Below the pieces are notes generated by a model, which made no database searches, was not told the DNA's origin, and was given only the letters and a program-made list of their open reading frames with translations. Shown piece after piece: positions 1-64,000 of a stretch of 64,000 nt of DNA (position 1 is the first letter of the stretch; every line of letters starts with the position of its first letter). The position numbers and the translations under genes were made by a program. The DNA is taken from NCBI GenBank assembly GCA_034687125.1, contig JAQGBZ010000081.1:62001-126000 (forward strand), written 5' to 3'. This DNA comes from Neelides folsomi (lineage: Eukaryota; Arthropoda; Collembola; Neelipleona; Neelidae).

Positions 1-1705
1 ATTTATATTGTCTTATTTGGATAATTATAACATTTATCATCTTTTGGATAAATAATTTTTATAAAATAATTTTTGCAATATAGTACTTATGCATATGAAG
101 CTATGCGTGTATTAGTTTATTTGTTAATTGGGTATAGAAAATCAATAAAGTAAGATACTTTAATAGTTTATTTTACTCAAAGTGTATTTATTGTATGTAT
201 TTGAACCCTTTCACTGAAACATAATAGGGGATTTTTAAGTATTTCAGTAAATAAATTCAATAAAATTTTCAAAAAGGCCAAATATATAAAAATATGCAGA
301 CAATCCGAAAATATGCAAGGCATATGCAAAAACCTAAAAATCTGCTCTCTAGTTATAATTTACTTAACTAATACTATGAATCCAAGTTAAGGGAGATTCA
401 CACTCTCTATTTTGGCGATAGTAAACAATTCACACGTGCGTTTGAAAAATTTATTCCTCAATTTCTCCAACATCAAGGAGAATCAAGAGCTTAAATAATA
501 GTTTTAGGCGTAATGGGGGACGTGAGGTCGAAGTTTCTTCAAACTTCCATATCAACTTTATAACGGATTGGATGAAATGTGGGGCTCAATGGTTCATAAA
601 CTGCCCGGTTGTCTCTCGTCGATAAAAGCTTTTAAAAATAACTTTTCGAATGAGATGATAGAGTGAAGGATGAGGAAATATGATGGGCTTTCGTGTTGAT
701 AATTGATAACAAAAGGAATAATATATAAAGTCCCCAAACCTCACCGAGAGGAAACCACTTTCGGTTTTGACTCTTCCTCTCAGCCCAAAGAAGGCCATTT
801 CCATAAATTCGGAATACAAATCGCCTCAAAACTCTCGGTCTGGACATTTTCATTTTCGACCACAGCCGCTGGAAATAAAAGCATTATGCGGAGAGCAAAT
901 ATGTAAATATTCCAACATTGGAAGTTGAATTCAAAATGGCAGAAATCAGACAGTCGACTGAAAGGATTTCGCACTCAAAAGAGTAAAAGGGGAAACCTGT
1001 GGAGAATATCTATGCTTGAATGTGAACACAACGTTTCGACCACAAATTTCCAAGCCCAATTTACATAAAAAGGACTTACCGAACCGATCCTCGGATTACA
1101 GTCAAGAGGTCAACCCTACTTTAAATTGTAATTTAAATCCAAATGTGGCTTTCCAACCCTTTGCTTTCGAACCACATTTTTATCATTAAAGTAAGCATAG
1201 GGTTTAAATTCCTTCCTTTGTCTCTTTAGGAATGTCTATTAAAGTAAGTTATATACGTACTTAAATAACTCTACGATACATTAAAGTATATTAGTACTAC
1301 TATATGTTACAATTAAATGAGAATTTGAAGGCTGAATGTTAAAAAATGACAGTAGTTTATCTTCGTCTCTCAATATAATTAAACTTTTCTTGAGATACTG
1401 GCGATTAAAAGGGTTGGGCAACTTTGGGGATTTCAAGCCTTGATAAGCAATTATGAATCTTGGACCTTTTTCTGCTAGGTTAATTAATCACGCTAAATAG
1501 GGTCATTAGAGTCTCTTCTAGAGGGAAGCAACATATGCTCGAAATTGACCAAACAATTTCTAATGCCCATCTTTTATAGAAAACCATGAAGAAAAGTTTG
1601 TGAAGAAAAGTGGAATAGGACCACGGCACACGCAGAGACACACTTCTATTGAAGAGAAATTAAACGAGTGAAATTTGGCTTATAAGTCCTCAAAGTATAA
1701 AAGTA
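1..1705. other. Non-coding, AT-rich stretch
   Basis: I see no gene here. The open frames on both strands are short (under 80 codons), overlap each other, lack splice-site support and resemble no family I know. Composition is AT-rich with ordinary simple-sequence noise. Confidence 0.5.
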
Positions 1706-2094
1706 CAGGGTGGACCAGTGATCGATGCGTTTTTTTAATCAATCATAAATTTAGGATGGTTAATGATAAAAAAAACTCATCCGATCTGACTCCCCTCGAT
1801 TTCTTCATCTAGGATCATGTCAAAAAACCAGTCTACTCTGGTTAAATTGAAAGAGGGTATTAGCCAAAAGCATTCGCGGAAACCCCGGTTTCTATGTGCA
1901 AAAGAGGATGCGGGGCAACTGAATGTTGGTTGCAGAGAGGTATTGAAGTAATTAGGGCTCAATTGAAGAGTTTGAGGTTTTACTTATATTATACGATATA
2001 TAAAGTATATACCTGCCAATTTTAACAAAATTCGGTTAATAAATAAAAAAGATATCACTCATTAAAAATACGCATCGACCTCTGGACCACCCGA
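1706..2094 (+). mobile_element. Deleted mariner/Tc1-like element with residual transposase C-terminus
   Basis: The ends form imperfect inverted repeats of about 30 bp. The left end starts cagggtggaccagtgatcga and the complement of the right end starts tcgggtggtccagaggtcga; both continue into gatgcg and a T-rich run. A TA dinucleotide flanks each end (1704-1705 and 2095-2096), the target duplication of the Tc1/mariner superfamily. Inside, on the plus strand from about 1786, one frame reads DLTPLDFF, the motif around the last catalytic Asp of mariner-type transposases. It is soon broken by an in-frame stop, with more stops further on. At 389 bp it keeps only the 3' end of a transposase gene, so it is an internally deleted, non-autonomous copy. 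The superfamily is well supported by ends plus motif; the exact subfamily is not. Confidence 0.75.
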
Positions 2095-5000
2095 TATATA
2101 CGAGTATATAAAGAACTGTAATTGGGATACAAGTTCTCTTCTTCATGATGAGTAAAAAATCTGCTCAAAGCTTCCTGTCAATGATCTGTCACTTTTCTTC
2201 GACTGTCCAAGGTGGAGATGGGGAATTATCTCTCAATGAGAATTTGGCACGTTTCCTTTTCTTTGAAAGAATCGTTGTATTGAAGAGTGTGATTTTAAGG
2301 GGAGTTAAAAGGAAGTGTGAGACTCCGACCAGTTGTCGAAGATGTAGAGAAAAAAAGGATTAGGAATCCCCTCTTATGGGCAACAAAGTTTTAATGCCTT
2401 TTTCCCAAACCCTCATTTCCAAAGAGAATGAAATGGACAATGAAGGCCCTTTATCTAAGTCTTCAAGGAATTTACATGCAGACGACTTGGAATTTTTCAA
2501 CAGGAATGTTTTCCCATACGCCTCCATTCACACCACATTATTTTTAAAAGGTATTCCTTCAGCCCATCAACCGCCTCGTGCGTTTTACAATCAACTTACT
2601 ACTCACATTTAGAGAGTGCGAGACAGAATATGCTTAAAGAGCACAACGATGTGTGAGAGCATCTCCCCTAATTATATGCGGATGGGGGGGGGGGGGGAGT
2701 GTAAACAAAAAGGGCACGTTGAGCTCACCTGTCTGCTCATCGATTGCGTCAGAGGGGAAGAAGGCGAATTCCGGATTTACAATCAACGGCCACTCTGGTC
2801 GTGAGTCAATGGGAATGTGTGGACTCTGTTTGCAAAAATAGTTTCTCCGTGTGGATAAACTTCAAATCTCTACTCATCTCCCAGGAATGAAGAGGAACAG
2901 TAATGGAATTGATTCTTGGCCAAGTGATAAGAGTGGAAGTGTATATGGTCCTATGACTCGGGCCTCTTCACGATTCAGGAATTATTAACCGTTGAGATGC
3001 AGAGACACGTACGAATGGAGAAGGCACAAAGGACCGGAACAAACTTGTAGTTATATTATACTCCTATTCTATACTCTTAATATTTCCAGATAATTGAACT
3101 TCTCGGGTAAATGATTCCCAAAGAACTCATCACTTTTTTTATTGATGAAGAACTACAAGAATTGTATTGTTTCCCACTGGTGCTAAAGGAGGAATTTCCT
3201 TCGATTGAGATAAGCGATTGGATTTGAGTGAAACACGAGGTTGAGAGACCGGATGTTCCAATGGAATGTCAAGTAAGGGCACAAAAATCCACTTGGCCCA
3301 AGCACCTGTTAAGGGAGGAAGGAAAAGGTGAAAGTCCCCGAAGGTCCTTTTGGCCGAAGGGTGTCTTGTAGTGGTTGGCTCATGGCGAGATGTGCGGAAG
3401 AAGTGTATTCGATCCCACCTGGCCCACAACTGAACTCGATTCCCTCCCTGCCTCCCCACTTCATGAGTTTAAGGGGGTTTCGGCGTCGAGCGCCACACGA
3501 AAATCGCAATCTCCCCTTCGCATACACACCCTAACTCCAATTCAGAGTTCCGTCAGCGAACTTCCTCTCATTACCAATTACACCTACTAAATAATATTTC
3601 CACCTCTTAAAATGCAAAAGAGTCAACACTATTATTTAACTTAGCACTCCCACGTTAAAGGATATTGCGTTGTAGTGGAGACAATTCCTTCAATTGTAAT
3701 CATTACAATATCGTGTTTCTCCTTCAAACTCATCCGTCCATGAGGCTCAGAAGTGCAAAAATAATTTCATGAAAATTATCCTATGCAGGTGGAGAGATCT
3801 CATGCTTATTACGCCTCACGTGCATAATTCCCCGTATGTAAATGAGGCTTATTATGGAGGATGAATTGATGTAATTAAATTTAAGATGAGAAGAACTTGA
3901 AGTGTGAATAGACGCATTGTTTAAAATCGAGAGTGGAAGTTTTTTAAGGTCCTCGTCGGATCGCTGTGCGAGTGGTGCAATGAGGCGAAGATCCTAAGAG
4001 GGGCTACGTGAAGATACAAGAAACGGTCTTTTATTCCGCTTTAAATGTGGAATGCGCCGCCATGGTTAAAATGACTCTGGGAGTTGATAGGGCAGGAGGA
4101 ATTTGAGTCGCTCCTCGGTGAAGGATGGTCAATTGCTTCAGGCAACTCCTGATTCCTCCAGTCACTCACGAGATACTCTCGAATATTTACCTCTCCCGTG
4201 AACCTCATATGAGGAATCATGGGCTCTCTAGAGAATCAACAGCATAGCCCTATCTCTTGTTCCTCGGAGAGCCCAACTGTGAAGGGGTCGTTTTAGAGTC
4301 TCGCCTCATATCTCCCATCCTGCCTCCTTCATCCATTTCTTGCATATGAGATGGATTTTGATCAAGTAGAGAGGACTTCTCCCATTTTCTCCCATATCTG
4401 TTTCGTGCGGAGGGTCTCAATTCTGGTAAAACCTCCCAATACGCCCGGATCCATTTCCCTGACCCCAAGCGTACGGGAGATGATGGGAGGAGGAATTCGA
4501 GCCAAGTTATGGGATTTGACAGAGACTCTCACCTCTAATTCAAAGGAGAGAAGACTCATTGTGGTAATAGAGAATGTCATCTCGCTTCCTCCGGATCCAC
4601 AAATATGAATTTAATGCAAAAGGAAATGAAGATGAGAATTGAACCAGATGGAATTGTCTCTAGATATCAAAAATGCCCATAAATATGAGCTTTCTAAGCT
4701 CAGCACTTTCATATTCAATAAACTCAAGGCATCATTATACCTAATGTACTATTATATTATTATGTATAGTAGTAACATAGTACTCACTATAATATTTACT
4801 TTAGTATGTTATGAGACGTTTTTCATTCCAAATAAATATGGTAGTTATCCATAATGTATCAGTATGCATCCTACCTAATTGGAATTAATAACGTAAGTAT
4901 ATATAATAAATAAAACCTTTCTTTATATAATTTTAAAATTTTAAAATTAAATACATTTTGATCAAGACATTAGTTATCATTTTAATGAATTTTGTTTTTA

Positions 5001-8000
5001 TTTTATAATTTTTTTCATTGTAAATGTTTTACATAATGTTTATTATGACATGACATTTAAAATTATATGGCTAAGTCATAATTTAAATTCCCCATTCTAA
5101 ATATTTAATGGTCAAATAAAAATCCAAAATAATACTATACTCGACATTATCGATGGGAAGCGGATGTTTTATTACAAAATGTTGATTTCACAAATTTTGG
5201 TTCTAAATATTATGTAGTATTTCCATATTTTATGTTAATTGTACTTACGACAAAATGTCACCTTCCACTATATCGAATAATTTTTATGAAAGTATAATAA
5301 ATTAGAAGCGTACGTGTCTTTTTGTTATAAAAACGCAGGATGTTCTAATAAGAGTCTTAATAACGTTCTTTTTAGATTGGTTTTAGCTCCTTTTCTTTCC
5401 GGAGCCTCAACTTATTTTACTGCCAGATTTATGTGGCTAGTAAATTATTCTCATCATGATTTATATCAAACTCTTTTTCATTTTCTCCCATTTGGACCAT
5501 AAAAGGGAGAGCCGAGTCCATGTGAGCATTAGTGAGGGCGAAACACTTCCGAATCGTCCAACTCACATCTCCGCCCCTGACAGCTTCAAGGAAGACCATT
5601 TATGCAGTCTCTTTTAATTAACATTCCTCCCCCCATTGATCCCATTTCTTTTACCTCCCCGCAGTTTCCGCGAAAAACTTCAGAGCCTTCACTTTAAAAT
5701 ATCCACAGTTCTTTAATCCCAGATTTATTGGCTAATATTTCTTCAAAAACCACTTTCTCTTTCAAGGATCATCATCATGACAAAGTGCCTCTTTGTTTTT
5801 CCAACCACAAACATTCAAACTCCACGGCTCGCCATTTACCATCTCATGATTTCCCGATTACGTGGTCAAAGACTCAAAGGGTAGCTTTTCAATTTATTTA
5901 TGTTATTTATCATGTGAAGCAAATGTGTATTAAATAATTTAACTCTCGTTGAACTTTCTTTCGAATGTTGTATGTGATGTGATGTAGAAAAGTTAATTTT
6001 TAATAATTTTCTAAAATAAATTAATCCTAGATGAAAACACTGAGAATATTTAAAAATTTGGGAAAATATTAAAAGTTCGAGCGACTGTAAAAAATTAACA
6101 TTAGATAGATTGATCAATTCTCATTAAAAAACGTTTAAAAGAAGGATTAGAGAAGATTGACATTTCAAGATAGCCAGGTGTCGGGTGACAGAAGGAATAA
6201 ATCAAAAGTTCCTTCAGCCCATTAATCTGAATTGGCAAAGGAAATCGTCCAATTTAATTTGGCTCAACTGGATATTCGATAGTCAAATTTGAAAGAAGCA
6301 TTTAAGGCTCAAGGATGTTCGCTTTGGATCTTTAAAGCTATTTCATCCGTGTCATGTCATTTTTTCCCCTTTTTAAAGAAAATGCTTTTGAAAGAGATTT
6401 GCCATTCCACCTTTGACTTCATTCCAAAGAGAGGAATTGGAGTTTCGATTAACTTAAGACTTCCACATCGGTCCTATCAGAGTAAGTCGGATCCTTTGGA
6501 ACAGAATAAATTCAATCTTGTCCAATTTAATCCACTTTTATTGCCTTCCCTGAATGGAATGACCAAGGGAAATGATCCTGACACTTCCGACTTTCCTCAC
6601 CAAATCACACATTTGGTTGAGGCCGAAAAGAACCCTTAATTCCAGAATCCTTCCTCAATAATTCCGCCCTTTATAAATCTCCTACGAATGAAAATCTCAA
6701 GCGAATTGAATTCTCATTCCAAGTTTGAAATGTGGAAAAGGCGTTCTTCGGGAACTCAATAGAATTCTGATTCAACCCTCCCGCAACGTTTTACACTCGC
6801 TCTTTAATCCGAATTTTTTATACTTCTTTTCTTTTCTTGGATTCTCCATTGCTCCCACGCCTTCTGTGCTCCCCAATTTACAAAGAATTGCCGTTTGAAA
6901 GTTAACGTCGATCAGAAGGCGTAATTCAATGAATCAAATGAAAAATTCCTTTGCTCCTCTCTGAATTCCAATAAAATAAATGTCCGTGTCTCTGTGATAT
7001 ATCAATGAGGACAGAAAGCATTCATTCCTTTCCCCTTTTTTCTCGTATCGTATGATTATCGTTATATCGAGAATTCTTGAAAAGCATTCCAAATTCCAAT
7101 TGATTTACTATCTAATTCATTATTTTAAATTTGATTGAAATGTTCCAATCATTAATATATAGTAAAGTATGAATAAATGTCTAATATGTGTTAAGAAGAA
7201 TAATAGATAATTTAAAAATTCTTGGAATTTACAGTCAAAAGATTTTCTGATACACTATGTTATGAATGAGCCATTTTTACTACAATACAACTATCAATGT
7301 CTTATTATTAATATATAACAAGTTTCTAATTTATTAATTGAGAAGATACAATGAAACGCAGAAGGTGGTTCAATTTTATATAAGCTTTATAACATTATAA
7401 GTAAGGAGAATCAATGAGAATGTGTTGTAATAATACAGCTTAGAACTTTCGATCCAATTCACCGAAATAACATTGATCCCTTTATCCGCTAAATCTTCCA
7501 AGCTGGCGCTTTTTCCGTAATTCTTTTTGTTATTTTCTTTATATCAACTTTCTCTCATTTCTAAAGATCAATACAAAAATGACAACAAATCATGTTGAGT
7601 GCGTAAGGGGAGCGAATATTTACCAGAACCCAGCAAAGCAAACTAAAGTTAAAATAAAAAGGTGAACAAGCCAAAATGTGTGGTATTTTGTTCTTTTATT
7701 TCTATTCAATCCATTGAATTCTTAATCAATTTCCTGAATGAAATGTAGCCAGATAGAAAAAAACTGGACAAAGGTAAAACTCCATTAAAATGGGTTTGGT
7801 GAATAAAGGAAGTAAACAACGCCATTGACCTGATATTACCTCTCGGTCCAATTACTCGTTTTCAATTGAGGTAAAAAAGAGAAGAAATTTCATTCAAGCT
7901 CCCCATTTGACAATCTGACAAACCAAATGTGAAATACTGTTGCTATAAATAGGGAATGTAGGACGAACAAAGCGAGCCATTTCAATTAAAAGTGTCACAT

Positions 8001-9433
8001 TTGAATAAGGTAAAAGATGAATGGGATCCGAGAGATCTCCTTTTTCCTCATAATTGTTTCATCTTTTAAGACTTCCAGTGGCGGCATTCCAAGAATGCAT
8101 TGTAAATTCATTAGGAGAAATGTGAAAAGCCGCGGCCGTTGCATCTTCAATTCTCCGGCTGAGGAAGTAACCATAATTAAATTTGAGCTCCGAAGGGAAT
8201 AGCAAGATCCTCTTCTGCCTCTTTTAATCTCACGGCCGTTTTCTTGACAAGATAGAAGAAAGGGATAATTGGCTTTTATTTTTACTCTCTCCCTCCACCA
8301 ACAGGCCTCGAAATGAAAATATCAAAGTTGGGAATTTGGAGGAATAAAAGGAAGTTGAGTGTCTTTGTGAAGTTAAACGGCGTCGTGGCGCCTTCGGGAC
8401 AATTAGAAACCAACCTTATTCTTAAAATCCTCCTTAGGATATCACATTCACCTTCCTTCTCTTACAACGCATTAATTTAATTAGCTTCAATTTTCAATTC
8501 TTCTCAACTCTTCTGAGAGTCTGAAGATCTGACGTTAAAAGAGTAGAAATTAAAACTTGTGTAAAATAACCCTTTATAAGTAAGTAGATACTAAATAGGT
8601 ATAAAGGCCATGAATGAAGAAGTTAGGAAATACATAGCAGGAGCTGAACAAAGTAATTTACGAAAGATTCCGCTATTAAAAATAATGCCCTTCCTAAAAC
8701 CAACATGTATAATTTCTCAACTTCATGAGACTTGCGAGCAGACGATGATAATTTATTTGGTCTTAACTTAAAAGATCACTTGAGATTCTATTCATATTGC
8801 CACCATAATCAATCTCAAAAGGCACAATGGAGGGTAAAGATGAAATATAATAAGGTGAGAAAGTTTTCTCCTACCAGTCGACTCCCACACTCACCGCCGT
8901 CTTTCTTCGCTCAAGAGGAAAATGAACTCAAAGTGGAAGAACCGAGGAAAATTAATTAACCCTGCCAAAATTAAGAACCCGCGTTTGTTGTCAAAGATCG
9001 AACAAGGGAGAATGAATGAACAAGAGTTTACGGATGTGCAAAAACTCGTCCATTTATACAATATAGTACTACTCTATGTCAAACTCTATATATTATATAG
9101 GAATAAACATTTTGAAGTAAGTGATCGAGTGCCGGAAATTTGGCCCAAGTCCGTCTCATCTCTTGTTGATGAGTTGAGGACGAGAATAGTAGCAGGAGAC
9201 TCACTTGGCACAATTTCCCCCACCCTATGCTTTTCCAACACACTTTCATTGCATTCTTAGCCTTCCTCTTAATTGCCACAATTATCATATCAACATGCCC
9301 AACTTCCCAATATGCTAATTCCTCTTACACAGTTGGGAATAATGAATTAATGAATCATGATCATGGGCATTGTAATTTTGCCATTGTGCTTTGCTCATTT
9401 GCTCATCCAATTGTGTCGATTGCCAATGAAAAT
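2095..9433. other. Long non-coding stretch, nothing recognised
   Basis: No gene is supported over about 7.3 kb. Open frames such as 3139-3459 (minus), 6289-6639 (plus) and 8922-9260 (plus) have no domain, no start context and no splice sites that extend them sensibly, and I treat them as chance. The stretch holds a 14-base G run (2684-2697) and AT-rich sequence. It may be intron or regulatory DNA of a gene reaching outside what I can see. Confidence 0.4.
2684..2697. repeat. Poly-G run of 14 bases
   Basis: Fourteen consecutive G residues on the plus strand, unusual in such an AT-rich stretch. Such runs are prone to length variation and sequencing error, so the exact length may not be reliable. 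Confidence 0.9.
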
Positions 9434-9955
9434 TCAACAAATAGAAAAAAAACGAACGAACGAACCTTCTGCAGACGTAGTAGATTTTGTCGTGTGAAGA
9501 GATTTCGTTGATCGCTTCCGCTCGTTCTTCCTCCGGCAGGGGTTTGGTTCAATTTTCCCTTCATTTTTTTCATCTTCCTTCCGGTTCTTCGACCCATTTT
9601 CATTTTCAAGGCAAATGGTCGAAACGCGGGTTTCCTTCGTCCGACTTTCCTCCCCTTCGGTCCTCCCTTGCTTTCTCGGAAGGGGCGCGGAGGAGGAAGA
9701 AGAAGAAGACACCTGCCAGCTAAGCGGCCTGTGAACCGTGACTTGGATCCGAAACGCGGGCGAAGAGCGAGTTGATGAGAAACAAAGATCGGACGATGCG
9801 GAGTTTAAGTCTGGGCCGCTCCGCCTTTTCCATTTCTTGTGAGCCCGCCGGGCTTGTGGACTTGAAGTTGAAATAAATGAGAGCGGACGAAGTGAGGGAG
9901 GATCATCGGAGCGTTTCTTTGATCGAAGCTCAACTCCTTCTGACTGGCCCTCCAT
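9434..9955 (-). other. CpG-rich patch with a 173-codon open frame; candidate exon or promoter
   Basis: This stretch is clearly richer in GC and CpG than its surroundings. On the minus strand it is open for 173 codons from an ATG at 9955. The predicted protein is low in complexity, rich in Ser, Arg, Lys and Glu, with a polyserine run near the middle and no domain I recognise. A second minus-strand frame (9805-10008) overlaps it, as does a plus-strand frame (9487-9723), so openness alone is weak evidence because GC-rich DNA has few stops. It may be the first exon or promoter of an unseen gene, or only a compositional island. Confidence 0.25.
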
Positions 9956-12570
9956 GGATGAACAATTGGAAAGGGCAATCGATTTATTCGAGCTTTCAAT
10001 TTCCCCAAGGGAGAATGATTATTTTCCTTTTCAAAACCTTTTCTCTTGTTTCAATTAAATTATCCGTTCTTTCTTCTACTATTAAGTAGCCGTTGTTCAA
10101 GTTCTTGGAAACTCGGCATAGCTCACCTTCTCATCATTTGGGGTGTTTTTATTTGGAGATTGGGGGAGTTGAGTAACCAGAAAGTTTTTCTCGCAAAGAC
10201 ACTCTCGACCCTACTTCCTTCTCTTCCTTCACAAACTCCCACTTTCCCGCTTCTTCCGAGGATATTGAAGGGGCGGTTATAAGGAGTCAGCAGAAAAAAA
10301 GGTTTTTGAAAGTTCTCTCAGTTTCACTGCTCGGAAGTTTTCTTCCTCCCATTTACACGGGAAATATGTGGAACTTGGGATTTTGAAGTTTCTTCTCCTG
10401 GAAGCGAAATCTCATCAAAGATGCAAAGATAGCCAATATCGGTCTTTAATTATATTAATTGAGTTTTCAAAGTTTGGAGATAAATTGGATTAGGTGTAAA
10501 TTGTAGAAGAGAGAAGTTCCAATGGCCCTTTGGTATATGTAATATCTAAACATTGTTATAGCGCACAAATATGGTTGTTACACTTTTTGAGAGAAAAGAA
10601 AGGAGATTTTAAAGAAAAGAACGTGATTTGGAAGCCGGGTGTTGTTGACGAGAGGAAGAACCACACTGAGTGGAAAGAGTGTGAGAAGGAGTAAATGAAC
10701 ATGTCATCCAATGCACTCCCGGCCCGAATTCCCCAGTTGTTTTACCCGAGAGGAGGACGGCCAATGTTCAATTTTAGATCAAGCAGAGGAACGTGGGGAT
10801 TCCCCTACATTATTCTAAATCCACATTACTCCAACTCTTCACATGTGAAGGAATTCACCCGGTTCCTCATCGTCATCGAAGTAAGGTCTTTATTATAAGT
10901 TCCCTACTTACCGCCATTGTCCCTCCAGTCTGGCTTTTGGGCCAGCACACTCTGCTGCCTCCAGATTCCAACGTCTATCATTCTCCCCAACTTAAATAAT
11001 GAGTGGATGCAAATGCAGGCGGAAGACTGCAAAAAACTATTTTTACTTCCTAGAGGAGAACGTAGGTCACCATTTGTTATTATGAGCTTGTGCATGGAGA
11101 TGATGCCCAACTGTTCTTGCTATCTTTTTATGGGTGTTTATACTCCGATATTTCGGCTTTCGCCCTTACAGTTTCTCATTCTTATTCTATGGGTGTAGCA
11201 TATGTATGACTAGTAACTCTGTTACTCCATCTTTTAGATTAGGGTTGGTATGGGTTGGTATGCTTAGTGAGTAGAAGGTGGCAACGTCCGTCGTGGCGGT
11301 GATAGCTTCAAGTTGGGTCCGGTAGCCGAAACTCACACTTTTGTTGGGTTCTCTGTTCGGTAGAGAGAGTCCTTCCTGGGGGTGTATGTTTACAATCTGG
11401 TTGCGCCAAGGCTGTGAGCTTTCCCGCCTTCCTCTTCTACCTGCCGTGTTTCCACGAGGGTTGTCTCCACCCGCCCCCTCAGCTTACATAGGCTTCATTC
11501 CTCCCTCCATCTACTCTATATATTAACTAACTTAACTATGGATTGATAGTGCAGAATCCGCTCGTCTCCACCTGTGTGTACTACAGAGAACTGGACTTTT
11601 TTGTCATTCGGGAAAAAACTCCCTACTTCAGTTCTCACCCAGAGGGTCCCCCAAGGAGATTCCCAATGAGTTCCACAGTCGACCAAAGTGGAGACGACGT
11701 TCTTGCTATCATTTAACAACGTGATTCGAACATCCTCGTCGGTCGAAGTAATGAGTCAAGTCAAAGAGGAACGAGAGGAGTATAATTCACGGCCCCAAGA
11801 GATATTTTAAAGGAAGATTAGAAGGTATACTCTAGATGGGCTCTTAATGTCTTACGGAGACTCATTAAGCACAGTTGGTGAAGTTTCCCTCATTTGCCAT
11901 GAAATGACGACTTTCGACTCGGGCACGTTTTAAGGACCCAACCCTCGTCGTCGTTAACGTGTAATTCCTCAAAAGGAAATTGAAAGAACTAAACTCGTGG
12001 AAAATCAATATTGACTCAAATCCAAGCCCTTTTCTTGGATTTGATGACAAATATTTGCCAAGATTCATTCTCAACATCTCAGAGGTTACCTTTTGTCATG
12101 TTAATGTTGACTTAAGGTACGATGATGTAAAATCTTTGCGTTTGATTAAAAATAAAAACATGTGTAGAGTAGATAGGTTGGTACTGTACTCTATTTTAAT
12201 TTTTAATTGTGCACACCAATACATACGAATTTTTATATTCAATGCACTTTATTTATACACATCAAATGTGTTTAGATCTCCGTTATATAATAATTTTGAA
12301 GCTTTGTTGTAAACTATATTTTTAATATCTTTTGATAATTTAAAAGATGTTAAGAACACATTAAATAGATTAAAACGAAAAAATTACTTGTTTACCCATA
12401 AATTACAAAAATAAATAGATATAAAAGTTAATTTTTGCAGTTTTTTATTGCATGAATTTAAATGAATCAAATAAGTTTAAAAATAATCTAATTTATTACT
12501 TATAAGAAGTACAACCATCAGTATGCTCTAAAATATTAAGAAAAGAATACACGAATACATAGTTAGGCAT
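9956..12570. other. Non-coding stretch between the CpG-rich patch and the dehydrogenase gene
   Basis: No gene is supported. Around 11270-11480 the sequence becomes locally GC-richer, again without a convincing reading frame. Two copies of the 10-mer ggttggtatg lie in tandem near 11245-11265. The 3' end of the dehydrogenase gene approaches from the right. Confidence 0.4.
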
Positions 12571-12573
12571 GTA

Positions 12574-12579
12574 TTTATT
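12574..12579 (-). terminator. Likely poly(A) signal of the dehydrogenase gene
   Basis: The minus strand reads AATAAA here, about 215 nt past the stop codon at 12793. Another AATAAA lies further downstream near 12443, so which one is used is a guess. Confidence 0.45.
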
Positions 12580-12792
12580 ACCTGTTATTGTAAATTATAT
12601 GTTTCGTGCCATATTTTGAACAATTAAAAATAATGTTTCTGTTCCAATCGAGTTTATATACTTTTAGAGTCACGTAGTTAACTTCTAATAACATAAGAAG
12701 AAGTGAAGAGCAAATAAAACATTTTGAGTCTGATGAGTGTGATGAGAGGAGCAATAAATAATTTCTCGGGAGATTCGTTAGAGTTTCTCGCT

Positions 12793-14899
12793 CTACTGGC
12801 ACAGCTTTGAGCTTTTACTTGATGTTGATTTAACTTCGAATCTTGGGTTCTGCATTACTTTCAAGAGCATCGCATCCGACAGCGAGGTTGGAAGCGTTGT
12901 AAGAAGAAACTTGAAAATTTTTTCCCCAGTGGAGGCATAGCGGTACACGGGCGTCGTTCTCATATCCCTTTCAAGAATTCCCTCAAATGATTTCCGGATT
13001 CCCGAGTCCTGGATGGGCCGAATAGGTGGGGGATTGGCGAAGGCATCAATCAGTCTCTCGTTGTAGGCTTCAAAGTAGTCCCCGTAGAAGTTCTTATCTC
13101 TCACGCTCAGCCTCTCCTTCATCTGATCATAATGGGTCTGCTGGTGCGACAAGAGTCGAGAGGAACTCATGAATGAACCTGGAATCATCATTTAATTCAC
13201 AATCACATTTGACAAGTATAATTAATTATATTATAATTTACAATTTTAGCATAATATAAATTATTCATCTATTTCAACTCTAATGAATCTTGGGTAAATC
13301 TGGGAATAATTAAGCAGTACCAAGAACAGGGATTAATAATTCACCATTACAGACATTACTTGCAAACCACTACATAAATAACTAAATACATGATAAATGT
13401 CATGTTGGTTTCAACCGAACTTGAACATTAAAATCTTGTTGGTTCGCTGGTTGTAATGTAACGTTATTTTGGTTGAATTTGCGGATTTATTTGAGGTTAT
13501 TTGGGAATTAGAAGAAGGGTTTGGGGCTCCATCTCAGCCATTTTGAATAACCTGGTTGGAAAGAAACGACAGAAACTCCATATTTTCCCACTTCAAGGCG
13601 CAAAGCCCGCGCCCAGTTTTCCAAAGCTCCCTTCGAAGCGGAGTAAACGGCGAGACCCGGGAGAGAAATTTCCGAGCAGTCGGAACTTATCACGACCACT
13701 TTCCCTGCAAATATGAGAATTTCATTAAAATGCCGGCTATGGAAATTTGGTACCCAGATAAATCTGCATAATTTTTAATAACATCCTTATCGAGCCAACA
13801 CCATTGCGTAAACATTTTTATCAAATAATGCATCTGATTAACATCTTGAGAAAATCAGATTATTTATCCTGTTATTACATAAAATGAAATGAAATTATAT
13901 AAATAGTTATTGCGTTCTTGTTAGGATTCTCAGAATTTTTTACAACATTCTTAGCAGATGTTTTTGATTTTATTTGCTCTGTTTATTTATTTAAAGATCA
14001 GACTCTTTATATAAGAAGATAATTCGCCCCAAGAAATTTTTCCCAAAACATGATATTGTTTACAGTTAAACTTGATACAATTGATAAGAGAAAGGAATTT
14101 AAAAAATATAAGTTGGAGACTGTAAGTATTTTTAGGCGTGATCTTTTCCCAGTTTTTATGTATTTATTCAGACTTTTCGACTCTTCCATCTGCGGCGTCT
14201 GAGTGTGAAAGAGATGAAGGCAAAGGGCAAGGAAGACGTTAAGAATTAATGTTATGGTAAGTTGGAAAAGTTAGAAATTTTAATACCTCGAGCTTCAATG
14301 AGCAAGTGACGGAACTTTTCTATGAGATTCACGCTGCCCCAAAAGTTCACATTCATTTGACTTTGAGCCATCTCACTCGTCTGCCAAAAGTGTTCGGCCA
14401 TCACCGCAACGGCCGCGTTGGAGACAAGACTCCCGAATTCTGCAATTACTCCCCCAATGTCACTCACAAAGTGTATAAAAACCCAAGTGTGAAATTCTCA
14501 TGTTTGTAGCCTTTAAATACCAAGGGACGGAGTTGCACCGAGAAGACGTTGACATTCCTCTTCGAATTCCCCAATACTCCCTTCTTTGAGAACGTCGAGG
14601 GGAGCAATGTGGACATTTGAGAATTCCTCCCGTAGGAAATTTCCTCCTTCTCCTTTAGGATTAAGGCATCCGGCTAAAACGGTGTACTCGAGCTTCGCGG
14701 CCCAATAGGCCATACTAAACCCGAGTCCAGAGTCACAGCCCGAGATCACAATGAGAGTCTTTTTACGACTTTCACCCGATTTCCGATTTTTTTTTCGAGT
14801 ATTAAAAAGGCACAGGAGTCCTGCTGTGATCGCCGAAACCCCAACGGCACCCAATTTCACCCGCAAACTCAAATTTCTAAACACGTCCAAGTGGGTCAT
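12793..14899 (-). CDS. Membrane-anchored short-chain dehydrogenase/reductase (SDR9C-like: retinol, 17beta-hydroxysteroid or 3-hydroxybutyrate dehydrogenase type)
   Basis: Four exons on the minus strand (14899-14521, 14439-14287, 13704-13552, 13178-12793) join in frame across GT..AG introns into a 356-residue protein. A hydrophobic segment near residues 15-32, followed by a basic stretch, suggests an N-terminal membrane anchor. The nucleotide-binding motif SGCDSGLG (53-60) is the form typical of the retinol dehydrogenase, HSD17B6 and BDH1 group. NAA at about 134-136 stands for the structural NAG motif. The active site shows YSASK (Tyr198, Lys202) with Ser184 or Ser185 upstream. The C-terminal 130 residues after FQPG form the variable substrate domain. 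The enzyme should oxidise or reduce a small alcohol or ketone with NAD(P); the substrate cannot be read from sequence. All catalytic residues are present, so it looks functional. The start is the first Met of the exon carrying the anchor. Confidence 0.88.
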
Positions 14900-15162
14900 T
14901 TCGGGGAGATTAATTAACTGGAGCGGAGGCGCAGGGGGACCACGGAATAATTGACTCTAATTTCCCAGCTGTGACTTGTGTAATAAAGTATGAAGGACCA
15001 GCAAAGATCGCCGTGTTTAATCCTTACTCGGGGGAGAAAGAAAATATGCACGTTAAACTGAAGGATTAACCCGCAGAATGTTGAAACTTCTCGTGAGGAA
15101 ATATATAGGAAATTTATATATGCGTCTCTGTGGGACTTGAGCAGATAGACAGTTTTCCATTT

Positions 15163-15959
15163 CTCATCATTAGAGACCGGACATCTATGCCCTAACAAAT
15201 GCCATTATATGCATGCTGGAAAAAAACGCATATGCCAATGCAAAGCATGCAAATATAATTTAATTTTTATTAATTTTCGTATAAAATATATTTATAAATC
15301 TTCAGTGGCATGTCTATTTAAGTAACAATTTGCGACCAGATGCATATCGATATTTTCTGGAGTAAAATTCTGAGAAAACTCTTATAGCGACTGAATGAAC
15401 GCTCGACATTAACCGTAGTAATAGGAAAAAATTTGAAATTTGCATGTTCGAATGGCGAATAAGCGGGAACCTGAGTATTGGCATAAATGAAAACATCTTT
15501 GCCGTTCAATATATTATTAATTTACCAGAAACCAAAAATCGAATGAAACGTTTTTATTAAATTTAATAGAATTTATACTTCAAGTTCATTTAAAATCACA
15601 ATTGGCCCTAATTCTAATTTATAAAGTAATCGTAAGGAATTCTTAAAGAATTTGTTGGATAAAATTAACGATTTCAACTGTTTTAATAAAATTTAATATT
15701 ATTGTTAAATATGCCAAATATGCACGATGGCATATTTAACAATAACAAACATTTTGAGACAACCACATATTCAGGTTAGGTTAGGATTGTGTCTCAAAAT
15801 GTTTTTCTCGACATTCTGAACAACTTTGATTTTTGGGGGGAAAAGTTGAAAAAGGACTTAGAAAAACTTATAGGCTGGCCCTAATATCTTTACTTTAACC
15901 GATATCCCTCATTAATGAAAAACATGCCATTGCATAGATGTCCGGTCTCTACTCATCAT
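15163..15959 (-). mobile_element. Decayed hAT-superfamily element with 8-bp target duplication
   Basis: The element itself is 15171-15951. Its ends are inverted copies of tagagaccggacatctatgc, perfect over 20 bp and fitting the TAGNG start common in hAT transposons. The 8-mer ctcatcat occurs directly outside both ends (15163-15170 and 15952-15959), the target duplication size of hAT. Inside, minus-strand frame 15509-15318 contains NVERSFSRYKS, the signature of the hAT C-terminal dimerisation domain. Only this piece of the transposase is left, so the copy is non-autonomous. Two small hairpins lie inside: an 18-bp perfect stem at 15699-15745, and a stem around 15753-15802 built from an aacattttgagaca inverted pair. 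It sits about 270 bp upstream of the dehydrogenase start codon. Confidence 0.85.
15318..15509 (-). pseudogene. hAT transposase C-terminal fragment
   Basis: A 63-codon open piece carries the motif TTVNVERSFSRYKS near its centre. In hAT transposases this belongs to the dimerisation region at the C-terminus that ends the RNase-H-like catalytic domain. The catalytic Asp residues, zinc finger and most of the protein are missing. It lies entirely inside the inverted repeats of the hAT element, so it is that element's own decayed gene. Confidence 0.75.
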
Positions 15960-17574
15960 GCAGGCTCTCAATCTCCATCCCTTATCTGGAACCATAAGCA
16001 CGTCTATGGCTGCTCCAACTAAAGTACAAAGTAATTTATATAAATCTCCTTTAGTTATGAATTATAATATTTCTGGTCCAACATGATAAATACCTACACA
16101 TTTCATTTAATATAACTACTAGGCCATTAATATGGTACATATAATATTTTAAGTCAAATACTTATTTATCCTATAATACTTAAGTATACGCTATATGGGG
16201 GTATTTAAGTCAGATTATATCTACGTATTATATGAGGCTGGATGGCAAAATATACCTAACAAAAGTCCATAGTCCATACAAAAGGAGAAATGGTTAAATA
16301 TAAATGAATAATATTGCTTCTACAGACTGATATAGTAAATATAGGCTGACGTGAACAAATTAATTTTTCTTAGAATCATTTTAGCTACGTCACTAAAGTG
16401 TCAAACGCAACGTAGAAAAATGTAATGTTCCTTTTTAATGGCATCTTGGAGTAGTTGAGAGGTAGGGGAGGTCAAAAGCATTGAGAAGAAGAATGCCCAT
16501 TATGCCGTGAACAGAAGTGTCTCATAATTTTGCCTTGGTTCTTCCTCACTCCCATTTTTTCATATAGAAGTGGAAATGTGAGTCGATGAATCAGATTGAA
16601 TAGTCTTGAGTTAATGTTTTCTTTTCTCATACATTGTTTATTCCCTTAACTTTGAACTTCTTTGATATTTTTTGAAGTGTGTAATATATGCTGGTCGTTG
16701 GCGGCTTATAGAACTATTTTTAAGAGGATAAAAATGTATCATGTGTTTGAAGACTTTTAACGCTTTAGCCTCCAATTCTTTAAGACAAAAGAGATCAACG
16801 ATGGAAGTGTTGGGATTATAAAAATCGAACACATTAATGGCCAGAAGGAATTTTTGAACGGAAGGCCATTAATTTAAAACAACTTTCCGCTTGGATTTTT
16901 CCAAACACAAACTCCCTTTGAAAGTCTGATTATTTGGCAATATAAAAGTGAAACATTTAGATTTGGAATTTTAAAACTAATATTTTTAGCGGAAAAAAAC
17001 ATTTAAAAATCTAAGCTCATGTAAACTTTTATCTTTATTATTATTTCATCCATTTTTATCGATATTAGATATAACAACAACTAATCTTAGCATAAAGCTT
17101 AACTCTTATAATGTAGAGTATAGGCAGTGTCAGTTTGTGCAAGTGTAAACAAACAGAAGAACGCTTAATAAAAGTTGTGTACTAACTATAAGTTGTGGCA
17201 GTTGTCGCTTGATAAATCTATTAGTTAGGTAATATTAAGATAAATTATATAGCATAAAGTTTAAACTATTTGACAATTTCAACTCTAATGAGGACAAAGA
17301 GCCGTGAAGTTTATCTGAAAAGATAAATTTGAAGCCTCGAGATTAGGGAAGAGAATTTGGGTACAAAATACATCAGTCTGAAGTCAAAACCTTCCATTAA
17401 GTTGAGAAGAATAAAAGGTCCGACCGATTTATTCTCAGGCATTTCCCCATTTCAACTTTCATCCGAAAGAAGGATTTTCCTCCACAGCAAATTTTCCTGA
17501 CAATTGAGCAGCACTTCTCTGGGCGTCAGTGAAGGGGAAAGCATCTGTTTGTGACTTGAGAAGATTAATTCAAA
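15960..17574. other. Non-coding stretch, nothing recognised
   Basis: AT-rich sequence with no supported gene. Short frames such as 16638-16832 (minus) have no recognisable content. Confidence 0.45.
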
Positions 17575-17868
17575 ATGCACGTGCGACGTCACCTGAATCG
17601 CCTCACGCAAAGCGGCGGCCGCGTTGGAGGCTTCTTCCGTCGCCTCAACACTCTCAGACCCTCCGATTCAACTTCTAATCTCCTCCATCCCAAGGAAGAG
17701 TCGAGAAGATTGGAAAAGAACACCCAACTCACAAATCCCCAATTAAGAGGTGAAAATGAGGTCTTCGGAATCATATGCACCACTGGTGCGACCGCATCGG
17801 GAGTGAATGAAGAATCGATTCGCCATAAAGAAGAGAAAATGAAATCTCGTCTGAAGCGGCTTCTTCGA
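17575..17868 (+). CDS. Candidate first coding exon of an unrecognised basic protein
   Basis: From an ATG at 17575 the frame is open for 98 codons and then meets a good splice donor (CGA followed by GTAAGT) exactly at a codon boundary. The region is locally GC-rich and CpG-rich compared with its surroundings. The predicted peptide is basic and Ser/Arg-rich, with an Arg/His-rich start (MHVRRHLNRL) and a basic end (KSRLKRLLR). I see no signal peptide, membrane segment or known domain. Read past the donor, the frame would run on to 17973, but the last 35 codons look less protein-like. No following exon could be identified, so the gene is partial if real. A chance open frame in a GC-rich patch cannot be excluded; a minus-strand frame also covers it. 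Confidence 0.35.
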
Positions 17869-20449
17869 GTAAGTTGTTCCGAATTGACCCGAATTACCAT
17901 CCAAAGATTTGATACAACTATAATCGCACCCAATTCACCTCTATCGTGGCGGAAACGTCCGCTTCTCCACTAGTTCGGTTAATTTAACAGAAAAGGCGTT
18001 CAACTTCTTTCAACCCCTATATATCTCATGATGATAGGAAACGAGGAAAATGAGAACCTTGCATCAGACCTGACACTTCCTCTTCTCATTTTACTTCCAA
18101 CTCACGTTGGACCTTTCACTTCGTCTCACTTCTGGAACATCTCTTTCCTCAACCAGAAAATTTGACTCATCTCTCACGATACTCACGGTTACGCCAGACA
18201 GATTCCATAATGCGCAATTTGCAATCTGATAGCTTCAAAGGCATATCTCACTTCTCTCCCTTGTACCATTCTCCCCAATGCTAAACTTTGTATGGCATAT
18301 TTATGTAGGAAAGCTCCAGGGAAAACGTGGACATATTAAGATAAATATATAATTTATTTATTATAACAAAAAATATCCATAATTTGATGAAAGCGCTATC
18401 CAGAAACTTTGAGACTGTTGAGAAAGGAGCAGAAGTATAAAGTGAAATCTATTGGAACCGCTTTTTATACCATTTCCTATCAAATAAGGTAGAATTATGA
18501 CTCTCAGTTAAGATAGGCAAACTCATAGAATATTGAACAAGAAATGGAGTATAAATGTGCGAAGGAGTCATGTGTGAATATTTTATAAAAGCTCCTTCCG
18601 GGATTTCTTCTGGGTCTCTCCCATTCACGCACACTGCTCTCTTCCCTTCACTTCTTTCCTTAAATATATGAGGGAATTAAAGGAGGAAATCCTCAACAAA
18701 TACACGCGAAGGCTCTTTTTAATATTCATCCAAGAAGAAGTGGGAGATTAGACTGAGAGAAAGTGAGAAGCTTTCGAGATTCCTCCAGTTCCCAGCTTTT
18801 ACTTATAGCCTTCCTTTTTAAAGAGAAAAAGAGGGGAAATGGGGCTCTTAGGATTATCTTCCACACTATTATCATATCATTTTATGCCCATTTGAAACTT
18901 TGGTGGGCAGTTGGGGGATTTCCATACTTTCATATGATTTTCACATCTCATTTTAAACCATTTCCATTTTCCCCTCGCCATATACGAGTATAACTACAGG
19001 GAACATTAGTAGGTAAGTAACTACGCGCTTTATTCATAATAGAAGAGGAACAATAAAGTGAGAGTGTGCGAATAATGAAAGTCAGTTGGCCTGCAACCTT
19101 TTAGGGGAATAGTTTGGAGAGTTTTGAGGTTCCTCCTTATGGGATTTGGAATGAGAGTGAAGTTGGAGAAATTGAGAAGAGTTCCCGGTTGATGAAAGGA
19201 AGTCCGTAATGGTCCGCAAGGGGAGTTTCCAAGGAAGAGGAAGTGGAGCAAGGGATAAGGAAGGTCTTTGATCCTCCAGTAAATCAGGGAGAAGATGGAT
19301 GTTTGTATAGTTCCTACACAATGGGGTTTAAAAGGGAGAGGCCGCGGTGAGATGAGAATATAGAGAGGGAATTGAAAGCTAAGCCTTGATTGAATTATGT
19401 ATGAGCCACAATCTTTTCCTCACCCGAAACTCTTTCCATAGGACCTGAAGTCGGGGAAGGAAATGAGGAAAGTTCTCCGGTCCGGATTTCTTGCTTTGGG
19501 GAAGTCAATGATTCACGCCTCAGAATTCCTTCCGCAACCATGTGACTTCACTAGATTCCAGCCCCACTACGATGATGATGAATTCAACTTCCAACACTAC
19601 AAGACTTTCTACACAACCCAACTGGACACATACTCTCATACTCTCTCACATAACGTGATTTAAAAGACTCGTGGACTCGCCCGCCATAGCACTTTGTTTT
19701 TTTATTCTGAAAAAACTTACTCTTTTCACTCGTCCATGCGGGTTGTAGTGTTAAGCACTTACTTTAATTTGTCGCTTTCCACTTCCGAGGCTATATTAAG
19801 ATAAGAGAACTCTTTGTGCATACCTATTTCTGTAAATTCCGAAAATTCAATGGAATGTTTTATACATATAATAACTGCTTTAAATCCATATATCAGCAAT
19901 ATTGTACAATAACAACTAAATATAAATGCTCAAAGTGTGAAATATGGAATAATGAACGAGATTTTTATTTAAAAACTTTGGTCATTGATTTAATCGTTGA
20001 TCCTTAAAACTTTAAGTTACAATGATAATTCGTAAAGGTGAAAAACAATTTTATTTACGTATATTCAAAAGCACAATACCAGAGAAAAGTTGTAGGAATT
20101 TTAATGGCACATACTCATATATCACGAATTCCTTTTTTGACGGCCATTTGTTTGATTCCAAAAGTCGTGTTACACTTAACAAATTGACATTTATTGTAAT
20201 GCATGTAGGTAATATTTATGTTTACGCATAACTTAATGGTTCAATAAAAGTTCTAAAAGTAAATAATGTATAGAATAAATGAGTCTTTTTAAACAATGAA
20301 CTTAAATGAAAGATAAGTATCAGTACACTTTTATTAAAGTAAAACCTGCTAGTTATATAAAGTACTATACGTACTTTTATGTACCAAATAGGCTTTTATG
20401 TCATTATGATTTTGATAGAAATACAAATTATCAAGTTTATTGCAAACTA
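17869..20449. other. Non-coding stretch, possibly intronic
   Basis: No gene is supported. Frames at 18763-18993 and 19463-19663 (plus) are short and unrecognised. If the exon at 17575 is real, this may be its first intron. Confidence 0.4.
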
Positions 20450-20652
20450 ATGTAAAATGACTAAAGTTCATTCACGAAATCTTTACCCGTGAGTTTGAAT
20501 GAAGCGCTAAAATATTATTGAAATGCATATTGAAAAAACGCTTGTGCAAGTTACCATGTAAGCCCCATCAATAAGCATTTTCAATAATATTTTAGCAGTT
20601 CATTCAAGCTCACAGGTAAAGATTTCGAGAATGGACTTTAGGCATGTAAAAT
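20450..20652. mobile_element. 185-bp hairpin MITE with 9-bp target duplication
   Basis: The sequence 20462-20526 is repeated, inverted, at 20576-20640 with roughly 90% identity over about 65 bp (both arms contain cgaaatctttacc and ctaaaatattattgaaa). This leaves a loop of about 50 bp. The 9-mer atgtaaaat lies directly outside both ends (20450-20458 and 20644-20652), so the element is 20459-20643. There is no coding content. Long terminal inverted repeats with a 9-bp duplication point to a Mutator-like MITE, although an 8-bp duplication (hAT) with a chance extra match is possible. Confidence 0.8.
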
Positions 20653-22539
20653 ACTTAACATTACATAATATGGTATATACTCGTATTCACTTGTAGGTTT
20701 GTATTTTATATTATTAAACAAAAATTCTGATCGATTTTCTTTTACATGGGACATCCAGAAAAGTTTTGTAAGTTCGCAGTTTCATTCCAATTATGAATAT
20801 GATCGTACTAAAGTTTTCCTGGCATTTTCTCACAAATTAAACTGTTACAATTTAGTTATACAAGGCAATTTTCATTTTAATTACAAAAGTGCTCTAAATT
20901 ATTAAATACTAATTCGAATAAAATGCCTTCTATGGTATGAAACCTATCAAAATGTCAAACTTGTTAAACACAGTTCTAGGTTTTCTTTGGTTTTCAGAAC
21001 ACTAATGTGATTTAATATTTTGACTTGAATAACACTCCTATATGTAATTTTATAACTAAAATTATTCATGTTATGCTTTTCATATATAACTTATAACATT
21101 AACTAACAAAACTTAATATGTTTAAATACTGTATTTATGTACAATAATAATAGACTAGCATGAGATATCCTTGAAGTGCATCTACTACATAAAAATAAGC
21201 CCTTTAAATCGGCTAATAAAATCCATTATTGTGAGATATAATGCTGGAAACGGAATAAAATTAAAATTTATTACACTTTGCGTGTGAAAATAGATACTAA
21301 TCTGATTGCATGCAAAAGTTCTAAAATACATCCTAATTTGTAATATAATCCTCCAGTCGTTCTACAAATCCAAATATATTTCCCTATTTAGAGTTTGTAT
21401 TTAATATATAAAAGAATATTTCATAGTAAATACCACAACCTGTATTCCAAATTCCTCCATTTAACAAGGTACATCATTTATCTTCATTCCCTCTTCGTAA
21501 TTCAATTACTCAAATGGGCTCAAGTCTAAATTCTAGGAACTTATTCCAGGGATTATGCTTTGAGGGCCCGCACCTTCGATTCGCTCATCCGCCCAGCTCA
21601 ACGGAGCCAACAGCCCTGGGAAATGGAGATGAGCTAAATATTTCGACATCGTCGGATCTCATCTTCTTTCCGCTCTAAAGAAATTATCAAAAGTCGCATC
21701 CACCGCCCTTTCATTCTACAGAGATTAATGAGCCCGCATACCGTGGGTTAAGAAAGGAAAGCCAATTCCCCGTTATTATTCACTCAATTAAATCATCTCC
21801 TGATAAATGCACGTGCTCCTCCAAATCCCCATCTATCCATCTTGTATAATGAAACTTTCAACTTGCATTCAAATATAAATTACTGACGTAAAACACAAAA
21901 CTAATATTGCACGACTTCAAAGGATACATTTAATTAGAAAATTCAATTCCACCAGTCTTATCTCATCTACTTAAATGATATCGATCGCCCGAGTCTTTTA
22001 TACAAAAAAAACACGGAATATGAAATGGTTGAGAGATTGGGGTTAAACGTAAGAATTTTGTATAATAAAAAGAGGAAATGAGATTACACATACTCGCCAA
22101 ATAACATACAAAGGAAGACGCCCACCATAAAAGGATGGGGTTTTTAAGGGTTTCCAGTTTTCCCGTTCCTCGATCCCATTCTCTTATTGCATCATTTAAC
22201 GTAATAAACTGTTGTGCACGAACGGTGGGCAATTTAAAGAAAATTCAAGTGGAGTCCACAAGGTAAAAGGGGCCAGATGACTCCCCAATATCTCAAGTGA
22301 AATGAGGTGAGTTGGAAACCTTGGAAGCTTCGTGAAGGGATATATATTTTAGCCAAAGAAGAAACTAGATACTTAAGATAGAGGTTAAGATCTCTTTCCA
22401 CATTCTCAGATTACCTCAGAGGAGTAAAGGGAGTCTTTACGGGATGGAAAGTGGGACTGTGAAGGAAAAAAAAACCAGCTGCCCGGATTCCGCTGCGGAG
22501 ATCCACAGAGAAAGAAAAGTGGGTAAGTGGGTCTTGAAC
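20653..22539. other. Non-coding stretch
   Basis: AT-rich, no supported gene. The minus frame 21963-22232 and plus frame 20699-20905 have no domain or splice support. Confidence 0.4.
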
Positions 22540-22914
22540 TCATGGTGAGGGAGATATTGCATCCGCGGTGTGAGGCGTTGTGGAAAGAATCGCGAGGATC
22601 AGACTTTGAGGAGTTGGGATCTGTTGAGATTGATAAGGCTTGGTGATCTCCTTGCTCCCTTCACTCCCGACGTTGATCGGATTCGGTTCTGGAGTTGTAA
22701 TTTTCTTGGCCATGCCGCTTTGGGGGTTCCAGATGAAAAGGTAGTAGATTGAAAGAATGATGGCCACGACGGAGACGGAAATGATATAACCAACTACTGT
22801 GAGAATCCTCACCACTTTTCGTTGCTTCTTATTGAATTGCCTCTTGCGCCCGTCTCCATGACTCGCTGTGGAGTCTTCGGACCCGCTCGTCTGTCGGCTC
22901 CCAATTGACGACAT
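22540..22914 (-). CDS. InaF-motif single-pass membrane protein
   Basis: The exon encodes 124 residues from the Met at 22914. That Met lies three bases inside a splice acceptor (gtgtgggcag, AG at 22919-22918), so an upstream 5'UTR exon is likely and the extra open codons further 5' are probably not translated. A Ser/Thr-rich head (1-20) leads into a Lys/Arg-rich stretch (RKRQFNKKQRK), then one membrane helix at about 35-61 with the pattern VRILTVVGYIISVSVVAIILSIYYLFIW. Lys/Arg, then VR-LTV-GY--SVS-AAI-LS-YY-F-W, is the pattern of the InaF motif, named for the Drosophila inactivation-no-afterpotential F locus, where the protein supports TRP channels in photoreceptors; vertebrates have INAFM proteins. 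The C-terminal tail is Pro/Thr/Ser-rich. The role here is inferred from the motif only. Recognition is by pattern, not by a search. Confidence 0.6.
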   Translation of the reverse strand: MSSIGSRQTSGSEDSTASHGDGRKRQFNKKQRKVVRILTVVGYIISVSVVAIILSIYYLFIWNPQSGMAKKITTPEPNPINVGSEGSKEITKPYQSQQIPTPQSLILAILSTTPHTADAISPSP

Positions 22915-22917
22915 TCC

Positions 22918-24250
22918 CTGCCCACACAATGAAACATAAGAATACTCGTCCAATGGACCCCGCTGTGAATTGGGCCAACGGCACTCAATTTCTCCATCCA
23001 ATTCCTCTCCCAGATATTCCACCCGGAGTGAGAGAGTAAAGCGAAATCCAATAGCCCCCAATTCCCATCTCCGAATAAATTGAAATGACTTTTCTCAACA
23101 CTCCAAAGGTTGATATGAAAATTGGACTCGGGGATATGAAGCTACATTCTCAATTTCAATATGACCCAAACGTGCCGCGCTCAATAAAACAAGGTCCGAT
23201 GGAGTGGAGAACGACCAGTCTTTTACAATATCAATTGAACGTCGAGGCCTTGGGAATGGAAAGTGAAAGTTCCCTTCTCAACTCTCATCACGTTCATAAA
23301 ATTCCAAATGTGCAGGGAAGTCGTCAGATAAGTGGTGGTGGAGGGGAGTGAAACTAACGTTTTTTCTCGGGTCTTAAACGGAGAATGATAAAACGGAATA
23401 GGGCGAGAGAAAGGCGAAGGCGACGAAGAGCGAGGACGTGGCGGTAGAAAGGAAGGCGTTTAATTAATAGATTCCTGATTTATGACCCTCAATTAGGGAG
23501 GGGAAAAGGCGGGCTCAAATCAACGAAGGAGTCAAATGGCATTAGAAAGCTTTTGACTTACTTTTCAATTGAACCGTCGTTGTTGATAGATTTACGAGTC
23601 CAACTTTTGTTTTTGTACTCTGCGTTCTTATTATTGTACTGGCGGGAGGCTGTGAGTTGACTCTCCGGCAGTGTAGGAGAGAGTGAGGAGGCGCGGAGAA
23701 ATGAAGAAGGATTTGAACAACTCGGTGCGTATCGTTACGTATGAAGGTCTGCGTGAGGATCCCCGCCAAGCGTTTGCGCCCCCACAAGCAACCGGCAGAG
23801 GAATCATTGGGGCCGGCAACCTACTTTGAGACAACGCATGAACATACCCACTTCCTCTCTCGTGCATCCTTTACATAAAAGATTTAATTGCTCAACAAAT
23901 TCGTCTATCAATTCATTTAATGACTCGTATAATTTTGATATGATTTAGTGCAAGCTGTTAAAACGACATTCCTTTCCCTGGAATTACTTCAATACAACCA
24001 AAGACAATAAATCCAGTCTCAAGTTTTTGAATATAAAGTTTGAATTAATACACTTATGTATTTACCAAATATTTACCATACATGCAATTATAAATACCTA
24101 TAACCAAATATCTACCATGCTACTATACATACATACATACCTTACCAGTATATAGTAAACTTGCAATTATAATTAAACTTCATTATGCTTTGGGCGTGTC
24201 TGGAAGTAATGATCACAATGTGGCTTAATAAATAGGGTCATTTTAGAATT
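22918..24250. other. Intergenic stretch between InaF-like gene and myosin 3' end
   Basis: It probably contains the upstream exon and promoter of the InaF-like gene, since an acceptor lies at its left edge, but I could not fix them. The plus frame 23085-23351 and the minus frames near 23540-23870 are not supported as genes. Simple ACAT repeats occur near 24128-24141. Confidence 0.35.
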
Positions 24251-24256
24251 CATTGC

Positions 24257-24262
24257 TTTATT
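24257..24262 (-). terminator. Poly(A) signal of the myosin heavy chain gene
   Basis: The minus strand reads AATAAA here, only 27-32 nt beyond the inferred TAG stop. The 3'UTR would therefore be very short, unless a later signal is used. Confidence 0.6.
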
Positions 24263-24288
24263 ACATTAAGTAGAAGAACCGGAGCCTT

Positions 24289-27200
24289 CTAAAACTGAAA
24301 TTCAAGAAGAAAGTTTTATTACTTTTTGATTCGTATAAGAGATAAGAAATTGCGTTAAGGAGAGAAAGTCAATTGTGAGGGTTTTGACTTACGAGAGAGG
24401 GTGGGACGGAACCACGAGCCCGGACCTTGCTGAACATTTGCTCAGCAACTTCACTTCGCTCGTCGGCCTCCTCAAGTTCTCCTTGCGCCTTGCGGAACTT
24501 GGCTAAGTTCAATGCAGCGATCTCTTCCTATAATTTCCAATTAAATTAAAATTTATTACAGAATATAGGATAGTTTTAACTAAATTTTAATATTTAAATT
24601 ATTTATTTAATTGATAAAAAAGTATTAATGTTACGGCTTCTTCAATCTGCCTCTTGTAGGTCTTGATCTTCTGCTGGAGCTTGTCAACAAGATCGGCCAT
24701 TCTCTCTTGGTTTTTCCTATCTTCCTCAGCTTGAAAGGCGAGCTCCTTAATTCTGCGTTCTCCCTTCCTCAAGTTCTTCTGGTCGTCGGCGGTGCGGCGT
24801 TGTTCGGCATCAAGTTCGGACTCGAGTCCACGGACGCGATCTTCGATCTTCTGAATTGCCTTCTTTCCTCCCTTAAGACTGTTGGCCTCGGCCTCATCAA
24901 GCCTAGATTGAAGGTCCTTAAGTTGGCACTCGAGGGCCTTGCGGGTCTTCTCGGCATTCTGAGTGTGCTCTTGTTCAACACGGAGTTCATCGGCCAACCT
25001 GGAGGCATCGACCATAGCCTTCTTAGCCTTCTCTTCGGAGTTCTTTGCCTCGTTCAGGATCTCCTCCAAGTCGGTCTAAATAAACGTAACGAGATGATTA
25101 AATTAAACAAAGTAAGGGCTATAAATTTTTATGAGAAATTACGTGGAGGGTCGTGAGTTCCGTCTCGAGCTTTCTCTTTGAGTTGGCCAAGTTGGAGGTT
25201 TGGTTTGAGAGTTCGTTAAGCTGTTCGTGAGCAGAGTTGAGATCTTGTTCAGCCGATCTGCGAGCTCTGTCAGCCTGTTCGAGAAGAGTTCGGGATTCTT
25301 CCAACTCGTTCGCCCTGGCATTACCCTTCCTCTCAGAAGTTCCAAGCTGGAAATATAAAATGCAAATTGAAACTTATAATTAATGACTTCAAATTAAAGA
25401 TTTTTCCATTACAAGTTCACGGGCTTCTTCTCGGCCTCGGACTTCCTCCTCAAGGGCTGTTTGAACTTCCTTGAGAGAAACGAGGTATCTCTTGATGGCC
25501 TTCTGGGACTCGGCATTTGCTTTGTTTGAATGGTCCAACCCAATCTCGAGTTCGTTGATTGAGGTCTCGAGGGCCTTCTTCATGCGGATCGCCTCAGCCT
25601 TTCCTTTCACCTCGGCCTCAAGAGAAGCCTGCATGGATTCCAAAGCACGGTGGTGATTTCTACGCGTATTTTCGAATTCCTCTTCCTTTTCTCCGAGTCT
25701 AAAAAATCAAACATTTTTTTAAATTAATTTTAAATTAAATTAATAAATCATTATTGGATTAGTTTTTTATCCCTTAAAGTCCACTTATGGATTGAAGCCT
25801 GAAGTGGATTTTAATAAATAGTGGAAAATCAGTTAAAAATATTTTACCTTCGGTCAATCTCCTGTCTGACTTGAGAAAGTTCAAGTTGTCCACGAAGGAC
25901 TTTGTTTTCTTCTTGCTCAAGAGCAACTTCGGCACCCTCAAGAGCAGATTGGAGTTCTTCCTTCTCCATCTCAAGTCGTTTCCTGGCCTTTTCAATTTCG
26001 TGAACGTTTCGGCTTCCTTCTCCAATCTGTTCCAAGAGATCCTTAATCTCGTCAACGAGATTCTTGTTCTCTCTGCGAACAGATGAGAGCTGTTCTTGTC
26101 CTTCCTCATACATGGCCTTTGTTCTGAAGACCTAAAATTTAATTTATTTTGTGTCATTTAATTTTACAACTTTAATTAATGCTAATTTTATGTAATTTAA
26201 ACCTCAGATGAGTAGTTGCGGGCTTCCTTTCCACTGGCATCAACTTCAGCCTGGAGATCCTCAACCTTCAATTTCCATTCTCCAACAATCTTGTCGAAAT
26301 ACTTTTGCTTCTTCTCTCCTTGTCCAGCGATGACTCGGGCCTTCTCGACCTCATTGGCCATTTGTTCGTAGTTGGCTGAGAGCTTTTGGTTGCCCTTCTC
26401 GACAACGACGGCCTTCTGGCTGAGACTCTCGATGGTTTCCTCAGCTTCAGCAAGACGAGCTTGGAGCTTCCTCTTGGCCTCTTCGAGCTCTTCAGTTCGG
26501 GCGAGTCCCTCTGACTCGTACTTGGCACGCCAGAGTTGAGCCTCTCCATTGGCCTTTGAGATCTGCCTGAGGATCTCGCTCTTTCCCTCGGCACTTTCCT
26601 CAAGTTGCTCACGGAGAGCATCAAGATCGTGTTCGACGTTGCGGAATTTTCCAAGAAGGGTGGCCTTCTCGCGACCCTCCTCGTCGGCGAGTCTCTTGGT
26701 GTCTTCGAGTTGGGTGTGGAGGCTGACCTTGAGCTTGTTGAGTTGGCTCAATTGGTTTTCTCCCTCTTCGAGTTGACGGCTCATGTCGGTGTTCTCCATG
26801 GACATCTTCTTCCTAGACATATCAGCCTCACCGAGATTACGCGCAATTTCGTCGAACTTGACTTGAAGCTCGTTAACTTGTTGGTTCAAATGCTTTCCGA
26901 GTTTCTCTTGAGCACTCTTGTCGCTGGCCAAATGATCCATGGCAGCACGAAGGTCTCGGAGCTCTGGTTCAAGAGCTGAACGATCCTTCTCAGCCCTTAA
27001 TAAATATTTTTTAAGACCGATTTTAAAGCTTATAGACAATCCTTCTATTAAATTATTCTACTTTATTAAAATATAAAAATTCTTTATATTTGTAATTGGA
27101 TGCAAATTTTTATTAGTTAAACATAGAATATTAGTTAAATAAATGAATACAATAGATACAATTGTTGTTACTTTTTAAAATTAGTATAACGTGACTTACT

Positions 27201-30200
27201 TGGCTTTAACTTTGCTAAGGTTGTCAATTTGCTCAGCCATTTCGGTCACAGCATCGTTGTGTTTCTTTCTAAGGTTAGCCATTGATCCCTCGTGGTTGAT
27301 GTTTGCTTCTTCAACATCATGACGAAGCTTAGCAAGTTCGGCTTCTCGCTTCTTGTTGAGTCCAATCTGGTTGGATGTTGCTCCTCCGGCCTCCTCAAGT
27401 CTGGAGCAAAGATCTCCAAGTTCGGTGGCCAAGTTGGACCTGTTCTTCTCGGCTCTTCCTCGGGATGCTCGTTCTTCATCGAGTTCCTCGCACAATTCTT
27501 CGATTCTTCCTTGGAGCTCCTTGATTTGACGTTGGAGTTTTCCAAAGAGTCCTTGTTCGTCTTCCATCTTGGCGGTGAGCGATCCAAGTTCCTTGTCCTT
27601 GCGTTGGATTCCTTGTTCCAACTCTTTGTTGTTCCTCTCAAGCTCGACGACGGCTTCTTGGGTGAGTTTCAAATCTCCCTCAACCTTCCTCTTGGCCTTC
27701 TCAACATCTCCACGGATCTTCTTCTCGCGTTCCAAGTTGTCTTCGATCTCATCAAGTGAACGTTCTTGCTTGGCCTTAACTTTGCTAAAGTGATTCACTT
27801 TGTCCTCCAATGCCTAAAGCAAATAAAATAAAATATTCAATTGGTTTAACTTTTAATGTACTATTTAAAAGTAAAGCTTACTTGCAAATCCTCAGAGGCT
27901 TTCTGGTTCATCTCTTGAGCAGCTTTCTTTTCTTTGTTCAACTTCTGGATGAGTTCTTCTTGATGGGCAATTTCTTCATTGAGATTCTTAATGACGGCCT
28001 CCTTTGTCGCTTTGTCTCCGCTTGATCGCTCGAGTCCTCCAGACAATTCCTCGAATTCCTTGTGCATGTTCTTAACTTCATTCTCGATCTTCCTCTTTTG
28101 TTGGTTCAATTGATTTCTGGCATCTTCTTCCATGCCCAATCGGTTTTGAACATCCTGAAAAAGTATTCAAATTATTTTACATAAATATTTTCAAAATAAT
28201 ACTGATACACACAAGTGCCAATAATTAAATATTAAAATAAAAACTTACATGGAGTTGACCCTCAAGATCAGATTTCTGTGACTGAAGCTTGTGAAGTTTA
28301 TCAGTAAGGGAAGATGCACCTCCCTTTGAAGCTTCCAATTGAGAAAGGATCTCGTTGTTCTCCTTCTGAACTTTGTTGCATTTGACCTCAACAGCTTTCC
28401 TGGCAACTTCCTCCTTAAGGCGTCCCTCTTCAGCAGTAGCGAAGAGATCGTTCAAACGCTTGATCTCGTCCTCCACTCGGGTGACATTCAGTTTAGGCTT
28501 GATGAGCTTCCAGAACCTCATCCATGGCCACGTGCGATTCCTAACCCATGATCGCACAGCTCGTTGGACGACTTCGAGTGCGACTCGTTGGTCGGCGAGT
28601 TGCTTATAGGACTTTCGTGTGTTGTAAGCACGGATGGTTGATTGAAGATTGGCAATAATTCTACTAAGACGGTCGTCACGGATTTCCTCTAGTTCTCCGA
28701 GGATTCCAGCCCTGAAGAAGACCTTGGTGTGACCAACTCGGTACTTCTCCTTGTCAAGTCCAATGCTGTCGAAGCAAGCAGTTGCCATTTTCTTGTCATC
28801 CTTCTCTTCGTTCATGACTTGGGCCGCAAGTATGATGTAACGATGCTTGAAGTCGGGGTAGAGCATCCTGTTGGGGAAACCCTTTCGGCAAATACGGATA
28901 CCCTCAAGCACACCGTTGCAAGTCAACTGATGCATTACAAGACCAGAGTCGATAAGACCTTTAAAATAATTTTTAAATGTTATTTTCATATAAGTATGTA
29001 TATGTAGTACTATATATTATACATAGATAAAGTACTTTAATTGTAATTAAGAATGTCAATTTTCAACTACAACTAACCAGGAGTCTTGACTTCGTTGGGA
29101 ATGATGCAACGGATGAAATGAGGATGAGTAGCCTTCAACGTCGTCATCAAGTTGTTCAATTGCTCCTGAAATAACAATAAAATTTCAGTTAATTTCGGGT
29201 ATAAAATTATAATCCATGCCAAATGATCAAAAGACCGCAATTCCATTGGGCCTCAAAAGGTAAAGGTAATGTTGAAGTCAATTAACATTCTAGAAATTAG
29301 ATCAATTTATGTTGTATTTTGGGTAAAAGGTACAAACTACAGAGGTGAAATTTATGTCACGTTATTATGATAAATGTACGACATCTCATTGTGTGATATT
29401 ATTCAATATATTTCTATTGAATTTTTATAGTGTAGGGTTGAAACTGTTGTATATTTCAATGTGCTGAAGATGGAATAATCAAGGGGAGACACACAGACAT
29501 AAAGAAGTTACATTATGTCCGAAAGGGAAAAATTGAGGTTTAGAGGTGAAATGAGGAATTTTTTATCCTCTTGGTAGAAATAAAGTGTAAGACACAGAAA
29601 ACTTGAAAATTAATTAAGGATGATTCTGAGCCAATTGACATCCTCGTGTGAAAGGTAAAAGGGTAAAAATGGGGTTCAGACTCTTCGTATATGAGCCATG
29701 TCACTGGGATCACACTTTTTAATTTGTATTAAAAAAGTAACCCTGTAGCTAGAAGAAACGGTGGCGAAACCAGTACCTTTCTTCTTACCACCTGTTAAAC
29801 GACCCTCCCTTTCATTAGTTCCTCAATTTCCCCAGTTAAGTCATAATTCATAATAAGCTTACTTTTAGATAATTACATAGAATGAGATACATTAATAATT
29901 TTTATTAACAATTAATTTAATTGAGTTAACCTCCTTTGGACTCCTGGGGTGGGCCGGATTGACCAGGATGGTTAGCAAAAATGTCACAAAGAAGTTGGTT
30001 AGATCCCTTTTTGAATTGATCGACAACGGTGTCATTAAGGGGATCCTTGTTCTTCTCGAGCCATCCAGTAATACTGTATGCGACCTAATTTTAAAAAAAC
30101 AATTATTAATAGTCATTTCACCCATTTAATTTATTTATTTAGCACATGTGCTATGATGTATATTTAAATATGGGATTAAGAAATCTAAAGGGAGAAGATT

Positions 30201-33200
30201 CAGATTTTTATTTTATTTTAAACGTTTCTAAATGTTCCAATAATTTTCCAATTTATTAGTCGTTTTGATTCAAAAGTTATAAGGGAAGTATGACAATTTG
30301 GAATTTTTATATTACCAATTTCTAATTCAAATAATAATAGGGCTTAAAGATTAAGTTTTATTGCATTTGCTTAAACTCTTATCAAACGACACTGAATATT
30401 TTTAAATACATTTGATGAAAAATGTATTCACATTTTATTATATTTTACTCAATTTGCCCAATTATTTGTCATGAGAGCATTTATAACTTGATAACAATAA
30501 ATTAATGTAATGATTCATTTTTGAAAACCTTTAGAAACGCTCAAAATAAAATTCTTTTCCGAATCTTCTCCCTTTAGATTACTAATTCCCATATGTATAT
30601 TTAAATAATATCACCCGATGGTTTTTAGATTGAAAAAATCGTAAATCGAATTTTATCGAAGGTGTTAAGTATACATATAAATTTTATATATTACCGTTCC
30701 AGCATAATGGACGAGAGCGAAGTGAGCTTCGGCCACACCTGGCTTTGGTGGCCTAGGCTTGATGAAGATGTTCGACTTGCCTAAATGGTTGTTCCTCAAC
30801 ATGTCAGCAAAGGTTTGATCCGTAGCTTTGGGGAACATAGACTGCTCCTCAAGGATGGACATGACTCCCAAGGGCTTTTCCATCAGCTCAATACAAGCTT
30901 GCAAATCCATTCCGAAATCCTCAAAGATCCAGTCAAGACCTTCTTTCTTGTACTCTTCTTGCTCAAGTACGAACATGTGATGGTTGAAGAACTGTTGGAG
31001 CTTCTCATTGGTGAAGTTAATGCAAAGCTGCTCAAATCCGTTGTACTATTTCAAAAAAAGTATCATTTTTAAATTCTTTTAATTAAATTACAATAGATTT
31101 TTGTAGCCAGAATATTTTTTAAAATAAAATAAATCAAAAAGATTTAATTATTTACGTCGAAGATCTCGAATCCGGCAATATCCAGCACACCAGCAAAGGA
31201 GTCTCGCCTTTGTTGCGTGTCGAGCGTGTGGTTACACTTTACAACCAAGTAAGTGAACAAACGATCGAAAGCTGCCTTGGCCATGGCACCAACGGTGTAA
31301 TTGCATTGAGCTGGAGTCTGAGCCTTGGTGACGAACTCCGTTCCGACCTTGATCTTGGGTGAAGTGAAACTCTTGTAAAGACCTTCACCGTCAATTCCAA
31401 GAAGCTTTCCAACTTTCTCTCCTTCCTACAATGCAAATAAAATATAATGAGATGTGATGTGACAAGTGGATCTGAGATTCTTTAAATGTATATTATTTAA
31501 AAACTTTTATATATAAAATTATTGATCGATTTTTTAACTTACAGATGTTCCATCAGCTTCAGCCTGATCTTTTCCCTTGAACTTCATGGTTCCCAAATGC
31601 ATAACGGCCGCGGTGATCTTGTAGATGTTTTCTCGCTCCTTGTTCGTGAACCCAAGGATTTCGAAGGCCTCATGGGTCATGACCAACTCCTCGTTGTCAT
31701 CAATGGATGGTACAGTGATTTTACCTTGGGAGACGTAGTTGTATTCGTAGATGTCATTGCTCAAAAGACACATCTCTATATAATAACAAAAATTTTATTA
31801 GATTTTTTATTATTTCACTTAAAGTTAGTGTAAATGTACAAGGTGGCCCAGAGTTAACTCTTTTTTAAATCGATCACAACTTTTAAATGAACAAAGATAA
31901 AAATCTATTAATATGGGAGTTTCATAGTGAATCCATCACTTTATCACGTATCAAACTATAAGCTGAATTGATTAAACAGTAAATAAATGACAGCCACTTT
32001 TCCGTGGGATATTTTGAATTTCTCTTTTTTCCTTTGGTTTCTTTTTCGAATTAAAAAATTGAAAACTATCACCGCTTATTAAACAAATAAAATTTTTGTG
32101 TTATTGAAGTGTTCTCTCAAGTTATGAACGCTTCTAGGATAGTTGAGAAGCATAAGCAAATTAACTCTTGCAGGAGTCTTTAAAGAAACACCCGTTGTAA
32201 TACGTAAAAAGCACTCGAAGCAGAGGAAGTTTATTGAAGCTAATGATATTTAAATCACAAATTAAAGTTATTGTTCATAAGATGTATAATGAATATTATT
32301 GCTGATTGTAAGAAAATTTGATCAATATTTTAATATGATATTGCTGATTATGAAAAAGAGTGTTAACTTTGGGCCACCTTGTATATTAAGTTCAATTTTT
32401 TATACCCTTGATCCCAGGAACCTTTCCAGTCATAATTTGGTAGAAGATATGGTAAGAACGCTCGAGGGGCTGTTGAGAGATGACACGAGCTTTCTCCAAA
32501 AGGTCTAAAGGAGAAATAGGTTTAAAATAAAGTTTAAATGTTTTCTGATGTTAATTAAAAAAATAGTAAAGTGTTTTAAGTTTGTTTATATAATATTTAT
32601 TAAAAATTACTTTGCTATTTAGATATAATATTCATTAGATATAGAAAATGAAAATTCTTACACGTCTCGATATCAGCTCCAGCCAACTTTCCAGACGATC
32701 CGAAATGGATACGAATGAATTTACCCTGTTAAGAACCATAGATTAACAATAAGTAAAAAAATAGTATAATACTTTTTATGTAAATCTTACGAATCGGGAA
32801 GAGTTGTCGTTACGGGTCGTCTTAGCGTTACCAAAAGCCTCAAGTACAGGATTCGTTTGCACAATTTGATCTTCAAGAGACAACTAGAAATAAGAAGAAA
32901 TCATTAGCAGAAGTAATATCAAATTACAAAACTGTTTAAAACAACTTTTTTTTCATTTAACGAACTTTCTTCTCTCCATCTTTTCCCTTTCCAGTTGAGG
33001 TGGCACCGACAGATGCAAAGTACGCAATGACTTTCTTCGTGTTTTCTGTCTTTCCGGCACCAGACTCTCCGGTAATGAGAATGGACTGATTTTCATTGTC
33101 TGGAATATGCATTATTAGTATAATGTAAATATGTATAAAACTAAAACTTTTCATTCCATTTCATATCCATCTCATGATTTCCATATGTGAGAGTGTACCC

Positions 33201-34000
33201 GTGCACATGTTTTGGTATGCTCCTTCAGCAATGGCGAAGATGTGCGGGGGAACTTCATTCCTCCTCTTTCCATTGTAGATCTTCATTGCTCGTTGGGTGT
33301 AGATTGGGTAACGCTTGTATGGGTTGATAGCGATACAGAAGAGACCCGAGTAGGTCTAAAGGAAACAATGGTGTTTATGGAATCCGAGCTGTGGCTCAAA
33401 ATAGATCCGCCTTACATAGATGAGCTGGTTGTAATATCTCTGCTTCAAGTTGTGCAGCACAGATGCGTCGTTCAAGTAAGTCAAGTTACTCATGTCCTCA
33501 GACTTCTCATACTTAGGTGGATTCACTTGTCCGACCTGAGCTGCCTTGAATGTTTTCTCCTGTAATAAGAATAATAAAGTGTTTTTAGAATTCATAAAAT
33601 TTTAAATAAATTGAATAAAATTGACAATTAAAAGATGTTTATATAATATGTAATGGATACATCTACTTATTGTATAGACAAAATAATGTTTAACTTCTAG
33701 AGAGCTTATAATATAAAAATTTTATTAATTGATAGGAATTAATTAATTTAAAGAGAATCTTATGATTAGTAAATATGCAATTAAATAACTGACCTCTCCT
33801 CCAACTTTAACTTTGGCATCTTTCTCGGTCTGGCTGATAAGTTCTCCCTGAACGAAGCCTTCCTTCTCGCAAGGGACCCAGCAAGCCTTCTTGGCATCAT
33901 AAGGCTTCGTCTGGTCAATTCTCTTCTGCTCGAGCGAGACATACAAGTACTGGGAAGGGTCCGGTTCCTCCCCCTCCTTGAATTTCTGCTCTATAACCAT
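24289..34000 (-). CDS. Mhc: Muscle (sarcomeric) myosin heavy chain, class II
   Basis: I can join 23 coding exons in frame into 1929 residues, the normal length of striated-muscle myosin II. Exons on the minus strand: 34000-33794, 33559-33416, 33355-33199, 33099-32966, 32883-32791, 32725-32662, 32504-32406, 31775-31543, 31425-31156, 31045-30695, 30084-29931, 29791-29742, 29165-29078, 28958-28249, 28154-27882, 27813-27200, 26995-26203, 26131-25848, 25698-25413, 25346-25143, 25075-24635, 24527-24393, 24294-24289. The motor domain has the P-loop GESGAGKT (180-187), [21 protein letters not shown], and a Lys/Gly-rich loop 2 (GGKKKGTGF) before [10 protein letters not shown]. The light-chain-binding lever follows, then an unbroken coiled-coil rod of more than 1000 residues. 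It forms thick filaments and drives contraction by ATP hydrolysis. The exon ending near 32966 has an odd donor (GTTCGT), and the last two codons (Phe-stop) are a weaker call. Confidence 0.96.
31837..32383. mobile_element. Mariner-type MITE inside a myosin intron
   Basis: The element is 31839-32381 (543 bp). The left end caaggtggcccagagttaac and the complement of the right end caaggtggcccaaagttaac are inverted repeats of about 28 bp. TA lies immediately outside both (31837-31838, 32382-32383). It sits in the intron between the exons 32504-32406 and 31775-31543, which it makes much longer than its neighbours. No usable transposase frame remains. The intron's donor and acceptor are intact, so splicing should be possible. 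Confidence 0.8.
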
Positions 34001-34008
34001 GTTGAGTT

Positions 34009-34069
34009 CTGAAGGAGGAGAAAAGAAATTAAAAGAAAGCCCAAATAAAAGCCCAAATTGACTCCTGAC
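34009..34069 (-). other. Short intron in the 5'UTR of the myosin gene
   Basis: Just before the myosin ATG, the minus strand shows a pyrimidine-rich acceptor (cttctcctccttcag pattern) and, 61 nt upstream, a donor (AAG followed by GTCAGG). This splits the leader from the coding start, as is common in arthropod muscle myosin genes. Confidence 0.6.
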
Positions 34070-34149
34070 CTTATCCGATCCGACGACACAGAGACGTGAG
34101 GCAGTGACGAGCGGAGTGATTCTAAGCCCCGGTCGGGGGGAGGAAATCA

Positions 34150-34156
34150 TTTTATA
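34150..34156 (-). promoter_or_regulatory. TATA box of the myosin heavy chain gene
   Basis: The minus strand reads TATAAAA here, about 150 nt upstream of the ATG and about 80 nt upstream of the 5'UTR donor. Transcription would start near 34120-34130. No other coding feature lies between this and the next gene to the right. Confidence 0.6.
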
Positions 34157-35686
34157 GGAGGTGTAATTTCCCCCGCCACCCTCAGACGAAAATAAAAAGG
34201 CCCAGCTCATTTTCTGCTCCCTCATTCCCATTTTTGGATCATCTTCCTTGAAATTAAAAACATACCCCGGCTGCTCTGTTCCACATTCTTTGGAAGGAAT
34301 CTCTCAAGGCGTCTCAACCGATTTCCACCCCTTTTGCCCGGGATCTTAATTCCACTTCATTCGACTCGTCCTTTCACTCCACAAACAATCCTTTAATTTG
34401 TTTAAATTAACAATTAAGGTTTAGCTAACATTTTAATTCTTTTGCTAACTTCAACTCAATTGGATGAATTAAGAATGACTATACCATATTAAGCTTTTAA
34501 GTTCATCTCATCAACCAATATAGATCATATGCATAATTTATCATCGTTGGTAGTAGTTCTACAAATGATTACTGTTGCAAACGTGGTTATCAAAGAGTAA
34601 GTGTATTTTGCAAATAAATCAACCGGTGTTGACATTTTCGGCTATGTTTTGTAACTTTGCAAAGTTGATGAGTGTGTTCAGAGAAAGTGTTCAATTCTTC
34701 TTTAAATCTTGTTAAAGATTTAAGTTTGAAAGTTGGCATTCGCTGCTTTTGTTGTTCTATTTCTGTTCATTCTCCTCTCGATTACAATGAGCTGATCAAA
34801 GGGAGTTAATCTCTGCAAGGGAAAACTCCGAGATCCAAACATATTCGCACACAGTCAAAGGAAATTTGGATATCAAAGTGAAGGAGTCGGATTTGGCCTC
34901 ATGCCTTCCTTCAAATTCCATTCAGCCTACCGGTTACCCTCATTCGATTTTTTTAAGAAACTTAATTTTATCCTTAAATTCCATGTACTTTTAATAAACA
35001 ATGTTACTCAAGTTTAATATGGATGTGTAACAAAAAATATACCGAATTGTATATTATTAAGTAGTAGTTATAAGATTATATTGTCTTAAAATAAAATCGA
35101 GCATCATTGCTAAATCCTTGTAAAACTGTTGGTTGGTTAATGAATCTGTTAAATTTTCGCCATGTAACATTGTTAGAAATTTACTAAATTAAAAAGGTAG
35201 TGCTAAAGATGGTACTGACATTGCATTGGGAGACAAGGTACCATTCTTGTCACTCAATCACAATACCATCCACAGAGAGCATTTGTTTGATTAGAATTGA
35301 AGGAAATACAATTGTAGATTAATTATAAAATTATTATTATTAAAATTATTATATTATGTGTAAAGTTTAATAAAAAGTTAAAGAATTTGTTTAAGCCCAA
35401 GCTAATATAACAATGAGATATAGGTAAGCTTTTTTCTTATTGGGAAACTAAAGAAGGACCCTCTGTTATTTCAACCTTGTGCCGGGAATTCTCTCTCAAT
35501 GAGAGAAGAGAGAACTGACAAACTGAGAAACAGAAATCAGAAAAGTAAAGTGAGAGAAATACAAATTAACACTGTCAGTTAACAGAGATCAGAGACAGAG
35601 CAGAAGAGAAAACACAAGATTTTTTTAATCTTTCTTCCCCTTCAATAGTTTCAATTGCTTTTTTGAATCTCTTTTGATTTTGATGT
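34157..35686. other. Intergenic region between myosin and scramblase-like gene
   Basis: The two genes are divergent, so this 1.5-kb gap should hold both promoters. I see AT-rich sequence and a purine-rich AGAGA/ACAGA stretch at about 35495-35610 that probably belongs to the leader of the gene to the right. No reading frame is supported. Confidence 0.4.
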
Positions 35687-35726
35687 TTTGATATATTCAG
35701 AATATATTTTATCAGAAAAAATAAAT

Positions 35727-36645
35727 ATGGATATAACTGAGAGACCAAAAGAGCAAGAAAAAACTGAAATTGAAGAACTAAGAACTTATTTTACTGACAC
35801 TTCAGCTTTATTTATCTCTATTTCGATTGATAAAGGTATAATTAATAATATACTACAACGATCAGACACAATTCTCTCTATTTCAATTCAACAATTTTGT
35901 TTAAAGATAAGGCTCCTGGAAGTTCCAACAATCATGGTTCAATATTAAACCAGAATGGGGAAAATCTTTTGACTTTTCATCGAAATGCGTCAAATGAATA
36001 CTTAATAGTAAATCCAAATGGACGAACGATACTAACAATTAATTCTGTAAGTCAATATTAATGAAAGTAATGATTATGCTAATTGGATTGAATATGGAAT
36101 TTACCTTATACCAATAAATGAACATAATATTAATATAAATATAATTGGCATTTTTGTATCGCTTTCTTTTAAATACATCTTAAATTTTTTGCTAATTTTA
36201 GGAATTTAAAGTACGAAGTGGTCACTTTAACATGGGACTGATGGCTGAAACTCCATTTGGCTACTCGGTCAGAGAAGGGAATACAAATCGAACAGAACTT
36301 GTGAAAATAAAGAATTCGACATCACTTCTTTTTTTCCACCATCTGACAATTTCAAGTTGTCATCCTTTCTTTAGGGAGTTTAAAATAATTATGCCAGAAG
36401 ACGGGTTAGAAATAGGGAAAGTTGGTCAACTTAAAAACATTTCAGACGATTTGAAGCAAAACGTAATTTTCGAACTTTCATTACCCGTGAATATGCAGCC
36501 TCAAACTAAAGCACTTATTTTGGGAGCATCGTTTAAAATTGTAAGATTTAAAATAATATTATTATTCTAGAGCTATTTTATAATTCTTAGTCTAATTATG
36601 CTAATTCTCTCTTTTCAGTATCATGATCTGTTTAGAACTTTATAA
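35727..36645 (+). CDS. Divergent phospholipid scramblase-like protein
   Basis: Four exons (35727-35835, 35907-36046, 36202-36540, 36619-36645) join in frame into 204 residues. The first intron is only 71 nt and has a weak donor (GTATAA); the others have GTAAGT and GTAAGA. An in-frame Met 39 nt further upstream (35688) is an alternative start. The middle and C-terminal parts align by eye with the scramblase barrel: an NPNGRTILTI strand, then ETPFGYSV where scramblases have the PPG-x-x-G-Y turn, then GKVGQL in place of GKI-SK-W, and near the C-terminus KALILGASFKI in place of KAVMIGACFLID. It lacks the Cys clusters of ordinary scramblases, and the Asp-rich calcium loop before the last helix is not conserved. 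A Lys interrupts the terminal hydrophobic segment. So it may have lost calcium-driven lipid scrambling. The family is likely; function is open. It is also shorter than usual (about 250-330 residues). Confidence 0.6.
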
Positions 36646-36714
36646 AATTATATCATTGGATCCAATCCAAATGCAGTCAAAGTATAAATATTCAATAATG
36701 AAAATTTCAAATCC

Positions 36715-36720
36715 AATAAA
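36715..36720 (+). terminator. Poly(A) signal of the scramblase-like gene
   Basis: AATAAA lies 70 nt past the stop at 36645, at a typical distance for a short 3'UTR. Confidence 0.5.
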
Positions 36721-36721
36721 A

Positions 36722-38615
36722 GTTAGATTTATTATAAAAATCCAAAATTACAAATAATTGATTTTATTTGTAATCCGTTAATTTTATTTGTGATTTTGAA
36801 TTTTGTTCGCTCAGGTTCGAACCCTTTGAATAAAGTAATTTTTCTCTGTCATTTATATTTTTTATTGGTCCATTGTTGATTATCCATTTGATTCAGGAGT
36901 TGAAGCCAGTCTTGGTTTTGAAGTGAAAGCTGGTCGTCCTTGCCGGAGAGTAAACTCTTTTAGAATCGATCCATTCGGTTTCTATCAAATGATTCAAAAT
37001 GTCAATTTTTTGGACCATTTTATTTAATGATTTTGATACCAAGTAGAAATTAATCCTTTCAGAATTTATCATGAATTTGGAAAATCGAAATAAAGCTTTA
37101 AGAAAACTTTAAATTGAACTATTATTATCATCGATAAAGAAAATAATGATTGATAGATTTAGTATTGATTTTAAATAAAATAGGTGTTCAGTTTATGCGT
37201 TTATTTAATACTATTTATTGGGTGGAACACGAAACGCTAAATAAAGTTTAACGAGCGTTCTACCTATAAACAATAAGAATGTTTGTCGTCCATATTTTAA
37301 ATTTAAGACATAATACCATATTAATTCTAAAATTAATTCAACATCGATATTTACATAATACTGAAGTGTGTTGTTTAACAAATAATCATTTTTAGATCAT
37401 GGAATATTTCAAATTAGCTGGAAAACACATGAATTTTTTTGATATTTTTAATCAAACACCTTTAATTTAATACTTAGGTACATATGTATTATATACAATA
37501 CATAATTATTTCAATCACGTTATGCTGCATTAATATCTGTACTGATTTATATATGTTAATTCTATCTTTTAGCTTTTATTTCATCGTGTTATGTACATTA
37601 CTTACATACATAGTTAGATATTCCGAATTCAAAATGTATGGATGGTATACTTACATATGTAATATACCTTTGTAAGCTATATACACAGCACAGTTGTTTG
37701 CTAGATAGCAGAAATTACCATTGATCATATAATTTATTTCTTTAAATCTTCAACTGTTGAATATTCATATTGTGTAAAATAAAAATTCCAGAAACTCATT
37801 TTCCATTTTAAAAAAATGAACAATGATTCGATTAAGATAAGGAACTTTTAAATTCCAATCATTATTCTGCAGATAAGCATGTATCCCATTAAAAGAAGAT
37901 GTCATCGTCCCATGGCTCTCATCCCAGGCAAAGTTTAAATAGCAAACTGAGAAACTTCCAAATTAATAAACAATCTCAAGTGCAATCTCCAATCTTCCTC
38001 AAGGCTAAAGTGCGTTGCCCTTCAACACATTCGGATCCTTTAAATAAAAAGCTGGAGACTTTTTTCTCAAAAGCCAAGAGGAGGGAGATAGCAATAAAGA
38101 ATGCTCATAATGGGATGGAATTCAAAGTCTTTCCGTGTGGGAGCTCCCTGTTGTACATAGTTTAAATTGTATGGGAACAACAAAGGACAAGGGTGAAAAA
38201 TGAAAGTCGTCTTTAAAAATGGACTAAACCTCGGTGTCTGGATGTTTCAGGCCACAAGGTGCTGATGAGATACATACATATGTGTATCTTTGTATTATAA
38301 GAAATATATATATATATATGCATTTACACCTCCACCTTCGCTGATGGTCTCCAGAAGCTTTTGTGAACATGTAAGCCGTAAATCAACGGCGATCCACATC
38401 TCAAGCAAAGATAATCCATTTCGAATTCCTTTCGCGTTGGGTTAGCCGGCCACGTCCCTCAAAATAGAAAAACTAGCTGGTGGCCACACCCAATGTCACC
38501 TTCGCGATTCCATCGGGGGAACCGGCGGCTTCGCACCCTCATTAGTATTAGGATTTGGGAGCTTAAAAATCTCTGTTGGGGATGACTCGATTTAAAACCT
38601 CGTTAGAAAACGATT
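36722..38615. other. Intergenic stretch upstream of the chitinase gene
   Basis: No gene is supported. A 60-codon frame at about 36840-37027 (plus) and an 88-codon frame at 37899-38165 (plus) are unrecognised. An (AT)n run lies at 38304-38319. The GC content rises near 38400-38560, just before the chitinase start, and probably marks its promoter or leader. Confidence 0.4.
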
Positions 38616-41600
38616 ATGGTGGGTTTTTTAAGGGAGGACTCCTCAGTTGGAAGTCGCCGAGGCTGCAGGGTGGACGGAATGTTGTTACTCCTCTTTTTGC
38701 CGTTCGCATTCGCTGCGGCCGCAGATCTCGCAACTGAAGGTCAGGGAGGAAAAGAACCGAGAATCGTTTGCTACTTCTCAAACTGGGCAACTTACCGCCC
38801 CGATGTCGGCCAATACACCGTGGACCACATTCCTTATAATAAATGCACCCATGTCATTTACTCCTTTGTTGGAGTTTCAAACGTTACATGGGAAATTCTG
38901 GATATTGATCCTGAAGTAAGTGGAGCTGATACTCCCAATGAAAAATAATATATCTGTACAGTAAATATATTACTTTCCATTATACGAGTAATCGTATGTT
39001 ATGTAGGTATATCAAGGTCCCACAAGAGGTCATAAATATTTTATGTAGGTGAATTTTAACATTTATTTATTGTTTTTTCACTTAAACAAGCTGGATGTGG
39101 AGAAAGGGAATTTTAAAAAATTCGTGCAACTCCGTGAGAAGAATCCAAAGCTTAAGATGATGTTGGCTGTTGGTGGATGGGCTGAAGGAGGGAAAAAATA
39201 TTCTCAACTTGTCTCAAGTCCACAGAGACGATCTGTCTTCATTTCCTCAGTTGTTTGTAAGCTTTAAATTGGAGGAAACATTGAGTGAAACTTTGAAACT
39301 TTGATAACTGTTAAAGCTAATTAATTTGCATATTAATTAAAAATCTCTTTATTTTACAGCATATTTGAGAACCTATGGTTTTGATGGCTTTGATTTGGAC
39401 TGGGAGTATCCAGGTAAAGCATATAAAGTTGTAATTGAATCTTCTACGCTTTTACTACTCAATCAGAATGTTAATAAAGCGTAAACTTTGCTTCTTGACA
39501 CAACTGTCATGTCATACTTTTTATAATACATAAATATATACCTACTTAACTACTTTACATAGGATATACCCATAATGTTTTTATTACAATGCATGCCAAT
39601 AATTAAGTTTGTAATTTAGATGGGAAGTTGGAAGTTTGGGAGTTTGATCATAAACTGCGAAATTTCTCTCATTTTTCAAAGGTGCAACGGACAGAGGAGG
39701 AAGCTTCAAAGACAAAGACAATTTCCATTGTTTCGTCCGCGAATTGAGAACCGCCTTCAATCAAGTTAGCAAAAATTGGGAAATTACGATGGCTGTTCCT
39801 CTCGCAAAATTTCGTCTTAACGAGGGATATCACGTTCCTGATCTATGCAGGTCAATTGTAAAAAAAGGATTCATTCAATTTTTGATGATCAAATGAACTA
39901 AATTGATTAACTCTCATAAATTGCAGGATGTTGAATGCAATCCATATCATGGCCTATGACTTGAGGTACGAAACCCTCGTAATCTTTTCATACTCAATAT
40001 TATTTAAACTATGAACTCGTATTGCAGAGGAAACTGGGTTGGGTATGCTGATGTCCACACTCCACTGTACAAAAGACCAGGATTGGACCAGTGGGCTTAT
40101 GAACCACTTAATGTCAACGATGGTTCACAACTTTGGGTGGATTTTGGATGTCCAAAGGACAAGTTGGTCATTGGGATGGCCTTTTATGGAAGATCCTTTT
40201 ATCTGGGTGATCCAAAGTGAGTTTTTCAATGTCAAAAACTTTATTTTATATTGATTTTATGTACTGGAGAGTTTGCTTTTTGATAAAGTAGAAAAAATGT
40301 CTTTTAGCTCTCATCAACTAGGAGCTTATATCAACAAAGAAAAAAATGGAGGAGACGAAGGGCCTTATGTGAAAGCTAGAGGGTTTCTGGCCTACTATGA
40401 AATTTGCCTATACCTTCAAGATAAGGGTCTTAACTGGACGAGGGATTATGACTCTGTAGGGAAAGTACCTTATATGTATAGTGGAAAAAACTGGGTCGGA
40501 TATGAAGACAAAGACTCACTGAATATTAAAATGAATTGGGTGAAACAACAGGTATATATTCCAATATACAAAACTTTCTTGTATGTATCTGTAAATACAA
40601 TAGTACTGCAAGTAGTGGTAATGGAAAGTATATAAAATGTGCACCATAGAAGGCAAGATTTAATTATCTGTCCCTTTTCCCTTTTTTCCCATTTTTGCCT
40701 ACATAGAATTGTCACGCTTTTGACATTTTGTTATGTTTTTTATCTATTTGTAATTTTTAGGGTTATGCTGGGGTAATGAATTGGGCGATTGACATGGACG
40801 ATTTCAGGGGTCTTTGTGGGGAAAAAGATGTTCTGATTGATACACTCGTTGGAGGTTTGTACTACAGATATTTTACCCATTTATCACTATACATGACAAT
40901 ATTCATTCATTGAAACTTTCCTATAGCAGTTACAGTTCTAAACTTATTATATTTTTCCAAACGCCCATTAAAACACAATGATGGTGTTTAGGCATGCGAG
41001 GATATACTGTTCCCACTTATCCGCATAAAGAAGACGATAGGAAGCCTTGGCAGTTGCCTGAAAAGTGTCCTGGTCAAAGCGATACCACACCTGCACCAAC
41101 TCAAATGACAACGCAATCAACTTTCCATACTTCGCATATGAGTCATAATATTACTACGAGGGATACAACTAAAATGACCCTTCCAACCACGACGACGAAC
41201 CATCCACCTGCGATAACTGATTCGAGTAATTCAATTGAGGACGGTCAAATGAACTGTGATGAAAAACAATATTTTCCACATATAGATTGTAGAAAGGTAT
41301 GTTATATGTTTACTAATACTACATGTATTTAAAATAATGCATAACGAATAAGATTACACATTCTTTAAACAAATGAACTACAGGGAGATCTCTGCTGTTA
41401 TTATAATATTTATCAATAAATTTTAATTTAATTTTAATAAAATATTATTTGTGGCATTATATACTACACCTTTTCAAAACATTAAAAGCAAAAAATGTAA
41501 ATTGTATTAATTATTTTTTTATTAAATTTCAGTATTATTGGTGCGTTCATGGTAAACCAATGGAGATGAGCTGCCAAGGAGGAACAGAATGGAATCCAGA

Positions 41601-41679
41601 AAAGAATATTTGCGACTGGCCAAATCCAGACCATCCCAAATGTCATAGACAACTCTTTTACAGATTTTTCTTTATCTAA
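38616..41679 (+). CDS. Secreted GH18 chitinase with peritrophin-A (CBM14) tail
   Basis: Ten exons (38616-38915, 39091-39256, 39360-39413, 39682-39850, 39927-39965, 40028-40216, 40308-40551, 40761-40854, 40992-41296, 41533-41679) join in frame into 568 residues. The likely real start is the second Met (38679), which opens a signal peptide, [15 protein letters not shown]. The GH18 barrel shows KMMLAVGGW, then [12 protein letters not shown] with the catalytic DxxDxDxE intact (Glu171 from the first Met), then MAYDLRG, and GMAFYGRSF near the insertion domain. [12 protein letters not shown] closes the barrel. A Thr/Pro/Ser linker of about 60 residues leads to a six-Cys chitin-binding domain ending just before the C-terminus. 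It should cleave chitin outside the cell, in moulting cuticle or the gut lining. A single catalytic and a single binding domain resemble the arthropod single-unit chitinases. The C-terminus has a short extra tail (YRFFFI). Confidence 0.93.
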
Positions 41680-41808
41680 TAGCTTATAGCTTTATTTAAT
41701 TTTTTACAATAAGAGTAGCTATTGAATTGTTGGTTGTAAATTGATATCTATGTATGTAGAATAATTGCTTAATCTCATTATTCATTATTTAATTTAAAGG
41801 TAATTTAT

Positions 41809-41814
41809 AATAAA
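41809..41814 (+). terminator. Poly(A) signal of the chitinase gene
   Basis: AATAAA lies 130 nt past the chitinase stop codon. It is followed within 190 nt by the poly(A) signal of the convergent lectin gene on the other strand. Confidence 0.55.
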
Positions 41815-41994
41815 TGCAAGCTTTGGAGATTTGTTATTTATCGTAGTTGGCTACTTAATGTAAGAAAGTCTTGAGATAATAGTTAATTTAGATTTAAAAT
41901 GACAAAAAAGTAAATGCATCTTAAATATTTGCAAAATAATATTTAAGTATAGCTAAATAAAAGACAACGAATGATTAAAAAAGTTAGCACACAG

Positions 41995-42000
41995 TTTATT
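41995..42000 (-). terminator. Poly(A) signal of the C-type lectin gene
   Basis: The minus strand reads AATAAA here, about 165 nt past the lectin stop at 42163. Confidence 0.5.
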
Positions 42001-42162
42001 TTGCAATATAAAAAATATATGATTTTACAATAATTACAATTTTTCTCGAAAGCGGAGATTAGGAATGCTTATCAAGACTCGGCGCAACTTAGACGTAATT
42101 GATCTTAAAATGGGAAAATAAAACTATTTTGATTTGAACCATGTTTGAACTTGTGAAGTATT

Positions 42163-44507
42163 TTATAGTTCACAGATGAAGTAAGTTTCAAAAGAGCAAG
42201 GCGTGTCGTTCCATTTCAATCCTTTCCCATCTCTGTTCCAGAGTTCCAAGCAATGTTCCTCTTCCCCATTCTCATATCGAAAGTTGTTCGGCTCCCCTTT
42301 TCAAACCACCCAAACACAGTGTTTATTCACTTGATCATTATACCTAAGCTTATAATTTGAGAAGTTTACAACATATTGGCCCTTACCTGCGTTCCAATTC
42401 GTAAATGTTATCGGCTTCCCTAAACACAAAACACAATGAGACTTTAATTAAGGTAAGTGTATGTAAATGAGTAATTAATATTGACAATAAGCTCAGTAGT
42501 TGAAAGTTGAAATATTCCACGGCGGGGGCATAATCTCATCTGCTCTCACAAGTGAGTAATTTAACAATTTTACATATCATCAAGTATGGGCAATAAATGA
42601 AAAAAGCTAATGGACAGTCGCCGACGTTGAATACACAATATTGAATAAATGAGGATGTAATATTAATTACAAGGAATTCCTATTATGCTTCTCACATCTA
42701 CTTGATATTTGCAATTAGTTGGGTCATACATTATAATAAATATGCTACATAAAATTGTTTACATACGTGACTGAGAATTGATCAAATATTTTATGGGGTG
42801 TATAGGGCTTGAGCTCATATCTATCTGATTAATGTAACTATTACATATAAAGTGCTTTTGTTTGTGCACATTATTATTTAATACAAAGAGAATATAGAGC
42901 CAATTTAGTCTTTTGTTTGGCGCAATTATAAATAAGAATAAGTAGCCAAATAGAAATACCATTTCCCATCCAGAAGAAAGTTCCTTCCTCTCCTTGATCT
43001 ATTATAAATATGAAACAAATAAGAGTTAGATAAGAAGTCAGACACATCATTTAGAAAGTTGAGATTCATCAATTAGATGGAAGGAACGTCGAGGTAGGTA
43101 AATAAATGTAACAATCTTGATCTTAATAAAAAGTTAATCAATGACATAATGAACTTACCTGTTCCTGATGTCCAAAAATGCTCGTTTCCTAAACCTGCCA
43201 AGAATCAGATTTTTATCAATTAATGATCTTTAAATTCATTCATATTTATTGAAAGTTTTGAATTTGAAGGATGAAATCAGAGGTTGGAGGTTACATATTA
43301 TTGTTATTTGCAGGTAATGAGGTTGAAGGGAAATAGAATAATTTGATCATGAACTAAGTGTCGTGAATTACCGAATTCAGAAACGTGTTTTTCAAGGTAG
43401 TTATTTTCAGCCGGAGACTCAATGCTTGCTAGATGCATCCCATGGAATCGGCAATATTGATGAGCTTTGTACCAGTTGGCCTATAGAGAAGACAAATCAA
43501 AGTTGCGTGCGGAAGTTCTTTTTCAATATTTCAAGATTCCTCTGAAATCTTGTTGATTGTGTAAAATAGAGGAATTTCTACCTTAAAAAAATGTCCGATG
43601 TAATATCTCTTTGATCCTAATTGTACGAAAGGCATAGTCCATCTCGATAGGGGAGGAGATGAAGATTTTCTCTCATCAATACAGTTGAGACAGTCTGAAA
43701 AGAATTTACATTCATTTTTCATATGTTTATCATTTGGCTAAACAAGTTTGGGTGCCCATTGAAGTTCTTATTGTCTGATTCGAAGAAATAGCACTTATAA
43801 GTAGTATATGTTTTAATGTATAGTAAAATACATAGTAAGAAAAGAAGATGCCTCACGCCGTCACAAAGCAACTCTGATGAATATTATCCCAAAATCTCAA
43901 ATTCCCATTCCACTTAGTATAACCATAATACTTACTTCACTTCCTTCCTTCTTTCACAAAGGAGAGAAAACGGAATTTTGAATCGACAGGTTTAAAATTG
44001 ACCCCTTATAAAATCATATCCTCAATAGGAAGTTGTTGTGAGCTCACTCATTTCCCACGCACTTCCCACCTTTACTCATTTTCAAAATTCCATTTCACTC
44101 TCACTTTTAAAGTTATTTTCAACTTATTCATGTGAACTTTAGATGGCTAAAGGTAACGTCATTTGAAGTAGCAGAGTACCATAATTAAGCCATGCTGTAC
44201 TAATTGTGGATGAAATTTACAGTTACATTGTATCTACATACTACCTTTACTTACCAATACTACAGGTATGCACAATAACTAATTGTGAATACAAGATTGA
44301 CTTTAAAATATTTATTTAAAAGGTAAAAATTTAAATTGTATTGAATTATTTTTCCAAAAACTACAATTATATTGTGAATTATAAAAGATTGTTGACATTG
44401 ATGGGATTTATTTTTAATTAAAATTGTATTATAAAATTCTTACCATCACGGCCGTGAGTGAATGTGAAGAAGAGAAGGAAGCAGAGTCCAAGTCTCGTCC
44501 CGACCAT
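42163..44507 (-). CDS. Secreted C-type lectin (single CTLD, EPN/WND mannose-type)
   Basis: Six small exons on the minus strand (44507-44444, 43694-43582, 43480-43372, 43188-43159, 42419-42387, 42296-42163) join in frame into 160 residues; several are so short (30-33 nt) that simple ORF scans miss them. A signal peptide (MVGTRLGLCFLLFFTFTHG) is followed by a short Cys-containing head and one C-type lectin domain. Visible landmarks are WYKAHQYC (Cys69), HLASIES, the FW pair at 100-101, EPN (118-120), WND (145-147), and Cys132, Cys150 and Cys158 for the two canonical disulfides. EPN with WND is the calcium-dependent mannose/GlcNAc-type site. A secreted recognition protein for microbial or host glycans is expected. 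It is convergent with the chitinase gene, with under 500 bp between stops. All landmark residues are intact. Confidence 0.92.
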
Positions 44508-45908
44508 CCTGACGACTGACGATTTCTCCAAGTATGAGACCTACTTTTGTTCACGTACAAAACGAGGCTTCTCAAGGGAGCCTCTTCTGTCAAATCCAAG
44601 AGAGAGGGAAAGTTCATCCCTTCTTACAGGGATGAATGGGAAATTGTAATTTAAATTTACGCTTCCGAACTGATAATTAAAGGTGTGGAGGGCGGAGCGA
44701 AAAAAACTTGAGCCGTTGACGAGTCTTTCGTAAGGAATTATCACAATAACAAAAGACCGGGAGCGACTTGAAGGGTTCTAATCTCTTTTGTATTCTTAGA
44801 ATATAAAGGTAAATCTCGTCAATCCCTTCTAAATCCCTTCACCCGCAGCGAGACTCAAGAATGGACTTGACCTTTTAAATACCCAACAACATTCACTTTT
44901 ATCTTGAAGATTCCACATTTTTATAAATTAATGTATCTCCTGCCCCAATTTCCATTCATTCATTATTCGAGTAATAATAGGACACTGGTGTATTACATTA
45001 AAAGTTGTTTAATACATTAAAAGTTGTTTTCAATGAATAAATGAATTTGCAACTTAATTTACATTATTTATTACACATTTATGAAATAAGACAATGAAGA
45101 GATCATGCAGATGGTTTGTATAATTCTTCAAAGATCATATTATTCATATAAAAGGCCGATGGCATAATTTTAATATTTTCAATATTTTTAATTCAATGAT
45201 TGACAATTCAGATTCATAGCAGTTTAGCCAAAGAATATCTACATAATTTGTTATTTATAAAAATTCTTGTCCAACTGTCAATGTAATTCTTTGTAACTCT
45301 TAGGAATCGCAAGTTTCAATATAAGTACGATTACTCGTATTTGAAAGTGAAATTGGGGCAAAGGAGTGAGGGTGAAGAGGAACGATTGAGCTCAAACTAT
45401 TTCTAATATAAACTTGGCAGTGAATGATGTATTGGGATGGAGCGATGAGAAGGCAAGGTGTCCAATCTCCTCCTCGCCCATCAGCAGCCATCACGTAATA
45501 AGCCAAATGCCAATACTCTCTCGCTTCCTTTCACCCTCCATCCTCAATTTCTATTATTTAAACTCTATTTGCAATTCCTTCATAAATAATTCAGCTTAAA
45601 TAATACATTTCTGATTCTTATTGCTATTACGTAAGTTTATGGTGAAAAGTTAAACCAATGAATTATCAACATGATAAAAATAAGCGATTATATGATACCT
45701 GTCTATAACTACAACCCTCTAACTTTTCCTACCTGTTGAAGATCAGTTTCCTTATGATTCCTTTATTCTTTAATGCTCATATCACTCACATTTGTGCTAG
45801 GGGCTTTCCCTTTATAAAGGTCGAATTATGCCTATTATGTTATCTATTTATATTCTATTCATAGTGCAATCGAAAAGTGCAAACCAAAGTCATAAAATCG
45901 AATTTATA
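44508..45908. other. Intergenic stretch between lectin start and Gly-rich gene
   Basis: It holds the lectin promoter, which I cannot pin down, and otherwise AT-rich DNA. A 19-bp unit (tacattaaaagttgttt core) is repeated twice in tandem at about 44995-45030. The frames seen at 44458-44744 and 45300-45599 are not supported. Confidence 0.4.
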
Positions 45909-45914
45909 TTTATT
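45909..45914 (-). terminator. Poly(A) signal of the Gly/Tyr-rich precursor gene
   Basis: The minus strand reads AATAAA here, about 90 nt past the stop at 46001. Confidence 0.5.
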
Positions 45915-46000
45915 GCATTGAAATATTGAGTCAATTTACATTCTCTTGAATAATTAAGTAATATGATCAGAATCTTGTTATTGATTCTTTAAAAAGTGAA

Positions 46001-46443
46001 TTACCACCATCCTGGGCCATAACCCCCATATGCATAACTTCCATAGCCGCCATAACCTCCATAACCGCCATGATGTCCATATCCGCCAAGTCCTCTTCTA
46101 CCATAGCCCCAACCTCTGCCGTATCCTCCATATCCTCCGTATCCGCCATAACCGCCGTATCCACCATAGCCTCCGTATTCATATCCTCGCTTCTCTCTTA
46201 TTGAGCTCTCTTCGTCCAAATTTTCAAGAGCAACTTTAATTAAAAAAATATTTTGTGATTAATTTACTTGTATTAACATTGATAAAATGATTTTAAATTG
46301 TTAGTTTATAATTTTATTATACCTTGACCCTTGACGCTCGGTTCTTTAACATTTTTGGTTTCTTGAGGAGAATTTTCATTTAACGGAAGACAAGTGGAAA
46401 TCGCAACAATCCCAGATAGAACTAAAAACAACAAAGCCTTCAT
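46001..46443 (-). CDS. Secreted Gly/Tyr-rich precursor with furin-like site (YGG-repeat peptide)
   Basis: Two exons (46443-46323 and 46233-46001) join in frame into 117 residues. Residues 1-19 are a clear signal peptide (MKALLFLVLSGIVAISTCL). Residues 20-52 form a mildly acidic pro-region. REKR at 53-56 is a typical furin-type cleavage site. The remaining 61 residues are almost only Gly and Tyr, built on GGY repeats with a few Arg, His and Trp residues, and end GPGWW. This layout (signal, pro-region, dibasic site, YGG repeats) resembles nematode YGGYG-type neuropeptide-like antimicrobial peptides (the nlp-29 group) and crustacean Gly-rich antimicrobial peptides. Gly/Tyr-rich cuticle or adhesive proteins also look like this, although a furin site is less usual there. 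Secretion and processing are well supported; the final role is not. Confidence 0.85.
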
Positions 46444-46534
46444 TGTGTTAAAATGATTCGCTTTTAAGATCTTCTTGAGATTTCCTTTGTTTCAAGTTGA
46501 AATCTGAATTGATGTTATTTGCCAACCAATGCAG

Positions 46535-46542
46535 TATTTATA
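46535..46542 (-). promoter_or_regulatory. TATA box of the Gly/Tyr-rich precursor gene
   Basis: The minus strand reads TATAAATA here, 92 nt upstream of the start codon, leaving room for a leader of about 60 nt. Confidence 0.55.
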
Positions 46543-48111
46543 TGAAATCTTGAAGTCAAAAAACCTGTGAATGAGTAAGACTTTCCGGACATAAACCTGT
46601 TAATAAATAAGTATGGGATTCGGAAATTCTCAATTTACTTAAAAAGGACGGTTTGCACAAGAGATGGCATAGGTTTAAGACGAATATAAGGATGAAGACT
46701 CACCTGCTCCATCTAATAATACAGGTGGAAAAACCTCTTGCCTTTTCTTAGCATTTCCATTACAAATAGCAAAACTGGTTTTAATATAAGTAGTTAAGTA
46801 TAAGACAATTGTCGTCAATTCTAAATGGCACCAACAAGTTTTTACGCATGAAAATGCAAATGAGGGGATTTTCTTAAATATAAATTGACGTCTTCATTTC
46901 GGTTCTTTCACTTCCTTAATCTTTTAATAGCGTTTAAATTAGATAAGCATTTTTACAGAATTCATCCTATACTAGTACTCTTGACCTTATGTTTATCAAC
47001 GAATAATGTTCTTTTATTTTTAATAATACATAATATCTACTATACTTTATTATAAGATTAACTTATGTATATATACAATTACAATCTTTAGCAAATATTA
47101 TAATACCTATAATAGGCAATGCAAAACGTTAGTTTCAATGTTAATAAACATTATTATTTAACCATCTAAACTTGATGTTATGTAATATTATTTAAAATGT
47201 ATGAACGATTGTGAGCGCTCCCTTCACATTACAATTAGCTAACTGTGCTTGTAAAGTTTACAAGCAACAGTTCATTGATGTTCGAGATGGCGGTGAGAGG
47301 ATGATAAGAGAAGCGGTGGTAGAAGAAAAGAGCGCGTATCAATGAGGTGTCAGTTTGCACACTTACAGGTACATGCTAGTTATTTTCTTATTGTTAAGAA
47401 GTTCTCAACGTAAAAGTCAGACAATTCAGAAAGAAAATCCTCTCAATTATGACTCATAAGAAATTCAATTCAATGTTGGCTATACTTTTAATTAATTGTA
47501 AATGTATTGCATAACAAAGTTTCAAAGAATTAATTTAGAAATAAGTACCAATCTAAACAGATAAAATCAATAAGATCGTTTTATTTTAGTGCATTTTCTA
47601 TTATAGAGTATAACCCTCTCAATTTTAGGTGCTATAAAGTTTTAGTATTTTAGTAAATACTTGTGAATTTCGTGAGCAGGACCAATTCACGTAATTAAAA
47701 TCTTTAACCTTCACATATATCTGTATGTGCATAATTCAATTTACACTTTTCTTTCATTAATGAAATATCTTAATATTGACACTTAAAACTTTTACTGATA
47801 TAAGTGATATCTTTTTTATGCTGTTAAATTAAGTACTGTGGTATCTTAATTTTATAAAAATTCATAAATTGCCCTTATGAATCACTGTGTAGTGTCCCAC
47901 CAAAAGTATTTCATTCAATCTCAAGGGGGCCCGGAGTGCTGATCGTAACCCTTCCCTTCTTATGCCATTCTCTTCGTAAAAATCCCTTCGTAGCCCTTCC
48001 GTTCGTAGTATATACTCTTCTTATTGTTTTCACATCGTACGATATTCTAATCTAAAAGTATTTTCATCGTATTCTAATCTAATCGTAAGCCCATTTCTTG
48101 AAAATAATTCC
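46543..48111. other. Non-coding stretch left of the hAT remnant
   Basis: No gene is supported. Around 47215-47360 the sequence is locally less AT-rich and includes a short hairpin (cttgtaaa/tttacaag near 47249-47264). From about 47930 a GC-richer segment (gggggcccgg) begins, which may be the left part of the decayed hAT element next to it. Confidence 0.35.
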
Positions 48112-48419
48112 AAAGCTGAAGATTTGGGTCCATTGGAATTATTAAATCAACTTTATTTAACAGAGTTAGTCAGTTCATTAGAAAATGTTGAAATTGCTCT
48201 CAATTTTTTTTGACATTAACAGTAACAGTTGCCACAAATGAAAGATCAAATTCAAAATTAAAATTAATAAAAAATTATCTGCGTTCGAAAATGAGCCAAG
48301 AGCGCCTCACTAACTTGGCTATTGAGCAAAATTTTGGCTATATTATATCACTCTCTATTGAACAAAATTTTGTAAAAAAATTGACTTTGATAATATCATC
48401 AAAAAGTTTGTTTCCGTAA
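48112..48419 (+). pseudogene. hAT transposase C-terminal remnant with frameshift
   Basis: From about 48115 one frame reads a helix-rich segment (AEDLGPLELLNQLYL...). It ends at a TGA near 48206, within a run of eight Ts. The next frame then continues with LTVTVATNERSNSKLKLIKN, YLRSKMSQERLTNLAIEQN. The pattern LP-TVA-AERSFSKLKLIK--LRS-M-QERL--LA is the conserved hAT dimerisation region found in TTF/MYM-zinc-finger-like transposase genes. The usual RSFSKL has become RSNSKL. Only about 100 codons are left, broken by one frameshift, so this is a dead copy. No inverted repeats could be assigned to it. It is a different hAT lineage from the one at 15 kb, judged by sequence around the ERSFS motif. 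Confidence 0.75.
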
Positions 48420-49798
48420 AAGTTAACATAATATTATTTGGTTAAATACATTATTTTTATTCGTGTATATGAAAGTAGGATATAATAGTTTTAATTTCTT
48501 AATAGTAATCTTTAAAGGTTTTTTATGGATATTTAATTATTTATCATCCCTTCATATTTTAATTTAATTTATAAATATATTAATTTTTTGAACATATATA
48601 CCTATATATTTAAATCTAAAATGTTTATTTAAATTGTAAAATATATTAATTATGTAAAGAATTTTTAAATTATTGTGAATTCACCAAGTAATTATATTTT
48701 TTAACTAAATCAATTTAATAAAAATATTTTCTAATGTCAAAAATAAATACTAATTATATTTAGTTATTAATTTTATTCATTCGTTTAGAATTATAAAATT
48801 TTCATGAATCATAAAAAGTATTGTATTTATCACAGTATGAAATTTTTTATTAATAAATAAATGATGGTATTACAAATGACCTCAAAGGGCCGTACCAAAT
48901 TCTTTGCCTCCTGGCCCGACCATACCACGATACGTCGCTGTGAATGAGAAACATATACGTTGTGCAATCATATGAAAAATTTGATTTCAAACACTTGTAT
49001 TCTCTGCAACAATTGTCGGGATATTTATATATGAGATTGTCAATGAGAAACTTTCTACAAAACAGGAACAAAATTCATTTAGAACTTTAACACATGTTTA
49101 AATATAACTGAAGAAAATAGGATGATTTTGAGTATGTAAAAAGCTCTTTATCCGGGTTCAGAGCTTCAATTCTCATTTGGGACATGTCAACAATCATAAG
49201 CATCCAGAAGAGTTTTTCATGCTCGTTGGTTTTCTATTCTCGTATGGAAACGGTCACTTCTTTCTTCCACAGTCATTGGGTTTTAACTTGAGGGAGATGT
49301 TTAATAAATGTGTTCGTCGCTGTGGATTATTTCGGAATTCTTCGTGCCTTTGGAAGATGAACTGTTCAACAAATGAGTATAGTAAAAAAGAAGGATGAAG
49401 ATGCATTTATTTTATTTATCACTTCCTCTCCATCCATCGTCCTTATTTTCAAAAGCCTTTTCAAAAACTTGAATAAAGGCTAATAGACATAGATTAATCT
49501 GTTTTTTATTTACTTGTTAACAGCCCATGTCGGCATGTAAGAGATGACGAGGAAAACGTGAAATCGAAAGCAATTTGACCATTCACCTTTAAACTCTTTC
49601 ATATTCCCTTAGGATGCTCAATAATAAAAAATCAATTGCTTAAAGGAATACAGGAATCTTAATAATGAAAGCACATTTTATTACTTATTAGTGTTTTTTA
49701 ACTCGGTGGATAATTGTTCAATCAATCATTTTAATGCTCATTAGATAAGTTTTTTTTGCATTAACTTGCCACAATTTCGAATTGGGCATAGAAGCTAC
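48420..49798. other. Non-coding stretch
   Basis: Very AT-rich (48420-48850), then ordinary intergenic sequence up to the Tc1-like element. No supported gene. Confidence 0.45.
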
Positions 49799-51205
49799 TA
49801 AACCGGTGCCGGAAAAGATAGGAATAAACATTTTTTGGAAATAACTTTTTTATGAAATTATCAATCAATTTATCTTTTTCAGCGGTTAATCACCTTCACA
49901 TTACGCTTATTTGATTATGGTTACAATGTAAATATTCTTAAATGTAATTTGTAAGTTAGCGTAAATACAAAAAATCGATCGTTGTTTATCGCCGTAAATG
50001 ATAGGAACATTTCAAAAAATTGATTATAACTCGACACTTCGCATATAATTATTGATTAATAATAATAAGTTTTCCTTTCTTGGTAATCAGCTCAAAGATC
50101 TGAACTGTCATCGAGTCAGCTAAGTTCTGGACCACATTTTCGGGTATTTCCGCCCACGCTCTTTCAAGGGCGATTCGGAGCTCATTTAAATTGTTGTAAA
50201 CCCTAGCATTTCAATAAATTTTCCTTGTGAGATATGCCCAAAGGTTTTCTATTGGGTTGAGGTCAGGGGAACAAGCTGGCCAGTCGAGAAGGCGGTCGCC
50301 AGCGATGTCGTGCAGCATGAGCAAGTCTCGGGTAGCTTGAGACACGTGAGGCCGGGCATTATACTGCATAAAGATCCACTCTCCTCCGCCAAGTCGTTCT
50401 CCATGAGGAAGGAGATGGTCAAAAAGGATATTTTAGTAAACGGACGGGTCAATTTTTTGGTTTACAATGGCTAAAGAGGTGGTTCCCTTATAACTCATCC
50501 CTCCCCAGACCATAAGCTCTTTTATCAAAGAGTTGAGGTTATTTGCGGAGATCGTGAAAATAATTCTTAAATCCATCAGGTCCATCAAGACAAAACCTCT
50601 TTTCGTCGGAAACGATGACACGTCTCCAATTTTGGTCATAGTGCATGTGATTTCTGGCCCATTCCAAACGTCTTCTTTGATGTTGTGGAGTAAGATGCGG
50701 AGTAAGACTTTGAGACTCCGTAATTTTCTCCCAGGGTGAAATAATTTTTAATTACATGTACGGATCTTCTTATTTCTCCAGAAATTTCTCTAATTGAGTG
50801 CCCTTGATTTCGTAATTGAGCAATTCTGGTCATTTCAGCAACAGTCAATTTAGGACCTCGACCCCTTTTGCTTAAAGTTACAAATAAGTAACAATAAACA
50901 TTTATTTACACCATTAGATAATCATTTGTATGATTTTCAATTGGATAATGAATATTTGTCATTATAAGAATTAATAGCAATTATTATTTTACTTACCATT
51001 TAGCATTAAAGGTGCTTTGATGTTAGAAGAAAGTCAAATTCTTATCTTTTACGGCCAAAGAAAAAACGTAAATTTGGAGTAATTGGCAAGTTAGTTAAAT
51101 ATTTTAATTGTAAAGCGTAAAGGATAATGCAAAAATAGTTTGAATATTTAAATCTTCCCAAACTCTAAATATTCTGCTGTTCCTATCTTTTCCGGCGCCG
51201 GTTTA
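49799..51205 (-). mobile_element. Complete but inactive Tc1-like element with IR/DR ends
   Basis: The element is 49801-51203 (1403 bp), flanked by TA on both sides. Its 24-bp ends (aaccggtgccggaaaagata then ggaa) differ from their inverted partner by one base. A second, inner pair of related sequences occurs at about 49989-50014 and, inverted, at 51036-51057 (both contain a gccgtaaa-gata core). So each end carries two direct copies, the IR/DR arrangement of many Tc1-like transposons, where each copy binds transposase. The transposase gene is on the minus strand and is broken. The ends still match 23 of 24 bases, so the insertion is not very ancient. Confidence 0.9.
50069..50870 (-). pseudogene. 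Broken Tc1-like (DDE) transposase gene
   Basis: Reading down the minus strand: a helix-turn-helix segment (LTVAEMTRIAQLRNQGHSIR EISGEIRRS), then a frame change, then RVIVSDEKRFCLDGPDG around the first catalytic Asp, then a stop (RK-stop) and further frame changes. After that come WIFMQYNARPHVSQ, where the second catalytic residue should be Asp but is Tyr, and finally SPDLNPIENLWAYLTRKIY with the last catalytic Glu, followed by another stop. A C-terminal tail (RIALERAWAEIPENVVQNL) is still readable. The frame breaks, two stops and the lost Asp mean no active enzyme. Upstream of the readable N-terminus, near 50880-50990, splice-like signals hint at an intron in the original gene. Confidence 0.9.
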
Positions 51206-54200
51206 GAAGCTATGTAAAAGAATAGATAAACGTTTTATTTCTTAACTATTTATATAATTTATTTAAGTAATTCGTGTTTTTCATTGTGTGGAGTGAGTAA
51301 TGTAGCTTTTTAGTTGGGACAGGTTAGTTTAAACGTAGCTTTGATTCATTTATCAAAAATTACTCGTTTATCACCAAAGTCCATCACCATTTAGAGCGAA
51401 AGAGCGACAAAGGTTGTACTTGAAAGAAATCGTCGACAATCTCTTTCTTTTTTTAAATTATGAATCTTGAAGTTCACATTTGATTGCATGAAAAGTCTAA
51501 TTTTTAAGCGTAAATAATAAAGTTGAATCACAAGAGGCATTGTTAAGTCATTCAATTTAAAAATACGCATGCATAATTTTACGTGTAAATGTCAATTTAA
51601 AAGTCTTTAAAAGTCTAGACTTTAAGCGCAATGATGGACAAAAGTGAGGATAACTGAATTAGCAAATAAATTCCTACAAATTCTCTATTGTTGAGATAAG
51701 GGATTTCAAAATAAAAATTCATTTGCTAAATTCCTTTATTGTTCGAATATTATTGAAAAATATTGATGTTACATTTATGTAGCATGGTATACTCAATAGG
51801 CATAAGGTACTCACAAAGGTACTTAAACAATACACAAGTTAAGATAGTGCATTTACTGTAGACAAGTATACCTATTAAAGGTTGTACAGTACTAATTTGT
51901 ACATAAAACTTTACCTTTTAAGATTTTAATAAGTGCAAATGTAATACAGATAGGTACACTTTTATAGTACTTATAAGCATATTACATTTGCAGTTGTGTT
52001 ATGCATATAATCCGATGTTTATTATTTTGTATTACAAGTATAACATCTTTAATCTGTGGTTGACATTGAGTTTGGTTATAGCTAATATGAAATAGTGAAA
52101 CATTCCTTGATTTATTTAAGGCTGACTCAATTATGAAGCGAATAAGCCAATGCGTTCCGCCCGAATGAGATTTCATAAAGAGATAATATCAATTTGAGTG
52201 AGGGAATTAAGCTGAAGAGGCTAAAATAAAAGATGTGATTTTACATCGTGAGTCTCCTCATTAGGGGAGTTGTGATAGGGCGATATAAATATTAACCATC
52301 TCCTCACACATCCTTTGAGAGGTCCTAAATTCTTTGTTGACAATCAACCATGGAATGTTATTTGAGTAAATGAGAGAACGATTTCTTTACAAATTCGTGC
52401 TTCCTTTAAATTACTTATTCGTCGGATCCTCTCATTCATCCCCTGCGCCTTTTTAATATGTCTTATGTCATATCCCTGTCGTCATCAACGGCGAAGATAC
52501 TTATATAGATCTTGCGTTATTATGTTGCATTTTATTTTCTCGCATATTATGTTTGGGTAGACTATTAAGAGTGTGTAGATTGCTCATGCAGACTTTAATC
52601 AAATCACGAAAATAACTTTGAGCGAAATGAAAATGAATACGAACATTCGCTACTGACGCTCCTTGTATAAGACACGTGTGTATCATTCACTTATAGAAAG
52701 TTGGGACTCTGACTGTATGTATTTGTATACCAAGCAGTATTGGTATGCAAAGTAATATTCTTGTAGTATGTGATCCTTTTGTTATTATTACACATTTAAA
52801 CTTCTCAATGGCTGTAATTTACCTTTTATAATTTGAGGAAATCAAATGAAATAATGGAAATATGGCAGTTGAACAAAACACACGTGAATCCCCAGGGCCA
52901 AGACGGGAGAAATAAGAGAAGTTCGAATGGGAAGTTATGGTTCCAAATGAGAAGTCGATATGATAGGAAGGAGACAAATTGGACGAATCATGGTGATTGT
53001 AATGAGAAGGTGTCTCTCATCGTCTCTCACTATTCAGTTATTGGCCATTTGAAAGGAATTGCGTCTTCTCTCACTCACCGTCTGCTGTTCACTCCCAACC
53101 TCGCAATTCTTCTTTTCATATATGATAATTTTCGTGTAGGAAGTGCGAATTTCATTTAATTCCCTTTCATCTTTATTCTTCGACTCTCAAATTAAAATTC
53201 TCAGTTCCGCGTGTAAATAGATAACAATAAACGAGGACAATAATCGACGATTGGTTCAACACATTCTCATGATTTATCATTACAGATTTATGAAATTGTA
53301 TTTTGTGATTGCATTCGATTAAATCTAATGCTTTATTTTCTTAAAAAATATTATGGATTATTGAGCAAAAATTATGCATCGTTTCATTTTTACGATCTTT
53401 TTGAAATACTGAAATTATGGTTGTAATCCTACGCTTATTATTATTTATGGATTAATTATTAAGTATGTGTAAGTAGTTACAATTAGTTTAATTTAATTTT
53501 CATAATAGGTACAAAATATTGTATAATTGTATACTTTTATTTTAAAATTCTATGTTATGCGAATAAATTGTTTTTATTTTAAGTATTATGAATTAAGAAA
53601 TAATGTCAATTTTGTAAATTAAAATATAAAGTTACAGAAGATACAAATCAAATGGTTTTTAAACAAGAACGGATATAACAGCAATAAAGTCTTAATTTTT
53701 AAATAATTATCCACTTCCCATGCTTATTATAGATTACGATTATAGTACCTTAAACCAACTTTTATCAACATACTTTCTTACATATTTAAGTGGAGATTAT
53801 GAATGTTCGCATAGTAAGTGCAACGGCAATTGGGAATTATTGGTAAATGGGAAGTTGTGTTACTTCTTATAATTTCTTTATCATAACATTCTCCCTTTTG
53901 TTTCAATTATTAAGCAATCGTATCATCCCTGGCGAGTGTTTGTTTATTTATACAGTTCAACCTTGTTGGAGGTAATTGGATAGAGGCTAAGACCATGGAT
54001 CAACCGAGGCAGTTCAACTATGAATTGTCTCAAAGTCACCTCAACTTTTATTATTAATATTATTTTGATCTCTCCCTCTTTCATTATCTTGTTGGTTAAA
54101 TGAAGCAAATAATCCGCGTAAATGAGGATTTATCACTCATTCTTGTATTGTTGGAAGGGAAAATACAAGGATCACGTTTCTCCAACTACGTCACAACCAA

Positions 54201-54770
54201 ATTCATTAATGCAAGTCCCTTTAACAAATGTTGTTATTACTTTTACATTTTTATATAATTTTAATGTTCTTTTAATCAGTTTCATTCATACATTAAAGAT
54301 TCAAAAAATTAAGGAGAAACGCCGACTGATGGCGGAAATAATTTCTTATTTAACTTCAAACTCTTGCAGCATGGTAATTCACAAGAAGAATGTGAATGGA
54401 CAGGTCAGGTTTACAGCAATGCAGATTATATGTATGCATGCGCATTTAATGAGCACCTTTGTTGTTTATACGTAATCTTATCATTGTAATTGCAGATCTG
54501 CCTCAAAATCCGCTGCACATGTATATTAAATGATCAATGAAGTGGGCATATGAGGATAAATAAACACGGGGTAGTTGAACACTTGAGTCAATGAATTTAT
54601 ATAAGTGTAAATATTTACTTTAATACAATGGAGTATTTGTTCTCTTAATTGTAAATTAGGCAGAAACAATATTGAAATAATAAAGAAAATTTTGTTTGGT
54701 AATCTGAATGTAATAAAAATAGGGGCAAGCATTTGAGTCTTCTGCTAATGCAATAATGAGCCAGTAATAG
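51206..54770. other. Non-coding stretch
   Basis: About 3.5 kb without a supported gene. The 108-codon plus frame 52833-53159 and 117-codon plus frame 54122-54475 have no recognisable domain or composition and no good splice context. The rest is AT-rich intergenic sequence. Confidence 0.4.
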
Positions 54771-55152
54771 TCAAAATGGTAAATTGAATTGAATACAACG
54801 AGGGGCTTCGGAGTCCTTCGCCTGTTGCACACGTTTCATCATATCTGTAATAAGCCCATCTTTCTCGAGCAAATTTTTGAATAATTGTAAAGTACGGCCT
54901 CGATCTCTTTGAGTGATCTGGAGGTTTGTTCAGTTAACTATATATGGAATAAATAGGAGTCTCAATATTGGAATCGTAACTCTAGATGAGTAAGCTGATT
55001 CGGAATGAAGACATCTCCCTCTCTTCTTTTCATACTTGTCAGTCTCAATGAAGCGGTCAACCGCAGCAGAAATCTTCATTTGTGCTAGCATCAATGTTTC
55101 AGACACCTCCATTACGTGCGCAGTGAAGAACGGAATCAAAATGTGTAACTCC
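54771..55152 (-). CDS. Candidate 3' part of an unrecognised spliced gene
   Basis: Two adjacent minus-strand exons can be joined: 55152-54981 (acceptor ...tttgtcattag) and 54917-54771 (acceptor ...acaaacctccag), with a 63-nt intron between them. The phases match and the frame ends in TGA at 54771. The joined piece is 105 residues. It is helix-rich and looks protein-like: AHVMEVSETLMLAQMKISAA, a basic patch (KYEKKRGR), and a final LQLFKNLLEKDGLITDMMKR segment. I do not recognise the family. The donor (AGA followed by GTTACG) is weak and the 5' end of the gene is not found. If the acceptor at 55152 is not used, a Met at 55202 could start the frame. Chance is possible. Confidence 0.35.
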
Positions 55153-55276
55153 CTAATGACAAATATACGAGGGGAATTACAGGGATGATCAAGGTTGATC
55201 ATTTGATTATTATTACCGCTAGCAGGGATTCTTATTTCCTCGCCGCCGCAATATAAAATTAGGGCTAAGGTTAACG

Positions 55277-55468
55277 ATGGACCTTATACGACGTACCTAT
55301 CAAAATATTTATCCTCCTCTTGATTTCTCTCTCCGTTTCGAGGAGTTTAAACAGATAACCTCAACCGACTTGAAACCCAAATCCCGAGTTAAACCAAATA
55401 TTAGTCAACCTGTTCCTATTCAACATCATGAGAATGGAAATAAAAATGGACCCAACGATTCTATTTAG
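55277..55468 (+). CDS. Candidate small ORF, divergent from the preceding candidate
   Basis: A 63-codon frame from ATG to TAG begins 75 bp to the right of the Met at 55202 on the other strand. The peptide (MDLIRRTYQNIYPPLDFSLR then a Lys/Asn/Pro-rich tail) looks more protein-like than most short frames here, with normal amino-acid variety. No domain, signal peptide or membrane helix is seen, and it could be a last exon or chance. A CpG-containing patch (cctcgccgccgc) lies between the two starts and may be a shared promoter. Confidence 0.2.
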   Translation: MDLIRRTYQNIYPPLDFSLRFEEFKQITSTDLKPKSRVKPNISQPVPIQHHENGNKNGPNDSI

Positions 55469-58264
55469 TATATTATGTTTATTGAAAGGGATGAAAATAT
55501 TTATTAGCACTTTCGAATACAACAGGTGAGTCCACAGTGGTGAATGGGAATAAAAAAAGTGTTGGGCGATAAATGGTTAATTTAATTTCACACCCCACAA
55601 GTTTATTGTTTTGAAATTTATATTATTGATGCCGTAAACGAAAGAGGACAAAAAGGACGAGGCTTAGGAAAAAAGTAGGAGAAAGTGCCAAGGCCCCAAC
55701 TGTTTAATTCTTATGGATATTACCTGCACTTGGACTCTGAATTAGGGAAGAAGAGCATTAAACGTCTCGGCAGGGTCTAAAGCATATCTCAATAAGATAA
55801 TGTCCCTCTGATGTAAATCCCATTCGTAGGTGAGACTAATCCGAAAGAGTTTAGCTAGATTACATCACACTTTTGCATATACACGAGTTATTATCTGTTT
55901 AAACGCCAAATAATAAAAGCAGTATGTGAATGGGCCGAATGACAAAAAATGAGAAATTGCCGTTTGATTCATCTCCCCCAAGATTTCATCTTCTTATTTA
56001 GACATTAATTCATCTTCTGATAAAAAAACATGAGCATGAGATGGTTGACAAAGAAAAAAATAATGTGTAATGTTTTAAAGTATTAAAGGCCCATTCTTTC
56101 TATTTAAAAACGTTTATACGAAATTATTATCACAATATGCACAATGTTGAGGCTGTTCGGAGACATCTGCATGGAAATTTAAGTCTGAAGGAAATTTGAG
56201 TCTGAAGGAGTATTCGTGACTTGGGCGTCCTTGTGGAATCCTCTGCTATGTCACTGGCCCTCGGCCCACGATGATTCCAACGGCGAAACTGAGTCAGTCA
56301 CTGAGACGGACCTTACATTTTATTGCTCATTGCTCACACACATGCCTTCTGGTCCGTTTTCACGATGAGGATTTGAGGAAGCCAATATAGAAAAAAGGTT
56401 TTCGCAAAAGCCGTAAGGATCTCCAAAAGCCTCGAGATGAAAGAATGATTGGGTTTTGTATGGAGGGAAGACAGTTGAAGAGCGGCTCCTTCACACATCA
56501 TTCATGTGGAGATGGTCACAGATTATCCTAATTAATACAAGTGTGGGATGAGTTATGATGAGGCCAAATGATTGGATCTGGATCATCTCCTTGCCTCATC
56601 CAATTCCCATCATTCAAATATAAATAAAGCTGAGCTCATTACGGCCCTATTTGATTTCATCACCACGTAGGTAGTGAAAGAAAAGGCGTTTAATGAGGTC
56701 TGTCCAAGGGCTCCTCTTTCTTCAAATACAAACGACCACTCACCACTCCAATTCCGTCCCAGCGGCGTGAAGGGAGTTTGTACACGATCTTCATTTTAAT
56801 CGCTGAGTCCTCTCCTCATTTAAGGGAACCGACGATCAAAATGAGTAATGGGAGAAACCCAAAGCCTTTCATGTGCCAAAAAACTCTCAAATGAGAGTAA
56901 AAGTGGAGTGGAGAGCTTTGTTCAAGATTTATTCAGATGGTGAGCCATCAAAACATTAAAAGAATCCCACACTCATTGGGCACCCATTAAACACGCGTAG
57001 TTTGAACATTACAAATTGAATCAAATTTCCATCAATTGCTTCTTCCGTTTATTTTTACCGTATTTGTATCTTTGAATAATGTTACGTATAAGATTTTTTA
57101 CATCGTTAAAAAGTCAGTCACTGCAAAATCAAGTAAAAGCTAATGATGATATTTATGTATTTAATCATGTTTTACCTAATAAGGAGGTATTTTTTTTAAT
57201 TTCACCCTCGTCGCATAAAAAATGTGTATATATCGTTTAATTAGTTAAATGCACCCGATTATCTCACCATTAATTTCATCGTTAAATTCAGATGTGATCA
57301 TTTGTCCGTGTTATTAGAGCCATTTACGTTCATTCAAAAGGCAGACAAGAGTAATTTAAACATCACATTTAATTTCATTATGGTTGGATGCACGTGGTCA
57401 TGTTATGAATATAAATTGCTCATTTCTTATAAATTGATCTAAAAAACTTTCAAAAAACACACAAGATCAATTTCTCAAATGAACTAAATACCACTTGAGC
57501 AAAAATTGAAATTTCTTAACATTAACTAAAAAATTTTATGATTAACTCTCCACTAATCTATTCTGCCATGTTCACTCAAACGCAAATAAAACGCAATAGT
57601 AAAGTGTGAATTTGCAATTAAAGAAAGTTGATAAAAAACTGAGCCTATGAACTTCAAAAACACTGAAGACCCCATATGTAATAGAGCACAAAAAAGTCTC
57701 AAAAGATCTCATTTCATCTTTAACGTCTCACGGTCTTGAAAGTATAATGACTAATGACTGTAATTGTATTTGAGTTATTAAAATGAACGTTACTGCTCTA
57801 CGCCTCCCAAATACATACTTACCTTCTAAACTAACTGAACAATTCAATCCAATTCCCTAATTACACTTCTTTGTCATCATTTCAAATTTATCATGGTTAA
57901 ATTTAATGAGGAGAAAAATGAGAAAAGTGAAGATTTGACTACTTGAATGGCGTGATATTTGAACGATGAGACAAGGAGAAGCTTCTTTTTACCTCTAGAA
58001 CAATGATAAAAATAATTGGCATTTTATGACTCAATGCGAAATTCTATTTCCAATATTGTAAAGAAATTTATTAATTACATATTTCATAAAAACCAAACAT
58101 ATGGTATGTAATTTACATATTGTTTTTGTCACGTTTCGTGTCATGTGATACCTTTACTTTAACAAATCACAAGGTATCCGCAAATGAATAAAATTAAAAT
58201 AACCGCCAAAATACGATATTTTTATGGTTAATTAATTTTTGCAGTAGTTTGCCTCATAACGCCC
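55469..58264. other. Non-coding stretch
   Basis: No supported gene over 2.8 kb. Two near-tandem copies of agtctgaaggaa(a/g) occur at about 56182-56208. Otherwise ordinary AT-rich sequence. Confidence 0.45.
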
Positions 58265-58306
58265 CATGAAATATTTGGTCAGTGAACCTTGACCAAATAT
58301 TTCATG
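58265..58306. repeat. Perfect 17-bp hairpin
   Basis: The 17-mer catgaaatatttggtca (58265-58281) recurs exactly inverted at 58290-58306, with an 8-nt loop. Perfection over 17 bp suggests either a very recent structure or selection. It has no coding content and no clear host element. Confidence 0.85.
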
Positions 58307-58390
58307 ACCTTTCGACCCTCCAAGTTTCAGGAGTACGAATTGATACTAACGTGACATCTGAATTACACGTATTTCTCTATACCTAGGAAT

Positions 58391-58696
58391 GTGCTGGTGC
58401 TCTTACTTCACACTCATGATGAGAATGTCAATAAAGAGCCAGAGCCAGAAAATTGGGTTGGTCACAAGGACAATGAAGAATGTGAGCAGAGATTTCCTGA
58501 AGCAGAACTGAAGAAGGACCTTACATTTAATAAGTGTTTACCCTCAATTAAATTTCATTTAAATTCTCATATTGATCCCAAAAATGAAAATAGGTTATCT
58601 ATGTATGTATGCAACATATGCATGAATTCGGTACTTTTCCTCCATATAGAAAGGCAGGCATTTGCGAAAGTTCTCTTTTACCCAACCACAAAATAA
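58391..58696 (+). other. Unrecognised 101-codon open frame
   Basis: A plus-strand frame with an acidic, Glu/Lys-rich first half (ENVNKEPEPENWVGHKDNEE) and no known domain. It lies a few hundred bases left of the transposon-derived reading frame and may be part of the same decayed element, or chance. Confidence 0.15.
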
Positions 58697-58940
58697 AAGG
58701 ATCCCCTCTTACATTTAATTCATATATAAAAATCTTTCGAGGGAATTACACTTCCAGGTAAAAGGATTTGCCTGGAATGTATCCCAACACTAAAACCCAT
58801 AACTGAGCCAATTGAAAATTCAGAAAAAACGAAGTTTTGAATAAGATTAGGGAATCAGTAGGATTAGGGAAAGTAATTAGTGTCAAGAATGAAAAGGAAA
58901 ACATTCTTGCTTAGAGGTGGCTCAAAAATTGATTGATTAG

Positions 58941-59573
58941 GTAAATCAATCAAAAAATCCCAAAGATAAGTTAGATATCAAGCAGTTGGTTCAAGATTCC
59001 CAAGACTTTAGAGACATTAGGACAAATATAAGGAGGAATCTTGAAAAAGCGGATTTTAATGAGAAAATCCAGCTTCTCAGTATTAGTCCTTGAAATAGGA
59101 CATCGCGCGAGTTCAATTCCTCATGGCGACATGCAGACTTCGGTGCTAAGCTTGCTAGTCAGGACTATCTAAAGATAGTCAAACCTCCCGATCTGAGTTT
59201 AATTAGCCAGGCAACCAAGGATTTTGTTACCAAATATTTTGAGCTTGACGAAAATTTCTGGCAAACGCCAGGTGTAAAGAATTGCTCCAAAGTTACAGAA
59301 AACAATGTTTCTGTAATAAAACCGAATAGACTATTATTAAAAAAAATTTCTGACATTTTTCATGACTTTAAGAAAGATTTCCCCCACATTAAAATAGAAC
59401 AATCAGTTTTTAGTAGTCTTCGTCCAAAATGGTGCAAACTTGCTAGTCATCCTGATCAATGTGAAATACGTGGCAATTTGGATTTAATTATGCATTCTCT
59501 TGGTGGTGGAAAAGAAATGCGTAAAGAGTTAATTCAATGCCTTGTATGTAGTTGTGACATTTTTATTAATTAA
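58941..59573 (+). pseudogene. Transposon-derived ORF with LRPKWC motif, interrupted by a stop
   Basis: One frame stays open from 58941 to a TAA at 59571-59573, except for a TGA at 59091. The first part ends ADFNEKIQLLSISP-stop, and the second runs through VTKYFELDENFWQTPGVKNC, NRLLLKKISDIFHDFKKDFP and VFSSLRPKWCKLA. The order KIQLLTLAP..., a FYE-D-x-SR--PG-KD segment, KRLLL-NL-E-Y--FK--- P, and SLRPKWC is one I know from a repeated, transposon-like protein common in arthropod and cnidarian genomes. It has no accepted function that I can name. The left frame lacks a start and the right end stops before the usual Cys/His-rich core. It is a decayed copy of that family. Confidence 0.55.
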
Positions 59574-59892
59574 GTCTCGTTTTATATTATTATTTATTAC
59601 AGATTTACTAAAATGTAAGTTTATATATTAAACAGCTGAAAAAACATATTTCGCATTCCTATTCATTAATTTAAAAACAATTAGCTAGTTAAAAAACGGC
59701 ACTAGGTAGGATCCAAAATAAAAGTTTTTTGAATCGTTTTTTGGTTATCTTTCATATCACATTCACATTTGGATCCTACGGCCTGCCGTTTTTGTGTTAT
59801 AAGATAATCCCATGCATTTTAGACGAGTACCACGTGACCAATCCCAATCTCTCATTTCACATAGATAGAAGAATGACGGGAATGAACTCTAG
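59574..59892. other. Upstream region of the four-helix membrane protein
   Basis: About 320 bp. An alternative frame here (59729-59956) contains CYKIIPCILDEYHV and runs on past the membrane protein's start in a different frame. It could be an upstream exon piece if a one-base frame break is assumed, but there is no direct support. Confidence 0.3.
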
Positions 59893-60603
59893 ACCAGAAT
59901 CTCATCCATCGCTGGAGGTCTTTTATTCTTGCTCTTCACCATATTTTTCCTCGTGATTGTTTTTTCTCAAGTACTTCCGGACAACTGCTCGGATGAAAAC
60001 AATGATGCTCAGCCACGAACTAAAGAACAAATCCGATTTTATGCCTTTTGCGATCCTTACAAATATTATGGGAATGTTTACCACAAAAATGACACTTTCC
60101 TCTTGAGTCTCCAATTCCTCAACTTTGACTTTATAACATGGCCGCATGTCGACAGTAGGAGCCAATACTCGGCAGTGAAAGAACAACGATACTCTGCATG
60201 CTGCTGCATCAACAGAATTATCAATTTCATCTCCATTATTTCTTTCGTTATCTGTTTCATTGGCTTCATCGGTTCTATATGCCTTGGAATTTGTGCATTT
60301 TTACGACGTTGGTATTTTCTGGTATGGGTTTATTTTGAATGTTTGGCCTTTGTGGTGATCTTTTTAATAATTGTTATAATCAACGCTATTGGATTTAACA
60401 AAATTCACCCAAGCTTGAAACTGACGGACAAGAAGTTGATCGTGGCTCTTTCAATCTGCCAAGTATTTTGGATCATAATTTTGGCTAACATATTCTTATA
60501 CTGTAAAATTGAGCCTCCATGGAGCACCATGGTGCTCCATGGAGTTTTTAGTGTAAATTTTCCTATGTTAGAAAATATCGCTCCATGTAGCTCCATGGAG
60601 TGA
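59893..60603 (+). CDS. Four-helix (tetraspan) membrane protein with transposon-derived C-terminus
   Basis: The frame opens just after a splice acceptor (AG at 59891-59892) and runs 236 codons to TGA at 60601; it has no in-frame ATG near its start, so an upstream exon is missing from my model. Helix 1 (AGGLLFLLFTIFFLVIVFSQ) is followed by an outside loop of about 75 residues with N-glycosylation sites (NCS, NDT). A CCC triplet precedes helix 2 (ISIISFVICFIGFIGSICLG). Helix 3 (VWVYFECLAFVVIFLIIVII) and helix 4 (LSICQVFWIIILANIFLYC) complete a four-pass fold. It resembles small arthropod tetraspan families in outline, but no family motif is clear. The last 30 codons, from EPPWSTMVLHG on, lie inside a palindromic repeat element, so the native C-terminus has been replaced or the gene is truncated. 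Confidence 0.6.
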   Translation, partial: TRISSIAGGLLFLLFTIFFLVIVFSQVLPDNCSDENNDAQPRTKEQIRFYAFCDPYKYYGNVYHKNDTFLLSLQFLNFDFITWPHVDSRSQYSAVKEQRYSACCCINRIINFISIISFVICFIGFIGSICLGICAFLRRWYFLVWVYFECLAFVVIFLIIVIINAIGFNKIHPSLKLTDKKLIVALSICQVFWIIILANIFLYCKIEPPWSTMVLHGVFSVNFPMLENIAPCSSME

Positions 60604-61972
60604 CGCTCTATGGTGCTCTATGTAACACCACCCAAAAAAGCTCCATGTTAACCAAAATTGCTCCTGAAACTTCATAGTGCTCCCGTTTTCGCTTCATTGT
60701 GCTCCTGGTGCTCCATGGTGCTCGAAATCTTACATGGTGCTACATGAAGAGTAGGAAATAGAAAATGGAGTCTAAAAATTTCTCAAACTTCCTTATAAAA
60801 CAACGTTATTATACAATATAACTAGATTGTACTACACAAATGTCCTATTTGTATTTATCGTTTTATTTCTTAAATTAAAATAATGTTTTTATTTAATATA
60901 ATGAATGTACTACAGGATGAACCATATAAAGATTAATATTATGTTTATGGAAATGCAAAATTTTCAAATTAACAAAAAAAGTTTCATATTCAATTAATTA
61001 CATTTCCTATGTTACCAATAAAATTCCATATCTTTATATGACTCGTCCTATATTTAATACCTTAAATGTTTTTATTTTGGAAATAAACCGTTCTTCATTT
61101 TAAAAAAATATAATATATACAATTTATATCGGAAATAATGAGATAAAGAATTTTAACCAACCGTTTCAATTTTAATATTAAGTAACGCTAGAAAATAAAT
61201 ATGTTATTAGTTTATCAATTATATTATTTGAACTTATAATTATCAAAAAATGAAAAGCGATTTATTTTGATTAACTTACAAAGCTAATTAGAATTATTTA
61301 ATAGTACTGATTTATCCAGGAAAGTATGCGGACCCTGATAAGTATAAGTTCTTTTTAATTATTTCCCTTTAATTACATTACCCATTTAAATATCAAATAG
61401 TAATCAAATATTAATTTATACATTAAACAAGCAATATGTATACATACTCAAATATTAAAAATATTTATTAAACTATTCTCAATTATCTTATAAAATAAAT
61501 TTAAACTAAATTAATCTTTATATTATTTGAGTTAACCAATCACTATCATGATTATTATTAGTTCGCTAATGCATGTTTCATTTATAAATTATTAATTTAT
61601 CACTATTTGGTATTTAAATGACTAATTAATGTATTCAAAGGGGATTCTAAAAGGTTAATGAGATCGTAGTTACCAGGAGTTTTTTTTAATTAAAAAGAAC
61701 TTATACTTATCAGGGTCCGCATACTTTCCTGGATAAATTAGTACATTCATTAAATTAAATGAATACATTATTTTAATTTCAAGAATAAAAGATAAATAAA
61801 GATTGAACATGTAGTGTAGTATAGTGTAGAGTCATTTGAAATAACATTTGTACCTAATACCTAGTACTTTATATAAGTTTGTACCTATCTCATCATTTCG
61901 AGCACCATGGAGTTTCAGGAGCGATTTTGGTAAACATGGAGCTTTTTTGGATGGTGCTCCATGTTGTTGAGA
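60513..61972. mobile_element. Foldback-type element built on GCTCCATGG palindromes
   Basis: A 30-bp perfect palindrome at 60515-60544 (its half is ctccatggagcacca) opens the element. Many partial copies follow to about 60740. The segment 60627-60682 recurs inverted at 61900-61964, sharing ccaaaaaagctccatgtt and gctcctgaaact. Further in, 60860-60912 recurs inverted at about 61738-61800. The innermost arms, 61311-61361 and 61687-61737, are perfect 51-bp inverted copies containing gtatgcggaccctgataagt. Together these make one large hairpin about 1.46 kb long. The left arm is interrupted by extra sequence at about 60913-61305, including a small MITE. No coding content of its own is seen. The exact outer ends and any target duplication could not be fixed. 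Confidence 0.8.
60911..61050. mobile_element. Small mariner-type MITE nested in the foldback element
   Basis: The 136-bp core 60913-61048 has inverted ends (caggatgaaccatataaaga on the left; complement of the right end ggacgagtcatataaagata) with TA on both sides. About 19 of 24 bases match. It lies exactly where the left arm of the large hairpin is interrupted, so it inserted after, or together with, other sequence into that arm. Confidence 0.55.
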
Positions 61973-62905
61973 AAAAAGCAAATAACAAAAAGATTAAAGG
62001 ATCAAAAAGTAAAGAGAGTACAAAAAATAGTATTAATAAATCAAAGGTTTAAAATTCAAAATCACAGATATTTTTTAATTAAAATGCATATACATAATAG
62101 CTAACATTAATTAATCACATTTTAATTAGGTATATTAGATTTAATATTATTCTATCGTGTTCGATGCATTTATCATAAGTATTATAAAACAGAATGTTTA
62201 TTTAATTAAACTGGCATTAATAAGCATACGACCGCACTGTGTTCTGCAGCAAAATATAGTAAGGAAAGAAACAACACCTCTTTACACAATAAAGTATTTT
62301 AATTTTCTAATTGCTGAATTTGAATGATTTTAAATTTCTCAATGAAGCGTCTATTTACATTCCCATTATTCAACGAAGGATAAACGTAGATGAAGCATAA
62401 TGGGGAATCTTCATCAGTGGAGTAAAAATCAAAAGATTGGCTCTTACAATCATTTTTTATGTGTCAAAGGAGTTCTTTCTACTGTTGAGTAGCATTATCA
62501 TTATGCAAGGCTCACGAATCATTTCTGCTTATATGACTCCTTTTATCTCCAGGATTTGCATTGTCGAGAAACGAAGGACCGTTTCGTTTCCATTAAACGA
62601 AGAAGGAAAGAAGCGCAATAAAAAGAGAGAGAATCATCTTTAACCACCCTAATTGACTTCGACAGGGAACAGATGTATTTGACTAATAATGTCCCATGAA
62701 TCAAAAAAGAATGAAACGATTACTCGGTTTTATTATTTGGCTAATACACGCCTCCCCCACTAATGATCAATATAATACATTCATACGTAACAGGCATTAA
62801 ATTAAACTGAATTGGGAATGATGGTGAGATGGAATGAGGAGAGCGGGAGCGAATAAGGAGGAGAAAAAGGAGTCGATATTATTTTGTGTGTTCTGTGGGT
62901 GAGAG

Positions 62906-62931
62906 AGTGTGTGTGTGTGTGCGTGTGTGTG
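62906..62931. repeat. (GT)n microsatellite
   Basis: About 13 GT units with one C replacing T, preceded by a short GA run. Likely polymorphic in length. Confidence 0.9.
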
Positions 62932-63189
62932 CCTTCCTTCTGAAGAAAGGGAAAAGAGGATGATGAGAAATTTGGCAAATTTTATAAATGGAACATTACC
63001 TCATTGGCACAAAGAGTAAAATGGGAAAAGAAGGTTAATTGAAATTCCTCTAGCTAGGCTCATTTGCATATTTTTATTTTATAGGTATTTAATTCCACCC
63101 CAATTTCAATTGGCGAGAAGGATGTGATTGTTGTGGAGGCTGCACAAAATACTTAAATAAATGCATAGTTATTATACACATTGCATATT

Positions 63190-63290
63190 ATTGCATTTGT
63201 GCAGCATTGCCTCAGTGGTTACTACGTTGTGGATTGTCGCACATTTTTACTGCCAAGACTTCTAAAGATCTTCTTTTGAGACCCAGGAGA
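63190..63290 (+). repeat. Possible tRNA-derived SINE fragment
   Basis: The stretch contains tgcctcagtggttactacg, close to the RNA polymerase III A box of a tRNA (TRGCNNAGTGG). About 60 nt later comes ttttgagaccc, which loosely resembles a B box (GGTTCGANNCC). It cannot fold into a normal tRNA by eye. This spacing and decay suit an old tRNA-derived SINE, but chance is quite possible. Confidence 0.25.
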
Positions 63291-63317
63291 ATTATGAAAT
63301 GTTGAGCCCCGCTCAAA

Positions 63318-63893
63318 TCAATTAGCATAAAATGTAGAATATGTAATGCAGAGTGGGGGAATATGTAAATAGGAAATGCATTCCTCACGGCTTAAATGCG
63401 CCTTATGATGTAAAAGGCAAATTCCGCGGAATCCTGGCGCCCCTCTCATTCCCTCATTGGGACTTCCAAGGAGGAGAGTTTTTTTATGATCATTAAATTT
63501 ATTTGCCCCATCCCTTAGCTCCAATTCCTCTTTTGTGGTGACAAACGTGGCTTGCTCATCTTTCACCTCACTCCTCTGATCAAAGGTGGAAATATGGCGA
63601 AATGGGTCAGAATGTACATGGGAAACTGAGAAACCAAGATCCTCTTCCAAATCCTTCCAAAGGTCTTCGGTGTGGAAAGGGGGAGAAATGGTCATAAAAG
63701 GCTGATTTAGAGCAGGGATCATTTGAGGGAGCGGAATGTGCCATTGTTTGCCACACTCCTCCGTGACTCCCAGTGAATCCGCAGCCAAGGATTGTGTAAT
63801 TGCGAATACAACACGGGCACCCCACCCCTGCCAACAGAGAAGGACCAAAGCGTCCCATGAAAACATTTCGACTTCGAGGCATTGAAATTTCAC
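63318..63893 (-). CDS. Unrecognised 191-codon ORF, possible secreted protein
   Basis: The longest single-exon frame in the right end of the window. From the Met at 63893, or an internal Met ten codons on (MFSWDALVLLCWQGW...), a moderately hydrophobic stretch could act as a signal peptide. The rest is polar with an acidic patch (EDLWKDLEEDLGF), several His and Pro residues and no repeated pattern. It matches no family I know. It starts and stops without clear splice sites, and another minus frame (63607-63882) overlaps it. The length is unusual for chance in AT-rich DNA, but this patch is locally GC-richer. Confidence 0.3.
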   Translation of the reverse strand: MKFQCLEVEMFSWDALVLLCWQGWGARVVFAITQSLAADSLGVTEECGKQWHIPLPQMIPALNQPFMTISPPFHTEDLWKDLEEDLGFSVSHVHSDPFRHISTFDQRSEVKDEQATFVTTKEELELRDGANKFNDHKKTLLLGSPNEGMRGAPGFRGICLLHHKAHLSREECISYLHIPPLCITYSTFYAN

Positions 63894-64000
63894 TCTCTTG
63901 CTTAATCGGAATTCGGCCTAATAAAAATTATATTCTCCTCATCGGACCTCATTGGGATTAATGGGGATTTTGAGCTCCTTTGGACATGGTTTACCCTTTT

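Follow-up and report, generated by a model that had tools for sequence, protein, structure and literature searches.

A two-exon gene for a Gly/Tyr-rich precursor

The DNA analyzed here (the window, 64,000 nucleotides from the collembolan Neelides folsomi) corresponds to C81:62001-126000 in an assembly of 75.1 Mb and 840 contigs. On its minus strand lies a small gene with the following features; its splice sites and signal peptide were assigned by visual inspection of the genomic sequence:

46001..46443, minus: coding region with its intron, stop codon included, encoding a 117-residue precursor (spliced translation)
46323..46443, minus: exon 1 (121 nt), with the entire signal peptide and the beginning of the acidic pro-region (spliced translation)
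46390-46443, minus: signal peptide, residues 1-18
46234..46322, minus: intron (89 nt, GT...AG, phase 1) within the pro-region
46001..46233, minus: exon 2 (233 nt), with the remaining pro-region, REKR, the Gly/Tyr-rich domain and the stop codon (translation)
46187..46198, minus: REKR, a furin-type site, residues 53-56 (motif scan)
46004..46186, minus: Gly/Tyr-rich domain of 61 residues, the predicted released peptide (translation)
46094..46102, minus: Gly-Arg-Arg within the domain (residues 85-87), where a second cut is possible; 5% of shuffles produce such a motif
46537..46542, minus: TATAAA motif, 99 nt 5' of the ATG
45909..45914, minus: AATAAA motif, 87 nt 3' of the stop codon

Spliced translation confirms the organization proposed in the first-pass annotation, namely a two-exon gene with a signal peptide, an acidic pro-region, REKR and a 61-residue GGY-rich part ending in GPGWW. 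The pro-region (residues 19-56, 38 residues) has a computed pI of 4.9, and the TATA-like and AATAAA signals lie at ordinary distances on either side of the gene. The segment directly after REKR begins with GYEYGG and contains 11 GGY units; Gly or Tyr make up 48 of its 61 residues (32 G, 16 Y, 3 R, 3 W, 2 H and one each of E, L, S, A and P, or 52.5% G, 26.2% Y and 4.9% W), and it is weakly basic, with a net charge of +2 and a pI of 8.8.

Codon positions 1 and 2 are identical throughout the 11 GGY units, whereas the third positions of the three GGY codons differ in 71%, 69% and 44% of the unit pairs. As the variation among the units is confined to third positions, the array is a real coding sequence in which selection acts on the protein. 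When the pro-region was shuffled 100000 times, RX[KR]R fell at its extreme end in a fraction of 0.00019, and by the thresholds of our scan no other RX[KR]R in the six frames of the window stands ahead of a Gly-rich stretch. One might still view the locus as an open frame across a simple repeat with no functional gene, because the opposite strand and one further frame are likewise open across the repeat; this is very improbable in light of the third-position variation, the clean splice sites, the TATA and polyadenylation signals, and the genes of the same layout found elsewhere in the genome (see below). Motif counts in the upstream 1 kb were not informative: a single kB-like site against a mean of 0.14 in shuffled sequence, and three GATA-like sites against 4.5.

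Other features of the window are as follows:

38616-41679, plus: exons judged by eye to resemble a chitinase, including a Thr-rich linker and a chitin-binding end; they lie some 4 kb downstream of the GGY gene
22540-28989, minus: muscle myosin heavy chain exons (one exon tested); the best solved matches of the segment are 8u95, 7kog and 3jbh, which we take to be fly, water bug and tarantula myosin structures
50636-50848, minus: short open frame resembling the start of a Tc1-like transposase (by eye)

GGY-rich genes in the genome and their designs

When the genome was searched with the window protein by a sensitive protein method, the matches were two pieces of the gene itself and C418:25684-25839. 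Given that this search misses most GGY genes, we used a DNA pattern for (GGY)3, which gave 98 matches on 17 contigs (overlapping matches counted separately) and none with the reversed-pattern control. Frame-by-frame reading of the 20 stretches that cover all match places outside the window uncovered many secreted GGY-rich genes of cuticle-like design. In a mitochondrial stretch of the assembly, ND2, COI, COII and ATP6 follow the gene order usual for arthropods (identified by eye, except for COI); no tRNA was found on it. The Chitin_bind_4 cuticle domain, an arthropod character, has 39 matches in the assembly, and a telomere repeat known from tardigrades is absent.

Two designs can be distinguished among the secreted GGY-rich genes. 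The first has a phase-0 intron within the signal peptide, 2 to 9 codons downstream of the ATG, an arrangement that is common among cuticle protein genes. It is seen in nine resolved genes (C41, C85, C163, C78, C133, C87 at 152 kb, and C418 at 21, 25 and 45 kb), and C171, whose start exon was not seen, is split-like judging from its acceptor. In the second, the signal peptide lies whole in exon 1, a phase-1 intron interrupts the pro-region and an RXXR site directly precedes the Gly-rich part; this combination is found in the window gene and in C3A, C3B, C93A, C93B and C93C. An unsplit signal peptide occurs in two more genes, C374, where the single mapped intron lies within the Gly-rich part, and C137. 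The window gene thus lacks the phase-0 signal-peptide intron typical of the cuticle-like GGY genes of this genome.

An RXXR adjoins the Gly-rich part in six of seven unsplit genes (the window gene, C3A, C3B, C93A, C93B and C374, the exception being C137) and in two of ten split ones (present in C41 and C163; absent from C85, C418 at 45, 21 and 25 kb, C78, C133, C87 at 152 kb and C171). As both designs and junctions were defined after looking, the corresponding one-sided Fisher values are descriptive: P is 0.013 overall, 0.047 with tandem copies collapsed, and 0.024 without C3A, which has no (GGY)3 match and was found in a flank; if C137 is left out, P is 0.0035, or 0.015 with tandem copies collapsed. 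The count covers neither C213 and C93C, which were found through an Arg-requiring pattern (see below), nor C40 (membrane-like), a plus-strand Gly-rich gene in L035, C14 and the GGYK genes. The C14 locus (C14:172033-173202, L036) is a gene of several exons with abundant GGY and DGGY, and accounts for 21 of the 98 pattern matches. The GGYK genes (C26, C87 at 52 and 65 kb, and C300; L037, L042, L043 and L051) contain long GYGGYKSGYGG repeats with no signal peptide seen, and possibly encode chromatin or sperm proteins; the one on C26 has a weak HMG_box match below the cut-off (12 bits, E 0.29).

The cuticle-like genes bring into focus a structural alternative, in which the window gene would encode a component of a cuticle, eggshell, silk or glue matrix. 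Its pro-region would prevent early aggregation, and after furin-type cleavage the Gly-rich chains would assemble and become cross-linked through Tyr. We consider this a real possibility, placed clearly below an even chance. It would fit with the many secreted cuticle-like GGY genes, two of which (C41 and C163) carry a junction RXXR, and with the low net charge of the window peptide; the same junctions in split-signal genes and the charge of only +2 also count against an antimicrobial role. There is precedent for a prodomain that serves assembly, the N-terminal prodomain of Drosophila sV23 being essential for the vitelline membrane network (according to a title cited in PMC3095610), and for Tyr motifs and dityrosine in the nematode epicuticle (as described in available text of PMC9612446). 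Against it stand the unsplit signal peptide of the window gene, unlike those of the nine resolved cuticle-like genes, and the Gln starts and amidation-type ends in the genes nearest to it in layout. Furthermore, a Pfam scan of the window precursor found no chitin-binding domain, including Chitin_bind_4 (the CPR domain of R&R cuticle proteins), its one match, to a keratin head, being sub-threshold (E 3.9); the precursor had no match in NCBIfam and one chance-level match in the PDB.

Layout relatives and the predicted release of the peptide

The Arg-requiring Gln pattern gave 21 matches in the genome, among which C3A, C93A-C and C213 read as furin-site peptide genes. The other 16 were rejected as chance-like or as unrelated repeat (C598 and others); the C598 array (L068-L074), caught because it reads RQYGYGLDMD in one frame, looks unrelated. 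The cut junctions and C-terminal ends of the layout relatives, together with those of C213, are:

C3A: RNKR-QFGFGRRRFGG...GGYGK
C3B: RDKR-QILIGLGGGG...GGYGR
C93A, C93B: RTGR-QFGFGTGN...GYGYGK
C93C: RTGR-QFGFGTGN...GGY
C213: RQRR-QYGFGSGQ...YGGYGK (start exon not seen)

A Gln follows the cut in all five layout relatives (C3A, C3B and C93A-C) and four of the five end in YG[KR]; C213 has both. Gln after a cut permits pyroglutamate formation, and a final Gly-Lys or Gly-Arg permits amidation. In the four modelled genes with the YG[KR] end its chance in shuffles is 0.002 to 0.016 each, with tandem copies not being independent. Starts and ends of this sort are typical of bioactive peptides that undergo processing. 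Neither occurs in the window peptide, which begins with GYEY and ends in GPGWW in place of an amidation-type YG[KR].

Protein searches of the genome did not connect the window gene with these relatives in either direction: the window protein did not find the C3 and C93 genes, and C3A did not find the window gene. In an alignment of the signal peptide and pro-region, the score of the window precursor against C3A was reached by 15 of 2000 shuffles, a result that is modest after correction since C3A is the best of 12 genes tried. The same comparison with C3B, C93B and C93C was unremarkable (490, 1157 and 1316 of 2000 shuffles reach the score), and that of the pro-region alone with C3A was not significant (608 of 2000). 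With alignments this weak, the link between the window gene and the C3/C93 genes is mainly one of gene design, and their kinship in sequence appears weak.

The processing marks raise a further alternative, a neuropeptide-like precursor in which cuts at REKR and at the internal Gly-Arg-Arg would yield two signalling peptides, one a Tyr-amide of 28 residues and the other 30 residues long. A GRR is present also in C3A and C3B, amidation-type ends occur in four of the five modelled relatives, and the genome has 45 matches to the monooxygenase domain of the superfamily that contains the amidating enzyme, along with other enzymes. Yet shuffling yields an internal G[KR][KR] in 5%, 14% and 27% of cases (5% for the window peptide), C93A-C lack one, and long repeats are unusual among receptor ligands, so that we regard this alternative as improbable. 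The monooxygenase matches, to the C-terminal copper monooxygenase domain, are exon-level and spread over many contigs, some with stops, and the superfamily looks expanded.

The explanation that we favour, though only slightly over a structural one, is that of a released antimicrobial-type peptide. The signal peptide would direct the precursor into the secretory pathway, where the acidic pro-region may keep the Gly/Tyr-rich part soluble until a furin-type convertase cuts after REKR, releasing a 61-residue, mildly basic and probably disordered peptide. At the body surface or in the haemolymph this product would then most likely serve as a glycine-rich antimicrobial-type peptide, which the cuticle may hold in place. 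Secretion, cleavage and function are all inferred here from the layout of the precursor. That a peptide is released is probable; the whole statement, from prepropeptide and furin-type release to an antimicrobial-type role, falls just short of an even chance. The first-pass annotation had taken the furin site in front of the repeats as the ground for preferring a released peptide, and this argument is upheld: REKR directly adjoins the mildly basic Gly/Tyr-rich domain and the same layout recurs in other genes of the genome. The genome also has five convertase P-domain matches, on four contigs, in keeping with this reading. Further points in favour of the antimicrobial-type explanation are the processing marks of the layout relatives and the composition close to that of NLP-31 (see below); the lack of both marks in the window peptide itself and its weak sequence kinship to the C3/C93 genes count against it.

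Known Gly-rich peptides and the standing of the window gene

More speculatively, the window gene might belong, as a divergent member, to a hitherto undescribed family of Gly/Tyr/Phe-rich arthropod peptides released by furin. Many of these peptides would begin with Gln (QFGFG) and have an amidated YGK end, and the family would be the arthropod counterpart, by descent or convergence, of the QWGYG antimicrobial peptides of nematodes, with the addition of a pro-region that those lack. As a whole this proposal is unlikely. A full-text literature search gave no title describing a furin-site arthropod family of such a kind, which is weak evidence of novelty as most subscription journals lie outside its scope; matches in the literature include an ant allatostatin (PMC10194420). 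If the proposal is true, gene design (an unsplit signal peptide, a phase-1 intron, RXXR, a Gln start and a YGK end) would help, where composition alone fails, in deciding whether a Gly-rich product of an arthropod genome is a released peptide or a cuticle protein, and it would connect the epidermal peptides of arthropods and nematodes in a way open to testing. At present the window gene is a modest finding.

Within the same genome, the Gly/Tyr-rich cuticle-type proteins (C41, C78, C163 and others) share the signal peptide and GGY repeats with the window precursor, and some also an RXXR, but have a signal peptide split by a phase-0 intron where that of the window gene is unsplit. Among arthropod peptides, the armadillidins of terrestrial isopods are Gly-rich, 46-57 residues long in most rows and Tyr-rich in some species; they are more basic than the window peptide (+7 in C. 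elongata) and, in the available text of PMC7017220, are reported only from terrestrial isopods, a search of that text finding no mention of a furin site. The haemocyte-derived acanthoscurrins, ctenidins and serrulin of arachnids are likewise Gly-rich antimicrobial peptides, with C-terminal amidation reported (PMC6784228, in part), whereas the window peptide ends in GPGWW with no amidation signal. A crayfish haemocyte peptide reads SSGYGGYGGRF (available text of PMC9774249). In architecture the mussel myticalins offer a parallel, with a basic peptide and an anionic propeptide parted by a convertase site, a phase-1 intron and Gly-Arg amidation ends; they differ in their C-terminal propeptide, their Pro/Arg-rich mature region and their unrelated lineage (PMC5577615, in part).

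The nematode NLP/caenacin peptides, such as NLP-31 and NLP-29, resemble the window product as small secreted proteins with GGY and GYGRG-type runs that are basic and rich in Gly and aromatic residues. The likeness to nlp-29-type peptides proposed in the first-pass annotation stands for composition, the window peptide (52.5% G, 26.2% Y) being within half a percent of C. elegans NLP-31 (52.8% and 26.4%; available text of PMC9658076), at a net charge of +2 versus +6; BLASTP between the two gave no alignment. The likeness claimed for the order of parts does not stand: in the available text of PMC11993903 the NLP-29 and CNC-2 preproteins are described as having no dibasic sites for internal cleavage, with QWGYG immediately following the signal sequence in the nematode antimicrobial peptides, whereas the window precursor interposes a 38-residue pro-region and REKR. 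The same source reports that NLP-29 is secreted into the cuticle upon damage, which implies that an antimicrobial role and a location in the cuticle are not mutually exclusive.
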